The position numbers and the translations under genes were made by a program. The notes under the pieces are model-generated. The model was not told where the DNA came from and did not search any database. It worked only from the letters and a program-made list of their open reading frames with translations. A stretch of DNA of 58,944 nucleotides from Lachnospiraceae bacterium (GTDB lineage: Bacteria > Bacillota > Clostridia > Lachnospirales > Lachnospiraceae), in the NCBI GenBank assembly GCA_016283775.1, contig JAEENL010000193.1, positions 1 through 58,944 on the forward strand, given 5' to 3'. The number at the start of each line of letters is the position of its first letter. The stretch's first letter is position 1. Positions 1 to 58,944 of this stretch are shown piece after piece.

Positions 1-546
1 TCCTACAACAAGATAGAAACGGTATATTCCGCATTCGGGGCAAAATGTGATATGCTTACATTGGCATCCGACGGAATAGAGAGCGAAAAACTGCAGAAAA
101 CAAAAGCAGGACTTTTGCACATCACTCCGTACAGGAGCTACCCAAGCGGAGTTTCGGCGACTGCCGCAAAAAAAAGAGAGTATGTAAAATGGGCCGCAAA
201 GAGGAACGGGATCCTGGTGGAGGACGATTTTGAATCGGAGTTTTCCCCGTCGAGGAAGAACGAGGAGACACTGATGGCAATAGACGGCGGGGAGCGCGTG
301 ATCTATGTCAACACCTTCTCGATGACTATTTCGCCGTCTGTACGTGTGGCATATATGGTCGTCCCTGAACGGCTTCTTGGGAGATTCAGCGAAAACACCG
401 GGTTTTATTCATGCACGGTGCCGACGCTCGATCAGTACGTGATCGCGGAACTCATAGGAAACGGTGATTTTGAGAGACACATCAACCGAGTGAGAAGACT
501 TGAGCGGCAGGAAAAAAGAAGCTATGCTCAGAAAGGCGGGAATTAA
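1..546 (+). CDS. MocR/GntR-type regulator, aminotransferase-like domain; 5' cut by window, C-terminus short
   Basis: The open frame runs from base 1, so the start and the expected N-terminal winged-helix domain lie outside the window. What is visible matches the fold-type I aminotransferase part of MocR/PdxR regulators: a TPYRSYPSGV stretch, then VEDDFESEF (the Asp that contacts the PLP ring nitrogen in the family), then NTFSMTISPSVRVAYMV. In the family the last segment is usually TFSK, and that Lys forms the PLP Schiff base; here it is Met. The protein stops shortly after an INRVRRLERQ helix, where family members continue for about 80 to 100 residues. So both the PLP lysine and the C-terminal lobe are missing. 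It could be a decaying gene or a PLP-independent regulator. The stop overlaps the next start by one base, which suggests cotranslation with DUF3842. Confidence 0.75.
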   Translation, partial: SYNKIETVYSAFGAKCDMLTLASDGIESEKLQKTKAGLLHITPYRSYPSGVSATAAKKREYVKWAAKRNGILVEDDFESEFSPSRKNEETLMAIDGGERVIYVNTFSMTISPSVRVAYMVVPERLLGRFSENTGFYSCTVPTLDQYVIAELIGNGDFERHINRVRRLERQEKRSYAQKGGN

Positions 547-950
547 TGAAGATACTGGTTATTGACGGACAGGGCGGGAGCCTCGGGGCACAGGTCATAA
601 AGGCGGTATTGGGGCGCTTTCCGGATATTTCGCTGACAGCGGTCGGAACAAATGCCATGGCCACATCGGCAATGCTGAAAGCAGGCGCGGGAAACGCGGC
701 AACCGGCGAGAACCCTGTTATAGTTACGTGCAGGACTGCGGATGTCATAGTGGGGCCTGTGGGGATTGTGGTCGCAGACTCCTTGAATGGTGAGATCACT
801 CCAAAGATGGCACTGGCCGTGGGACAGGCGGATGCTGTGCGGATACTCATTCCCATGAACAAGTGCGACATAGTCGTTGCCGGTGTTAAAAATGTGTCAG
901 TAAACGCGCTCATAGAAGAGGCGGTTGACAAAATCGGAGAGATGCTTTAA
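546..950 (+). CDS. DUF3842 family protein
   Basis: A 134-residue protein that matches the DUF3842 family as I know it from Clostridia: it begins MKILVIDGQGG, a glycine-rich nucleotide-binding-like loop, followed by GTNAMATSAMLKAGA and ADVIVGPVGIV. The family has no established biochemical role. The start overlaps the stop of the regulator upstream by one base, so the two are probably translated together. A sigma-A-like promoter lies inside the last 26 bases of the gene and reads into the ECF transporter gene. DUF3842 next to an ECF S subunit may mean a shared cofactor or vitamin theme, which is inference. Confidence 0.8.
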   Translation: MKILVIDGQGGSLGAQVIKAVLGRFPDISLTAVGTNAMATSAMLKAGAGNAATGENPVIVTCRTADVIVGPVGIVVADSLNGEITPKMALAVGQADAVRILIPMNKCDIVVAGVKNVSVNALIEEAVDKIGEML

Positions 951-953
951 TAT
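925..953 (+). promoter_or_regulatory. Sigma-A-like promoter for ECF transporter leader
   Basis: TTGACA at 925-930, a 17-base spacer and TAATAT at 948-953. It overlaps the end of the DUF3842 gene. Transcription would begin near 960, so the RNA would start almost exactly at the first leader hairpin (959-979). Confidence 0.65.
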
Positions 954-958
954 ACTGC

Positions 959-1060
959 TGTCGTTCACGAAGGATGACATGAGGGCTGAAGCCCGTATTT
1001 TTAAATGATCGTATGATATCACGAAGGTATCGTTTTTCTTGTAAGAAAAGCGGTACCTTT
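959..1060 (+). promoter_or_regulatory. Tandem ACGAA-loop hairpin leader with overlapping terminator (candidate riboswitch)
   Basis: Two 8-bp hairpins have the same loop and the same closing pairs: 959-979 and 1013-1033, each showing TCACGAAGG (965-973 and 1019-1027) with loop ACGAA closed by C-G and then U-G. A GGGC-TGAA-GCCC stem (983-994) lies between them. The 3' arm of the second hairpin (1026-1033) is also the 5' arm of a 17-bp terminator stem (1024-1040 with 1043-1059) followed by TTTTATTT. Forming hairpin 2 would therefore block the terminator. This is the layout of a transcriptional ON switch for the downstream ECF gene. The tandem ACG-loop layout recalls guanidine-II (mini-ykkC) RNAs, but the loops are five bases and closed by C-G, and the gene is not an SMR exporter. 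Guanidine-IV (mepA motif) is the other class to compare. The ligand is unknown. Confidence 0.6.
983..1002 (+). terminator. Weak hairpin with T-run after DUF3842
   Basis: GGGC (983-986), loop TGAA, GCCC (991-994), then GTATTTTT. The stem is only 4 bp, or 5 with a two-base loop, so termination would be weak. It may instead be the linker stem of the tandem-hairpin leader. Confidence 0.3.
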
Positions 1061-1082
1061 TATTTGTGAAAAGGAGAAAAAC

Positions 1083-1646
1083 ATGAATTCAAGGATCTCA
1101 TCAAGAACATTAAGGCTCGTTTGGGCAGCTGTATGCCTTGCGCTCGCACTGGTTTTGCCTTTCCTCACCGGGCAGATCCCGGAGATAGGAAGCAAACTTT
1201 GCCCCATGCATCTTCCTGTGCTGCTCTGCGGTTTTCTGTGCGGCCCTGTCTGGGGCATGATAGTGGGCTTTGTGGCTCCGCTTTTAAGGACACTGCTTTT
1301 CTCAATGCCTCCATTCCCGCAGGTTGCCGTGCCTATGGTATTTGAACTGCTTGCTTACGGTGGCGTTGCAGGACTTTGCTATAACCTTTTACCCAAAAAG
1401 AAATTTTTCCTCTGGGTCGACCTTGTGATCGCAATGATCGCAGGCCGCATCGTGGGTGTGCTTGCGAAACTCGTGTGCGTGGGACTTCTCGGAATGAAAG
1501 GAAATATCGCCGTCGCAGCGCTTTTCACAAGTTATGTGACCGATACCATCCCCGGCATCATTGTACAGATCATCCTCATCCCGCTTATTGTCATAGCTCT
1601 GAAAAGGGCGGGGCTTGTTCCTGTTGAACCCAAAGACAAGAAGTAA
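1083..1646 (+). CDS. ECF transporter S component (substrate-binding membrane subunit)
   Basis: A 187-residue, highly hydrophobic protein with about five to six membrane segments. It carries the KLCPMHLPVLLCGFLCG segment seen in a clostridial group of ECF-type vitamin transporter S subunits. S subunits bind the substrate and share the EcfA/A'/T energy module, which is not encoded in this window. The ATG follows an AAGGAG ribosome site. Its leader carries a tandem-hairpin attenuator (959-1060), so expression is probably switched by a small molecule. The substrate cannot be told from sequence; pantothenate, niacin or another cofactor precursor are possibilities only. Confidence 0.75.
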   Translation: MNSRISSRTLRLVWAAVCLALALVLPFLTGQIPEIGSKLCPMHLPVLLCGFLCGPVWGMIVGFVAPLLRTLLFSMPPFPQVAVPMVFELLAYGGVAGLCYNLLPKKKFFLWVDLVIAMIAGRIVGVLAKLVCVGLLGMKGNIAVAALFTSYVTDTIPGIIVQIILIPLIVIALKRAGLVPVEPKDKK

Positions 1647-1698
1647 AAACAGATCACTGTAACCTGAGTAAGCGGAAGATACAGAAAAACAAATATGT

Positions 1699-1740
1699 CC
1701 GTGGTTGTCTGACAAATTGCCGGATGACCGCGGTTTTTTT
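1699..1740 (+). terminator. Intrinsic terminator after ECF gene
   Basis: CCGTGGTTGTC at 1699-1709 pairs with GATGACCGCGG at 1723-1733 (11 bp, three wobble pairs) and is followed by seven T. Confidence 0.75.
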
Positions 1741-1827
1741 GTGTTCGGGAAAGTGAAGGAGTTTTGCCTCGGGGCTGACCCCGCGTCGCATCCACGCCGT
1801 ACAGTCGTGTGAAATGGTCGTTTTTGA

Positions 1828-1878
1828 GAGGAATTCCTCAAACTTTATGTTGTTTAGGAACTGCATAAGTTGTAAAAT
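1828..1878 (+). promoter_or_regulatory. Promoter and palindrome upstream of GH13 gene
   Basis: TTGTTT (1850-1855), 17-base spacer, TAAAAT (1873-1878). A perfect 12-bp palindrome GAGGAATTCCTC (1828-1839) ends 10 bases upstream of the -35 box and could be an operator or activator site. The rest of the gap 1741-1915 holds nothing else I can name. Confidence 0.5.
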
Positions 1879-1915
1879 CACAGTATCTGTAATTCTAAGA
1901 CCAAGGAGGAAGCAT

Positions 1916-3490
1916 ATGTCAGCAAAATGGCTTAATGACGCGGTATTTTATGAGATCTATCCCCAGAGCTTTTATGATTCCGACGGCGACGGCATCGGCG
2001 ACTTCAACGGAATCGCTCAGAAACTTGACTACATCCTTTCGCTGGGATGCAACGCGATCTGGATGAACCCCTGCTATGATTCTCCGTTTCACGATGCCGG
2101 CTATGATGTGAGAGATTATAAGAAAGTCGCATCACGCTACGGCACGATGAAAGACATAGAACACCTGTTCAGAGAAGTTCACAAGCGCGGTATGCACATA
2201 ATCCTTGATCTTGTGCCGGGTCATACTTCCGAAGAACACGAATGGTTCAAAAAGAGCAGCAAGGCCGAAAAAAACGAATATTCCGACCGGTACATCTGGA
2301 CAAGCTGGTGGCTTGAAGGAGGCGACGGACTGAATTTCGTTGCGGGTGAGGCGGAACGCGACGGAGCATATATCTTAAGCTTCTTTAAATGCCAGCCGGC
2401 TTTGAACTATGGCTTTTTGAAGCCTGAAAAACCCTGGCAGAAGCCTATGGACGACCCGGCATGTCTTGCGACAAGAGAGGCAATGTACGATGTCATCTGC
2501 TTCTGGCTCGATAAGGGCTGCGACGGCTTCCGTGTGGATATGGCGGACTCGCTCGTCAAGCGTGACGACGACAAAAAGTCCGGAACGATAAAGATATGGC
2601 AGGACATTCTCGGACGCGTACACAAAAAATACCCGGAAAGCGCTTTTGTTTCCGAATGGGGCAGACCATCACAGTCAATAAAGGCCGGCTTTGACATGGA
2701 TTTCCTGCTCGACTGGGGCGGAAACGGCTACAATTCGCTGGTCCGCGACTATGAGATCCATGACGACGGCACGGATAACAGCTATTTCAAAAGAACTTCA
2801 AAAGGCACACCCGATAAGTTCCTTGACGAATACCTCGCGCTTTACAAAGAGACAGGCACAAAAGGAAGGATCAGCCTGATCACGGGAAATCATGACACAA
2901 GACGCCTAAAGAAAGGCCTTACGGATGAGGAACTGAAGATATTTTATGCGTTTTTGCTCACCATGCCCGGAGCGCCGTTCATCTATTACGGCGATGAGAT
3001 AGGCATGAGATATCTGGACCTTCCTACAAAAGAAGGCGGATATACAAGGACCGGCACCCGCACGCCGATGCAGTGGACTAGCGGAAAGAACGCAGGCTTT
3101 TCGACCGCGCCCGCAAAAGAACTGTACCTGCCGATAGACAAAGAGCAGTATAAAAAAATAAACGTCGAAGCGCATGAAAAAGACGGGGATTCGCTCCTTA
3201 ACACGCTGAGGAGCCTCACAAAACTCAGGCATTCGAACCCCGATCTTTTAAAGAACGCCAATCTTGAGATCCTTTCACGGAAGCCGCTTATATACAAGCG
3301 TGGAAACATGATCATGGCTGTGAATCCGAACGGCGGGAAAGAGACTTTTTCCATTGAAGGCACAGAAAATGCCGAATTGCTGCTGAGCCTTGGAAACGCA
3401 ACACTCTCAAAGAACAGGATAACGCTTCCCGCAGGCAGCTTCGCAGCGGTAAAGACCGGTTCTTCAAAGGGAAGTTCAAAACAAAAGTAA
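1916..3490 (+). CDS. GH13 family alpha-glucosidase/alpha-amylase-like enzyme
   Basis: A 524-residue cytoplasmic protein (no signal peptide) of glycoside hydrolase family 13. Visible GH13 signatures: DAVFYEIYPQSF at the N-terminus, DLVPGHTSEEHEWF (the DLVxNHTS region), nucleophile Asp208 in GFRVDMADS, acid/base Glu247 in SEWG and the stabilising Asp327 in GNHDTRR. A C-terminal beta domain follows. The best fit is an oligo-1,6-glucosidase or related alpha-glucoside hydrolase; the exact linkage is not readable. I chose the ATG at 1916 because AGGAGG lies just upstream; a longer in-frame start at 1814 has no ribosome site and lies upstream of the promoter. It heads a run of same-strand genes with an FG-GAP-like protein and an ABC exporter. 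Confidence 0.9.
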   Translation: MSAKWLNDAVFYEIYPQSFYDSDGDGIGDFNGIAQKLDYILSLGCNAIWMNPCYDSPFHDAGYDVRDYKKVASRYGTMKDIEHLFREVHKRGMHIILDLVPGHTSEEHEWFKKSSKAEKNEYSDRYIWTSWWLEGGDGLNFVAGEAERDGAYILSFFKCQPALNYGFLKPEKPWQKPMDDPACLATREAMYDVICFWLDKGCDGFRVDMADSLVKRDDDKKSGTIKIWQDILGRVHKKYPESAFVSEWGRPSQSIKAGFDMDFLLDWGGNGYNSLVRDYEIHDDGTDNSYFKRTSKGTPDKFLDEYLALYKETGTKGRISLITGNHDTRRLKKGLTDEELKIFYAFLLTMPGAPFIYYGDEIGMRYLDLPTKEGGYTRTGTRTPMQWTSGKNAGFSTAPAKELYLPIDKEQYKKINVEAHEKDGDSLLNTLRSLTKLRHSNPDLLKNANLEILSRKPLIYKRGNMIMAVNPNGGKETFSIEGTENAELLLSLGNATLSKNRITLPAGSFAAVKTGSSKGSSKQK

Positions 3491-3511
3491 ACAGGAAAAA
3501 GAGGAAATGAT

Positions 3512-4768
3512 ATGACAGAAGCGATCAGACTGGCAACGATAGACATCGCTGCCGCAAAGGGCGGAAAAGGATTACTCGGCGATATCGACGGAGACGGACG
3601 TATGGAGCTTGTGCTAGTTCAGGCGGACGGAGACATTGATGACCGTTACGTTCCGCACACGGTAAAGTGCGTCACGGCATACCGCCTTACCGGAGAGCTC
3701 ATGTGGCATTACGGAAAAACTCCGGAAAAGATCGGCGGGTTCGGAGCCGATTTCCCGGCCCAGATATACGACCTTGACGGAGATGGCTTCCTTGAGGTGC
3801 TTTGCGTGATCGACGGTAAATTCCTGCTGCTTGACGGAAGGACAGGACTGGTAAAAGAAGAGCATCCCCTGCCCGATCCCGAAGCTCACGACTGCATAAT
3901 CATCGCAAATCTTTCGGGAAACAAAAAACCAAACGACATCATCCTCAAAAACAGATATACAAAGGTTTGGGCACTTAACCGAAATTTTGATCTCCTTTGG
4001 ACACATGAAGGAAATACAGGACATTTTCCGTGGGCTTATGACATAAATTCCGACGGCTTTGATGAAGTGATGGCAGGCTATGATATGCTCGATCACAACG
4101 GAAAGCTCCTCTGGTCCTGCAAAGATCTCGAAGATCATGCGGACTGTCTCTGGACAGGCGATGTGAACGGAGACGGAAAAAAAGAGATATGTGTGGGCGG
4201 AAGCGTCACTTGCCTTTACGACGCGGACGGGAACGAACTGTGGCGTTACAGCGATTCCATAGAATCACAGCATATCGCGCTCGGACACTTTATCCCCGGC
4301 GCTCCGGGACTCCAGGTGGCGGGACTTGACCGTATAAGACGCGGAGACGGCTACAAGGGACAATGGGACGGAAAAGACGGCATGTTCATGATAGACTGTG
4401 AAGGACACGGCGTCTGGAAGGAAGACAGAAAGACCAAAGGCTGGCTTACCATAGTCGACACCTTCCGCAACTGGAACGGAGAAGGGAAGGATCACATCCT
4501 TGCCTACAGACGCGGAGGCGGAGTGATGCCCGGGCTTTACAACGGCAAGGGCGAATGCGAGATCGTGTTCAACGAAGATGGCTATGTCCTGCACGGAGAT
4601 CTTTTCGGAAGAGGAAAAGAGGATGTGATAGTTTACGGCCCCGATAGGGCTGTCATCTTTTCGGGAACTCCGTACGACCTGTCACAGGAAGCTGCCGGAA
4701 AACCGATCGAACAGACCAGAAGACTGTACTCCTCAACGCTTTACCCCGGCGGAGATTATGAAGAATAA
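3512..4768 (+). CDS. FG-GAP/VCBS-like beta-propeller protein with DxDGDG loops
   Basis: A 418-residue protein without signal peptide or membrane segment. It contains several acidic Ca-type loops (GDIDGDGRMELV, YDLDGDGFLEVL, DINSDGFDEVM, GDVNGDGKKEI), each followed by a beta hairpin; this is the pattern of FG-GAP/VCBS propellers and of rhamnogalacturonan lyase-like (PL11) propellers. No catalytic set is recognised, so no enzyme function is claimed. A GAGGAAA site precedes the ATG, 21 bases after the GH13 stop, and the next gene starts 9 bases after its stop. A cytosolic role in sugar handling together with the GH13 enzyme is inference. Confidence 0.65.
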   Translation: MTEAIRLATIDIAAAKGGKGLLGDIDGDGRMELVLVQADGDIDDRYVPHTVKCVTAYRLTGELMWHYGKTPEKIGGFGADFPAQIYDLDGDGFLEVLCVIDGKFLLLDGRTGLVKEEHPLPDPEAHDCIIIANLSGNKKPNDIILKNRYTKVWALNRNFDLLWTHEGNTGHFPWAYDINSDGFDEVMAGYDMLDHNGKLLWSCKDLEDHADCLWTGDVNGDGKKEICVGGSVTCLYDADGNELWRYSDSIESQHIALGHFIPGAPGLQVAGLDRIRRGDGYKGQWDGKDGMFMIDCEGHGVWKEDRKTKGWLTIVDTFRNWNGEGKDHILAYRRGGGVMPGLYNGKGECEIVFNEDGYVLHGDLFGRGKEDVIVYGPDRAVIFSGTPYDLSQEAAGKPIEQTRRLYSSTLYPGGDYEE

Positions 4769-4776
4769 GGTGGACA

Positions 4777-6582
4777 ATGAAAGTTCTTGGATTTGGAATG
4801 AAATACTGGAAGAAATATCTTCCATGGGCGATATTCAGTGAACTCCTCAGCTTTGCGGTGCTGACTGCGGACCTTTTTATGCCGCAGTTTTCCGAGATGC
4901 TGATCGACTACTGTATAGACGAAAATGTACCGGATACGAGCGGAACATTTGGATTCCTGCTCACAGGAAAGTATGGCGAAGTTCATTCTTTCAGGCTTTT
5001 CTTTACGCTCGCGATAGGCCTTATGTCACTGCTGCTATTCAGATGCATCACGGTGTACATAAGAAACATCATGCAGCAGAAGCAGGGACTTGGTCTTGAG
5101 ACAGATCTCAGGATGGCGGGCTATCAGAAGCTCATGGAGCTCGATTCCGCAAAGATTTCCGGATACAACACAGGCGAACTCCTTCAGATACTGCAGAGCG
5201 ACACCATCATGTTCAAGGAGATGTTCTGCCACATGATCCCCTACATGATAGACGGTGTTTTCTATGCAGTGGTCGCAGTCTATTTCCTGTGGCGCATAAA
5301 TCCCGCCCTCCTCTGGATACCCGTGATCATAGCGCCTTTCTTCACAGTGGAACTCTTAAGGTTCAGAGTGAAGGCAAAGGAAAAATACAAAGCCATTCGT
5401 GACAACAATGCGAAAATGAGCCTCACCGTTCAGGAAAACGTTGAGGCGGTGCGGCTTGTGCGCTCGTTTACAAACGAAAAGCTTGAGGAAAAGAAATTTG
5501 ATGAAGTAAACGATTCCTTAAAGCACTCGCACATTGAACAGATCTTTCTTTCATCGAAATTTACCGTTATCTTCAGCATCATCAAACAGATCGCTTACAT
5601 AGGGAGCATCGCCGTTGCCGCGGTTCTCTGCATCAGAGGTGATCTCATGGTGGGCTATCTTGTGGCCTGCACAAACTATGTCTTAAAGATCATGGACTTC
5701 CTTTCACTGATAAACAACAACCTTTTCCAGATGCAGCAGCAGCTTGTATCCGGTGAGAAAATGAAGGAATTCTTTGAATGCCCGATCGATATCGCAAGCG
5801 GCCCGAAGCAGGTGAGCAAATGCCGGCCCGTGGATATAAAGATCGATCACGTGTCTCTTGACATCGGTGGCGTAAGAGTCCTGAATGACATCACTCTCGA
5901 TGTGCCTCACGGCAAAAAGGTCGGCGTTGTCGGCGGAACGGGGTGCGGAAAGAGCGTGCTTCTTGAAAGCCTTGCGCGGATACATGACGTTACCGAGGGA
6001 CAGATCACGCTTAACGGGCAGAATATCACGGAATATGATCTGGAATCCCTGCGAAACCAGTTTGCATATGTGTTTCAGGATGTCTTTCTGTTTTCGGACA
6101 CTATAAATTCAAATATCGCCTACAGCGAGCCTTTTGTAAACCAGCAGGTGATCGTCAATGCCGCGCGTCAGGCACAGGCACACGGATTTATCACATGCCT
6201 TCCTGACAGCTATATGACGGTCGTCGGAGAAAAGGGCATCGGTATCTCGGGCGGCCAAAAGCAGCGTGTGGCGATAGCACGCGCGCTTCTCAAGGACGCG
6301 CCTGTCCTTATACTTGACGATTCCACGAGCGCCCTTGATGTGAAGACAGAGAGAAAGCTTTTGAAAGAAGTGGAAGAAAACTGCCGCGACAAGACGGTCA
6401 TCATTTCAGCACACAGGCTTTCAAGCGTCGTGGACTGCGATGAGATCGTCTACATGAAGGACGGCTGCATAGTAGAACGTGGCAGCTTCAAAGAACTCAT
6501 GGCGAAAAACGGCTATTTTGCGAATGTTTACAGGATACAGGAAAACGCAAAGCGTGATGCCTATGAAGAGGAGGTGATGTGA
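4777..6582 (+). CDS. Heterodimeric ABC exporter, subunit with degenerate Walker B
   Basis: A 601-residue half-exporter: about six membrane helices in residues 15-310, then a nucleotide-binding domain with Walker A GGTGCGKS (about 386), signature ISGGQKQ (about 490), Walker B VLILDDS and H-loop SAHRLSS. The residue after the Walker B Asp is Asp rather than the catalytic Glu. That matches the non-catalytic partner in heterodimeric exporters such as TM287/288 and BmrCD. The next gene supplies the partner with canonical Glu, one base downstream. The two probably pump a drug, peptide or lipid out of the cell. The substrate is not indicated by sequence; gene context suggests a carbohydrate or glycoconjugate but that is weak. 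Confidence 0.88.
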   Translation: MKVLGFGMKYWKKYLPWAIFSELLSFAVLTADLFMPQFSEMLIDYCIDENVPDTSGTFGFLLTGKYGEVHSFRLFFTLAIGLMSLLLFRCITVYIRNIMQQKQGLGLETDLRMAGYQKLMELDSAKISGYNTGELLQILQSDTIMFKEMFCHMIPYMIDGVFYAVVAVYFLWRINPALLWIPVIIAPFFTVELLRFRVKAKEKYKAIRDNNAKMSLTVQENVEAVRLVRSFTNEKLEEKKFDEVNDSLKHSHIEQIFLSSKFTVIFSIIKQIAYIGSIAVAAVLCIRGDLMVGYLVACTNYVLKIMDFLSLINNNLFQMQQQLVSGEKMKEFFECPIDIASGPKQVSKCRPVDIKIDHVSLDIGGVRVLNDITLDVPHGKKVGVVGGTGCGKSVLLESLARIHDVTEGQITLNGQNITEYDLESLRNQFAYVFQDVFLFSDTINSNIAYSEPFVNQQVIVNAARQAQAHGFITCLPDSYMTVVGEKGIGISGGQKQRVAIARALLKDAPVLILDDSTSALDVKTERKLLKEVEENCRDKTVIISAHRLSSVVDCDEIVYMKDGCIVERGSFKELMAKNGYFANVYRIQENAKRDAYEEEVM

Positions 6583-6583
6583 C

Positions 6584-8371
6584 ATGGCAAAAAGAAACAC
6601 CTTCTCGGAAGACGAACAGGTACAGCAGAGGCCTGACCTTGCCCAGTTCGGAAAAGTCTTAAAATATGTCTATCCCTACAGATCCTCAATAGCGCTGAGC
6701 ATCGTGTTCATGCTTGTCGCATCGGCTACCAGCATGGTCTCTCCCCTGCTCCTCAAGCGGATCATAAACGACGTAGTTAAGCAGGACGATTACAGGGATC
6801 TTGTGCTCATGATCGCGGGAATGGCTCTGCTTGCGCTCCTCGAGATCTTTGTGACGCTTTTCCAGCAGCGCATCATGGGTACTGTGGGACATGAAGCCAT
6901 AGCAAAGATCAGGCAGGAAGTCTTTTACAAGCTTCAAAAGCTCCCTTTTGAATATTTTGATTCCCGTCCCGATGGAAAGATCGTTGTAAGGGTGACAGAC
7001 TACGTAAACGATCTTGCAAACTTTTTTACAAACCAGCTGATACAGCTATTTATTTACATCGTAAAGCTTGTCATGGCCATCATCTTCATGCTTGTGATAA
7101 GCCCGCCGCTCACACTTGTGGTACTGCTCGCGGTAGGTCCCATGATGGCATGCATCATGAAGCTCAGAAAGACGGTGCGAGGCATTTTCCCCACACACAG
7201 GGCAAAGGTTGCAAACCGCACGGCTTTCCTCATTGAAGTCATTATGGGCGAAAAGATCATAAAGAACTTCAATCGCTCGGAGGAGAGCAAAAAGACATAC
7301 ATGGGCGTTCACATGGAGTCGGTGAACACCTGGATGAAGATCGTTCGCCTTAACGAACTGAACACCCCCATAGTAATGCTTTTCTGGAACCTCGGGATGC
7401 TCGCTCTTTACGGGATATCACTGCTTCTCATAAAGAACGGTAATTCTGCCGTGACAGCGGGAACTGTGGTCGTTTTTACAAGCTACATGAGCCTGTTTTC
7501 GGGTCCTCTCACACAGATAGCTTCGATCATACAGCAGCTTGCCCAAACAAGCTCAAACCTTGAACGTGTGTTTGATACGCTGGAACAGCCGCTCGAGATC
7601 GAGGATGAGGAAAATGCGAATGTTCTCGACCATATCAAGGGACGTGTGGATTTTGACCATGTTTATTTTGAGTATGAAGAGAATGCGCCTGTCCTCAAGG
7701 ACTTTGATCTGCATGTGGAACCCGGGCAGACGATAGCTCTTGTCGGCCCAACCGGCGCGGGGAAGAGCACGGTGATAAACCTGCTCACAAGATTTTATGA
7801 TGTGAAGCAGGGAGCCGTGAGGATAGACGGCATCGATGTGAGAAACGTTACGCTCGAGTCGCTGAGACGCGAGGTGGGCGTGCTCATGCAGGATCCGTTT
7901 ATCTTTAAGGGCACGATAATCGAAAACATACGCTACGGAAAGCCCTCCGCAACAGATGAGGAATGCATCAGGGCTGCGGAGCTCATACACGCAGACGAAC
8001 ATATCAGAAATCTTTCCGACGGTTACAACCACATCCTGCAGGAACGCGGACAGGGCCTTTCCGCAGGGCAGAAGCAGCTTATAAGCTTTGCGAGGATCAT
8101 TTTAAAGAATCCTTCCGTAGTCATACTTGACGAAGCCACAAGCTCGATAGATACCGAAACCGAAGGGCTTATCCAGCAGGCTCTCGCCTATATACTGAAA
8201 AACAAAACGGCCTTTGTCGTTGCGCATCGTCTTTCCACCGTAAGGAACGCCGACAGGATACTTTATATATCAAATTACGGCATAGCGGAGAGCGGAACGC
8301 ATGAGGAACTGATGAAGCTGAACGGCCTCTATGCAGCGCTGAACAAGGCAGGACTGCAGGAAGAGAACTGA
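6584..8371 (+). CDS. Heterodimeric ABC exporter, catalytic partner subunit
   Basis: A 595-residue half-exporter with six membrane helices (residues about 30-320) and a C-terminal ATPase domain. Walker A is GPTGAGKST (about 388), Walker B is VVILDEATSSID with the catalytic Glu, and the H-loop is AHRLST. The signature motif is LSAGQ, not LSGGQ. In a heterodimer this altered signature faces the degenerate Walker B of the preceding subunit, so both defects fall in the same ATP site while the other site stays intact. The ATG sits one base after the preceding stop and a GAGGAGGTGATG ribosome site precedes it. Confidence 0.9.
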   Translation: MAKRNTFSEDEQVQQRPDLAQFGKVLKYVYPYRSSIALSIVFMLVASATSMVSPLLLKRIINDVVKQDDYRDLVLMIAGMALLALLEIFVTLFQQRIMGTVGHEAIAKIRQEVFYKLQKLPFEYFDSRPDGKIVVRVTDYVNDLANFFTNQLIQLFIYIVKLVMAIIFMLVISPPLTLVVLLAVGPMMACIMKLRKTVRGIFPTHRAKVANRTAFLIEVIMGEKIIKNFNRSEESKKTYMGVHMESVNTWMKIVRLNELNTPIVMLFWNLGMLALYGISLLLIKNGNSAVTAGTVVVFTSYMSLFSGPLTQIASIIQQLAQTSSNLERVFDTLEQPLEIEDEENANVLDHIKGRVDFDHVYFEYEENAPVLKDFDLHVEPGQTIALVGPTGAGKSTVINLLTRFYDVKQGAVRIDGIDVRNVTLESLRREVGVLMQDPFIFKGTIIENIRYGKPSATDEECIRAAELIHADEHIRNLSDGYNHILQERGQGLSAGQKQLISFARIILKNPSVVILDEATSSIDTETEGLIQQALAYILKNKTAFVVAHRLSTVRNADRILYISNYGIAESGTHEELMKLNGLYAALNKAGLQEEN

Positions 8372-8409
8372 AAGATGTTAATGACCTGAGTCAGAAAAGG
8401 AGCAGATAT

Positions 8410-8985
8410 ATGGAAAACATTATGGAATTTCTCGAAGGACGCCGTACCTACAGACGCTTTAAGCAGACACCCGTGCCGGAGAGCACGGTGAAGAACATCA
8501 TTGAGGCCGCACGGTGCGCAAGCTGTGGAGGAAACCGCCAGGCGCTTAAATATGTGGTCGCACAGAAGGCCGAGGATGTGAGAGCGATCAATTCGCTGGT
8601 GCGCTGGGCCGCATATCTTCCCGCAGAAGAGGGAACGCCCAAAGAGGATGAGATACCTGTGCTGTTTGTTGCTGTCCTTGTGGACACGGAAATAAGCCAG
8701 AATGCAGATACTGATGCGGGAATCGCGATCTCGACTATGACCACCGCAGCCTGGGCTGACGGCGTGGGCAGCTGCATTATGGGGGCCATTGACAGACCGA
8801 AGATCATGGAGTATATGAAAATACCCGAGACCTTTAAGCTGCATTCCATGTTAGCTTTCGGCTACCCTTCCCATAAAAGCAAAACAGTTCCCATGCAGGA
8901 TGGGAACTGTAAGTATTATCTTGATGAAAACAGGGATTACTGTGTGCCCAAAAGGGCTGCGGAGGAGATCGTAAGATTCCTTTGA
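8410..8985 (+). CDS. Nitroreductase family FMN-dependent oxidoreductase
   Basis: A 191-residue protein of the nitroreductase fold: FLEGRRTYRRF at the N-terminus (the Arg pair that contacts FMN phosphate in the family), AARCASCGGNRQ, then GIAISTMTTAAWADGVGSC and a C-terminal FGYPSH. Such enzymes use NAD(P)H to reduce quinones or nitro compounds. The substrate is open. An AAAGGAG ribosome site precedes the ATG. It follows the ABC exporter pair by 38 bases with no terminator between, so it may share their transcript. Confidence 0.85.
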   Translation: MENIMEFLEGRRTYRRFKQTPVPESTVKNIIEAARCASCGGNRQALKYVVAQKAEDVRAINSLVRWAAYLPAEEGTPKEDEIPVLFVAVLVDTEISQNADTDAGIAISTMTTAAWADGVGSCIMGAIDRPKIMEYMKIPETFKLHSMLAFGYPSHKSKTVPMQDGNCKYYLDENRDYCVPKRAAEEIVRFL

Positions 8986-8993
8986 TCTTGTGA

Positions 8994-10121
8994 TCAGTAT
9001 TTGATGCTGATGTGGCACTTGTCCCGCTTTGAGAAGTAGAGCTGTTCGTCTGCCTGACTTATCAGGAAATCGGGATCGGTGCCGCCGTTTGCCCCTGCGA
9101 TACCAAAGCTTATCGAAACACCGAGCTCTTTTATCTCGTTTTCGAGTGTACCGTTGAACTCGGAGAGGATATCCTCACAGTCTTCCTTGACCGCATTGAA
9201 CGAAATGTTTTTATAGATCATGCAGAATTCGTCGCCGCCGTAACGGAATGCAAGTCCGCCTTTGCAATGCTTGGCGATTATCGAGCCGATCCTGTAGAGC
9301 ACCGCGTCGCCCTTTACGTGGCCGAAGGTGTCGTTCACACGCTTGAAACTGTCGAGGTCTGCGATAACGAGCACATAAGTGCTTGAAGCGTTGCTGTCGG
9401 ATTTTATCTCACTGCAGCAGATGCTGAGAGCAAGACGGTTGTAAAGGCCTGTGAGCTGGTCGGTGCGGGCTTCTTCCTGGAGCATTTTTTTGTCGTGTTC
9501 CTGCTTCTGTATGAGCGTGAGCCTCGCATTTTCGATGTCGTGGATCTTGTGGCAGGCGAGCACTATGCAGGCCATTACCACAAAGGAAAGGAAGAACTGT
9601 ATCAGTTTTTCGATGTCTGCGAGCGGAGAAACCGAATCCGGGTCATATCTCACAAAAAGTGAGAAGACAAGGTCGGCAACAAAGCATACAATGGTGGTGA
9701 TGCTCGTGAGCTTTTTGTCACCATAGATCACGGAAACGATGATAGGGATCACAAATACCGTCATGAGCACAGGAAAGTAGGAATGCACGACGGATACGAC
9801 AAGGCACATCCATGCAAGGCCGAGCGTCAGTACATATGACTTGGCCTTCAGACTGAACTTATCCGATCTGAAGACAAGATACTGTATCAGAAGGGAAACA
9901 AAATTAGCAAGCGAAGGTATGAGAAAATAGTTCAGGATGTAATTGCTGAAAGCAAGGCTGAATGCTTCCACAGTGTCATCTGAGAGCGTGACCAGAGAGA
10001 TGATGGCCTCCGCCACCGCTACGGAAAGCGCGGATATCAGATTTATGGTCATATGGGCTTTTAGCCATTTTGCATTAAGAGACGTCAGGTCTTTTTCCAG
10101 ACTGGACCGTAAGGTAAGCAT
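8994..10121 (-). CDS. Membrane-bound diguanylate cyclase (GGDEF)
   Basis: A 375-residue protein with about six membrane helices (residues 20-200), a short linker helix and a GGDEF domain from about 220 (ARTDQLTGLYNR ... FRYGGDEF). The intact GGDEF active site predicts synthesis of cyclic di-GMP. No RxxD inhibitory site is present five residues before the motif, so product inhibition through that site is unlikely. I chose the start at 10121 because GGGAGG lies 7 bases before it; an in-frame ATG at 10187 lies upstream of the likely promoter. The membrane part resembles no sensor domain I can name. Confidence 0.88.
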   Translation of the reverse strand: MLTLRSSLEKDLTSLNAKWLKAHMTINLISALSVAVAEAIISLVTLSDDTVEAFSLAFSNYILNYFLIPSLANFVSLLIQYLVFRSDKFSLKAKSYVLTLGLAWMCLVVSVVHSYFPVLMTVFVIPIIVSVIYGDKKLTSITTIVCFVADLVFSLFVRYDPDSVSPLADIEKLIQFFLSFVVMACIVLACHKIHDIENARLTLIQKQEHDKKMLQEEARTDQLTGLYNRLALSICCSEIKSDSNASSTYVLVIADLDSFKRVNDTFGHVKGDAVLYRIGSIIAKHCKGGLAFRYGGDEFCMIYKNISFNAVKEDCEDILSEFNGTLENEIKELGVSISFGIAGANGGTDPDFLISQADEQLYFSKRDKCHISIKY

Positions 10122-10151
10122 AGTCGAACCTCCCAAAACAATACAAAACGC

Positions 10152-10180
10152 ATGATAGCACAGATAGACAGCAACGTAAA
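10152..10180 (-). promoter_or_regulatory. Candidate promoter of GGDEF gene
   Basis: On the minus strand TTTACG (10180-10175), 17 bases, TATCAT (10157-10152). The -35 is weak. It would start transcription near 10145, between the two possible starts, which supports the shorter protein. Confidence 0.45.
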
Positions 10181-10249
10181 GTCCCAAAAAGACGACTTAA
10201 TAAGAAAAAACGTTTTGAAGTGCTGAAAAATAAAGGAGAAATGCATCAC

Positions 10250-10903
10250 ATGAAAAAAATCATCACAGACGGCATACTGTTTGATATGGACGGGACCGTG
10301 TGGGACAACACGCCGGTATTTGCGGCATCATGGCAGCGGGCCTGCCGTGACGCGGGATTTGACGTGCCGTTTACGGCGGATACGTTAAAAGGTCTTTTCG
10401 GAAAGACCATGACGGAGATAGCGGACGCCTGCATCCCTTCACCAGATCCAAAAGCAAGATATGCCGCTCTTGAGCTCTGCGAGGAATATGAGATGAAGGA
10501 TCTTGAGTCATCAGGAGAAGACACAACATATCCGGGCCTTGCCGAAACAGTGAAAGCCCTGAGCCACAGGATCCCGCTCTATATCGTGAGTAACTGCCAG
10601 AAGGGATATATCGAAACCTTTTTAAGGATGAGCGGACTGTCGGAATATTTTACGGATCATATCTGCTATGGCGACAATGGACTCGGAAAAGCAGACAATA
10701 TCCGTGTGATCGTAGAGAAACACGGGCTTAAAAGACCTGTGTATCTTGGAGACATCCAGGGAGATCTTGACGCGTGCCGCAAGGCAGGAGTGGATTTTAT
10801 CTGGGCTTCCTATGGTTATGGAAAGTCTGTGGACGGATACAGCGCAAAGATAGAGGATATAAAGGAGCTTGAAGATTTATGCGAATTCGGAAAAGATATT
10901 TGA
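10250..10903 (+). CDS. HAD-superfamily phosphatase (phosphoglycolate phosphatase-like)
   Basis: About 217 residues with the HAD motifs in order: FDMDGT near the N-terminus (nucleophile and acid Asp), IVSNCQ (motif II), and YLGDIQGDLDACRKAG (motif IV). A helical cap sits between motifs I and II. The substrate is probably a small phosphate ester such as a sugar phosphate or phosphoglycolate. Two starts are possible, 10241 and 10250; the GGAG at about 10235 is at a better distance for 10250. The last 25 bases overlap the start of the GDSL lipoprotein gene, suggesting coupled translation. Confidence 0.85.
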   Translation: MKKIITDGILFDMDGTVWDNTPVFAASWQRACRDAGFDVPFTADTLKGLFGKTMTEIADACIPSPDPKARYAALELCEEYEMKDLESSGEDTTYPGLAETVKALSHRIPLYIVSNCQKGYIETFLRMSGLSEYFTDHICYGDNGLGKADNIRVIVEKHGLKRPVYLGDIQGDLDACRKAGVDFIWASYGYGKSVDGYSAKIEDIKELEDLCEFGKDI

Positions 10904-12255
10904 TGTTTTTGGCCGCCTTTGGCGTTTTGTTTGTGACAGCCTGTTCCTCGGGGAAAAAAGAACCCGCACCGTCTCCCGCTCCGACAGAAGAGCCTCAGGT
11001 GATAAAGGTTACGGCAACTCCTACGACAAAGGTCTTTAATATGCCTCAGGTGACGGATACTCCGACTCCTACACCCACATCGACGCCTACGCCAAAACCG
11101 ACAAGACCGGTGACGCCCACTCCGGAAGGCAGCAAATGGGTGGGAACATGGGGCTCGGCGCAGCTTACTCCGGGTAACGATACGATGCCGCCTTCTCCCG
11201 GGCTTTCGGGGAACACGTACAGGCAGATCGTCAGAGTTTCCATAAGCGGGGACACCGTGCAGTTTGTTTTTTCAAATATCTTCGGAGAATCCGAGCTTGA
11301 GCTTTCATCGGTCCATGCAGCGATCGCAAGGGACGGGCAGACATCCGTGATAGACACTGAGACCGACACTTTGATCACTTTTGACGGAGGATCGGAAAGC
11401 ACTGTGATACCTGCGGGGGAAACGCTCGTGAGCGATCCTGTGAAGATAAACATAAAGCAGCTTGAATATGTGGCGATAACTGCACATTTCGGAAAGGTCC
11501 CGAAGACCATCACAAGCCACACTGCTTCAAGATCACTCAACTATCTCCTTCAGGGGGATCATGTTTCGGATGCCGAGATGACCGGCGCAAAGACAGCCAC
11601 AAGCTGGTATTTCCTGTCAGAGATCGACGTTTTCACATATGATGAAAGATGTTCCGTTGTCTGCTTCGGCGACTCCATCACTGACGGCTATGGCGTGGAA
11701 ACGGGCTCGTACGGCAGATGGACCGACATTCTTGCGGAACGTCTCACGGATGAAGCCGCGACCGAAAACATAGGAGTCATAAACTCCGGTATAGGCGGAA
11801 ACTCCATTTACGGAGGAAACGGCCAGGCCGCAAAAGACAGATTTCAGCGTGATGTGCTTGAGCGCGCGGGAGTAAAGTATGTCATCATTTTCATAGGCAC
11901 TAACGATATCGGCTATGCGATGAACAAAAGCACCACGGATGCCGTGACAAAAGGCATCAAGGATATGGTGGACAAGGCGAAGGCACAGGGCATAAAGGTC
12001 TATCTCGGAACCATCACACCGTTCAACAGGCACAGCTATTATACGGAACTGCATGAGGAAGTGAGACAGGCAGTGAACGACTGGATCAGATCGGACAAGA
12101 CAGGGGCCGACGGCGTACTTGATTTTGACCTTCTCCTCCGTGACGAAAAAGATCCTAAGACCATGAAAGCTGAGCTTGCAAATGATTTCCTGCATCCCAA
12201 CATGAAGGGCTACAGGGCTATAGGTGAGAGTATCGACCTTGATATTTTTAAGTGA
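10879..12255 (+). CDS. Lipoprotein, GDSL/SGNH-family esterase
   Basis: A 458-residue secreted lipoprotein: charged start, hydrophobic segment, lipobox FVTAC with Cys22. A Thr-Pro-rich linker (about 30-85) is followed by a beta-rich domain beginning WVGTWGSAQ and an SGNH hydrolase domain. Catalytic blocks are visible: Ser266 in FGDSITDGYG, the Gly in INSGIGGN, GTND, and Asp436 and His439 in NDFLHPN. Family members often deacetylate polysaccharides such as pectin or xylan, which suits the nearby PL9 lyase, but the substrate is inferred. The start overlaps the HAD gene by 25 bases and an AAGGAG lies 11 bases upstream. Confidence 0.87.
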   Translation: MRIRKRYLMFLAAFGVLFVTACSSGKKEPAPSPAPTEEPQVIKVTATPTTKVFNMPQVTDTPTPTPTSTPTPKPTRPVTPTPEGSKWVGTWGSAQLTPGNDTMPPSPGLSGNTYRQIVRVSISGDTVQFVFSNIFGESELELSSVHAAIARDGQTSVIDTETDTLITFDGGSESTVIPAGETLVSDPVKINIKQLEYVAITAHFGKVPKTITSHTASRSLNYLLQGDHVSDAEMTGAKTATSWYFLSEIDVFTYDERCSVVCFGDSITDGYGVETGSYGRWTDILAERLTDEAATENIGVINSGIGGNSIYGGNGQAAKDRFQRDVLERAGVKYVIIFIGTNDIGYAMNKSTTDAVTKGIKDMVDKAKAQGIKVYLGTITPFNRHSYYTELHEEVRQAVNDWIRSDKTGADGVLDFDLLLRDEKDPKTMKAELANDFLHPNMKGYRAIGESIDLDIFK

Positions 12256-12326
12256 CGTTGGCCGCTGAAAAGTCGAGATGTGAGATAAATAAGACAATAA
12301 TTGGGCAATGTGTGATAATTTCTTTG

Positions 12327-12355
12327 TTGAAGAACCGGGACTTTTGTATTAGAAT
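12327..12355 (+). promoter_or_regulatory. Promoter of surface-protein gene
   Basis: TTGAAG (12327-12332), 17-base spacer, TAGAAT (12350-12355), 51 bases before the ATG at 12407. Confidence 0.55.
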
Positions 12356-12406
12356 TGGGCTGTGCCTTGGGAAAGGCAACAGAAAGATGATTGGGAGGAT
12401 ACAAAA

Positions 12407-13006
12407 ATGAAGGTATTTAAGAAGGTACTTACCACAGTCGTTGCAACAGCTCTCGCTGTTATCGCCATCGCTTCCGTTCCGACACAGGCTCTGGAAAAGA
12501 AGTATGATTGCAACAAGGACGCAGCTCAGTGGAGCGAGCCTGTAGTTCTTGTAGATGCCGCAGATCTTGCTCAGTTTGAAGGCGATGTTACTTTTAAGTG
12601 CGCATTCGCATCCATCAAAGAAAACGGCTGGGGATGGCAGTTCACTATCTGCGAAAACGTTGACGGATGGCCGAAGCTCATCAATTCCGACGTTGTTGTA
12701 AAGACTGACGGAGCTGTTGTTGCAAGTGATTTCATCCAGGGTTATTCCTATGGCTTTGAGGGCGTTGAGTTTGTAGTTCCCGCTGCAACCATCCAGAAAG
12801 TAGTTGCAGACAACGCTCAGATACTCATTCAGACCGATAACGTTCAGTTCACATCTCTTACACTCTCCGACGCTGCAGGAGCAGGTGCCGGCGATGTATC
12901 TGCACCCGATGAGACACCCAAGACCGGAAACGGTTTCGGACTTGGCATTGCACTTATGGCAGTATGCGGAGCAGCATTTGTCAGCGCAAGAGCTTTAAAG
13001 AAGTGA
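12407..13006 (+). CDS. Secreted surface protein with TPKTG-type C-terminal anchor
   Basis: A 199-residue protein with a signal peptide (about 1-28, ending near TQA), a beta-rich body of about 130 residues, a short Ala/Gly linker, and a C-terminal tail ETPKTGNGF, hydrophobic stretch, ARALKK. The tail has the layout of a sortase signal, but the motif is TPKTG rather than LPXTG, so anchoring by a sortase is likely but not proven. I recognise no enzyme motif in the body, which has several Trp and paired acidic residues and might bind a ligand. GGGAGG precedes the ATG at 12407. An upstream in-frame GTG at 12362 has no ribosome site. It has its own promoter and terminator, so it is probably monocistronic and strongly expressed. 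Confidence 0.8.
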   Translation: MKVFKKVLTTVVATALAVIAIASVPTQALEKKYDCNKDAAQWSEPVVLVDAADLAQFEGDVTFKCAFASIKENGWGWQFTICENVDGWPKLINSDVVVKTDGAVVASDFIQGYSYGFEGVEFVVPAATIQKVVADNAQILIQTDNVQFTSLTLSDAAGAGAGDVSAPDETPKTGNGFGLGIALMAVCGAAFVSARALKK

Positions 13007-13056
13007 AAAAATTGTCATAGAGCTTGGCTTTAAGGCACATATCACAATGCTCACAG

Positions 13057-13090
13057 AGCTCCCCGAGACTTGTCTTGGGGGGCTTTTTTT
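13057..13090 (+). terminator. Strong intrinsic terminator
   Basis: AGCTCCCCGAGAC at 13057-13069 pairs with the bases up to 13084 (13-bp stem, a few wobbles, loop TT) and runs into seven T. It ends the surface-protein transcript and overlaps the promoter of the next gene. Confidence 0.9.
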
Positions 13091-13098
13091 AGTATAAT
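13070..13098 (+). promoter_or_regulatory. PL9 promoter overlapping the upstream terminator
   Basis: TTGTCT (13070-13075) lies in the loop and 3' arm of the terminator stem. A 17-base spacer leads to a perfect TATAAT (13093-13098). Transcription would begin near 13105, 42 bases before the ATG. Confidence 0.65.
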
Positions 13099-13146
13099 AC
13101 AGGAAATGTGCCACGTGAAGTTTTGCGTGGATCTGGAGGAGACCTT

Positions 13147-16100
13147 ATGAAACGGATGACGGAACGCATTGCAGCATTTTTCAGCATCGCGATGATGCTC
13201 ATCGGGCTTGTCGCGGGAGTGGGACCGGTTTTCAGCGTCCATGCGGAAGGAGGCATTCTTTTTGACGCAAGGACACTGCCGATAAACGGGATACAGAACA
13301 AAGATCCCGTGCCCGAGGGCACCACATTCGCTGACGGTTATTACAAGACGGTAGGCTCTGTGCAATATCGCACTCAGAATGACGAGATGATAGCGCTCGA
13401 GATCGGAAAGAACCTCACCGGCGGCTTTAAGTTTACATCCGTCGGAGAAGCGGACATCATGCTTGTTGTGGCATCCACGGGAGGAGCCAACACATCGGCA
13501 TTTGCGATCATCGATGAAAACGGGAACATCATCCCGAATACCGATAATGCCGATACCTGTACGGGAACGGGCGGTACAAGGTTTGACTATCTTTCGGTTC
13601 CGGCGGGCACTTACCAGGTAGTGTCTCCCGTAAACGAAACGCTCAACCGCGGACTCAGGCTTGTCTCGATCGAAGTGCTCGATTACGCCGCGGGTGCGAG
13701 AGAACCCAGGGCGGATTGGACAAAAGTGGTGGCTCCCGTCATAACGTCGGTCGAGATACAGGGAAAGAACATCAATGTAAACTTTGACATGCTCATAGGC
13801 TATGACGGGGCAGATCAGGTCATAGTCGAGATGATAGACGAAAAAGGCGCCACAGCAGAAACCGTTACGGTGGGAACCGAAGGTGAACACGGGACGGCGA
13901 CATTCACGCCTTCCGCGAGCGGAGATTACAGCTTCCGCCTTCAGGCGAAGCGTAAAGGTGAAGTAAAGAAAAATACCAGCTGGCCTGCAGTGAACTTCCT
14001 GCTCCCGCTGGTTTCTGCAAATGTTTCGAGCGCGACCAGTTCCGGAGCAGGCAGTGTTACCGTAAGATATGGCGCCGTTCCCGAGGCGGACAGCTATACT
14101 GTCTATTATCGTGAAGAAGGCGCGGGCGAATATACAAGAGGCCCTGTTTCAAAGACTTTGAGCGCTACGGTCGAAGGACTGACGGTAGGGAAGAGATATG
14201 AATTTGCGGTACAGTCAAACCGCGGCGAGGAAAGCACGGATCTCGGCACCGGCGCGAGCTGCATGGTTACCGAGGAGGCACAGCGCGAATGGGCGTTTGC
14301 TGCATTCGGACCTGGCGCCGACACAAAGAACAACTATTTCTCGGGAAGCGCAAATGAGGCTCCTTACACTGTTTCGGTCGCATCTCTCAACAACAAGGGA
14401 AAGCTGCAGCCCACATCCACCGACGGACTTGCATTTTACTATACAAGGATCGATCCTGCGCTTGAAAACTTTGTATTTTCCGCAACAGTGACCGTAAATT
14501 CCTGGACGTTCACAAACGGACAGGACGGCTTCGGACTCATGGCCTGTGACAGAGTAGGAGCGCACGGTGACGGCGCTGTGTTCTGGAACAATTCCTACAT
14601 GGCAAGCTGCACTAAAGTGGAGTACTGGTTTGACGAGGAAACGGGAGAACTGTTTTCGTCATCCGGGAACGGCCGCACAAAGGTTGCAATGAAGCTTGGA
14701 CTCGGCGCGCAGGAAAAGATCGGCGTCACCAAGGAATATATCGATTCGGACTACGTAAATACGACAGATTTTGCCCAGAAGGAGTTTTCTTCCACAATGT
14801 TCCCGCTTGAGGACAGCGGAAGAGTATATCTTAAGGGCAACATTGTGGGAAACGTGACAAATCCTTCATCGGATCTCGGTACGTATAAAGAACTCACTAC
14901 TTTTAAGCTCTCCATAGAGAGGAACAATACCGGATATATCTTAAGCTACACCGATGAAAAGGGAAAGGTGCATTCAAAGCTCTATTACGACATTGAGCGT
15001 GACAATCTCACTGCGATCGATCCGGACAACATCTATGTGGGCTTCTATGCCGCAAGGACCTTTGACATCACGGTGAGTGACATTGTGCTCACAACGAGCG
15101 ATCCCGCCACAGATGCGCCTGCGGAAGAAAGACAGCTTGATTACACAGCTCCCGCGATAGGCGCTGTCTCTGCATCAAACGTCGGAAGCGAAGATTATAC
15201 ATTTATCGGTTATGCAAATGCGGACGGTGAAATGACTCTCACCGACAGAGCGACAAGGAACGTTATCGCCGAAAAGATCAGGGTCACCGCAAACGAATAC
15301 TTTACGACAGACATAAAACTCTCAAAAGGCGTGAACGGCATAATCATGACATTCACTCCCGACCCGGATTTCAAGCCGGCAGGAGAATACTCGGCGCTCA
15401 CCGATTACAGCACCATGACGGCAACGCACGAGGTCGACTACAGGTATATAGGCGGCACCGTTATGTATGCTTCGCCTTCGGGCAGTTCAAACGGAAAAGG
15501 CACAAAGGAAAGCCCTTATGATATAGCCTATGCCCTTACGCACGCACATGCCGGGCAGACGGTCTACCTTATGGGCGGAAAGTATGAGCTTGACACAAAG
15601 ATCACCGTGGGACGCGGACAGAGCGGTAAACTCGGCGCGCTGATCTATGTGCTTCCCGACCCGGAAAGCAGCGAGAGACCGGTGCTCGATTTCCTTGAAA
15701 AAGGCGCCGGACTTACGATAGGCGGCGATTACTGGTATGTGGGCGGCTTTGACGTGACAAGATCCACAGGAAAAGGACTGCAGATCTCGGGTGATTTCTG
15801 CACTGTGGACAACGTGAACGCATATTTTAACCAGAACACCGGAATACAGATAGCAAGGCTCTCATCAACCGATTCAAAATATGAGGATTGGCCGCACGAT
15901 GACCTGATCCTCAACTGCACCGCTTACGGCAATGCGGATCCCGGCTTTGAAGACGCCGACGGCTTTGCCTGCAAACTCACCACGGGCGACAACAACGTGT
16001 TTGACGGCTGCATTTCCTATTGCAACGCAGACGACGGCTGGGATATGTATGCAAAGGTGGAAACGGGCGCGATAGGCGCTGTGACCATCCGAAACTGTGT

Positions 16101-16938
16101 GGCATTCCGGAACGGATTCCTTACTGACGGGACAAACGCAGGAAACGGCAACGGCTTCAAGATGGGCGGCTCCAGCATCACGGGCTATCACAGGCTTATA
16201 AACAGCGTTTCGTATTGCAACAAAGCCAAAGGCATCGATTCGAATTCGTGCCCGGATATCCAGGTGGAAAACTGCGTTGCATATAACAACGGTTCGTACA
16301 ATGTGGCTTTTTACACAAATGATTCCTCAAATACCGACTATTATGCGGAAAACCTTGTTTCCTACAAGGACAACAACGGTGACGGGGACAATATCAAACC
16401 CAAGGGAAATCAGGACGAGTCAAAGATATATAAAACCACAAACTACTATTGGTCAAACGGAAATACGGAAGGCGTGAAGGCGGACGGCAGCTGGTTCAAG
16501 AGCCTTGATCATACTGAGCTTGCGGTCACACGTAACGCTGACGGAACGATCAACATGAACGATCTCCTTGTAATGAGCGATACTGCTCCTGCGGGCGTGG
16601 GCGCTTTTGTCGGAGGAACGCCTTCGATCGATTTTAAGACCGTCAGGGTGAACGTTCCGGATCCTGAACCGACGGAAACGCCTGCTCCCACGGCAACACC
16701 CGAGGCATCGGGAAATACAGAGAATGTGACCACTCCTTCGGCAACACAAACGGCAGAAGTCACACCGGAGATATCGGGAAATTCCGCAACAGCGGCGCCG
16801 ACTGCAGAAGCTTCCGATAATCCCGCCGGGACCAGAGACAACGTGAATGCGGCCGTGGCGGTATCTGCCGGTGTCATTGTGCTTGTCGTTGTCATAGCGA
16901 CCGCATTCTTCATACTCAGGAAGAAGTTCAGAAAGTGA
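13147..16938 (+). CDS. Large surface pectate lyase, PL9 family, multidomain
   Basis: A 1263-residue exported protein. In order: signal peptide (about 1-33), an N-terminal beta domain, an Ig-like domain (about 195-280), a fibronectin III domain (about 288-375), a LamG-like region (about 382-650), a short beta domain (665-745), a right-handed beta-helix lyase domain (about 772-1162), a Thr/Pro/Ser linker, and a C-terminal membrane helix with basic tail. The lyase domain matches PL9: Asp938, Asp962, Asp963 and Asp966 have the same spacing as the Ca-binding Asp209/233/234/237 of Pel9A, and Lys1005 in GNGFKMGG is the likely catalytic Lys. It should cleave pectate by beta-elimination at the cell surface. 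GGAGGAG precedes the ATG at 13147; an in-frame GTG at 13108 is rejected. The stop overlaps the next start. Confidence 0.9.
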   Translation: MKRMTERIAAFFSIAMMLIGLVAGVGPVFSVHAEGGILFDARTLPINGIQNKDPVPEGTTFADGYYKTVGSVQYRTQNDEMIALEIGKNLTGGFKFTSVGEADIMLVVASTGGANTSAFAIIDENGNIIPNTDNADTCTGTGGTRFDYLSVPAGTYQVVSPVNETLNRGLRLVSIEVLDYAAGAREPRADWTKVVAPVITSVEIQGKNINVNFDMLIGYDGADQVIVEMIDEKGATAETVTVGTEGEHGTATFTPSASGDYSFRLQAKRKGEVKKNTSWPAVNFLLPLVSANVSSATSSGAGSVTVRYGAVPEADSYTVYYREEGAGEYTRGPVSKTLSATVEGLTVGKRYEFAVQSNRGEESTDLGTGASCMVTEEAQREWAFAAFGPGADTKNNYFSGSANEAPYTVSVASLNNKGKLQPTSTDGLAFYYTRIDPALENFVFSATVTVNSWTFTNGQDGFGLMACDRVGAHGDGAVFWNNSYMASCTKVEYWFDEETGELFSSSGNGRTKVAMKLGLGAQEKIGVTKEYIDSDYVNTTDFAQKEFSSTMFPLEDSGRVYLKGNIVGNVTNPSSDLGTYKELTTFKLSIERNNTGYILSYTDEKGKVHSKLYYDIERDNLTAIDPDNIYVGFYAARTFDITVSDIVLTTSDPATDAPAEERQLDYTAPAIGAVSASNVGSEDYTFIGYANADGEMTLTDRATRNVIAEKIRVTANEYFTTDIKLSKGVNGIIMTFTPDPDFKPAGEYSALTDYSTMTATHEVDYRYIGGTVMYASPSGSSNGKGTKESPYDIAYALTHAHAGQTVYLMGGKYELDTKITVGRGQSGKLGALIYVLPDPESSERPVLDFLEKGAGLTIGGDYWYVGGFDVTRSTGKGLQISGDFCTVDNVNAYFNQNTGIQIARLSSTDSKYEDWPHDDLILNCTAYGNADPGFEDADGFACKLTTGDNNVFDGCISYCNADDGWDMYAKVETGAIGAVTIRNCVAFRNGFLTDGTNAGNGNGFKMGGSSITGYHRLINSVSYCNKAKGIDSNSCPDIQVENCVAYNNGSYNVAFYTNDSSNTDYYAENLVSYKDNNGDGDNIKPKGNQDESKIYKTTNYYWSNGNTEGVKADGSWFKSLDHTELAVTRNADGTINMNDLLVMSDTAPAGVGAFVGGTPSIDFKTVRVNVPDPEPTETPAPTATPEASGNTENVTTPSATQTAEVTPEISGNSATAAPTAEASDNPAGTRDNVNAAVAVSAGVIVLVVVIATAFFILRKKFRK

Positions 16939-18746
16939 TGAGTGATGAAAAAATAACGAAATATTCTGTCGACACGGATGCGCCGGAATGCGAGGAAGTT
17001 CCGGCGCTGACAGGGGTCCCGGAAGAAGTGGAGACCCCCGACAGTATGGAAGGATATGAGCCCGTGTCTCGGGCAGCAGCAGCCGACCTCACCTGGTATT
17101 GGATAACGATGATCCTGATACTCGGAGTATCGGCCGCTGTGATATCTTTTTTGATCAAAGGGATAACTCCCGCAGTGATCTCGGTGATCGCAACATCCGC
17201 GGTACTGAGCTGCATCTTCGGAGTGAGGAAAAAACCTGAAAAACTGCTTTGCTCGATTCTTTTGAACATTGCGTCGGGATGCTTTGCGATATTGCTGACA
17301 TTTCCGGTGATTTTGCTGTTCAGGCTCCCGTTTGGGGCAATATTCAAGTCTCTGCAGTATCCGGGAGCTCCGAAGGATGCGGTGGTCCCTATGCTTTCGC
17401 GCCTCGGTGCCGCGGCGCTTGCCGTGGTGATATATGATCTTTTGTACATTGTGCTATTTATTGCTTCAAAGCGGGTCATACCCGTCCTTTTGTCTCATAT
17501 GCGCAAAAAAAGGACCGGACATGCAAAAAAGACAAAGAGAGTGTGGGCGCGCACCGGCTCGGCAGCACTGAGCCTTTTGAACTGCCTGCTGTTTTTCTTT
17601 TTTCTTTTGTGGGTGACAAGCGGATTTCTGACGGATCTTTCAAAAGACGCTGAGGCAGTGGCTTTTTCAGAAAGCGAAAATGAGGCGCTTAACAAAGTGA
17701 CGTCAAAAGTCAGGGAAATATATCTGAAAAACAGCGATGTCTATGAGGGTGTGCTGTTTCCGAACATTTCCGCTGCAGGAGGCAGGTGGCTTTATGAGCG
17801 CCTCACTACGTTCAGGTATGAAGGCATAAAGACCACGCTGCACAGCGAAGCCTATACATTATGCCTGGCCTTCGGAGAGATCGCTCCTTCTGTAAACGAC
17901 AACGGCGTTTTGACGGATGCGGCATCGGTGGGGCATCTTCGCAGAGCGACAGACGATCTGATGGCTTCCGACTATTGCCGGAAGCTGACATGCGATTTTT
18001 TGAGATCCTTATGCGGCGCATGGATGCGGGGCGACATGTATTTTGGCATAAGAAAGCCTTTTTCTCCGCGTTACAAGCGAGTGATCGACCTTTTTACCGA
18101 ATTTGTCGCGGCTGCGGACGACAAAAAAATAGATTCTTTGATCTATGCGGTGCTTGACGGACTTGATATTGTTGCTTATCATGATCTTGACAGGATATTA
18201 AAGACCGGGACAAAAGTGGAGCTGCTGAAGGCGGTGAGTGACCGTGACGTGCTTTCAAGGGCTGTATCCGCCATAGACGGTGACACGGAGGAAGTTCTGG
18301 GAGGCGTGGTAAAAGCGGTGTGCGATGCTCAGGCGCTTGATATCAGCGGGACACTGCTCTCGGCATTTGTTGGGAACATGGGAAAGATCGATGAGAGCAG
18401 CGCGATGACCGAAGGCTTTTATTCTGCTCGCGAGATAGAGCTGCTCACGGCAGTCATAGAGGACCCGTTTGATGATACGGTGCCACCTGCGGAGATATTT
18501 GAGACGCTGCTGGATACTACCGTTTCTTCGGAACTCGCGGCACGCGCGGTGGCAGAGCTTGCGGCACTGGAAGACCCTTTGCGAACGCGTGTTTATACCG
18601 CTGTGGAACAGGAGCTGATAAGAACCGTCTTTGAAAGGATCTATGATTCGACACCCACGAGATTCAAGGAATCCGTGCTGTCTTCGATCAGGGATCTCTA
18701 CAAGATCCTGAAAGTGACGCCAAATAATTCGACCATTACAAAATAA
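16938..18746 (+). CDS. Large membrane protein of unknown function
   Basis: About 602 residues. After an acidic cytoplasmic head of about 50 residues there are roughly six hydrophobic segments (about 52-72, 75-95, 100-130, 150-180, 210-235), then a long soluble alpha-helical C-terminal half. I recognise no family. The ATG at 16938 overlaps the PL9 stop (TGATG), which suggests translational coupling; a GTG directly before it is a possible alternative start. A role alongside the surface lyase is plausible but rests on position only. Confidence 0.6.
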   Translation: MSDEKITKYSVDTDAPECEEVPALTGVPEEVETPDSMEGYEPVSRAAAADLTWYWITMILILGVSAAVISFLIKGITPAVISVIATSAVLSCIFGVRKKPEKLLCSILLNIASGCFAILLTFPVILLFRLPFGAIFKSLQYPGAPKDAVVPMLSRLGAAALAVVIYDLLYIVLFIASKRVIPVLLSHMRKKRTGHAKKTKRVWARTGSAALSLLNCLLFFFFLLWVTSGFLTDLSKDAEAVAFSESENEALNKVTSKVREIYLKNSDVYEGVLFPNISAAGGRWLYERLTTFRYEGIKTTLHSEAYTLCLAFGEIAPSVNDNGVLTDAASVGHLRRATDDLMASDYCRKLTCDFLRSLCGAWMRGDMYFGIRKPFSPRYKRVIDLFTEFVAAADDKKIDSLIYAVLDGLDIVAYHDLDRILKTGTKVELLKAVSDRDVLSRAVSAIDGDTEEVLGGVVKAVCDAQALDISGTLLSAFVGNMGKIDESSAMTEGFYSAREIELLTAVIEDPFDDTVPPAEIFETLLDTTVSSELAARAVAELAALEDPLRTRVYTAVEQELIRTVFERIYDSTPTRFKESVLSSIRDLYKILKVTPNNSTITK

Positions 18747-18766
18747 ATCAAAAAAGGGGTAGTGTT

Positions 18767-19873
18767 ATGTATGATTATCTGATAGTCGGCGCAGGACTGT
18801 ACGGCGCAACATTTGCAAGGATCGCGACCGACGCCGGGTTTAAGGTGCTCGTGATCGACAAGAGGAGCCACATTGCCGGAAATATCTATACGGAAAAGCA
18901 GGAAGGCATAAACGTCCATATCTATGGCGCGCATATCTTCCATACCAACAACAGGGAAGTATGGGAATTCCTCAACAGATTTGCCGATTTCAACCGTTTC
19001 ACAAACTCACCTGTCGCAAATTACAAAGGCGAGCTCTATTCAATGCCCTTCAACATGTACACCTTCAACAAGATGTGGGGAGTGGTGACACCGGAGGAAG
19101 CGGAGAAAAAGATAGAGGAACAGCGTAAAGAGATCACCTGGGAGCCCAGAAATCTTGAGGAACAGGCTATTTCTCTCGTGGGACGTGACATCTACGAAAA
19201 GCTGGTAAAGGGCTATACCGAAAAGCAGTGGGGGAGACCGTGCAGTGAGCTTCCGGCGTTTATTATAAAGCGCCTGCCTGTGCGCCTCACTTTTGACAAC
19301 AACTATTTCAACGCGCTCTATCAGGGAATTCCGATAGGCGGCTACACCGCAATGGTAAAAAATATGCTCCGCGGCATCGATGTGCGCCTTGAGACAGACT
19401 ATCTGAAAGACAGGAACACGCTTTCAGCGATGGCAAAAAAGACAGTCTATACAGGCCCAGTGGACGCATATTTCGACTACAGGCTGGGAACACTTGAATA
19501 CCGTTCCGTGCGTTTTGAGAACATCACCTACGATATGCCGAACTTCCAGGGGAATGCTGCGGTGAACTACACCGACCGCGAGACTCCGTGGACCAGGATC
19601 ATTGAGCATAAGTGGTTTGAATTCGGTAAGGACGAGAACGGAAAAGACATCCCCAAAACGATAATCAGCCGTGAATACAGCTCGGAGTGGAAAAAGGGCG
19701 ATGAGCCTTATTATCCCGTGAATGACGAAAAAAACTCCGCACTCTATGCGAAGTACAAGGAACTCGCGGATGCGGAGAAAAATGTCCTTTTTGGCGGAAG
19801 GCTCGGAGAATACAGATATTACGACATGGATAAGACCGTCGAAGAGGCTCTTAAAGCATTCGGAAGAATGTAG
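18767..19873 (+). CDS. glf: UDP-galactopyranose mutase
   Basis: A 368-residue flavoenzyme that interconverts UDP-galactopyranose and UDP-galactofuranose for surface glycans. Visible: FAD-binding YLIVGAGLYGATFA, the DKRSHIAGN loop, YGAHIFHTNN, and the NPVNRF-equivalent region around RFTNSPVANYKGELYSMPFNMYTFNKMWG; the length is usual for the family. GGGG lies before the ATG, 20 bases after the preceding stop. No polysaccharide-assembly cluster surrounds it. Confidence 0.93.
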   Translation: MYDYLIVGAGLYGATFARIATDAGFKVLVIDKRSHIAGNIYTEKQEGINVHIYGAHIFHTNNREVWEFLNRFADFNRFTNSPVANYKGELYSMPFNMYTFNKMWGVVTPEEAEKKIEEQRKEITWEPRNLEEQAISLVGRDIYEKLVKGYTEKQWGRPCSELPAFIIKRLPVRLTFDNNYFNALYQGIPIGGYTAMVKNMLRGIDVRLETDYLKDRNTLSAMAKKTVYTGPVDAYFDYRLGTLEYRSVRFENITYDMPNFQGNAAVNYTDRETPWTRIIEHKWFEFGKDENGKDIPKTIISREYSSEWKKGDEPYYPVNDEKNSALYAKYKELADAEKNVLFGGRLGEYRYYDMDKTVEEALKAFGRM

Positions 19874-19886
19874 ATTTCCCTGTATC

Positions 19887-20465
19887 TCATGTCAGATATT
19901 TTAAGATAAGGCGCGCTGCAAGTTCTGCGCCGCCGGTGATAAGCATAACGACTATCGGGTTGAATCTGAATTTTCTGAGGAGCAGCAATGCCGCAGAGAA
20001 GAGCAGGACAGCCCGATAGTTTGTGTTTTCAAGCAAGTTTCCCAAGGACGTGACATTACCGAAAAACGTGGGGATGAGGATGGTGAGCCCTGCGGCAAGG
20101 ATCATGGAGACCACCGCGGGACGAAGAGACTTAAGCATTCCCTGTATCAGCGTGAGCTTTCGGAAACGGTAATACAGATATGCCAGCAGGGAAACGATGA
20201 TGCATGACGGGAGGATAACGCCGAGCGTCGCGATAAGCGCTCCGGGAATGCCCGAAACACGCATGCCGATAAAGGTTGCGGCGTTGATTGCTATAGGACC
20301 GGGGGTCATTTCGGCGATGGTGACAAGATCGGAGAAATCCTCCACAGTCATCCAGCCGTAGGTGTCGATCGCCTGCCTGCTGATAAGAGGGATTGCCGCG
20401 TAGCCGCCTCCGAAGCTCAATGCGCCGACCTGGAGAAACGCAAGGAAAAGCTCAATGAGTTCCAT
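19887..20465 (-). CDS. Chromate transporter-family protein (second half)
   Basis: About 192 residues of the CHR/ChrA family in its short form: FLQVGALSFGGGYAAIPLI, then EMTPGPIAINAATFIG, with five to six membrane helices. Bacteria with half-length CHR proteins usually encode two adjacent halves with opposite topology, as here. The transported anion (chromate, sulfate or other) is not certain. I chose the ATG at 20465 because GGAGG lies 6 bases upstream; it overlaps the partner gene by 14 bases. Nothing resembling a terminator separates its end from the convergent mutase gene. Confidence 0.87.
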   Translation of the reverse strand: MELIELFLAFLQVGALSFGGGYAAIPLISRQAIDTYGWMTVEDFSDLVTIAEMTPGPIAINAATFIGMRVSGIPGALIATLGVILPSCIIVSLLAYLYYRFRKLTLIQGMLKSLRPAVVSMILAAGLTILIPTFFGNVTSLGNLLENTNYRAVLLFSAALLLLRKFRFNPIVVMLITGGAELAARLILKYLT

Positions 20466-21015
20466 GGCGCACCTCCACAAGTGTCCTTATCACTCCGATC
20501 AAAGCGGCGGCAAGGATTATGTATACAACGTTCACTTTGAAAAAGAAATTGGCCGTAAAGGCGGCGAACATAAGGATGATGCCGGTCATGTCTTTATTTT
20601 TTACTATTCCGGAAGCCATGTCATAGACCACTGAGGCGATCACCGCGCAGACACCCGACCGCATGCCGAAGAGCACTGCCTGTACGGCTTCGTTCGACCG
20701 GAAAGCGTTGTAAGCCACAGAGATCAGGGCGATGATAAAGAACGGAGGGATCACGGCGCCGAGCACGGCAAAGCAGATACCCGGGATGCCGCAGAGCTTG
20801 TAGCCTACGACTATTGCTCCGTTTACTGCGATGGGGCCCGGTGATGACTGGGCTATTGCAACAAGATCAAGCATTTCTTTTTCGTCTATCCAATGGAGTT
20901 CGTCAACGAATTTTGTCTTTAAAAGAGTGACTATAACGTAGCCCCCACCAAAGGTGAAGGCGCTCAAGTACAGCGTTGACAGGAATATTTTTATCAGTTT
21001 CTTTTTAGTCGACAT
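20452..21015 (-). CDS. Chromate transporter-family protein (first half)
   Basis: A 187-residue partner of the preceding entry with the same two signatures: YLSAFTFGGGYVIVTLL and IAQSSPGPIAVNGAIVVG. It has five to six membrane helices. It is first in a two-gene operon read from the minus-strand promoter at 21060-21088. Confidence 0.87.
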   Translation of the reverse strand: MSTKKKLIKIFLSTLYLSAFTFGGGYVIVTLLKTKFVDELHWIDEKEMLDLVAIAQSSPGPIAVNGAIVVGYKLCGIPGICFAVLGAVIPPFFIIALISVAYNAFRSNEAVQAVLFGMRSGVCAVIASVVYDMASGIVKNKDMTGIILMFAAFTANFFFKVNVVYIILAAALIGVIRTLVEVRHGTH

Positions 21016-21059
21016 AACAGCCTCACATTTTTAAAGCCCATAAAAATGGGCGTGCGTGC

Positions 21060-21088
21060 ATTATAGCACATTTTTCCGAACCTATCAA
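21060..21088 (-). promoter_or_regulatory. Promoter of chromate-transporter pair
   Basis: On the minus strand TTGATA (21088-21083), 17 bases, perfect TATAAT (21065-21060). A GCCCAT-AAAA-ATGGGC hairpin follows in the leader (about 21040-21055). Confidence 0.75.
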
Positions 21089-21104
21089 ATATTGCTCTGT
21101 ATAC

Positions 21105-21133
21105 TTTACTAAAAATGGGGAATATGGTAAAAT
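21105..21133 (+). promoter_or_regulatory. Promoter of response-regulator gene
   Basis: TTTACT (21105-21110), 17 bases, TAAAAT (21128-21133), about 52 bases before the ATG; divergent from the chromate-transporter promoter. Confidence 0.6.
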
Positions 21134-21185
21134 CATAATAATTGGGTGAAATATGCCCAAAACTGGGAAACCGGAGGAGTAAAGC

Positions 21186-21989
21186 ATGGCAACCTACAAA
21201 ATGATCCTTGTCGGTAACAACGGTAAGGAAATGGACGATTTTTTTGTTTCGTTTGAAGATGATTTCAGCATTATGTCAAGCTCCGTCAGGCCCAAGGATC
21301 TGGACACTCACATCTCCTGCTTTGAGCCGGACATCTTTTTATATATCATTGGCGAGAATGACACGGAGAGCTCTATGCTTGACGTGGTGACCTACATAAA
21401 ACAGTCCACGGACGGGACCATGGTGTTTGGTGTCGCGGGGACTGCGGGAAACTGCGACACTTTTCAAAAACTTTCTCACAACATGGCGGAATTCACGATC
21501 ACTCTGCCTGTGGATCCGGCACATTTCAGAGAAGAAGTCATCGATAGGATCCTTGGCTCCGAGAGGCTTGGAGACGAGTATACATCAATGATGGCAGATC
21601 TCGCGAGAGTAAGGAGCGACGGAAGAAGAAAGCACGTTCTTGTCATCGACGATTCTCCCATCATGCTCAAGCTTGTAAAAGAGCGCCTTAAGGACAAATA
21701 TGATGTGGCCACGGCAATAAGCGGCAAGGTGGCATATAAATTCCTCGAAAACAACAATACCGATTTCGTGCTCCTCGACTATGAGATGCCCGAAGAAGAC
21801 GGCCCTGTTGTTTTCAAGACCTTGCGCGAGATGCCTAAGATGAAGAATGTCCCGATAGCCTTCCTCACGGGTGTCACGGACAGCGAAAAAGTAAGTGAAG
21901 TATTACAGTTAAAGCCTCAGGGCTATGTACTTAAACCCATCGATAAGGATAAATTGTTCGCGATAATCGAGAAATATATCGGAGGATAA
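21186..21989 (+). CDS. Response regulator with C-terminal receiver domain
   Basis: A 267-residue cytoplasmic protein. Residues 1-135 look like a degenerate receiver or similar alpha/beta domain without clear phospho-acceptor. Residues about 150-267 are a normal receiver: VLVIDDSPIMLK, phospho-acceptor Asp198 in FVLLDYEMP, the Thr in FLTG and Lys in VLKPID. There is no DNA-binding domain, so it probably acts through protein contacts, with the hybrid kinase 8 bases downstream as natural partner. CGGAGGAG precedes the ATG. Confidence 0.87.
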   Translation: MATYKMILVGNNGKEMDDFFVSFEDDFSIMSSSVRPKDLDTHISCFEPDIFLYIIGENDTESSMLDVVTYIKQSTDGTMVFGVAGTAGNCDTFQKLSHNMAEFTITLPVDPAHFREEVIDRILGSERLGDEYTSMMADLARVRSDGRRKHVLVIDDSPIMLKLVKERLKDKYDVATAISGKVAYKFLENNNTDFVLLDYEMPEEDGPVVFKTLREMPKMKNVPIAFLTGVTDSEKVSEVLQLKPQGYVLKPIDKDKLFAIIEKYIGG

Positions 21990-21996
21990 ACGACGC

Positions 21997-24726
21997 ATGG
22001 GCACGCCTCTACTGACAGAGCTGATGACGACGGAGGAGCTGCAGGAGTTTCAGGATGCCTTTTCGGATTTTACCGGACTGGCTGCGCTCATCACCGACGA
22101 AAAAGGTTCTCCCGTTACAAAAGGATCAAACTTCACCGAATTTTGCATGGACCTCATCCGTAAAAATCCCGAGGGATGCAAAAGGTGTGAGGAATGCGAC
22201 AAGGGCGGAGCGTTGGAAACGCTTAAGACAGGAAAGCCCTCTGTTTACCATTGCCATTCGGGACTTATCGATTTTGCGACGCCCATTCTGCTTGACGGAA
22301 GGATGATAGGATCCCTCATCGGAGGGCAGGCGCTTACCGAAGAGCCGGACCGTGACAGCATAGAGGACGTGGCCGCAGATCTCGGCATAGATCCGGACGC
22401 GCTGTGGGAGGCATCCCAGAATGTAACGATAATGCCTAAAGCAGAGATCGACAAAAGAGCGGATTTCCTGGTAAAAATGGGTTCGCTTCTCTCCAAGATG
22501 GCTTTTTCACGCTACAGCTCTCTTAAGGCCGGCAAGGAGATGGAGACCGCTGCGGAAATGAAAACCAATTTCCTTGCAAACATGAGCCACGAGATACGTA
22601 CGCCCATGAATGCGGTGATAGGTCTTTCGGAGATGGCGCTTCGTGAAAACCTCCCGCCTGCCGCAAGAGACTACATCAATCAGATAAAATCATCGGGAAG
22701 AGTGCTGCTCGGCATCATCAACGATATTCTCGATTTTTCAAAGATAGAAGCAGGAAAGATGGATATCCTGCCTACGGATTACGAGCCGCTTTCCATCGTG
22801 AACGATGTCGCGAACATGATCTCCGTAAAGATCGCGGAGAAAAACATCGAACTGATCCTCGACATAAATCCTTCATTCCCGGCAATGCTTGAAGGCGACA
22901 ACCTGAGGATAAAACAGATCATCACAAATATCGCAAACAATGCCGTAAAGTTCACCAATAAAGGCTATGTAAAGATAGTCGTGGACTTTGAAAAAGTGGA
23001 CGAGGATACGATAGAATTCCAGTGCGCGGTGCAGGATACAGGCATAGGCATAAAGCGGGAGGACCAGGAAAAACTCTTCAAATCCTTCAGCCAGCTCGAT
23101 CCCAAGAGAAACAGGAACATCGAAGGCACGGGGCTTGGACTTGCCATAAGCCGAAGGCTCCTTGACCTGATGGGCGGAGACATCAGCTTTATCAGTGAAT
23201 ACGGGCAGGGCACCACATTCTTTATCTCACTCAGGAACAAAGTCGTAGACTGGAGCCCCGCCGTCACGCTGAACGATCCGAAAAATGTCTTTGTCATGAC
23301 ATTTTTTAAAAATGAACTGCTCGGTGACCAGGTGGAAAAGGACCTGAACATGCTCGGAGCCGCAAACAAGCGGCTGAACGGCTGGAATGAAGTTGAAGCC
23401 GAGATAAACAGGCACAAAGGCGGACGGTCGAAAAAGAAATATATCATCACCGAAAAGAACTGTATGGGGCCGGAACTTGACGACATCCTCATTAAGAACG
23501 ACGATGTGAAATGCATATGCTTTGAGGATTTTATGGATGACCTTAAATCCTCGTTTCCGAACCTCACCATCAGCAAGAGACCGGAATCCACGATCAAACT
23601 CGCGATGCTCCTTAACGGCTCGGAAAGCATCTTCTCGGAGCAGACGGAAACGGCATATGAGATGGATTTCACCGCTCCCGGAGCAAGGATACTGATAGTC
23701 GACGACAACCCAGTGAACCTTACCGTTGCGGAAGGCCTTCTTGAGCCACTCGACATGAAGATATTTACCGCTGTAAGCGGCAAGGAAGCCATAGCTCAGA
23801 TCGAGAAAAACCCCGAGAAGTTTGACCTGATCTTTATGGATCACATGATGCCGGACATGGACGGCGTGGAGACCACAAGGATCATCAGAAGACTGCATCC
23901 GAGCTATGACGATGTGCCGATAATAGCGCTCACCGCAAACGCGGTAAACGGCGCCAAGGAGCTTTTCTTACGGGAAGGCATGAACGACTTTGTCGCAAAG
24001 CCGATCGAGGTGCGTTTCCTGGTCGCAAAAGTCAAGCAGTGGCTCCCTCAGAAGCTTTTGCAGAAAAAGACTGCGGATCACTCAAAGTCCGAGGTTGCGG
24101 GGAACGATTCCGAGACGGCCGTTTTTGCAGCGGATATCCCGGAAATGGACTTTAAGAGTGCCATTAAGATGGTCGGCAGCGAAAGCGTGCTGATAAAGAT
24201 ACTTGAGGAATATTACAAAAACATCCCGGATTCCGCAAAAGCCATAAAAGAGGCTTTTGAGACAGGAGACATAAAACAGTATACGATCCTTGTGCATGCT
24301 TTAAAGAGCAGTTCGCGTCAGGTCGGAGCCATGGTGCTCGGAGATATGGCGGCGGAGCTTGAGGCGGCGGGAAAAGAAGAGGATATAAAGACTATCAAGG
24401 CCAAGACGCCGTACCTGATAAACAAGTACATGTCCTACAAAAAACTTTTTGAACCGTTTTTTGAAAAGAAGGATGCGGCTTCGGATAAGGATAAGCCAAA
24501 GGCAGCGGATGACGATATCAAGGATCTTACCGACAAGATGATCGTCGCGGCGGACATTCTGGATATGGACGCCATGGAAGAAGTGATGGGAGAGTTCAAG
24601 GCTTTCAGCTATCCCAAAAAGGAAACCGCTCTCATCGAAGAACTTGAAAAAGCCGTTGAAAACGTAGATGTGGACGGCTGCAGGGAAATATGCAACAAGC
24701 TGCAAAAAGCACGCTCGCTGCACTAA
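21997..24726 (+). CDS. Hybrid histidine kinase: PocR, HisKA, HATPase, receiver, HPt
   Basis: A 909-residue cytoplasmic signalling protein. Residues about 5-170 match the PocR ligand-binding domain (CKRCEECDKGG, CHSGLIDFATPILLDGRMIG). HisKA follows with His198 in MSHEIRTPMNAVIG, then a HATPase domain (NNAVKFT N-box, DTGIGI, GTGLGL), a receiver domain with Asp615 in IFMDHMMP, an HPt domain with His767 in HALKSS, and a C-terminal helical region. All phosphorelay residues are intact. No membrane segment is present, so the signal is probably cytosolic, such as a small organic molecule bound by PocR. A GGAGG 11 bases upstream overlaps the end of the response-regulator gene. Confidence 0.92.
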   Translation: MGTPLLTELMTTEELQEFQDAFSDFTGLAALITDEKGSPVTKGSNFTEFCMDLIRKNPEGCKRCEECDKGGALETLKTGKPSVYHCHSGLIDFATPILLDGRMIGSLIGGQALTEEPDRDSIEDVAADLGIDPDALWEASQNVTIMPKAEIDKRADFLVKMGSLLSKMAFSRYSSLKAGKEMETAAEMKTNFLANMSHEIRTPMNAVIGLSEMALRENLPPAARDYINQIKSSGRVLLGIINDILDFSKIEAGKMDILPTDYEPLSIVNDVANMISVKIAEKNIELILDINPSFPAMLEGDNLRIKQIITNIANNAVKFTNKGYVKIVVDFEKVDEDTIEFQCAVQDTGIGIKREDQEKLFKSFSQLDPKRNRNIEGTGLGLAISRRLLDLMGGDISFISEYGQGTTFFISLRNKVVDWSPAVTLNDPKNVFVMTFFKNELLGDQVEKDLNMLGAANKRLNGWNEVEAEINRHKGGRSKKKYIITEKNCMGPELDDILIKNDDVKCICFEDFMDDLKSSFPNLTISKRPESTIKLAMLLNGSESIFSEQTETAYEMDFTAPGARILIVDDNPVNLTVAEGLLEPLDMKIFTAVSGKEAIAQIEKNPEKFDLIFMDHMMPDMDGVETTRIIRRLHPSYDDVPIIALTANAVNGAKELFLREGMNDFVAKPIEVRFLVAKVKQWLPQKLLQKKTADHSKSEVAGNDSETAVFAADIPEMDFKSAIKMVGSESVLIKILEEYYKNIPDSAKAIKEAFETGDIKQYTILVHALKSSSRQVGAMVLGDMAAELEAAGKEEDIKTIKAKTPYLINKYMSYKKLFEPFFEKKDAASDKDKPKAADDDIKDLTDKMIVAADILDMDAMEEVMGEFKAFSYPKKETALIEELEKAVENVDVDGCREICNKLQKARSLH

Positions 24727-24748
24727 AAAAATAAAGAGGAAGAGACAA

Positions 24749-26152
24749 ATGTATTCAGGATTTTTAAGATCAAGACATGATCTGTGCAAGGAGCTCGTGA
24801 AACGCCTGAGCCCGGATTACAAGTTCGTGTCTGTGCTCGGAAAGCACATTACCGGACAGTATGTATCCGTTACCACCGCAACGACTGCCGTCGTGGATAC
24901 TCCCGAACAGCAGTGCGGCTTTGTGGTGAAGCTCTTTGACGGTAAGGTTTATTCAGAGTATTCCTTTACGGACATAACAAAGGGAACGCTCAACAAGTTG
25001 GAAAAAGCGATCCGTGAGGAGACAAAGCTCAGTGAGGCTCTTACAAAGGATCACGTAAAGATGAAAGCCATGCCCGACGAACCGATGAAGCGGGATTTTG
25101 CGAGACCCATTTCCGGGAAGCGCTACTCCATTCCCGAGATAGTGGAAAAGCTCACGGCACTGAGAGATGAGACAAAAGCCGTTTCCGAAAAGATCGTGCA
25201 GGCAGGCATGACATTTGAGATGTATGATGTTTCCGCGCTGTTCATTTCAAAGAACCGTGAACTCACACAGGAATACGGGTGGTGCAGCGTAAGAGGGTAC
25301 GCATATTCCAGAGATGGCGGAAAGACTCAGTTTGCCATGGATGTAGCACCCGGAAACAATGAGGAAGAAGTTTTTGCGGTAATGGCAACAAAGACACGCC
25401 CGCTCGGAGAGCTGGCCGTTGAGCTGCTCTCGGCCGAAATGATCAAGCCCGGCGTGTACGATATCATCACAGATCCTTCTATCACCGGTCTTATCGCGCA
25501 TGAAGCTTTTGGACACGGTGTGGAGATGGATATGTTTGTAAAGCACAGGGCAAAGGCCAGAAAATATATCGGAAAGCCCGTTGCGTCGCCCCTTGTGAAT
25601 ATGCATGACGGAGCCGCGGCGACCATGTCATGTGTCGGTTATTTCTTTGACGATGACGGCGTTCTTGCGCATGACACGCTGATCATAAAGGACGGTATAC
25701 TTCAGACGGGTATCAGCGATGCGGTCAGCGCCATGCAGCTCGGCACCGAGCCTACAGGCAACGGAAGACGTCAGGATCCTTCAAGAAAAGCCTATACAAG
25801 AATGACGAACACATTCTTCTCTGCAGGCAGCGACAACGTTGAAGACATGATAAAGTCTGTAAAGCATGGCTATATGCTGTTTGAGACCGATAACGGGATG
25901 GAAGACCCGAAGAACTGGAATATACAGTGCGTAGCGCAGTACGGAAGAGAGATAAAGAACGGAAAATTCACGGGAAAGATCGTTGCGCCTGTTGTAATGT
26001 CGGGTTATGTGCCTGATCTTCTACAGTCCATTTCCATGGTTTCGGATGAATGGAAGGTGATAGGATCGGGACATTGCGGCAAGGGATATAAAGAATGGGT
26101 GCCTGTCAGTGACGGCGGCCCGTATTTGAAAGCGAGATGTAAACTGGGATGA
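24749..26152 (+). CDS. tldD: TldD-family metalloprotease subunit
   Basis: A 467-residue protein with the zinc-binding HEAFGHG motif (HExxxH) that marks the catalytic subunit of the TldD/TldE protease, known to degrade unfolded or modified peptides. The family GRRQ/PRMTN-like region is present (NGRRQDPSRKAYTRMTNTFF). I chose the ATG at 24749 after GAGGAAG rather than an in-frame ATG inside the kinase gene at 24668. The stop overlaps the TldE start, as expected for a heterodimer made together. Confidence 0.88.
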   Translation: MYSGFLRSRHDLCKELVKRLSPDYKFVSVLGKHITGQYVSVTTATTAVVDTPEQQCGFVVKLFDGKVYSEYSFTDITKGTLNKLEKAIREETKLSEALTKDHVKMKAMPDEPMKRDFARPISGKRYSIPEIVEKLTALRDETKAVSEKIVQAGMTFEMYDVSALFISKNRELTQEYGWCSVRGYAYSRDGGKTQFAMDVAPGNNEEEVFAVMATKTRPLGELAVELLSAEMIKPGVYDIITDPSITGLIAHEAFGHGVEMDMFVKHRAKARKYIGKPVASPLVNMHDGAAATMSCVGYFFDDDGVLAHDTLIIKDGILQTGISDAVSAMQLGTEPTGNGRRQDPSRKAYTRMTNTFFSAGSDNVEDMIKSVKHGYMLFETDNGMEDPKNWNIQCVAQYGREIKNGKFTGKIVAPVVMSGYVPDLLQSISMVSDEWKVIGSGHCGKGYKEWVPVSDGGPYLKARCKLG

Positions 26153-27435
26153 TGGACAAATTTATCAAAGCATTAAAGAGAAATGCACAGGTATCGGCAT
26201 GGTCGGTCACCGAGGTCACCAAGAAGAGCCGCGAGCTTTTCTATGTGCTCGACAAGCTTGAAACGAACCGTGCGACCGATACAACAGATTATAACGTCAC
26301 CATATATGTCGACAAAAACAAAAAGCGCGGTATCGCAAATTTTGCGGTATATGACTATATGAGCGACAAGGAACTTGACGAAAAGATCGCGGAAAAGGTC
26401 TATGCGGCTTCATTCGCAATGAACAAGTTTTTTGAGATACCGGGCAAAGACGACAGGAAACTCAAGGCGAGAAAGACCAATCTCAAGGACCGCCCTTTTG
26501 CGGAGATCATGGAAGACCTTGTAAAAGCGGTGTTTGCGGCAAACGTTCACAAAAACGGATACCTCTCCGCCACAGAGTTTTTCATCACGGAATGGAACGA
26601 GAGGATCGTAAATTCCAACGGCGTCGATCTTTCTTCAAAGAAGTACGGAGCGCAGGTGGAGATAATCCCGTCGTGGGAAAAGAACGGCGAGGAGGTAGAA
26701 GTTTACCACATGCTGAACCTCGGCTCGTTTAATGCGGAAGAAGTGACTGCGGAAGTGGATGAGCAGCTCATGGAGGCAAAGGCCAGATTTGATGCGGTTT
26801 CCGTTCCCAAGAACAAAAAACTCAAAGTCATAATTCAGGACGGCGAGGTGGGAGAGCTTCTCGACTATTTCGTATCGGAGCTCAGCTACCGCAAGGCCTA
26901 CATGAAGATCAACAAATTTAAGCCCGGCGACCACGTGCAGGGCAAAAAGGTGACCGGAGACCTGCTTAACATAAAGCTTTCTCCGTTTTACGAAGGCGCC
27001 TACAACTCCAGAGCATTTGACTCCGACGGCGTTGTGCTCGACGAGACAGAGATAATAAAGGACGGCGTTGCCGTAAACCGCCACGGTTCTTACCGTTTTG
27101 GCTACTATCTCAAAGAAAAGGCTCCCACAGGCGTACTTCCCGTAACTGTCGTAAAAGAGGGAAAGAAGACCTTTAAGGAAATGCAGAAAGAGCCTTACGT
27201 GAGATGTGTGAAGTTCTCGGGACTTCAGGTGGACGCAAGCTCGGGATATTTCGGAGGCGAAGTACGTCTCGGTTTTTACTTTGACGGAAAGAAGGAAGTG
27301 CCCGTTACGGGATTTTCGGTATCGGGAGACATGAACAAGAGCGCTTCGAGCCTTGTATTTTCCAAAGAGACGGTCACAAAGCCTTCTTACCACGGACCCA
27401 AGTATGTAGAGATAAAAGACATGACCGTAATGTAA
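26149..27435 (+). CDS. tldE: TldE/PmbA-family protease subunit
   Basis: A 428-residue protein of the PmbA/TldE family, the non-zinc partner of TldD. No HExxxH motif is present, as expected. Conserved family features include GSYRFGYYL and the C-terminal SGDMNKSASSLVFSKE. It begins with ATGATG that overlaps the TldD stop, so the start is either 26149 or 26152. Confidence 0.88.
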   Translation: MMDKFIKALKRNAQVSAWSVTEVTKKSRELFYVLDKLETNRATDTTDYNVTIYVDKNKKRGIANFAVYDYMSDKELDEKIAEKVYAASFAMNKFFEIPGKDDRKLKARKTNLKDRPFAEIMEDLVKAVFAANVHKNGYLSATEFFITEWNERIVNSNGVDLSSKKYGAQVEIIPSWEKNGEEVEVYHMLNLGSFNAEEVTAEVDEQLMEAKARFDAVSVPKNKKLKVIIQDGEVGELLDYFVSELSYRKAYMKINKFKPGDHVQGKKVTGDLLNIKLSPFYEGAYNSRAFDSDGVVLDETEIIKDGVAVNRHGSYRFGYYLKEKAPTGVLPVTVVKEGKKTFKEMQKEPYVRCVKFSGLQVDASSGYFGGEVRLGFYFDGKKEVPVTGFSVSGDMNKSASSLVFSKETVTKPSYHGPKYVEIKDMTVM

Positions 27436-27456
27436 AAAACATTTTAAGGTGGCAGG

Positions 27457-28935
27457 ATGAGTATAAAAAAACTGACTTTGTTGCATTCAAACGACCTTCA
27501 CGGGGACATGGAAGAAGAGAAAATAGACGATTCCTATGTCGGCGGGCTTTCAAGGCTCTCGGGATATGTCCACAAGGTAAGGCGTGAGGAAGAAAACGTG
27601 GTCTATGCGCTTGCGGGTGACATGTTCCGCGGATCGATCATAGACAGTGAGTTCAAGGGCCTTTCGACGGTCGAACTGATGAATCTTGTGGGACCGGATG
27701 TCACATGTCTCGGAAATCATGAGGTAGACTACGGTGTGGCACATCTGCTGTTTTTGGAAAAATGCGCGACCTTTCCCATCGTCAATGCGAATTTCTACAT
27801 GAGATCGCCCAGACGCCGTCTTTTTAACCCGGAGATCATTTTGAACGTCGGTGGCATCAAGATACTGTTTATCGGCATTCTGACGGAAGCAGCGCTGCTG
27901 GAGATAAAAAAGGACACTCTGTTCGGCACCCTTGTAAACATCGAGGAAGCAAGGGATGAGGTAGGAAGGATCATAAACAGCTACAAGACGGTCGACATCG
28001 ACCTTACGGTGCTCCTTACTCATATCGGCTTTGAAGAGGACAAAAAGCTTGCAGCCATGCTGGATCCCGACTGGGGCGTAGATATCATAATCGGCGGACA
28101 TACACACACTTATATCACTGAACCCGCAGTGGTGAATGATATCCTTGTCGTTCAGGCAGGGACAGGCTCCGATCAGATCGGACGCTTTGACCTTACCATC
28201 GATATGGACAAAAACTGCATAAAGGACTATACGTGGCAGTGCGTTCCGATAAACGATACCACAGCTCCCAAGGACGATGTGCTTGAGGAAGTGCTCGGCG
28301 GATATAAGGACATCACCGACAGAAAGTACAATACCATCCTGACACGTTTCAGGAAGCCTCTCACGCACCCGGACAGATGGGCGGAATCGGAGCTTGGCAA
28401 CCTTTTTGCCGATATCCTCTGGAAACAGCTTGGCACGGATTTTGTGCTCCTGGGTTCGGGAAGCATCAGAAAGGAAGTGCTGGGCGAGGCAGTGACGCTT
28501 CAGGATCTTTTGGAGATCTTCCCGTTTGACGGCAAGGTGCATGCGGCAAGGATACCGGGAAGAGTCCTCAAGAACGCCATTCTGTACATGTGCAGGGATG
28601 AACTGTTTGATAAGAACCACACCGAGTTTTATCAGTTTTCGTCAAACCTCAGGCTTATATATGACTATGCGACAAAGAACATAGTTTCACTCGCACTGAA
28701 CGGCGGGCCTGTGGATGACAACAGGATATATACCGTTGCGATGCAGGATTTCCATTACAAGAACATAACAAAATGTCTTGGTGTAGACACGGATTCTTTG
28801 GAAAACTTTGAACGCGCAAGGATCATTTCCACTTCGGATTTTGATATAATACGCGAATATTTTGAAACACATGCGTCGATCGATTCAAGGGTGGACGGCA
28901 GAATAACGATTTTAAATGCGCCTAAGGCCGATTGA
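27457..28935 (+). CDS. 5'-nucleotidase/2',3'-cyclic phosphodiesterase-like metallophosphatase
   Basis: A 492-residue protein of the UshA/CpdB two-domain family: N-terminal calcineurin-like phosphatase domain with LLHSNDLHGD, GDMFRG, LGNHEVDYG and GGHTHT metal-binding motifs, and a C-terminal domain (about 310-490) that binds the nucleotide. Unlike UshA it has no signal peptide, so it should act in the cytoplasm. The substrate (nucleotide, UDP-sugar or other phosphate ester) is open. AAGGTGG lies before the ATG. It follows TldE by 21 bases. Confidence 0.87.
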   Translation: MSIKKLTLLHSNDLHGDMEEEKIDDSYVGGLSRLSGYVHKVRREEENVVYALAGDMFRGSIIDSEFKGLSTVELMNLVGPDVTCLGNHEVDYGVAHLLFLEKCATFPIVNANFYMRSPRRRLFNPEIILNVGGIKILFIGILTEAALLEIKKDTLFGTLVNIEEARDEVGRIINSYKTVDIDLTVLLTHIGFEEDKKLAAMLDPDWGVDIIIGGHTHTYITEPAVVNDILVVQAGTGSDQIGRFDLTIDMDKNCIKDYTWQCVPINDTTAPKDDVLEEVLGGYKDITDRKYNTILTRFRKPLTHPDRWAESELGNLFADILWKQLGTDFVLLGSGSIRKEVLGEAVTLQDLLEIFPFDGKVHAARIPGRVLKNAILYMCRDELFDKNHTEFYQFSSNLRLIYDYATKNIVSLALNGGPVDDNRIYTVAMQDFHYKNITKCLGVDTDSLENFERARIISTSDFDIIREYFETHASIDSRVDGRITILNAPKAD

Positions 28936-28968
28936 TCCGGATCTTGTACGCGATTGGAGGAATAAAAA

Positions 28969-30549
28969 ATGACAACTTGGAAAAACTATGATGAGCTTGC
29001 AAGCGCAAAAAAGCTTGAGGCAGTAAAGAAAACAGATCTCACAGAGGTCCTTTCGGGAGATAAGGGCGCTGAGCGTGTAAGAAAATACAGCGTTCCCATG
29101 GCTTGCGGGCTTAAGTACAACTATGCCGCAAAGCAGGTGGACGACGAGACTCTCGGCGTTCTTTCGGAGCTTGCAAAAGAGGCTGAACTTATTGCGAAGT
29201 TTAAGGATCTTTACAGCGGTGAAGTCATCAACACCGGTGAAAAGAGACTCGTACTCCATCAGCTCACACGCGGACAGCTTGGCGACAAGGTGGTCGCAGA
29301 CGGCGTTGACAAGAGAGAGTTTTATGTGGCTCAGCAGAAAAAGATAGCGGAGTTTGCGGAAAAAGTCCATTCCGGTGCTATCGCAAACGAGAAGGGTGAA
29401 AAGTTCACGACCGCTGTACAGATCGGTATCGGCGGCAGTGACCTCGGACCCCGCGCAATGTATATAGCACTTGAAAACTGGGCAAGACGTAACGGATGCT
29501 TCAAGATGGAAGCGAAGTTCATTTCAAACGTCGATCCCGATGATGCGGCAGGAGTGCTTGAGAGCGTTGACGTTGAGCATTCTGTGTTCATCCTGGTATC
29601 AAAATCGGGCACCACGCTCGAGACTCTCACAAATGAGGCATTTGTAAAGAACGCGCTCAAGACGAGAGGACTTGATCCTTCAAAGCATATGATCGCAGTA
29701 ACAAGCGAGACATCGCCTCTTGCAAAGAGCAGCGATTATCTTCAGGCATTTTTCATGGACGATTACATCGGAGGACGTTATTCTTCAACATCTGCAGTGG
29801 GCGGAGCAGTTCTCTCGCTTGCGTTTGGTCCTGATGTATTTGCGCGTTTCCTTGACGGAGCCGCAGCAGAGGACAAGACTGCATTGAATGAGGACATCTT
29901 ACAGAATCCCGCTCTTCTTGACGCTTTGATCGGTGTGTATGAGAGAAATGTCCTGGGATGCGGCACTACAGCGGTGCTCCCTTATTCGCAGGCGCTTTCA
30001 CGTTTCCCCGCACACCTTCAGCAGCTTGACATGGAATCGAACGGAAAGAGCGTAAACCGCTTCGGCGAGCCTGTTGACTATGTTACCGGTCCCGTTATCT
30101 TCGGAGAGCCCGGAACCAACGGCCAGCATTCGTTCTATCAGCTCCTTCACCAGGGCACGGACATCATACCGATGCAGTTCATCGGATTCAAGGACAGCCA
30201 GCTCGGCATCGATGTCGACATTCAGGGAAGCACGAGCCAGAAAAAGCTCTGCGCCAACGTTGCTGCTCAGATAATGGCATTTGCCTGCGGAAAGAGTGAT
30301 GAGAACAAGAACAAGAATTTCAAGGGCAACCGTCCTTCAAGCATCATCGTGGGAGACAGCCTTACTCCCGAGGCTCTCGGAGCACTGCTCTCACACTTTG
30401 AGAACAAGGTGATGTTCCAGGGCTTTGTATGGAACCTCAACAGCTTTGACCAGGAAGGCGTTCAGCTCGGAAAAGTCCTTGCGAAAAAGGTGCTTGCGCA
30501 TGAGACCGACGGTGCGCTAAAGGCATACAGCGATATGTTTGAGATCTGA
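28969..30549 (+). CDS. pgi: Glucose-6-phosphate isomerase
   Basis: A 526-residue enzyme that interconverts glucose 6-phosphate and fructose 6-phosphate. Visible: IGIGGSDLGPRA, the sugar-phosphate loop VSKSGTTLET, GGRYSSTSAVGG and SNGKSVNRFGEPV. The length fits the longer clostridial form. TTGGAGG precedes the ATG. A strong terminator follows. Confidence 0.95.
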   Translation: MTTWKNYDELASAKKLEAVKKTDLTEVLSGDKGAERVRKYSVPMACGLKYNYAAKQVDDETLGVLSELAKEAELIAKFKDLYSGEVINTGEKRLVLHQLTRGQLGDKVVADGVDKREFYVAQQKKIAEFAEKVHSGAIANEKGEKFTTAVQIGIGGSDLGPRAMYIALENWARRNGCFKMEAKFISNVDPDDAAGVLESVDVEHSVFILVSKSGTTLETLTNEAFVKNALKTRGLDPSKHMIAVTSETSPLAKSSDYLQAFFMDDYIGGRYSSTSAVGGAVLSLAFGPDVFARFLDGAAAEDKTALNEDILQNPALLDALIGVYERNVLGCGTTAVLPYSQALSRFPAHLQQLDMESNGKSVNRFGEPVDYVTGPVIFGEPGTNGQHSFYQLLHQGTDIIPMQFIGFKDSQLGIDVDIQGSTSQKKLCANVAAQIMAFACGKSDENKNKNFKGNRPSSIIVGDSLTPEALGALLSHFENKVMFQGFVWNLNSFDQEGVQLGKVLAKKVLAHETDGALKAYSDMFEI

Positions 30550-30574
30550 TACGATAGTCTTATGACGTAAAAAA

Positions 30575-30614
30575 CAGCCTGAAGCATGCATAAAGCTTCA
30601 GGCTGCTGTTTTTT
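30575..30614. terminator. Bidirectional terminator between pgi and ABC operon
   Basis: CAGCCTGAAGC (30575-30585) pairs perfectly with GCTTCAGGCTG (30595-30605). It has T6 on the plus side (30609-30614), overlapping the stop codon of the convergent ABC ATPase gene, and an A-run (30569-30574) that gives the T-run in the other direction. Confidence 0.92.
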
Positions 30615-31350
30615 ATTTCTGAAGGATCTTTTTTACAAATGCCGCGCTCCGTTCTTCCTTTGGGTTTGTAAAGAAGAGGGAGGAAGGAGAGTCCTCGACG
30701 ACTACGCCGTTTTCCATAAAGATCACACGGTCTGCGACTTCTTTTGCAAATTCCATTTCGTGAGTGACGACGACCATAGTGGTGCCTTCTTTGGCAAGGT
30801 CACGCATGACTGCGAGTACTTCCGTGGTAAGCTCCGGGTCGAGCGCGCTCGTTGGTTCGTCAAACAATATGACTTCAGGTGAGAGGGCAAGGGCGCGTGC
30901 GATCGCCACACGCTGCTGCTGGCCGCCGGAGAGCTCATCGGGATAGAAGTCTGTCCTGTCGGAGAGACCGACCTTCTCGAGCATTCTGGAGGCTATGGCA
31001 CGTGCTTCGTCTTTTGGTACATGCCTCGGTATGACAAGGCCTTCCATCACGTTCTCGATGGCTGTTTTGTTCCTGAAGAGGTTGAATGACTGAAATACAA
31101 AGCCCATGTGCATGCGGAGCTCGTGTATCTGTTTTCTGGACATGCGCCGCATTTCGCCGTCTATACCCGCAAAACTTATGTGGCCTTCATTCGCGTGCGA
31201 CAGAAAACTTATGCAGCGGAGCAGTGTGGTCTTTCCGGAACCGCTGGGACCGAGGATCGCCACGACGTCACCTTTGTTCACTTCAAGATCTATGCCTTTG
31301 AGCACTTCGGTCTTTCCGTAGTGCTTTTTTATGTTAGTCACTTTAAGCAA
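30613..31350 (-). CDS. Polar amino-acid ABC transporter ATPase
   Basis: A 245-residue ABC ATPase: Walker [10 protein letters not shown], signature [15 protein letters not shown], Walker [16 protein letters not shown]-loop THEM. It is of the GlnQ/TcyC type that powers amino-acid uptake. The gene overlaps the permease stop by 13 bases and is last in a three-gene operon. Confidence 0.93.
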
Positions 31351-32045
31351 AGCAGTCCCCTCCTTTTGTTTTTGTTATCGGTGTGTGACTGCCAGACCAT
31401 TTTGCGCTCGACAATGCGCTGTATCCATGTGAGCACGGTGCAGAAGATGAGATAGATGAAGGCGGCTTCAAGGTACATGGCAAGCGGCTCGTAGGTGCGT
31501 GCAGCCACCTGCTGGGCGCGGGTGAAAAGCTCCACGACCGTGATGCTTGCCGCAAGGGACGTATCTTTTACGAGCGAGATGAGATTGTTCCAAAGAGAAG
31601 GAAAAGCGACTCGTGCGGCTTGTGGTATGACGATGCGCCTCATGAGCTGTGGATAGGTGAGACCGACAAGGTAGGCGGCCTCAGTCTGTCCCTTTGGCAC
31701 CGCGAGGATGGCGGCTCTGATGGATTCAGCGTTGTAGGCCGCGAGATTAAGGCCGAAACCTATGATGGCGGCGGGAACGGCTTCGATCACTATCCCTACA
31801 TAGGGAAGGCCGAAAAATATGATAAAAAGCTGGACGATCACGGGGGTCCCTCGGAAGATCCAGATATAGAACGAAGCAAACTGTTTTAAGCCTTTGATGT
31901 TTGCAACCTGCACAACGGCAAGCAGTAAACCCAGAATAACGCTGAGCGCAAAAGCACCCAGCGTTATAGGCATTGTCATTTTAAGTCCTGCTTCAAGCAG
32001 CTGCATGAATGAAGTCACAAGGATCCTAAGCAAACGCTCAGACAT
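31338..32045 (-). CDS. Amino-acid ABC transporter permease
   Basis: A roughly 235-residue inner-membrane subunit with about five helices and the family EAA loop ([24 protein letters not shown]). I chose the ATG at 32045, since GAGG is at a better distance than for the in-frame ATG at 32051. It sits between the ATPase and the binding protein. Confidence 0.9.
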
Positions 32046-32084
32046 GATCATACCTCTTTTCAGGATGTCACAGCATTTGTGACA

Positions 32085-32882
32085 TCAGTTGGAACCGGAG
32101 ATGTCTCCGCCGAAATATTTTTCGGAAAGCTTTTTGAGTGTGCCGTCCGCGCGAAGCTCTTCGATAGCTTTGTTTATGGCTTCTACAAGCGCTTTGTTGT
32201 TGTCGCCCTTTACGATGGGGATGGCGATCTTTGATGCTTCTGCGGTCTTGTCGACGATCATTATGTTTTCGTCGGGATGCTCAGCCATGTAGTCGTAAAA
32301 AGATGTTTCCGCATTCAGAGTGGCATCGGCGCGGCCGGAAAGGATCATGCTGATGGTCTCGGCAAGGGTGTCGACATTGCTTACTGTTGCGCCGTTTGCC
32401 TCAGCGAGATCCGCATAGGTGGAGCCGAGGGAATTGGATGTGGTCTTACCCTTAAGATCCGCAAAGGTCTTTACGGAAGTGTTGTCCTTGGTAACGATGA
32501 GCACGGTGCTGTCATATGCGTAAGGTGTGGAAAAATCATATTTCTCAAGGCGCTCGTCTGTGATCTCAACGCCGTTTATGATGAGATCGTATTTGCCGCT
32601 GTCAAGACCCACAAAAAGGCCGTCCCATTCACCCTCGATGAACTCTGCGTCAACGCCGAGCTTTTTTGCTATGGCCTGACCAACTTCGGTGTCATATCCT
32701 ACAAGTGCTCCGGATTCGTCATGATATGTCCAGGGAGCCCACTGGCCCTCCATTGCTATAACGATCTTTCCGTTCTTTTTTACCTGTTCGAGTCTGTCTC
32801 CTCCGGACTTGCCGCAGCCTGCGGATAATGTCACAGAGATGAGTACCAGAAGTGCGATGGCTGCTGATAATACTTTCCTCAT
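32085..32882 (-). CDS. Amino-acid (likely cystine) ABC substrate-binding lipoprotein
   Basis: A 265-residue lipoprotein with lipobox LSAGC (Cys23) and an SBP family 3 fold. EFIEGEWDGLFVGLDSGKYDLIINGVEIT and the C-terminal RADGTLKKLSEKYFGGD resemble the cystine binders FliY/TcyJ. Cystine is the best guess, supported by the divergent Rrf2 gene; the class is often linked to cysteine metabolism. It is the first gene of the operon, and AGAGGT precedes the ATG. Confidence 0.85.
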   Translation of the reverse strand: MRKVLSAAIALLVLISVTLSAGCGKSGGDRLEQVKKNGKIVIAMEGQWAPWTYHDESGALVGYDTEVGQAIAKKLGVDAEFIEGEWDGLFVGLDSGKYDLIINGVEITDERLEKYDFSTPYAYDSTVLIVTKDNTSVKTFADLKGKTTSNSLGSTYADLAEANGATVSNVDTLAETISMILSGRADATLNAETSFYDYMAEHPDENIMIVDKTAEASKIAIPIVKGDNNKALVEAINKAIEELRADGTLKKLSEKYFGGDISGSN

Positions 32883-32954
32883 GATGTATACCTCTTTTCT
32901 ATGTGTGTGAAAGTTTTTTCATGTCCTACCTTTTCTATAGGAGAACTATGTGAT

Positions 32955-32983
32955 ATAATATGCCCATATTACGGACTTGTCAA
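32955..32983 (-). promoter_or_regulatory. Promoter and palindromic operator of amino-acid ABC operon
   Basis: On the minus strand TTGACA (32983-32978), 17 bases, TATTAT (32960-32955). A 16-bp palindrome TAATATGCCCATATTA (32956-32971) covers the -10 and part of the spacer, a natural place for a repressor. Confidence 0.7.
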
Positions 32984-33005
32984 GAGGAAGTTTGATTGTT
33001 AAAAT
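32977..33005 (+). promoter_or_regulatory. Promoter of Rrf2 gene sharing its -35 region
   Basis: TTGTCA (32977-32982), 17 bases, TAAAAT (33000-33005). The -35 overlaps the divergent promoter's -35 by five bases. Confidence 0.65.
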
Positions 33006-33053
33006 ACACACGGGAAAAGGCAGTGAAAAACTGCTCGTTTTGGAGGGTGAAGG

Positions 33054-33476
33054 ATGAAGATTTCCACCAGAGGCCGTTATGCGCTGCAGATGATGGTAGA
33101 TCTTGCGCAGCATTACGGTGAAAACTGCATTTCGCTTAAGGATATCTGTGAAAGGCAGCACATTTCAAAAAAATATCTTGAACAGATAATCCCGTTTTTG
33201 AACAAAGACAGGCTGGTGCTCTCAAATATGGGACACTGCGGCGGTTACAGGCTGTCAAGGCCGCCGGAAGAGATCACCGTGAAGGACATTTTTTTCAGTG
33301 CCGAGGGATCTCTCACGCCGATAGCGTGTCTTGACACAAGTCCGAATCAGTGCAGCGAGTGCAACGGGTGCATGATGCTACCCGTATACGAAGGGCTGTA
33401 TGATGCCATTTCCGAATATCTTGACGGGATAACGTTAAAGGACATCATAGACGGGAATGTGAAAAACGGCAGGTAA
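33054..33476 (+). CDS. Rrf2-family transcriptional regulator
   Basis: A 140-residue winged-helix protein: MKISTRGRYALQMMVDLA, ISKKYLEQIIP and GGYRLSRPPEEITV are classic Rrf2 segments. A Cys cluster follows (CLDTSPNQCSECNGC), of the kind that binds an Fe-S cluster in IscR or senses thiols. The position divergent to the amino-acid ABC operon and a shared palindrome suggest a CymR-like regulator of cysteine or cystine supply; this is inference. GGAGGGTGAAGG precedes the ATG. The stop lies in a 14-bp tandem repeat. Confidence 0.88.
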   Translation: MKISTRGRYALQMMVDLAQHYGENCISLKDICERQHISKKYLEQIIPFLNKDRLVLSNMGHCGGYRLSRPPEEITVKDIFFSAEGSLTPIACLDTSPNQCSECNGCMMLPVYEGLYDAISEYLDGITLKDIIDGNVKNGR

Positions 33477-33508
33477 AAAACGGCAGGTAAAAAGCGGCAG
33501 GTAAAAAC
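33467..33508 (+). repeat. 14-bp tandem repeat, three copies, spanning the Rrf2 stop
   Basis: CGGCAGGTAA followed by a short A/G run repeats at 33467, 33481 and 33495 with a period of 14 bases. The first copy includes the stop codon of the Rrf2 gene. Confidence 0.85.
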
Positions 33509-33524
33509 GAAAAGCACAAAAATA

Positions 33525-33558
33525 CCGGGAGGAAACGGGTCCTCCCGGCTTGTTTTTT
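33525..33558. terminator. Bidirectional terminator between Rrf2 gene and chemotaxis receptor
   Basis: CCGGGAGG (33525-33532) pairs perfectly with CCTCCCGG (33541-33548). Plus side: CTTG and then seven T. Minus side: TATTTTTGTGCTTTT. Confidence 0.88.
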
Positions 33559-33573
33559 TATGCGGTCTTTCTG

Positions 33574-35277
33574 TTATCTGAAAGCTTTGATGTACTGATC
33601 GAGCGCATCTGCAGCCTTTTCGATGTCTTTTGTCTTGTCGTTGACCTCTTCGATGGTGTTTGCGATGTTCGATACGCTTGCCGAGCACTCTTCGCAGGAT
33701 GCTGCGTTCTCTTCGGAGATAGCGCCGAGATCGGATACTGCGGAAACGGCGTCAGACTTGGCAACAGTGAGCTGCTTTGTATCCTCGGAGATGAGGGCGA
33801 TCTGACGAACGGAGGCATCGATCTGATCCTTGAGCTGCTTGAAGGATTCCTGGGTCTTTCTTACCTTCTCCTGCTCGCCTGCGATGATGGCTCTGATCTC
33901 CTCCGTAACCTTTGAAGATTCGGCGGAGAGTGCAAGGATATCCTGAACGATGGAGTTGATCTGGTTTACGGAATCGGCGGAGTTTGAAGCAAGTGTTCCG
34001 ATCTCTCCGGCAACTACCGCGAAGCCTCTTCCTGCCTCACCTGCACGGGCTGCCTCGATGGAAGCGTTCAGTGAAAGGAGTCTGGTCTGGCTTGCGATGC
34101 TGGAGATCATATCGGTAGCGGCGGTTACGCGGCTGATGGCTTCTGTGAGCTTATCCATATGTGACGAAATGTTCGTCGCTGCGTCAACTGATTCTTCGGA
34201 AGCGTTGTATACGTCGATGATGTCCTTTGCAGATGCATCGGAGATCTTGTTCATCTGATCGGAGGACTCGGAGAGTACGTTTACAGCAGAAGCGATGGAC
34301 TCGATGCTGTTACCGATGCCGATGATGTTCTCATTGAGATTCTGGATGGTATCCGCAAGTGAAGATGCTGTCTGCGCGAGCTCGCCGACTGTGGTGTCCA
34401 CAACGCTTGCGCCGCTGGATGCGTCGCTGCAGAGCTCCTTGGTTGTGGTAACGGTATCTCTTAAGTTCTGGGCGCTCATGCGGATATCTCCGACGATCTT
34501 GTTAAGGCTGTCTCTGAGTGTAACGTCCGCGGTGATGAGAGCATTGGTCTCGGTGAGCGTGCTCCTTGCATCGATCTCGGTGGTGATGTCACCGTCTGCA
34601 AGAAGTTCGGTGGACTTGGTGATCGAAGCGAGAGGTTTGATGACCATTCTTGCAACGAAGAAGATGATCGCACCGAAAATGGCGGCAACGATGACCGAAA
34701 TGAAGATAAGCTGCTTTAAAAGGTTGCCGAGGTTCTGGCTGATGGCGGAGTCAGGCTTTCCGGCAAATGCCATACCGACAATCTTGTGGTTTTCGTCATA
34801 AATCGGTTTATAGCAAACAGTGTATGTTTTTCCGGCAATGACAACACCTTCTCTGAACACTGTCTGGCCGCCCATTACGGCTGCCGTGATGTCATCGGCG
34901 GTTGTGGTGTTGAAAGCTCGTTTTCCGGTGCTGCTGTCTATGATAGATGAAAGGTAACGCTTAACCTTTCCGTCATCTTCGAATTTCTTGAAGACGGTCA
35001 TCTCAACGTCTTCCGATTTGCCGGAATCGATGAAATCACGATCTGAATCGGAAATGCCGTCAACCCCTTTGGCAATCCATTCGGTCCAGTCATAACCAAA
35101 ATACTGGTTCAGCATATTTGCTGAAGTAGAAAGAAGGCTTTTGTTGCTTTCAAGCAAACTGTTCTTAAACATTGATGCGGTTACAAGGGTTGTGATGACC
35201 AGCGTGAGGATCAAAGGCACAAGACCTATGAGAAGCAGCATGGTCAGCATGTTGAGTTTGGCTTTCTTTTTTTCCAT
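33574..35277 (-). CDS. Methyl-accepting chemotaxis protein with single Cache-like sensor
   Basis: A 567-residue receptor. An N-terminal membrane helix is followed by an extracellular sensor domain of about 140 residues that resembles a single Cache domain ([31 protein letters not shown]), a second membrane helix near 190, a HAMP-like region and the signalling domain with [19 protein letters not shown]. It should control the CheA/CheW system, none of which is in the window. I chose the ATG at 35277 after GGGAG rather than the in-frame ATG at 35319. The stimulus is unknown. Pointing away from it is a secreted nuclease gene. Confidence 0.9.
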
Positions 35278-35336
35278 AGTGTTTGTCACTCCCGTTCGAT
35301 TTGTATTTTGTGGTGTCAAAAATATATAGTGTGGCT

Positions 35337-35365
35337 ATTATAACCCTTGCATTTACTGGGTGCAA
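35337..35365 (-). promoter_or_regulatory. Promoter of chemotaxis receptor gene
   Basis: On the minus strand TTGCAC (35365-35360), 17 bases, perfect TATAAT (35342-35337). Confidence 0.72.
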
Positions 35366-35489
35366 TACTTACAGCGAAGACTTAATTTTCTTTCATTTTT
35401 GTTTATTGATTAGGGCATCTTCTTTATATTTTGTTTATAGATAATTTATTTTCATGTCTGCCAATCTTTATTTTTTGGGCCAAAGGGAC

Positions 35490-35495
35490 TATAAT
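35490..35495 (+). promoter_or_regulatory. Possible -10 box of large nuclease gene
   Basis: A perfect TATAAT 64 bases before the ATG at 35559. The base set 17 upstream is a poor -35 match, so the promoter may need an activator. The rest of 35366-35558 is AT-rich and shows no hairpin or operator that I can support. Confidence 0.35.
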
Positions 35496-35558
35496 TTTCA
35501 CCAGCGGACATGTGGGATACATGTCCATAAAATTTCTTTCCCGGAGGAGAGTTCCATC

Positions 35559-38500
35559 ATGAACAGAAAGGCTAGAAAAGGCTTTCTTGCGACTCTTCTG
35601 ACATTGGTGATGCTGATCACGCTGATCCCTTCACCCGTGACTCAGGAGAATGTTGCGAAAGCCGCAACGTCCAACACAGGTGACCTGCACTACAATACAG
35701 GCCACAGAGACACCGTTGCGGAGTCGCTCAGCGATGCGGCAACGGCTTATTACAGCGATTTTGCGTATGATTATGCAAAGATCGCATCAGGCGAAGTGAG
35801 CGTCAGCGGCAACGATCTCAAGACCGCGCTCAATTCACTCATGCAGACCACACTGACTAATCTTGTTTCTTATTCTTCACTTCCTACCTACTGGGCATAT
35901 TCCGATGCGGAAGACGGCAAGGCGGGAACCATCTATTTTTATTCCGACGTATCGAATAAGGAATATTCCGCGACACTGAACCGTGAGCATGTATGGCCCA
36001 AGAGCCACGGCAGCTTCTATGAGAACAACGGCGGTACGGACCTTCACCATCTGAGACCTGCGGTTGACTATGTCAACAGTTTCAGAGGCAACTGCGCAAT
36101 GGGTGAGATCGACAACAGCACAGCCGAGACAACAAAATTCGGCGGCAGAGTCGTAGGCTACAGAAAGAACGGTCTTTTCGAGCCCCTTTCCAATGTAAAG
36201 GGTGACGTTGCCCGTATCTATCTTTATGTTTATCTGTGCTGGAACCAGCCCAATCTCTTCTTTGATGTTGCTTCCGACAAGCTTCCCGCGCTTGAGAATA
36301 CCAGCAGCAGCAACAAGAACGACGGCTACAAGGTAATGGACAGCATCGAGACGCTCCTTAAGTGGAACTATGAGGATCCCGTTGATACATGGGAAATGGA
36401 GCAGAACGATATCATCGAGCTTGTTCAGGGTAACAGAAACGTATTCATCGATTATCCTGAATATGCATGGCTCATCTTTGGAGAGGAAGTTCCCGAAGGC
36501 ATCGTTTCTCCTGCTTCCGGAAATACCGTTCTCGGAACCTATGATCCCGGCGATCTTTCTCATCTTTACACCGATGCTGCGGACCAGATCGATGAGACAG
36601 AGCTCGTTCCCATTTCCGAGGCTACTGAGGCTCAGTCGGGTTCCATCGTTACCGTTCAGGGTCAGATCGAATATCTTTTCGGTGCCGGAGACAGCGTTGA
36701 TTCAGCGATCATCCGCGATGAAAACGGTGACACGATCCAGCTCTATTTCTTAGGAAAAGTATTTAACTACGAAGTCGGCGATATAATCATGCTCAGAGGC
36801 GCAACTGCGGTTTACCATGGGGTTACCCAGATTGGCGGCTTTGTTTCCAAGCTTGTTTCAAAGGCAGAGGACAATGCGCCTGTTGCTGAGCCTGTTGAGG
36901 TTTCTCTTGCTGAGCTTAATGAGAATACCGATAATTATGTTTCGCAGCTTGTTACCGTAAAGAACGTTGTTCTTGGTGCTTATGATTCCGCAACAAAGTG
37001 CATTGAGATCACCCAGGCATCGGATGACGAAGCGGGAACACTCAGCATCCTTGAGACCAGAGCACTTGGGGCAACGGATACCAAGTCCGGTGAAGTTACC
37101 AAGCTCTATCTCTATCAGCCCGCTTCTTATCCCGAAGGCATTGCAAGGACCGATACGGTAGATATCATCGGCGTTGCAACAAAGCGCGACGATGTGGCAC
37201 AGATCCGTGTAGGTAAGAGCGAAGACTTCATCCTTGTTAAAAAAGGTGAAGGATTCAATTTTGACTTAACTACCGAGGAAGGCATCCTTGACGCCGCATT
37301 CTCTCTCGGAGAGGATGAAAATCTCGGTCAGAACGTATCCCTTACAGGTACCGTTTCGAGTATTGTTACGGCATATTCTTCACAGTATGACAATATCACC
37401 GTAAACCTCGCCGTAGGCGGAAGAACTATTCAGTGCTTCAGGCTCAAAGGCGGTGAGACTCTTAATGTCAATGATGAGATCACAGTTACCGGTCTCATTA
37501 AGAACTATAAGGGTACCGTGGAATTTGATGCCGGTTGCACCTATGTCCTCGTAGGTGGTTCGACTGTTACATCAACCCCCACACCTGTTCCCACACAGGG
37601 CCCCGAACTTACCACTGAGGAAGAAATCCTTGCGGCAGCATTTGCGCTCGGCGCAGATGAGTCGCTTGGCCAGGCGGTCACCCTCACCGGTGAGATCACA
37701 TCGATCAAGACTGCTTACAACAGCCAGTATAACAATGTATCCGTTATCATCAAAGTAGCCGATAAGGAATTATTGTGCTACAGACTTGTCGGAGGCTCTG
37801 AGCTCAAAGTCGGTGATGTTATAACTGTTACAGGAGACATCGTCAATTACAAGGGAAATACCGTTGAGTTTGTTGAAGGCAGCACATATGCCCTCGGGGC
37901 AGTAACGCCTGTTCCCTCCCAGACTGTGACTCCTACCACAGAACCCACTCAGACAACCACACCTACACAGGCACCTGTGGACGGAGTGAGATATTATGTC
38001 TCCCCTGAAGAGGATGCAACACTTGACGCAGCATTTGCACTTGAAACAGGTAAGGCTCTTGACGGTACATACACACTTAATGGTGTTGTAAGTGAGATCG
38101 TTACACCTTATGACAGCGGCTATGGCAATATCACAGTAACGCTCAAGGTCGGAGACAGATTTATCCAGTGCTTCAGACTTGTGGGCGGTGAAAATCTCGC
38201 TGTCGGCGATCTTATCTCCGTTACCGGTAAGATCAAGAACTACAAAGGAACAGTCGAGTTTGACGCAAAGTGCACTTATGTACTCTGCACCACAGAAGAC
38301 AGATATGAAAAGATCGAGTCCGCAGCTCAGCTTACGGACGGAAGATATGTGCTTTACGGCACCAGCGGCGAATATGCGGGTGCTCTCGGAAATACCGTAA
38401 AATCAGGCTTTGCCGGACTTGTAAACATCGTTCCCGAAAACGGCGCGTTCATCAATCCTGATGCCGCAGCAGTTTGGAAGATCGAAAAGGTTACCGGTGA

Positions 38501-40832
38501 AAACGGTGAATATTTCACGCTTTTCAACGAAGCTGAAGGAAAGTATCTTGTGGTCAATGCCGACAAGACCGCAGGCTTCGCACTTGCTGACGATGCAACC
38601 TTAGGTTTTACCGCATCCGCACTTGACACCGAGGACAACATCTTCCTTCAGACGACAATGTCCAACAATAGCAGGGGCATCGCCATCTACCAGAAGGACT
38701 TCAGAGCTTACAAGTCGGCGAATATCCTCACCAACAAGAGTGCTCTGAACCTTTATGCATATGCATTTACCGTACTTGTTCCCAGTGAAGCTCCTCAGCC
38801 CACCGTGACACCTACGGAAGCACCCAAGAACATTTTCAACAAGATCACTACCATTGAAGAGATCGGAGAAGAAGGAAAGTTCGTTCTTTACGGCATCAAC
38901 GGTGAATACACCGGTGCGCTCGGAAATACTCTTAAGAGCGGTAAGGTAGAGGCCGTTGCGGTTGCCATCGGCGAGGACGGCACCATCTCCACAGAAGACG
39001 GAAATGTTATCTGGACATTAAAGCTTGTTACCGAAGGAGAGGCTTCTTTCTACACACTGTACAATGAAGCTGCTTCCAAGTATCTTGTGATCACAAAGCC
39101 CGAAAAGGCATCGACCGCAGATTTTGCTCTCAGTGACACACCTGATTTCGGCTACACCGTAACTGTTGACGAAGAGGGTAACTTCTGGTTTGTTACCACA
39201 AGCGGCACGGGAAGAGGCATCGCGCTTTATCAGAGCGATTTCAGGACCTATGCAAACAAGAATACGCTGAACCTTTACAAGCTTGCCGGCGCGACACCTG
39301 TTCCCACGGAAACTCCCACTCCTTCGCCTGTGCCTACCGAGGAGGCAAAGGGCGCATTTGTTCAGATCACGACTGCAGAAGAGATCGGCGAAGAGGGCAG
39401 GTTCATCCTTTACGGTATCAACGGGGAATACAAGCTTGCACTTGGAAATACCTATGCAAAGAACAACGGTCAGATGGCAGGCGTTGAGCTTACCTTCAAT
39501 GAAGACGGCACCATCACGACCGAAGATGAGAACATCATCTGGACTTTGACACATATTTCCGGAACCGATGTTGACGGAAACGAGATCTCTTATTACACGC
39601 TTTACAACGAAGCTGTTGCGAAGTATCTTGTGATCAAGGCAACCGGTGGGGTCAAGTCTTTCGAACTCAGCGACACACCTACATTCGGCTATACTGCAAG
39701 CGTTGATGAGAACGGAAACTTCTTCCTTGTTTCGACAAGCGGAAGCAACAGAGGCATCAGCATCTACCAGGCAGATTTCAGACCTTACCTGGCTAATGAC
39801 GCGAAAGTGCTCAATCTCTACAAGTATGTAGAGCCCGAAAAACCTCAGAACCTTGTAAAGGGCATCACACAAGTAACAGATGCTGAGCTCGCGGACGGAG
39901 AATATGTTCTCTTTGGCATAAACGGTGAAAACAGCGGCGCTCTCGGAAATACCTTAAAGAGCGGCAGAGCAAATGCTGTTGCTGTTGAACTCACAGAGGG
40001 CATGATCGTGGATCCTTCCGAGGATATCATTTGGAAGCTTGAAAAGGTTTCGTCCGAGAATGCTGTATATTACACACTTTTCAACGAAGCTGTCGCGAAG
40101 TATCTTGTGATCAATGCTTCAAAGAATACAGCCGCATTTGAACTGAGTGATAACGCAGCATACGGCTACACAGTTACAGTTGATGAGAATGGCAGTTACG
40201 TTCTTGCTACCACGAGCGGTACCGGCAGGATCATCACTCTCTATGAGAATGATTTCCGTACTTATGCCGCAAGCAATGCAAAGACATTGAATCTCTATAA
40301 GTTCACCGCTATGGTAACACCTGTTCCCACTGTTGAGCCTACAGCTACACCTACCGTGACTCCTACAGCGACGAACACACCTACGCCTACGGCAACCAAC
40401 ACACCTACGCCTACGGCAACAAATACACCTACGCCTACGGCAACCAATACACCTACTCCTACGGCCACCAACACACCTACGCCTACGGCAACGAATACAC
40501 CTACGCCTACGGCAACCAACACACCTACTCCTACAGCAACCAATACTCCTACGCCTACGGCTACGAACACACCTACTCCCAAGCCTACAGCCACAAATAC
40601 GCCTACTCCCAGACCGACCAATATACCCAGACCGACACCCGGAGCTACGTATGAAGAAGTCGTGGAATATGTTGCACAGGAGATAAGCAATTTCCTGAAC
40701 TGGATACTAAAGAATATTTTCGGGCCTTTCCTTTCGCCCAGAGGCTATTCGAACAGCAGGACCTATTATTACTACAACGGTAATTACTACATTTACGATC
40801 CATATTCAGGACGCTTTACACTTTTAAGATGA
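35559..40832 (+). CDS. Giant secreted endonuclease-I-type nuclease with serial repeat domains
   Basis: A 1757-residue exported protein. Signal peptide about 1-45. Residues 45-313 match the endonuclease I family (beta-beta-alpha metal nucleases): [11 protein letters not shown] with His144 and TDLHHLRP with His163/164. Next come beta-rich OB-like modules (about 348-430, 448-560), three copies of a [14 protein letters not shown]... module (570-667, 683-781, 812-911), and four copies of a repeat of about 155 residues with [10 protein letters not shown]...ALGNTxKSG and YTLYNEAxxKYLV (914-1073, 1090-1244, 1263-1425, 1431-1585). A Thr-Pro-Asn linker (1586-1694) and a Tyr-rich tail end the protein. 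It probably degrades extracellular DNA or RNA at the cell envelope. GGAGGAG precedes the ATG at 35559; an upstream in-frame ATG at 35454 lacks a ribosome site. Confidence 0.87.
40360..40620 (+). repeat. 24-bp tandem repeat coding for TPTPTATN
   Basis: Nine consecutive copies of a 24-base unit coding TPTPTATN, plus a variant copy, inside the linker of the giant nuclease. Copies differ only at wobble positions. Confidence 0.93.
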
Positions 40833-40843
40833 GATGATATAAT
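40815..40843 (+). promoter_or_regulatory. Promoter of thioesterase gene within nuclease 3' end
   Basis: TTTACA (40815-40820), 17 bases, perfect TATAAT (40838-40843) with an extended TG two bases upstream. The predicted start site near 40850 lies inside the 5' arm of the terminator hairpin. Confidence 0.7.
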
Positions 40844-40876
40844 CCTCCACGTATAGACTTACGTGGAGGGTTTTTT
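40844..40876 (+). terminator. Terminator that also contains the next gene's ribosome site
   Basis: CCTCCACGTA (40844-40853) pairs perfectly with TACGTGGAGG (40860-40869) and is followed by G and six T. The GGAGGG of the 3' arm lies 6 bases before the ATG at 40877. Confidence 0.85.
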
Positions 40877-41278
40877 ATGGAAAAGGACAGGAGCGATGCC
40901 CTGTGCGAACTGTTTTCAAAGGACAGATTCGCCGCCATGTGCGGGATTCAGATAGATACGATAGAAGACGGGCTTACACGCTGCTCGATGGAGATCACCG
41001 AGAATCACAAGAATGCGATGGGAAGACCTATGGGCGGTGCCATTTTCACACTCGCCGATTTCACCTGTGGCCTCCTTTCAAACTCCGGCGGAAGGTCTAC
41101 CGTATCACTTGAGTCACATATCGCTTTTCTCGGCGTCGCAAAAGGAACAAAGCTCATCGCCGAGGCAAAGACCGTAAAAGAAGGCCATACGACATCATTC
41201 TATGAAGTTAACGTTACCGATGAACTGGGAAATAAAGTGGCCTTTATGACCGGAAGCGGGTTTGCGCTTGGAAATTAG
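40877..41278 (+). CDS. PaaI-type hotdog-fold thioesterase
   Basis: A 133-residue protein with the hotdog features of the PaaI/YbgC-like group: NAMGRPMGGAIFTLADFTCG in the central helix (the usual HGG is replaced by MGG) and TVSLESHIAFL. Such enzymes hydrolyse acyl-CoA thioesters, often phenylacetyl- or short-chain derivatives. Its ribosome site is inside the preceding terminator hairpin. A gene of unrelated function follows 24 bases downstream. Confidence 0.82.
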   Translation: MEKDRSDALCELFSKDRFAAMCGIQIDTIEDGLTRCSMEITENHKNAMGRPMGGAIFTLADFTCGLLSNSGGRSTVSLESHIAFLGVAKGTKLIAEAKTVKEGHTTSFYEVNVTDELGNKVAFMTGSGFALGN

Positions 41279-41302
41279 ACGTCATATCTTTGGGAGCAAA
41301 AG

Positions 41303-42292
41303 ATGAAATATTTCAGCAGGATCGTGAGATCCGCGTTGCCTGTGATCCTCTTGTGTTTAATTGCAGGCTGCGCTTCTAAAACCAATTCCGGAGGGACCGG
41401 GACATATACATGGGTGACAAAGCCTGCGGCCGTTCCTTATGAGGGAACGCCAAAGGTAGCCACTGCCACGCCCGGAGGTCCCTATCCTTCAGCGACTGAG
41501 GCACCTGTTACACCGACTCCCACACCCACGATGAAGGTGTACGGACCTATCGAAAAGGAGCGTTACGGCATTCGCATTGATCTTGACGGTGAGGATTACG
41601 AAGAAGCAAAAAAATATTCCATCGTCGTGATAGATGCCGAAAAGTTCACATGGGAGCAGATAAGAGAGATCAAAAAGGAAGGCGTGACCGTCTATTCATA
41701 TCTGGACATCGGGGCGCTCGAGGAATTCCGCGATTATTACAAGGATTACAAGAAATATGCCCTCGATCCCTGCGAAGACAGTGATAACATCTACTGGATG
41801 GATGTCACGCAGCCGGAATGGAAAAAACACCTGCTCGACAAAGCCTGGAGCTTCAAGCGCCGCGGCGTTGACGGCTATTTTGTCGACAACGTCGATGTAT
41901 ATTCAAAATACAAAAGCGATAAAGCTTACAATGCGATAGAGGATATACTCACAAGACTCAGACGTACCGGAGAGGATGTCGTTGTAAACGGTGGGGACGA
42001 GTTTGTTACGGAATATATCTTTAAAAACAGCTCCGTGAGCTATATCCTAAGCGGCGTCAACCGCGAATGCGTTTTTACCGTGCCCGACCTCAAAAAAGGC
42101 ACATCCGATGTGACATCCGAAGAAGATCATAAACGCGCGATGTTTTACCTCCGCCTTGTGGACGAATTTGGAGCAAAGGTATATCTCACCGAGTTTACCA
42201 CGGACGAAAAGATCATTGACAAGATCAAAGAGGCATGTGAACCGAAAGCATGGTGTTATTATCTGATCGATCCGGCAACGACCAAACAATAA
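41303..42292 (+). CDS. Lipoprotein, GH114-like (polygalactosaminidase-like) TIM barrel
   Basis: A 329-residue lipoprotein with lipobox LIAGC (Cys23), a short Thr-Pro linker (about 50-75) and a TIM barrel. The run YGIRIDLDGE, VTVYSYLDIGALEEFRDYY, YWMDVTQPEWKKHL and RRGVDGYFVDNVDVYSKY is typical of the GH114/TM1410 family. Known members cleave alpha-1,4-polygalactosamine; here the substrate is unproven. It probably acts at the outside of the membrane. GGGAG precedes the ATG. Confidence 0.82.
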   Translation: MKYFSRIVRSALPVILLCLIAGCASKTNSGGTGTYTWVTKPAAVPYEGTPKVATATPGGPYPSATEAPVTPTPTPTMKVYGPIEKERYGIRIDLDGEDYEEAKKYSIVVIDAEKFTWEQIREIKKEGVTVYSYLDIGALEEFRDYYKDYKKYALDPCEDSDNIYWMDVTQPEWKKHLLDKAWSFKRRGVDGYFVDNVDVYSKYKSDKAYNAIEDILTRLRRTGEDVVVNGGDEFVTEYIFKNSSVSYILSGVNRECVFTVPDLKKGTSDVTSEEDHKRAMFYLRLVDEFGAKVYLTEFTTDEKIIDKIKEACEPKAWCYYLIDPATTKQ

Positions 42293-42306
42293 CGGAAAGG
42301 AAATAA

Positions 42307-44856
42307 ATGGAACAATACAGTGTAACCGGAATGAGCTGCGCAGCATGCCAGGCAAGAGTGGAAAAAGCCGTTTCCGCCGTGCCCGGAGTGACGAGCTGCG
42401 CCGTGAGCCTGCTGACAAACAGCATGGGCGTGGAAGGAAACGCGGACCCGTCTGCCGTGATCAAGGCAGTTACTTCCGCGGGGTACGGAGCAAAACTGAA
42501 AACAGGCGGAGATCGTGAAAAAGGTGCCGGTGCGGGTGCTGACGATGACCTTCTGAAAGACACTCAAACACCTGCGATCAGACGACGTCTGGTCGCTTCG
42601 CTGATTTTTCTGCTTCCCCTCATGTATGTCTCAATGGGACATATGATGTGGGACTGGCCGCTTCCCGGGTTCCTCAAAGGAAACCATGTCGCGATGGGCT
42701 TATATGAACTTGTCCTGTCAGCGATCATAATGGTGATAAACCAGAAGTTCTTTATCTCTGGCTTCAGAAGCCTCATAAACCGCGCTCCGAACATGGACAC
42801 ACTTGTCGCGATGGGCTCGGGAGTGTCTTTCGGATACAGCGTGGTAGTACTCTTCATGATGTCGGCCGCAGTGGTCAACGGAAACGATGCCCTTGTCATG
42901 AAATATATGGACGAAATGTACTTTGAGTCCGCAGCCATGATACTTGCGCTGATAACCGTCGGCAAAATGCTCGAAGCCATGAGCAAAGGAAGGACCACGG
43001 ATGCGCTGAAAGGCCTGATGCGCCTGGCTCCAAAGACGGCGGTCCTGATAGTCGACGGGAATGAGGTGGAAACACCTGTCGAAAATGTTAATCCCAAGGA
43101 TATTTTCGCAGTAAAGCCGGGAGAGAGCATACCGGTGGACGGTACGGTGATCTCGGGAAATTCAGCTGTGGACGAATCCGCACTTACGGGTGAGAGCGTT
43201 CCTGTGGACAAAGCCGCGGGGGACAAAGTGTTTGCGGGCACGATGAACACATCGGGCTATGTTGTCTGTGAGGCCGTGCATGTGGGACATGACACGACGC
43301 TTTCACAGATCATCCGCATGGTGAGCGATGCCGCGGCTACAAAGGCGCCGATAGCAAAGACGGCGGACAAGGTTTCAGGGATCTTTGTTCCTGCAGTGCT
43401 CGGGATAGCGCTTGTTACTTTCATCATCTGGATGCTTCTTGGCGAAAATGTCTCATTTTCGCTCGCAAGAGCCATCTCAGTGCTTGTGATAAGCTGCCCT
43501 TGCGCTCTGGGACTTGCAACACCCGTAGCTATAATGGTCGGTAACGGCAAAGGTGCAAAGAACGGCATTCTCTTTAAGACCGCGGTCTCTCTTGAGCAGG
43601 CGGGAAAAACGGATATCGTCGTGCTTGACAAGACAGGCACCATCACAAAAGGCGAGCCGACCGTGACCGACATAGTCACAGCTCCCGGCGTATCCGAAAA
43701 AGAACTGCTTTCCTACGCCTTCTTGCTTGAAGAAAAAAGCGAACATCCCCTTTCAAAGGCGGTTGTCGAATATGTGAAAAACATGGGAGCAGATCTCCCG
43801 GTAAACTCGGAGCTTGCAGGATTTAATGCGGTCCCGGGAAGCGGACTTACAGGCACGGTCAACGGAAAAGAACTTGCCGGCGGAAATCTTGGGTTTGTCT
43901 CGGAAAAATGCACTGTTCCCGAGGATATCGTAAGATCCGCGGAAGAGCTTTCGGATCACGGAAAAACGCCGCTCATGTTTTCCTTTGACGGCAGGCTTTT
44001 GGGACTTATCGCAGTTTCGGATGTCATTAAACCCGACAGCCAAAAGGCTGTTCAGGAACTTAAAAATATGGGCATCCATGTCGTGATGCTCACAGGCGAT
44101 AACGAGCGTACTGCCCGCTACATTGGCGAAAAGGCCGGCGTTGACGAGATCGTCGCGGGAGTGATGCCCGCAGGAAAAGAAGATGTCGTGCGCCGTCTTA
44201 AGCGCTTTGGAGCTGTTACCATGGTGGGAGACGGGATAAACGACTCCCCTGCGCTCACCCTGGCTGACACAGGAATGGCCATCGGAGCAGGCACAGATGT
44301 GGCTATCGATGCCGCTGACGTTGTCCTTATGAACAGTACGCTTTCCGATGTGACCGCAGCCATACGCCTCAGCCGCGCAACGCTTACAAATATCCACGAA
44401 AATCTGTTCTGGGCTTTCTTTTACAATGTGCTCTGCATACCCCTTGCTGCGGGAGCATATATAAAACTTTTCGGCTGGGCACTGAATCCGTTGATCGGAG
44501 CCGCGGCCATGAGTCTTTCAAGCTTTTTTGTGATCACAAATGCGCTGAGACTTAATCTTTTTGATCCGCACAAGTCTTCAAAGGACCGCAGGAAAAAGGG
44601 CGCCCTTGATGGCACCCCCTTACTTACCGCGGGAGACAAACGATACAACATCAGGATAAAAGGGATGATGTGTGAGCACTGCGAGCATCATGTGAGCACT
44701 GCGCTCTCGGCTCTGCCGGGCGCGGTATCGGCCTCGGCGTCTCATGAAAAAGGCACCGCAACACTTGACGCATCGGAAGAGATCCCCGAATCCTTGGTAA
44801 AACAGGCCGTTGAAAAAGCGGGGTACAAGTTTGTCTCGATGAAACTTATAAAATGA
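42307..44856 (+). CDS. copA: Copper-exporting P-type ATPase with metal-binding domain at both ends
   Basis: An 849-residue P1B-ATPase: N-terminal HMA domain with Cys11-Ala-Ala-Cys14, eight membrane helices, CPC metal site (Cys397-Pro-Cys399), phosphorylation Asp441 in [14 protein letters not shown] in the actuator loop and [11 protein letters not shown] second HMA domain with Cys789 and Cys792 (CEHC) is at the C-terminus after the last helices; most CopA proteins carry their HMA domains only at the N-terminus. It exports Cu(I) from the cytoplasm. A GGAAAGGA site precedes the ATG, 14 bases after the preceding stop. A flavodiiron gene follows 15 bases downstream. Confidence 0.93.
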
Positions 44857-44871
44857 GGGAGGAATGAAAAC

Positions 44872-46026
44872 ATGGATTTTTGCGAAGATGTGAAATATGT
44901 CGGTGTGAACGATTTTAAGGTCGACCTGTTCGAGGGGCAGTTTGGCGTCCCCGACGGTATGAGCTACAATTCCTATGTTATCACGGACGAAAAAACAGCC
45001 GTGATGGACAGTGTGGATGCGGGATTCAGTGAGGAATGGATCGAAAACATAAAAAAAGAGCTTTCCGGGAAAGCACCCGATTACCTTGTGGTATCACATA
45101 TGGAGCCTGACCATTCGGGAAGCATTGTGAGGTTTATGGCTGAGTATCCTGCCGCGGTGATAGTCGCAAGCGCAAAGGCGTTTGCCTTTATGAAACAGTT
45201 TTACGGACATGAATATGAGGACAGAAGGATAGTATCGGCCGAGGGTCAGGAACTAAGGCTCGGAAAGCATGTCTTAAAGTTTGTAGCGGCTTCCATGGTG
45301 CACTGGCCTGAGGTCATGATGAGCTATGATGAGACTTCAAAAGTGTTTTTTTCCGCGGATGCGTTCGGTAAATTCGGCGCTGTAAGACAGGACGCGGGAG
45401 AATGGGACTGTGAAGCAAGAAGATATTATTTCGGCATAGTGGGAAAATACGGCGCTATGGTACAGGCGCTGTTAAAGAAGCTTTCAGGCCTTGAGATCAG
45501 AGCGATATGCCCTCTGCACGGCCCTGTGCTCTCAGAGGACATCGGAAGATATGTCGGTCTGTATGATACCTGGTCCTCCTACAGACCTGAAGAAAAGGGC
45601 GTCCTGATCGCGTTCACATCGGTCTACGGAAACACGGAAAAGGCAGTAAAGGTGCTTGCGGACGAGCTCAAAGCCCGCGGGATAAAGACCATCGTCACCG
45701 ACCTTGCGAGGGACGATATGGCAGAAGCTGTGGAAGACGCATTCCGCTATGACAGGATAGTGCTTGCGACCACAACGTACAACGGCGGTATATTCCCGGC
45801 GATGCACTCCTTCATAGAGGCGCTTACGGAGAGAGGCTACCAGAACCGCACCATTGCGATGATCGAAAACGGCACATGGGCGGCACAGGCAGCCAAGGGC
45901 ATGAGAAGCCTGCTTGAAAACAGCAAAAACATCACCTTTGCGGAGCCTGTGGTCTCACTCAAGTCCGCACTCACGGAAAACGATGTCCTGACCATCAAAA
46001 AGCTTGCGGACGCGCTTAATGTATAA
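44872..46026 (+). CDS. fprA: Flavodiiron protein (FprA-type oxygen/NO reductase)
   Basis: A 384-residue cytoplasmic protein of class A flavodiiron proteins: a metallo-beta-lactamase-like diiron domain followed by a flavodoxin domain. The diiron ligand motifs are present: HMEPDH, then VHWPE, FSADAF and CPLHGP; the flavodoxin FMN loop TSVYGNTEK is present. It reduces O2 to water, or NO, and protects anaerobes. It follows CopA by 15 bases with no terminator and converges on the TetR gene with a three-base gap. Confidence 0.93.
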   Translation: MDFCEDVKYVGVNDFKVDLFEGQFGVPDGMSYNSYVITDEKTAVMDSVDAGFSEEWIENIKKELSGKAPDYLVVSHMEPDHSGSIVRFMAEYPAAVIVASAKAFAFMKQFYGHEYEDRRIVSAEGQELRLGKHVLKFVAASMVHWPEVMMSYDETSKVFFSADAFGKFGAVRQDAGEWDCEARRYYFGIVGKYGAMVQALLKKLSGLEIRAICPLHGPVLSEDIGRYVGLYDTWSSYRPEEKGVLIAFTSVYGNTEKAVKVLADELKARGIKTIVTDLARDDMAEAVEDAFRYDRIVLATTTYNGGIFPAMHSFIEALTERGYQNRTIAMIENGTWAAQAAKGMRSLLENSKNITFAEPVVSLKSALTENDVLTIKKLADALNV

Positions 46027-46029
46027 GGG

Positions 46030-46605
46030 CTACGGCCACAGAAAGAGCTGTGAACGGAGCAGTGCTTCAAACACTGTCATCGCATCCTTTGTCACAGCCT
46101 TTTCGTCCATTCCCAGAGAATAACTTTCGTTGATCATACTCCACAGACCGTTGCACAGCAGTGCGGCGGTCTGTTTTACGTGGAAACGGGTCTTCAGCGC
46201 GGTGTGTCTCTCCAGATATGACACGGTGCTCCTGAAAATGCGCTGCGAGAACGCGCTGTAAAGGTAAGGATTTGTGGACGGCGTTGCATATCTGAAAAAA
46301 TCAAGGTTGTTGTGATAAAGGTTCAGAATGCAGACCATAAGGTTCAGATAGCCCCCGAGAGGCGATGTCTGCTCTTTTTTCATGAGCTCGTGGTAGTCAT
46401 CGTCGGCCTCTTTGTTGTACAGCTCCATCATTTCCTCGACCAGCTGGTATTTGTCGTCGTAATAGTTGTAAAACGTGATGCGGCTGATCTCCCCGACTTC
46501 GCATATCTCGGTCACTGTTATCTTTTCAAACGGTTCCTTTTTCAAAAGAGAGATAAAGGCATTTCTTATCGTTCTTTTTGTCTTGATTATCCTTTTGTCT
46601 TCCAT
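46030..46605 (-). CDS. TetR-family transcriptional regulator
   Basis: A 191-residue regulator: TetR-type N-terminal DNA-binding domain (TKRTIRNAFISLLKKEPFEKITVTEICEVGEISRITFYNYY, shown here only in parts) and a helical ligand or dimer domain. It is divergent from DegV and has a perfect palindrome in its own upstream region, typical of autoregulation. GGAG precedes the ATG. The controlled gene is probably itself and possibly DegV. Confidence 0.88.
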   Translation of the reverse strand: MEDKRIIKTKRTIRNAFISLLKKEPFEKITVTEICEVGEISRITFYNYYDDKYQLVEEMMELYNKEADDDYHELMKKEQTSPLGGYLNLMVCILNLYHNNLDFFRYATPSTNPYLYSAFSQRIFRSTVSYLERHTALKTRFHVKQTAALLCNGLWSMINESYSLGMDEKAVTKDAMTVFEALLRSQLFLWP

Positions 46606-46647
46606 TTCTGTCTCCGTGTCTTTTTTTTCTTACGTTTTTGCGCTTTT

Positions 46648-46741
46648 TGTAAGTTAACTTACAGTTGTAATGCCGCTGATATTGTCAAATTGCGCATTAC
46701 GTGGTATTTTTTACATCTGTAAGTTATTTAACATCTGTAAG
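46648..46741 (+). promoter_or_regulatory. TetR operator cluster between TetR and DegV genes
   Basis: A perfect 16-bp palindrome TGTAAGTTAACTTACA (46648-46663) and two more TGTAAG half sites (46718-46723 and 46736-46741) in an 18-base direct repeat of ACATCTGTAAG. A TATACA (46746-46751) could be a -10 for DegV without a good -35. A minus-strand TTGACA (46689-46684) may serve the TetR gene. Confidence 0.65.
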
Positions 46742-46800
46742 AAATTATACAACACGTTTGCTAAAAAGGAAAGACGGAAAAGCGATTTTTGGAGGAACAA

Positions 46801-47685
46801 ATGTCATACGTGATCTCGACCGATACATCGGCAAATCTGCCGGATGCAATGATAGAACAGAACGACCTCGTGCTCATACCTTTCTCATACATCGAAAACG
46901 GAGAGGAAAAGCAGTGCCTGAAGCTTGAGGAATTTGACGCGGAAAGTTATTACAGATCGATAAGAGGAAAGGTGCCGCACACGTCGATGATCAATATCGA
47001 CCAGTATCTGAATGCCTGGGAACCGCTCCTGAAGGAAGGAAAGGACGTGCTGCACATAAGCATGTCTTCAGGGATAAGCGGGGCCTACAATGCGTCTGTT
47101 GCGGCAGCGGAGCAGCTTTATGAGACCTATCCCGAACGCACCATTATCACAGTCGATACACGTGCGGCCTCTCTCGGAGAGGGGCTTCAGGTGCTCAAGG
47201 CCTGCGAGATGAAAAAGAGCGGCGCGTCGATAGAAGAGGTGGAAAAATATCTGCTTGCACTCAGGACGCACATGAAACAGATATTTACGGTGGACGACCT
47301 TATGCACTTAAAGCGCGGAGGCAGGCTTTCCGGCGGCATAGCGCTCCTCGGAACGGTGCTCCACATAAAGCCCGTGCTTATCGGAAACGAGCTCGGACAG
47401 ATCATCGCGGTAGACAAGGTGAGAGGAAAAAAAGCAGCTCTTACCGAGCTCTTTAAAGATTACGAGAAGAAGGTCGCGGATCCTGCAAAGGACCTTGTGG
47501 GCATTGCCCATTGCGGATGCTTTGCAGATGCGAAAGCGCTTTCCGACGATATCCAGAAATGCCATCCCGAGCAGCAGGTACTGATCGTGGATTATGAACC
47601 TGTGACCGGCTGCCATGTCGGCCCGGGCGCGGTCGCGCTTTTCTTTTTCCGCGATATCGCAAAGGAAACCGAAGTGCATAAATAA
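46801..47685 (+). CDS. DegV family fatty-acid-binding protein
   Basis: A 294-residue protein of the DegV fold: VISTDTSANLP at the N-terminus, SMSSGISGAYNASV (the loop that holds the fatty-acid carboxylate in the family), VDTRAASLGEGL and a C-terminal GCHVGPGAVALFF. DegV proteins present fatty acids to FakA kinase; no FakA gene is seen here. GGAGGAAC precedes the ATG at 46801. It is divergent from the TetR gene with operator sites between, so TetR control of a lipid-related gene is plausible. Confidence 0.88.
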   Translation: MSYVISTDTSANLPDAMIEQNDLVLIPFSYIENGEEKQCLKLEEFDAESYYRSIRGKVPHTSMINIDQYLNAWEPLLKEGKDVLHISMSSGISGAYNASVAAAEQLYETYPERTIITVDTRAASLGEGLQVLKACEMKKSGASIEEVEKYLLALRTHMKQIFTVDDLMHLKRGGRLSGGIALLGTVLHIKPVLIGNELGQIIAVDKVRGKKAALTELFKDYEKKVADPAKDLVGIAHCGCFADAKALSDDIQKCHPEQQVLIVDYEPVTGCHVGPGAVALFFFRDIAKETEVHK

Positions 47686-47689
47686 TGAC

Positions 47690-47719
47690 TTGCCAATGTA
47701 GTGCAGATAGTGCTATACT
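47690..47719 (+). promoter_or_regulatory. Promoter of small membrane protein gene
   Basis: TTGCCA (47690-47695), 18 bases, TATACT (47714-47719), 47 bases before the ATG at 47766. Confidence 0.6.
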
Positions 47720-47765
47720 TTCATCATAAACCCATTGTCCCATGGGGACGGAAAGGATGAAAGAA

Positions 47766-47981
47766 ATGAGAAAACTCTGCAGATTCCTTGGAACGGTAAT
47801 ATCCCTCTCCGCAATAGCATACACGGCATATTCGCTTTATGAAAAATACGGCGCAAAAAAAGAAGACGATGATGACGAAGATTTCGATGACTTCTTTGAG
47901 GACGCTTCGTTCAAAGAAGGAAAGGGCGAAAAGAGAGAATATGTGACCATCGACATCGACAAGGACGAAAACAAAGACTGA
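47766..47981 (+). CDS. Small membrane protein with acidic tail
   Basis: About 71 residues: one hydrophobic segment (about 5-27), a short basic stretch, then KKEDDDDEDFDDFFED and a mixed acidic tail. I recognise no family; similar short single-span acidic proteins are common in Lachnospiraceae. I chose the ATG at 47766 (AAAGGA 8 bases upstream) over 47742 and 47757. Its own promoter and a terminator make it monocistronic. Confidence 0.6.
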   Translation: MRKLCRFLGTVISLSAIAYTAYSLYEKYGAKKEDDDDEDFDDFFEDASFKEGKGEKREYVTIDIDKDENKD

Positions 47982-47996
47982 TAGCTTAAAGACAAA

Positions 47997-48024
47997 ATCC
48001 CCACCCTGCAGGGTGGGGATTTTT
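47997..48024. terminator. Bidirectional terminator
   Basis: ATCCCCACCC, loop TGCA, GGGTGGGGAT, then four or more T; it also serves the convergent aldo-keto reductase gene (ATTTTG on the minus side). Confidence 0.93.
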
Positions 48025-48037
48025 AGATGCGTCCGTA

Positions 48038-49159
48038 TCAGAGCGCCGAGATCTCTTCATGGAGTCTTGCAAGATCTTCACGGATGGAAAGATGCTGAGG
48101 GCACTGCTCCTCACATGCGCCGCATCTTAAGCACATGTCCGCGCGCTCCGAAGGCTGTATGCGCTCGAAATATTCATGCTTTGCGGCATCCGCGTTGGAA
48201 TACATCCCGTATTTGTTCCACATGCGGAACATCCTGGGGATATCGAGTCCGCCCGGACAGGGCATGCAATAGCGGCATCCCGTGCAGCCGTTGCGCTTTC
48301 TGGAATTTACCACTTCCACAAGCTTCTCCACGGTCTCGAGTTCTTTTTCGCTTAAAACAGCGAAATTGTTCATCGTGTAAAGATTGTCCTTTACCTGATC
48401 CGGCTCTGACATTCCGCTGAGGATCACCTTGATCTGCGGCTTTGAGCCGAGCCATCTGAAGCCCCACGAAGCGATGGAACGGTCAGGACATACATCCTTG
48501 AACAAGGCTTCGACTTCGGGTGCATATGCCGCCATCTCGCCGCCGTGGAGCGGTTCCATGATGACGATGGGAACGTTCAGCTTTTCGCAGAGAGCATATC
48601 CGCGGTCTCCGGGATCGGCCTTTGTGTCCATGTAATTGTACTGGATCTGGCAGAAATCCCAGTCACGGTAGGTGAGTATCTTTTCAAAAGTAGCATAATC
48701 GTCGTGGAACGAAAAACCAAGATATCTGATCTTTCCTTCTTTTTTGAGGCTCTCGGCATATTCAATGACACCGAGATCCACAAGACTTTGGAAGCGTGCC
48801 TTGTCAAGCGCGTGGAGCAGATAAAAATCCACATGATCCGTTCTCAAGTGTTCAAGCTGGGTCGCAAAGATCCTCTTGGCATCATCGAGCGAATGCACCT
48901 CCCACGGCGGGAGCTTTGTTGCCAGATAGAAGGAATCCCTGGGGTATTTGCTCATCACTTTTCCGAGGAAAGGCTCGCTTTTTCCGCTGTGATAAGGCCA
49001 TGCCGTGTCAAAATAGGTGATTCCCGCGCGATAAGCCTCGTCAAGCATCGCCTCGGCTTTTACCTCATCGATCTCCCCATCCTTAGTGGGAAATCTCATA
49101 CATCCGAAACCAAGAAGAGAGGTTTCGATGCCAAGTTTTTCAAGTTTTCTTTTTTCCAT
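48038..49159 (-). CDS. Aldo-keto reductase with C-terminal 4Fe-4S domain
   Basis: A 373-residue protein: aldo-keto reductase barrel (LGIETSLLGFGCMRFPT, FDTAWPYHSGKSE with the catalytic Asp and Tyr, LATKLPPW with the Lys, YLLHALD with the His) followed by a ferredoxin-like tail with GCTGCRYCMPCPGG and CLRCGACEEQCPQH, two Cys clusters. This form is common in strict anaerobes and may take electrons from iron-sulfur carriers. The substrate is unknown. I chose the ATG at 49159 after AGGAG; the ATG at 49192 is rejected. Confidence 0.9.
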   Translation of the reverse strand: MEKRKLEKLGIETSLLGFGCMRFPTKDGEIDEVKAEAMLDEAYRAGITYFDTAWPYHSGKSEPFLGKVMSKYPRDSFYLATKLPPWEVHSLDDAKRIFATQLEHLRTDHVDFYLLHALDKARFQSLVDLGVIEYAESLKKEGKIRYLGFSFHDDYATFEKILTYRDWDFCQIQYNYMDTKADPGDRGYALCEKLNVPIVIMEPLHGGEMAAYAPEVEALFKDVCPDRSIASWGFRWLGSKPQIKVILSGMSEPDQVKDNLYTMNNFAVLSEKELETVEKLVEVVNSRKRNGCTGCRYCMPCPGGLDIPRMFRMWNKYGMYSNADAAKHEYFERIQPSERADMCLRCGACEEQCPQHLSIREDLARLHEEISAL

Positions 49160-49212
49160 TGGCGTTCTCCTGTTCAGCAGGTGTGTCGACATCCTGATAT
49201 GTTGTGATACAG

Positions 49213-49241
49213 ATTATAGCCGCACGCACGAGGTTTTGCAA
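49213..49241 (-). promoter_or_regulatory. Promoter of ferredoxin-type aldo-keto reductase
   Basis: On the minus strand TTGCAA (49241-49236), 17 bases, perfect TATAAT (49218-49213), 54 bases before the start. Confidence 0.75.
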
Positions 49242-49277
49242 GGGGTTGAAAATGCGGAATATTTAATTGTATTTGTA

Positions 49278-49306
49278 TTGACTTATCTTTTTGGTTTTTT
49301 TATGAT
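49278..49306 (+). promoter_or_regulatory. Promoter of YghZ-type aldo-keto reductase
   Basis: TTGACT (49278-49283), 17 bases, TATGAT (49301-49306). Transcription would begin near 49313, so both possible start codons (49329, 49368) are within the RNA. Confidence 0.65.
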
Positions 49307-49367
49307 ATGATAGTAACCGGAGGCTTGTATGAAATATAAGAATCACCCAGGAATAAAGGAGAATATC

Positions 49368-50351
49368 ATGTATCTGGCAAAAGGATCACGTTACGAAGAT
49401 ATGAAATATAACCGTTGCGGAGCGAGCGGCCTGAAGCTTCCCGAGGTTTCTCTCGGATTTTGGCACAATTTCGGAGACACCGCAAATATGCAAAATATGT
49501 CCGAAATGTGCCGCACGGCGTTTGACATGGGTATCACCCATTTTGACCTTGCAAACAACTATGGCCCTGCGGAAGGCGCAGCAGAGGAAAATTTCGGAAA
49601 GATACTTGAAAAAGACCTCGGCAGATACCGCGATGAGCTCGTGATATCCACAAAAGCGGGCTATTATATGTGGCCCGGCCCTTACGGCGATCACGGCAGC
49701 AGAAAGTATCTCATCGCAAGTCTCGACCAGAGCCTGAAGCGCATGGGACTTGACTATGTCGATATCTACTATCATCACCGTCCCGATCCCGAGACACCGC
49801 TCGAAGAGACCTGCGGAGCGCTCGACGACATCGTACGATCAGGAAAGGCTCTGTATGTCGGCATTTCCAACTACAACAAAGAGCAGACCGAAGCCGCGCA
49901 GAAGATATTCAAAAAGCTCGGAACGCCTTTTATCATCAATCAGAGCAGATACTCCATCTTTGACAGGAGCATTGAGAAGAACGGACTTAAGGACTATGCC
50001 TACAAGAACGGCGTGGGTGTCATCACCTTCTGCCCGCTCGCCCAGGGTCTCCTTACAGGAAAGTATCTGAACGGCATTCCGGAAGATTCCCGCGTTAAGA
50101 CTGACGGCAGATTCCTCCATGAGGCCGACATCAACGAAAAGACCATAGCGCGCATCAGAGCTCTCAATGACATCGCTCAGAAGCGCGGACAGACCCTTGC
50201 CCAGATGGCTCTCGCATGGATACTCCGCGACGGCGATATCACATCGGTGCTTATCGGCGCTTCAAGAGCGGCACAGATCGCAGAGAACATCGAGGCAGTA
50301 AAGAACACCGAGTTTTCAGCGGAAGAGCGCGCCGCAATAGACAGTATATGA
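49368..50351 (+). CDS. YghZ-type aldo-keto reductase (glyceraldehyde-3-phosphate reductase-like)
   Basis: About 327 residues of the KCNAB/YghZ branch of aldo-keto reductases. It starts MYLAKGSRYEDMKYNRCGASGLKLPEVSLGFWHNFG, typical of YghZ; catalytic residues are visible in FDLANNYG (Asp, Tyr), STKAGY (Lys) and YYHHRPD (His). YghZ reduces L-glyceraldehyde 3-phosphate and methylglyoxal, so detoxification is likely. The ATG at 49368 has AAGGAG 7 bases upstream and matches the family start. An in-frame ATG at 49329 with its own GGAGG would add 13 residues. The gene is divergent from the other aldo-keto reductase. Confidence 0.88.
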   Translation: MYLAKGSRYEDMKYNRCGASGLKLPEVSLGFWHNFGDTANMQNMSEMCRTAFDMGITHFDLANNYGPAEGAAEENFGKILEKDLGRYRDELVISTKAGYYMWPGPYGDHGSRKYLIASLDQSLKRMGLDYVDIYYHHRPDPETPLEETCGALDDIVRSGKALYVGISNYNKEQTEAAQKIFKKLGTPFIINQSRYSIFDRSIEKNGLKDYAYKNGVGVITFCPLAQGLLTGKYLNGIPEDSRVKTDGRFLHEADINEKTIARIRALNDIAQKRGQTLAQMALAWILRDGDITSVLIGASRAAQIAENIEAVKNTEFSAEERAAIDSI

Positions 50352-50366
50352 TCACGGAGGCAACGT

Positions 50367-50717
50367 ATGGCTGACAGAAAAAGCACATTCAAGCTTGACA
50401 CGGTGACCTTTGAGGACGAACCGGATGTCATATATGATGTATTGTCCATCTTTCCCGTAAACATCGACAATACCGGGGACAGGATGTATGCGGCGCTTCT
50501 TAAGCGTGATGCGGACGACGATGACGACGTCCTTCTTTACCGTGCCGACGTTACGGATCCCGACAATGTACAGATCACACCCATTGAAGACGATGACGAG
50601 TTTGAGATAGTCTCGGACGCCTTTGACGAACTCCTTGACGAACAGGAGTTTGACGAGATGTTTGACGGCTTTGACGACGAAGAGTTCATGGAAATGGATG
50701 ACGAAGAGGAAGATTGA
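50367..50717 (+). CDS. DUF1292 family protein
   Basis: A 116-residue very acidic protein. FEDEPDVIYDVLSIFPVN, RMYAALLKRDADDDDDVLLYR and a C-terminal DDEF run match DUF1292 (YrzB-like), small cytoplasmic proteins of unknown role common in Bacillota. The last 50 residues are mostly Asp and Glu. A CGGAGG site precedes the ATG, 15 bases after the preceding stop. Confidence 0.85.
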   Translation: MADRKSTFKLDTVTFEDEPDVIYDVLSIFPVNIDNTGDRMYAALLKRDADDDDDVLLYRADVTDPDNVQITPIEDDDEFEIVSDAFDELLDEQEFDEMFDGFDDEEFMEMDDEEED

Positions 50718-50740
50718 AAGTAAGGAAAGGCGAGACTGCC

Positions 50741-51349
50741 ATGATCAAAAATGTGATCTTTGATATCGGAAATGTCCTTGGACATTTTTGCTGGGAAGAA
50801 GTCCTTAAGACAAAAATGGGACTTTCCAAAGAGGCCTTTGACGCAGTCGCCGCCGCAACCGTTAAAAGCAAATGGTGGAACGAGTTTGACAGGAGCCTTG
50901 TTCCGGACGACGAGATCATGGAAAACTGCATAAAGCTTAACCCTGCCTACGAAAAAGAGATCAGGGATTTTTTCGGTCGCGTCGGCGAGGTGGTCGTGGA
51001 TTATGACTATTCCTCGGACTGGATCAGAGAACTTAAAGCCGCGGGGCTTAAAGTATATATCCTGTCAAATTATGCCCGCACCACATTTTACCGCACCCAT
51101 GAAAAAGGAGCGCTGAAGTTTCTTGATATTGTGGACGGCAGAGTCATTTCGTTTGAAGTATTCCAGCTGAAGCCCGATCCCGAGATATATGAGACTTTGC
51201 TTAAGAAGTATGCGCTCGATCCCACGGAGTGCGTTTTTATCGATGACAGGGCCGAGAATATCGAAACGGCCCGAAAGCTCGGAATGAAGGGCATAGTTTT
51301 TACCGACTACGAAACAGGCCGAAAGGAACTGGAAGGGTATCTGAATTGA
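50741..51349 (+). CDS. HAD-family hydrolase (YihX-like)
   Basis: A 202-residue HAD protein: FDIGNVLGHF (nucleophile motif with GNV, typical of the YihX branch), ILSNYA, then KPDPEIYETLL and CVFIDDRAENIETARKLG. YihX dephosphorylates alpha-glucose 1-phosphate; here the substrate is open. I chose the ATG at 50741; an in-frame TTG at 50714 would overlap the previous gene. Its stop overlaps the next start by three bases. Confidence 0.82.
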   Translation: MIKNVIFDIGNVLGHFCWEEVLKTKMGLSKEAFDAVAAATVKSKWWNEFDRSLVPDDEIMENCIKLNPAYEKEIRDFFGRVGEVVVDYDYSSDWIRELKAAGLKVYILSNYARTTFYRTHEKGALKFLDIVDGRVISFEVFQLKPDPEIYETLLKKYALDPTECVFIDDRAENIETARKLGMKGIVFTDYETGRKELEGYLN

Positions 51350-52620
51350 GCAGGAACACGAGAAACATCTGCATATTTGCCGCAGTGGTCGTTCTGGCCA
51401 TTCTTTTTGCTGCCTGCGGAACGAGGAAATACCCTACACTTCCAAAGATCACTGCGACTCCTACGGTAAAGATAGTCAACATACACTCGCAGCACAATAC
51501 CCCCACCCCTACGTTCACCCCGACCCCCGAAGGACAGGGAAGCGGCAGTGGGGGCGAAGGCTCCGGGCTGGTGCCAATAGACGAGCTGTTCCCGGGACAC
51601 GGCGAAGGAGACGCCACTCCTACTCCCGCGGCCACAAAAAAGCCGGAAAAAACAGGCAGCCCGTCCAAGACAAAGACTCCGACTCCGACAAAGAAACCCT
51701 CGACGACTCCAAAGCCGACAAATACGCCAAGGCCCACAAAGCCTTCGCGTCCTACGCTGACGCCTACAAATACACCTGCGGCATCGCCCACGCCGGGCAC
51801 CTTTGTGGTGATCTTCATCACCGGCACGCCGACGCCGTCTCCTACAGTGAAACCCACCGCAACGCCGAAGCCCACTGCGACCTCATCACCCACACCTACA
51901 GCGACTTTGTCACCGACTCCGACGTTCACTCCCACACCCACACGTGATCCGAACGCGTCGCCAACGCCTACATCGTCACCGACACCTACGCCTACGAATA
52001 CCGCGACGCCTACACCCACAAATATCGCCATAGATCCGACGCATTTCCCGGATGCTGCTTTCAGGGAGTACGTTACAAGCGAACTTGACCCGAATCATGA
52101 CGGACAGCTCACGCACAGGGAACTGGCCGGGATAACCGCGATCGATGTGGGTACAAAGAATATCGAAGACCTGACAGGGTTGTCTTATTTTACAGAGATC
52201 ACATCACTGCAATGTCAGAACAACCGGCTGACCGACCTTGATCTTACAGGGATCACAAAGCTTACGGAACTGACCTGCGCGAACAACCGGCTGGCAACGC
52301 TTGACGTGAGGGGACTTGCCGCGCTTCAGACCTTTGACTGCAGTTTCAACCAGTTTGAACAGATAGACGTGAGTCAGAACAATGCTCTCACGACCTTCAA
52401 CTGCAGCGACTGCATGTTGACAGCGCTTGACGTAACGCATAACAGCCATCTGCGAAGCCTTGACTGCCACAACAACCGGCTCACGGAACTGAACCTTTTG
52501 AGCAGTGGCTCGCTCACAACGCTCAACTCCACAGGAAACCTGATCACTATCCTCGATATCTCAAGATGTCCGCTGCTTTCCAACTGTTCTGCGGATCCGG
52601 GCGTCGATATCATACGGTGA
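51346..52620 (+). CDS. Lipoprotein with Thr-Pro linker, EF-hand-like loop and leucine-rich repeats
   Basis: A 424-residue surface lipoprotein with lipobox LFAAC (Cys24). Residues about 35-220 are low-complexity Thr, Pro, Lys and Ser. After FPDAAFREYVTSELDPNHDGQLTHRE (an EF-hand-like loop) comes a leucine-rich repeat domain with units such as ITSLQCQNNRLTDLDLTG. LRR domains of this kind bind proteins or glycans. The start is a TTG overlapping the previous stop (TTGA), with GGAAGG 9 bases upstream; the signal peptide supports it. Confidence 0.8.
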   Translation: MSRNTRNICIFAAVVVLAILFAACGTRKYPTLPKITATPTVKIVNIHSQHNTPTPTFTPTPEGQGSGSGGEGSGLVPIDELFPGHGEGDATPTPAATKKPEKTGSPSKTKTPTPTKKPSTTPKPTNTPRPTKPSRPTLTPTNTPAASPTPGTFVVIFITGTPTPSPTVKPTATPKPTATSSPTPTATLSPTPTFTPTPTRDPNASPTPTSSPTPTPTNTATPTPTNIAIDPTHFPDAAFREYVTSELDPNHDGQLTHRELAGITAIDVGTKNIEDLTGLSYFTEITSLQCQNNRLTDLDLTGITKLTELTCANNRLATLDVRGLAALQTFDCSFNQFEQIDVSQNNALTTFNCSDCMLTALDVTHNSHLRSLDCHNNRLTELNLLSSGSLTTLNSTGNLITILDISRCPLLSNCSADPGVDIIR

Positions 52621-52626
52621 CCTGCC

Positions 52627-54999
52627 ATGGGAAGCAACATAGAATCCATCGTTTCCGTGCGTAACCTTGTCGAGTTTATCTTAAGGTCCGGAGATATTGA
52701 CAATACCACGGCTCACGCCGATACGGACGCGATGCAGGAAGGCGCGCGCATTCACAGAAAGCTGCAAAAAGCCGCTCCTGTGGGCTACAGGGCCGAAGTG
52801 CCGTTAAAGACGGTGATCGTCCTCGAAAGAGGAGAGGACAGCATTGCACTCACTGTAGACGGCAGAGCGGACGGTATTCTCACAGAAGAAAAAAACGGCA
52901 TTCAGAGCATCACTATAGATGAGATAAAGAGCACATATCTGTCTCTTGAACGTATAGAGGCGCCCGTGCCTGTCCATGAGGCGCAGGCAAAATGCTATGC
53001 CGCGATCTACGGCTCGGACGAGGGATTGACGGATATCACGGTGCAGCTCACATACTGCAATATTGACACCGAACAGGTGAAACAGTTCGCAACGGCATAT
53101 ACCGTGAAGGAACTGAAAGACTGGTTCGATTCCGTTGTGAATGCCTATTCCGTATGGCTTTTCTGGGAACTCGACTGGAAAAGGAAGCGCGACGCATCGA
53201 TAAAAGAACTGACATTTCCCTATTCCTACAGACCGGGACAACGCGAACTCGTCGGAAACGTATACAAGAGCATTTCACGGGGACGTAAGCTTTTCATCGA
53301 AGCCCCCACGGGTGTCGGAAAGACCATTTCCACGGTGTTTCCCGCAGTGTGGACGGTGGGTGAAGGCAAAGCCTCAAAGATCTTTTATCTGACCGCAAAG
53401 ACCATAGCGCGCACCGTGGCGGAGGACACGTTCTCACTGCTCTCTGCAAACGGGCTCAAATTCCGCTTTGTGACGATAACGTCCAGAGAAAAAAGCTGCG
53501 TACTCGAAAAACCACAGTGCAATCCAAAGGAATGTCCCCGCGCAAAGGGGCATTTCGACAGGGTGAACGATTGTGTGTTCGATCTTTTGCAAAATGAAGA
53601 GAATATAGACAGAGAAAAGATATTTTTTTATGCCGAAAAGCATAACGTCTGCCCCTTCGAGATGTGCCTTGACGTGTCGACATGGGCTGACGGTATCATC
53701 TGCGATTACAACTATGCTTTCGATCCCAGGGCGAGCCTCAAGCGCTATTTTTCAGAGGACGTGAAAAATGACTATATCTTCCTGATAGATGAGGCGCACA
53801 ACCTCCTTGAGCGCTCCAGAGAAATGTATTCCGCGGAGCTTGTTAAAGAAGATCTACTCATGGCAAAACGTGTCCTCACGGGAAGGAGCAAAAAGCTTGA
53901 AAGGCATCTTGACGCCTGCAACAAAGCTTTGCTTGCCATGAAACGCGAGTGCGAGGATTTTCAGGTATGGGACAATGCCGATGACCTGTACAACAAGATC
54001 ACGCGCCTGAACACCGTTTTTCAGGAATTCCTCGAAGAAAACACACTTGACATGCCGGAACGGGATGAAGTGCTCGATCTCTATTTTTCGCTCCGCACCT
54101 TTGCCGAGGTCTACGAAAAGGTGGACGAGACCTACAGGATATACACGGATTACCTTCCCGGCGGGGATTTCAGGATAAAGCTCATGTGCATGGAGCCTGC
54201 GGCCCAGCTGAAACAGCGTCTTGACAATACAAAGGCTTCGGTACTGTTCAGCGCGACACTCCTTCCGATGGACTATTACAAGGAGCAGCTAGGTGGAAAT
54301 GCCGATGATTATGCGATCTATGCGCCTTCTCCGTTTAAGCCCGAAAAAAGGCTTGTTATGGTGGGAGGGGATGTTTCCACAAAATACACGAGGCGCGGAG
54401 AAGAAGAATATTCACGTATAGCGGACTATATCGACGGTTTTACCTCAGTGAAGACAGGAAACTACATGGTGTTCTTTTCTTCCTACAAAATGCTCGAGGA
54501 TGTGACTTCGGTATGGCAGCCTTCCGACGGAAGACGTGTCGTTGCGCAGCGCCGCGATATGACCGAAAAAGAAAAAGAAGAGTTCCTTGCGGAATTTGCC
54601 TGTGAACCCACTGATACGCTTATCGGTATGTGCGTCATGGGCGGTATTTTTTCCGAAGGGATAGATCTTAAGGGCGACCGTCTCACGGGAGCAGTGATAG
54701 TGGGGCCCGGACTGCCCATGGTGGGCTACGAAAAGGAGCTGTTCAAATACTACTTTGACGACAAAAACGGCAAAGGCTTTGAATATGCTTACCTGTATCC
54801 CGGGATGAACAAAGTCATGCAGTCCGCGGGGCGTGTGATAAGGACCGTGGATGATGTCGGAGCGATACTCCTCCTTGATGACAGATTTCTTAAAAGACGT
54901 TATAATGAGCTGTTTCCGCATGAATGGTTCCCGTTTGAAACGGTGACCGCGGCAACGGTACGGAATAAATTAAAAGGATTTTTTGATGGATTACGATAA
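52627..54999 (+). CDS. Nuclease-fused Fe-S helicase (XPD/DinG-like)
   Basis: A 790-residue protein. Residues about 5-190 look like a Cas4/RecB-type PD-(D/E)XK nuclease (AQEGARIHRKLQ-like start, TVDGRADGI, IDEIKSTY). Then an XPD-type helicase: Walker A APTGVGKT near 227, an Fe-S cysteine set from Cys291 (CVLEKPQCNPKECPRAKG, CVFD, CPFEMC), DEAH box IDEAHN and the C-terminal motifs (SAGRVIRT). It probably unwinds and cuts damaged or branched DNA. The start follows the LRR gene by 6 bases with a weak GGTGA site. Its end overlaps the next gene by 14 bases. Confidence 0.88.
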   Translation: MGSNIESIVSVRNLVEFILRSGDIDNTTAHADTDAMQEGARIHRKLQKAAPVGYRAEVPLKTVIVLERGEDSIALTVDGRADGILTEEKNGIQSITIDEIKSTYLSLERIEAPVPVHEAQAKCYAAIYGSDEGLTDITVQLTYCNIDTEQVKQFATAYTVKELKDWFDSVVNAYSVWLFWELDWKRKRDASIKELTFPYSYRPGQRELVGNVYKSISRGRKLFIEAPTGVGKTISTVFPAVWTVGEGKASKIFYLTAKTIARTVAEDTFSLLSANGLKFRFVTITSREKSCVLEKPQCNPKECPRAKGHFDRVNDCVFDLLQNEENIDREKIFFYAEKHNVCPFEMCLDVSTWADGIICDYNYAFDPRASLKRYFSEDVKNDYIFLIDEAHNLLERSREMYSAELVKEDLLMAKRVLTGRSKKLERHLDACNKALLAMKRECEDFQVWDNADDLYNKITRLNTVFQEFLEENTLDMPERDEVLDLYFSLRTFAEVYEKVDETYRIYTDYLPGGDFRIKLMCMEPAAQLKQRLDNTKASVLFSATLLPMDYYKEQLGGNADDYAIYAPSPFKPEKRLVMVGGDVSTKYTRRGEEEYSRIADYIDGFTSVKTGNYMVFFSSYKMLEDVTSVWQPSDGRRVVAQRRDMTEKEKEEFLAEFACEPTDTLIGMCVMGGIFSEGIDLKGDRLTGAVIVGPGLPMVGYEKELFKYYFDDKNGKGFEYAYLYPGMNKVMQSAGRVIRTVDDVGAILLLDDRFLKRRYNELFPHEWFPFETVTAATVRNKLKGFFDGLR

Positions 55000-55819
55000 C
55001 GAATTTGACATTTTCACACTGACAGGGGTAGCTGCGGCGGTGATCTGCTCGTTTCTGGCCATACTGTTCAACGGCGGATTCGGTGGGCTTGTCGGATGCG
55101 GGCTGTTCCTTATGGCGGGAGCCGCGGTGTCGTTCTTTTTTGCGCGCGGCTTTTCCATGATGTTCTCCTACATGCTGATAGTCCTTGCGCCTCCCGTGAC
55201 CATGCTGGGACTTAAGCTTCTGGGGATAAATATCGGGGAGCTCACGATCACGTTTCTTTTGGGGTTCCTTGGAGAAGCTTTCCTGATCCCCGTCGTTTTT
55301 GCAATGCTCCAGGCACTCCTCACAAGGGACGCGGAACGGAACAGTTTCGGTTTTTTCTTTAAGGAGCATCTTTGGATATTGCTTTCGGGATATGTTCTGT
55401 TTATGATATACAGGATGTTTTTCTTTGCTCCCGCGGACAGTATGGGAACCGTTCAGGTCATTCCGTTCGCGACATTTGCGGGCTACATCGAGGCTGTGAT
55501 AAATCAGGTGATAGAGCTTAAAGTCCTGCTCTTTTACCTGCTCTACACCATCGGCTCGTTTGTGCCTTTCGGCTATATCATCGCGGCAGTCATGGGAAGG
55601 ATGCATGTCGCCGCAAAGCTTCTCGTCGCATTGCTGCTCCCGGTGATCTCCGAGCTTTTGCCGCTGATCATGGGAAAGAGCGCATTTGACATCGATGCCG
55701 TCTTTTTCGGCTTCCTGGGAGGGTTACTGGGAATCGGCATCTTTCAGCTTCTGGACGCGGTCTTCATGGCCGTCTGCAGAGCGGGGCTAAAGGGAAATAC
55801 AAGGGCAAGTGAGATCTGA
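54986..55819 (+). CDS. Polytopic membrane protein of unknown function
   Basis: About 277 residues, with seven to eight hydrophobic segments. I recognise no family. The ATG at 54986 overlaps the helicase gene by 14 bases, with AAGGAT upstream; an in-frame TTG at 54983 is less likely. Confidence 0.6.
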   Translation: MDYDNEFDIFTLTGVAAAVICSFLAILFNGGFGGLVGCGLFLMAGAAVSFFFARGFSMMFSYMLIVLAPPVTMLGLKLLGINIGELTITFLLGFLGEAFLIPVVFAMLQALLTRDAERNSFGFFFKEHLWILLSGYVLFMIYRMFFFAPADSMGTVQVIPFATFAGYIEAVINQVIELKVLLFYLLYTIGSFVPFGYIIAAVMGRMHVAAKLLVALLLPVISELLPLIMGKSAFDIDAVFFGFLGGLLGIGIFQLLDAVFMAVCRAGLKGNTRASEI

Positions 55820-55853
55820 TCAAAAATAAAAGTTACTTAAAAGGAGGAACAAC

Positions 55854-57329
55854 ATGATCTATCTTGGTGTTGATCTGGGAACTTCATCCATCAAGCTTGT
55901 GGCGATGGATGCAAACGGTGAGATCAAAGGGACCGCAGGTGCGGAGTACGGACTCAGTTTTCCGCATCCCGGCTGGTCGGAGCAGGCTCCGGCGGACTGG
56001 GTCAAGGGTATGGAGGAGGCTCTTAAAAAGCTTTCCGAAAAGATCGATCTGAAAGAGATCGCAGGCATCAGCTTCGGCGGACAGATGCACGGACTTGTGA
56101 TGCTCGACGAAAACGACAATGTGATCCGTCCCGCTATCCTTTGGAATGACGGCAGGACGCAGGAGGAATGCGACTATCTGAACAAGACCATAGGCCGCGA
56201 CAAGATTTCCGCATATACCGGAAATATGGCTCTTACAGGCTTTACCGCTCCGAAGATCCTGTGGGTGAAAAAGCATGAGCCTGAAAATTTTGCAAAGATA
56301 AAAAAGATCATGCTTCCCAAGGACTATCTTGCATACGTTCTTTCGGGAGTTTTCTGCACGGATGTGTCCGATGCCTCGGGAATGCTGCTCCTTGACGTAA
56401 AAAACCGCAAATGGTCAAAGGAAATGATCGAGATCTGCGGCATCAGAGAGGATATGCTCGCAAAGGTATTTGAGAGCTATGAGGTCGTAGGCACTGTAAG
56501 ACCCGAGATCGCAGAAAAATACGGCTTCAGCAAGGATGTAAAGATAATCGCGGGCGCAGGCGACAACGCTGCGGGCGCGATCGGCACGGGTACCACCGAG
56601 CAGGGAATGTGCATCGTTTCACTCGGCACGAGCGGAACCGTATTTATCGCCTGCGATGAATATGCTGTTGATCCCGACAATGCGCTTCATATGTTTGGAC
56701 ATGCCACAGGAAAATATCACCTGATGGGCTGTATGCTCTCCGCCGCATCCTCAAATAAATGGTGGATGGACGAGATCATCGGCACAAAGGACTATGCCGC
56801 AGAACAGGCAAAGATCGCCGAGATCGGCAAAAACCATGTTTATTATCTGCCTTACCTCATGGGAGAGCGCACACCTCACAACGATCCCGATGCGAGAGGC
56901 GCTTTTATAGGAATGACGATGGATACGACAAGGGCGGATATGACGCTTGCTGTGCTTGAGGGCGTTACGTTTGCGCTCCGTGATTCTCTCGAGATCGCGC
57001 GTTCTCTCGGCGTAAAGATCGATGCTGTCCGCGCGACGGGCGGCGGTGCAAAGAGCCCTCTCTGGAGAAAGCTTATCGCAGACATCATGAACGTAAAGGT
57101 CGAGATCATGAACAGCGAAGAGGGCCCGGGATACGGCGGAGCCATCCTTGCGGCTGTGGGCTGCGGTGAATACGCAAGTGTTTCGGAGGCAACAAAGAAG
57201 ATCGTGAAGGTCAAGGACGAGCTTCTTCCCGACGCTGAGGCTGTAAAGGCTTACGAAGAAAAGTACAAGGTATGGAAACAGCTTTATCCGGCGCTCAAGG
57301 GCGTATATCGCGATGTGGCGCATAAATAA
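55854..57329 (+). CDS. xylB: Xylulokinase
   Basis: A 491-residue FGGY-family kinase that phosphorylates D-xylulose to xylulose 5-phosphate for the pentose phosphate pathway. Visible: YLGVDLGTSSIK, GGQMHGLVMLDE and ILWNDGRT (the xylulokinase signature), the ATP-binding GAGDNAAGAIGTG and GGGAKSPLWRK; length is usual. AAAAGGAGGAACAAC precedes the ATG. It forms a likely operon with the hydrolase 12 bases downstream. Confidence 0.94.
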   Translation: MIYLGVDLGTSSIKLVAMDANGEIKGTAGAEYGLSFPHPGWSEQAPADWVKGMEEALKKLSEKIDLKEIAGISFGGQMHGLVMLDENDNVIRPAILWNDGRTQEECDYLNKTIGRDKISAYTGNMALTGFTAPKILWVKKHEPENFAKIKKIMLPKDYLAYVLSGVFCTDVSDASGMLLLDVKNRKWSKEMIEICGIREDMLAKVFESYEVVGTVRPEIAEKYGFSKDVKIIAGAGDNAAGAIGTGTTEQGMCIVSLGTSGTVFIACDEYAVDPDNALHMFGHATGKYHLMGCMLSAASSNKWWMDEIIGTKDYAAEQAKIAEIGKNHVYYLPYLMGERTPHNDPDARGAFIGMTMDTTRADMTLAVLEGVTFALRDSLEIARSLGVKIDAVRATGGGAKSPLWRKLIADIMNVKVEIMNSEEGPGYGGAILAAVGCGEYASVSEATKKIVKVKDELLPDAEAVKAYEEKYKVWKQLYPALKGVYRDVAHK

Positions 57330-57341
57330 GAGGGGAAGAAG

Positions 57342-58829
57342 ATGAGGACTACAGATCCGGTCAGAGTATACAAGGTACATGCAGGCGCTGCGAGGATCGC
57401 TGCGGATCTTTGCGACGGCAGCGAAAGAGGTGAATATGTCGGACAGGACTACATCCTGCACACACTCGGACAAAAGCCCCGCGCCATAAACCTCATGTAC
57501 TGCTATTATCCGAACGAAGAAAAATGGCCTGCCCGCGTGAGTGAGGCATATGCGGACAAAGATGTGAAATTTGCATGGGATTATCCCTATGATGACTATT
57601 TTCCATACGGCGGCGGCCTCGGCGGAAGCCGTGATGCGGACGTGTTCAGGCAGATGCGAGAGATCAGGAGCCACGGTATGGACGTGATCCTGACTCTTAC
57701 AGTGGACCCCAAGGTGAGCGATGAGCACCTTCGGGCCATAGGGCGTGACTTAAGGACCTTCGGGCGGATAGAGCTGAGACTCAACCACGAGTGCACCGGA
57801 AACTGGTTTTCATTCACAAAACGCGCGAGCTACAAAGAACTCGGAGACTTTTTTGTCCATGCCGGAAACATCATCCGTGAGGAAGCGCCGAACGTCAAGA
57901 TGATCATCTGCGCGGGAGCGGTGGAAGACTTAAACGACGGCAAGGTCGAAAAGGAAGAAGAGTTTAAGGAAGCCGCATTGTCCGCTGATATCTGGTCGAT
58001 GGACAAATATCTCGCTCTCCACTGGGGATGGCCGTTTGACGTTGCTGAAAAAGGCGGGAACAGCTTTGCGAGATACAGCGTTAAAGAAGTCTATGAGAAA
58101 GCAAAAGCCACATACAAGCGCTACACCGAGCTGAACGGCGGCGTTGCAAAGCCTTTTGTCCTTGCCGAGTTCAATGCCGACGGAGATGTGACCGGCCCCT
58201 ACGATCAGGTGGGAATGATAAAAGAGTACATGGATCTCCTCTTGAACGATGATGAACACTGGCTTTCGGGATTTACGTTCTATCAGTTCAGGGACAGGGG
58301 ACGCCTCGGACTTGAGGTGGAGGATCCGAACAACAAATATGTCGGTATCCCTCAGCCTGTCATGGACTATTATAAAGACCTCATAAAGCGTCCGGAGTTC
58401 TTACCTTCGCTTACCGAGGAGGAAACCATTGTCGCAAACGATGTCGGTGACATACTCGATTCCGTGACGCTCCGTTTCGGCGGAGCACAGGATGCCGAGG
58501 CCATCGCGATGGAGTTTGAGCTTGAGGATGCTCCCGTATTCTTTGAACTGTATTTTGATGAGAACGAAGGACTCTTAAACACAAACTTTATGATCGAAGT
58601 GAACGGAAGGTGGTTCAGAAAGGCTCCCGGCACAAAGTGCGTGGATGTTATGAGCGCTTTCGGGCAGACTTTTGAAAAAAACGGCCGCGTCACAGTGCGG
58701 CTTTATGCCCCGCCGGCATCCGGCGAGAACGCGCTCGATAAGGGCGACGATTTCCTTAATTCCTATACAACGGTCAAGAAACTGCCGAAGGTCAGGATAG
58801 AAACGGCACCGATGGCAGAGAAAAAATAA
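57342..58829 (+). CDS. Putative clan GH-A glycoside hydrolase (GH26-like)
   Basis: A 495-residue protein without signal peptide. The N-terminal 340 residues look like a TIM barrel with IELRLNHECTGNWFSF (Glu as candidate acid/base, after an Arg and His as in GH26) and FVLAEFNADG (Glu as candidate nucleophile); the C-terminal part is beta-rich, perhaps a carbohydrate-binding domain. Cytoplasmic location next to xylulokinase points to hydrolysis of imported oligosaccharides such as xylo- or manno-oligosaccharides. No family assignment is certain. GGGGAAG precedes the ATG. A group II intron lies a few bases after the stop. Confidence 0.68.
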   Translation: MRTTDPVRVYKVHAGAARIAADLCDGSERGEYVGQDYILHTLGQKPRAINLMYCYYPNEEKWPARVSEAYADKDVKFAWDYPYDDYFPYGGGLGGSRDADVFRQMREIRSHGMDVILTLTVDPKVSDEHLRAIGRDLRTFGRIELRLNHECTGNWFSFTKRASYKELGDFFVHAGNIIREEAPNVKMIICAGAVEDLNDGKVEKEEEFKEAALSADIWSMDKYLALHWGWPFDVAEKGGNSFARYSVKEVYEKAKATYKRYTELNGGVAKPFVLAEFNADGDVTGPYDQVGMIKEYMDLLLNDDEHWLSGFTFYQFRDRGRLGLEVEDPNNKYVGIPQPVMDYYKDLIKRPEFLPSLTEEETIVANDVGDILDSVTLRFGGAQDAEAIAMEFELEDAPVFFELYFDENEGLLNTNFMIEVNGRWFRKAPGTKCVDVMSAFGQTFEKNGRVTVRLYAPPASGENALDKGDDFLNSYTTVKKLPKVRIETAPMAEKK

Positions 58830-58834
58830 TAATA

Positions 58835-58944
58835 ATCGAGTAGGAGGCGGTGACTAACCGCCGTCCTCTCACAGCACCGTACATACCGTTCGGTATACGG
58901 CGCCTTCAATAGTTGACGTGCACAGACTGATAGGCTGTGGCTAA
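58835..58944 (-). ncRNA. Group II intron 3' end (domains V and VI), cut by window edge
   Basis: Read on the minus strand, GCGCCGTATACC-GAAC-GGTATGTACGGTGC (given here in parts; 58903-58874) has the size and pairing of group II domain V, with a GAAC tetraloop. It is followed by GTGAGAGG and a GGCGGT..ACCGCC hairpin (domain VI, containing GTTAGTCA) and ends CTCCTACTCGAT, a common intron 3' end. The boundary is near 58835, just after the stop of the preceding gene. Domain IV and any LtrA-type reverse transcriptase lie outside the window. Confidence 0.8.

Follow-up and report, generated by a model that had tools for sequence, protein, structure and literature searches.

We describe a short RNA leader upstream of a vitamin-type ECF transporter gene in a Lachnospiraceae bacterium, which we interpret as the antitermination leader of a nickel and cofactor regulon in Clostridia, with the protein DUF3842 as its most likely bound factor. 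We hold this interpretation as a whole to be rather likely. It builds on directly observed features, i.e. tandem hairpins in conflict with a terminator, covarying conservation, a coherent regulon and strict co-occurrence with DUF3842. Judged by gene content, the regulon is nickel import together with synthesis of the nickel-pincer-nucleotide (NPN) cofactor, which is made by LarB, LarC and LarE (PMC11796402). In the literature searched, we found no description of lar genes or the NPN cofactor being controlled at the RNA level, nothing relevant linked nickel or NPN to a riboswitch or to antitermination, and DUF3842 was not mentioned. If true, our interpretation would define a regulatory RNA that is widespread among gut Clostridia and give DUF3842 a function, possibly as a new family of RNA-binding sensors. 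It would also point to ECF-kinase salvage of NPN or a precursor in bacteria without LarC.

The window, i.e. the whole 58,944-nucleotide stretch that was analysed, carries the element between the genes for DUF3842 and the ECF protein, with the following parts.

546 to 950, plus strand: DUF3842 gene (PF12953, 134 aa; Pfam 5.2e-48)
925 to 953, plus strand: sigma-70-type promoter TTGACA-N17-TAATAT, within the 3' end of the DUF3842 gene
959 to 979, plus strand: hairpin P1, 8 bp, ACGAA loop (R2 model match 54.1 bits, E 1.2e-9; covariation)
983 to 994, plus strand: hairpin P2, GGGC-UGAA-GCCC, which aligns to a conserved P2 with an AGAA loop
1013 to 1033, plus strand: hairpin P3, putative antiterminator, 8 bp (6-bp core), ACGAA loop (97% of cells paired in relatives)
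1023 to 1060, plus strand: intrinsic terminator, 17 bp, then TATTT (terminator covariation in relatives)
1071 to 1076, plus strand: ribosome-binding site AAGGAG (from sequence)
1083 to 1646, plus strand: ECF transporter S component gene (PF12822; Pfam 3.3e-19), putative regulated gene

Within the window, TCACGAAGG is present in two copies only (965-973 and 1019-1027). P1 (arms 959-966/972-979, -7.6 kcal/mol) and P3 (arms 1013-1020/1026-1033, -5.0 kcal/mol) both have a C-G closing pair followed by a U.G pair. The terminator (arms 1023-1039/1044-1060, -20.8 kcal/mol) ends 22 nt before the ATG of the ECF gene and shares positions 1026-1033, the 3' arm of P3, so that the two structures are mutually exclusive. 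A preliminary description had already reported the two 8-bp ACGAA hairpins with their shared sequence and closing pairs, the conflict of the second with a 17-bp terminator and the ECF gene downstream, all of which we could confirm. Its two-hairpin architecture holds insofar as tandem hairpins are present, the last of which competes with the terminator, but P2 had been missed, and the leader usually has three hairpins; in the window, a linker separates P2 from P3. Likewise, a transcription start around position 959, at P1, is plausible from the promoter sequence, while the consensus promoter claimed there has an imperfect -10 hexamer (TTGACA 925-930, 17 nt spacer, TAATAT 948-953; 10/12 matches to consensus). 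The leader region folded more stably than all of 200 shuffled sequences (z -4.2). Covariance models R1 and R2, which we used to search for the leader across Clostridia, each gave one copy, R1 in the window's own assembly and R2 in the window itself.

We infer RNA binding by DUF3842, the ligand and the direction of control as follows. Transcription would begin at P1, and the three hairpins, whose loops are of the A(N)NAA type with a Y-G closing pair, would serve for recognition. When unbound, P3 would be displaced by the stronger terminator and the ECF gene would be off. Since the terminator is far stronger than P3, off should be the default state and a stabiliser of P3 would be needed for expression. 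Binding of the hairpins would hold P3, block the terminator and turn the ECF gene on; that the leader switches the gene on, as proposed previously, fits the energetics. The most likely bound factor would be DUF3842. This small protein, Rossmann-like and encoded beside the leader, would sense nickel or NPN, which is a pyridinium mononucleotide, and would bind to the RNA at scarcity. Importers and synthesis genes being on would signify scarcity, which speaks for a protein that binds at low NPN or nickel rather than for stabilisation of P3 by a metabolite. This logic, in combination with the co-occurrence described below, leads us to prefer DUF3842 as trans-acting factor.

Conservation was analysed in 80 relatives of the ECF protein, taken from named Clostridia MAGs. 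In the kind of search that the preliminary description had proposed, the hairpins recur upstream of other ECF genes and beside DUF3842, and they are conserved with covariation. Screening 280 nt of upstream sequence at 86 ECF genes gave 84 short A..AA-loop hairpins compared with 0 in equal intragenic stretches. The order promoter, hairpins, P3, terminator and ribosome-binding site was present, fully or partially, in about 40 ECF relatives, with promoters resembling TTGACA-N17-TATAAT at the equivalent place. Loops varied among relatives at their inner positions (AGAA 40, AYGAA 20, ACAA 6, and others), whereas the flanking Y-G closing pair varied much less. In MAFFT alignments, the P1-P2-P3 structure was 89-91% paired, falling to 34-54% when pairing partners were slid, and contained 46 and 82 double-change cells compared with 15 and 27 in shuffles. 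Strong covariation was located in P1, P2 and the terminator, the latter being 93% paired with 45 double-change cells versus 16 in shuffles. P3 was 97% paired, yet its covariation did not exceed that of column shuffles as its arms are too constant, which fits a segment that has to serve two structures. The conserved, mutually exclusive antiterminator and terminator that characterize antitermination leaders are thus present. In variant leaders (L100, L101, L103), the 3' arm of the terminator pairs with the whole of P3, including its 5' arm. Weak model matches at L115-L123, L266 and L298 were discarded since they lay within coding sequence or were not accompanied by a terminator, and searching the class with a degenerate pattern returned mostly matches in coding sequence, plus a few true leaders.

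The genes headed by the leader in other Clostridia define its regulon. It precedes the lar operons larE-larB-larC (L256, L324), larE-larB-larC-cbiM (L322) and larB-larC-larE (L257); LarE, LarB and LarC of L256 all score above the NCBIfam equivalog cut-offs. Further, it heads a larB-cbiM/nikM-type operon (L273, CbiM/PDGLE confirmed by Pfam) and a cbiM operon, downstream of which lies larC (L255). Five NikA/NikB-type operons (L262, L315, L318, L319, L320) also carry the leader, their SBP_bac_5 proteins having nikA as best NCBIfam match, below its cut-off. Other headed genes encode a methyltransferase followed by NikB/C-type permeases (L252, L263), a FecCD permease (L114/L135) and two small membrane proteins (L147, L270), with LarC next in L154/L190. 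Many ECF genes are headed as well, commonly with a gene for a uridine-kinase-type P-loop kinase after them; additional arrangements are kinase-ECF (L043) and DUF3842-ECF (L041, L091). The small membrane pair (MACFFVPAAEAV.../MTLLTTVFAA...; L190:6839-7602, L147:1676-2407, L270, L035), which is linked to LarC, ECF genes and the leader and had no Pfam or NCBIfam match, is possibly a new nickel or NPN transport component.

DUF3842 was encoded in all 28 leader-bearing genomes checked, in exactly one copy each, against a family background of 31 of 120 genomes. One of these copies (genome G043) is truncated; there, the leader is kept beside a DUF3842 remnant of about 45 residues (L004, around positions 1300-1480). 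The leader was detected in at least 22 of the 31 DUF3842-positive family genomes, against none in 398 kb around the lar loci of 30 genomes with LarC and without DUF3842 (Fisher 1e-9), a comparison in which leaders were found partly by inspection and in stretches of unequal length. In about 9 of the 31 positive genomes, the regions examined contained no leader. Nor was one found at the ECF loci of DUF3842-negative family genomes. A follow-up on another sample gave the same picture: where an ECF locus had a leader but no DUF3842 gene within 4 kb, DUF3842 was found elsewhere in 16/16 genomes, compared with 10/29 genomes for leaderless ECF loci (Fisher 1.4e-5; leader calls partly by inspection). 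The commonest position of DUF3842 is immediately upstream of the leader, whichever gene comes next. Its AlphaFold model (pLDDT 95) shows a Rossmann-like domain, and GTN, GEN and Cys107 are invariant. A fold search with this model gave generic Rossmann matches only (TM <0.56) and no close structural relative, and the protein has no known RNA-binding domain. Based on these genomic patterns, DUF3842 is probably the trans-acting partner of the leader, and, given the strict co-occurrence, we consider an antiterminator that depends on a protein no less likely than a ligand-binding riboswitch.

Several observations weigh against DUF3842 as the sensor. Besides its generic fold and the truncated copy in G043, DUF3842 could be a protein of the NPN pathway whose only tie to the leader is a common regulon, the roughly 9 positive genomes that lack a leader in the examined regions do not fit easily, and P3 is too invariant for an independent covariation test against shuffles. 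We weighed a stand-alone riboswitch in which P1-P2-P3 bind NPN, a precursor or Ni2+ and thereby set the balance between P3 and terminator, DUF3842 being one of the pathway genes. The regulon, with its synthesis genes, metal importers and what is probably a transporter for cofactor salvage, is of the kind typically governed by a cofactor riboswitch, the structure is conserved with covariation, and the leader also precedes DUF3842 itself (L041, L091). Because co-transcriptional folding could shift the balance between P3 and terminator, we keep this explanation as a tentative second one. Against it, all DUF3842-negative genomes examined lack the leader, both at their lar operons and at their ECF genes. 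Further, the short loops, variable inside, leave little room for a binding pocket, and a metabolite stabilising P3 would turn uptake on at abundance, which is the wrong sense. Slightly less likely still is that the leader represents the first riboswitch for an organometallic coenzyme, with tandem A(N)NAA hairpins binding NPN or its nucleoside and controlling synthesis, nickel uptake and salvage.

A different RNA-binding protein that senses nickel or NPN could likewise act on the tandem hairpins. Similar hairpins in tandem that overlap a terminator typify the targets of dimeric antiterminators, with ANTAR proteins as precedent (PMC3369931). ANTAR, the main known candidate, was however found above cut-off in only 11 of 28 leader genomes, at a glnA locus in the window's organism, and DUF3842 is more constant than any other linked gene, making this explanation improbable. 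Finally, an element just 3' of DUF3842 that includes an intrinsic terminator might consist of chance hairpins and the ordinary terminator of that gene, with no regulation involved. The comparative data rule this out for practical purposes: the structures covary, a promoter is conserved immediately 5' of P1, hairpins far exceed those in controls, and the element recurs ahead of genes that are unrelated but belong to one pathway. DUF3842-dependent antitermination stays our preferred interpretation.

The leader shares traits with several known systems. Rfam 15, scanned in gathering and permissive (E<=10) modes against the window and leaders elsewhere, gave chance-level matches only, so that the known-riboswitch check suggested in the preliminary description yielded no match to the leader. 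Its proposed kinship to guanidine-II (mini-ykkC) or guanidine-IV (mepA) did not stand. Short tandem hairpins are common to both, and the window loops contain ACG-A, but the closing pairs differ, the leader usually has three hairpins, and its regulon comprises nickel import and NPN genes, so that guanidine is not its theme; export or degradation of guanidine is not represented. For guanidine-II, the characteristic pair of ACGR tetraloops was not found, as CG is missing from most loops (AGAA is commonest; AUGAA and ACAA occur too), and its covariance model gave no match at gathering or E<=10.

PyrR attenuation involves a regulator gene within the operon, with leaders before the PyrR gene or between it and the next gene. 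A likely regulator gene lies within the operon here as well; however, PyrR promotes termination whereas binding here should prevent it, and the Rossmann-like DUF3842 has no match to PyrR. The PyrR binding site model (RF00515) reached 19.6 bits (E 1.2, threshold 54) and was rejected. Cobalamin riboswitches control genes for cobalamin synthesis and for cobalt and cobalamin transport. The present leader follows a parallel logic, with genes for making the cofactor, importing the metal and importing the cofactor under common control; its structure is entirely different. The NiCo (czcD) riboswitch, a four-way junction controlling exporters, also concerns nickel-related genes, whereas the present leader controls importers and synthesis genes. 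Neither the cobalamin nor the NiCo riboswitch had an Rfam match at any leader; the one cobalamin match, in L087, is located 3' of the ECF gene.

The leaders targeted by the ANTAR proteins EutV, NasR and AmiR also carry small hairpins in tandem whose loops are conserved; their last hairpin excludes an overlapping intrinsic terminator, as we found here, and their bound form is on (PMC3369931). In ANTAR substrate RNA, the loops of both hairpins are six nucleotides long, the first being A and the fourth G (PMC3369931). In our leaders, loops of 4-5 nt follow A(N)NAA (AGAA, AYGAA, ACAA, UGAA) instead of this A1/G4 rule, two hairpins lie upstream with P3 about 20-50 nt away, and the genes headed are nickel/NPN rather than nitrogen genes. 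By this loop rule and by the count of 11 in 28 genomes given above, we rejected an ANTAR substrate. As these two defining ANTAR features failed and Rfam kinship to the other four systems is lacking, we report a new leader family among conditional transcription terminators, probably with a new family of RNA-binding partner.

The ECF S component of the window had no NCBIfam model above cut-off. Across the window's family (n=120), LarC was encoded in 4/23 ECF-positive and 71/97 ECF-negative genomes (Fisher 1.2e-6, a test that ignores shared ancestry, each genome representing a different genus), and LarC adjoins the ECF gene in 11 of the 80 relatives. By gene content, the ECF protein and the kinase thus appear to tend to replace LarC or to sit beside it. 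Both arrangements would be explained by import of the NPN nucleoside or a precursor followed by phosphorylation, which we suspect to be their function. The uridine-kinase-type P-loop kinase beside the ECF gene (L003:2034-3203, L211:813-1421) is hence a candidate NPN-nucleoside kinase; in some loci, it has an N-terminal extension with no Pfam match. Lar_N was found in some ECF genomes (G021, G078, G144, G149). A role for NPN as signal through LarA was rejected since Lar_N is absent from the window's organism. Among the 120 family genomes, 75 encode LarC and 36 have Lar_N above cut-off; with LarC common and Lar_N rarer, many of them appear to produce NPN yet have no known enzyme that uses it, which hints at unknown NPN-dependent enzymes.

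At the two ends of the window, a group II intron domain was detected at the contig end (58835-58905, minus strand; Rfam RF00029, 46.1 bits), and positions 1-546 encode the C-terminal part of a gene whose stop overlaps the DUF3842 start and whose product, with no Pfam match, resembles a MocR-type aminotransferase domain.
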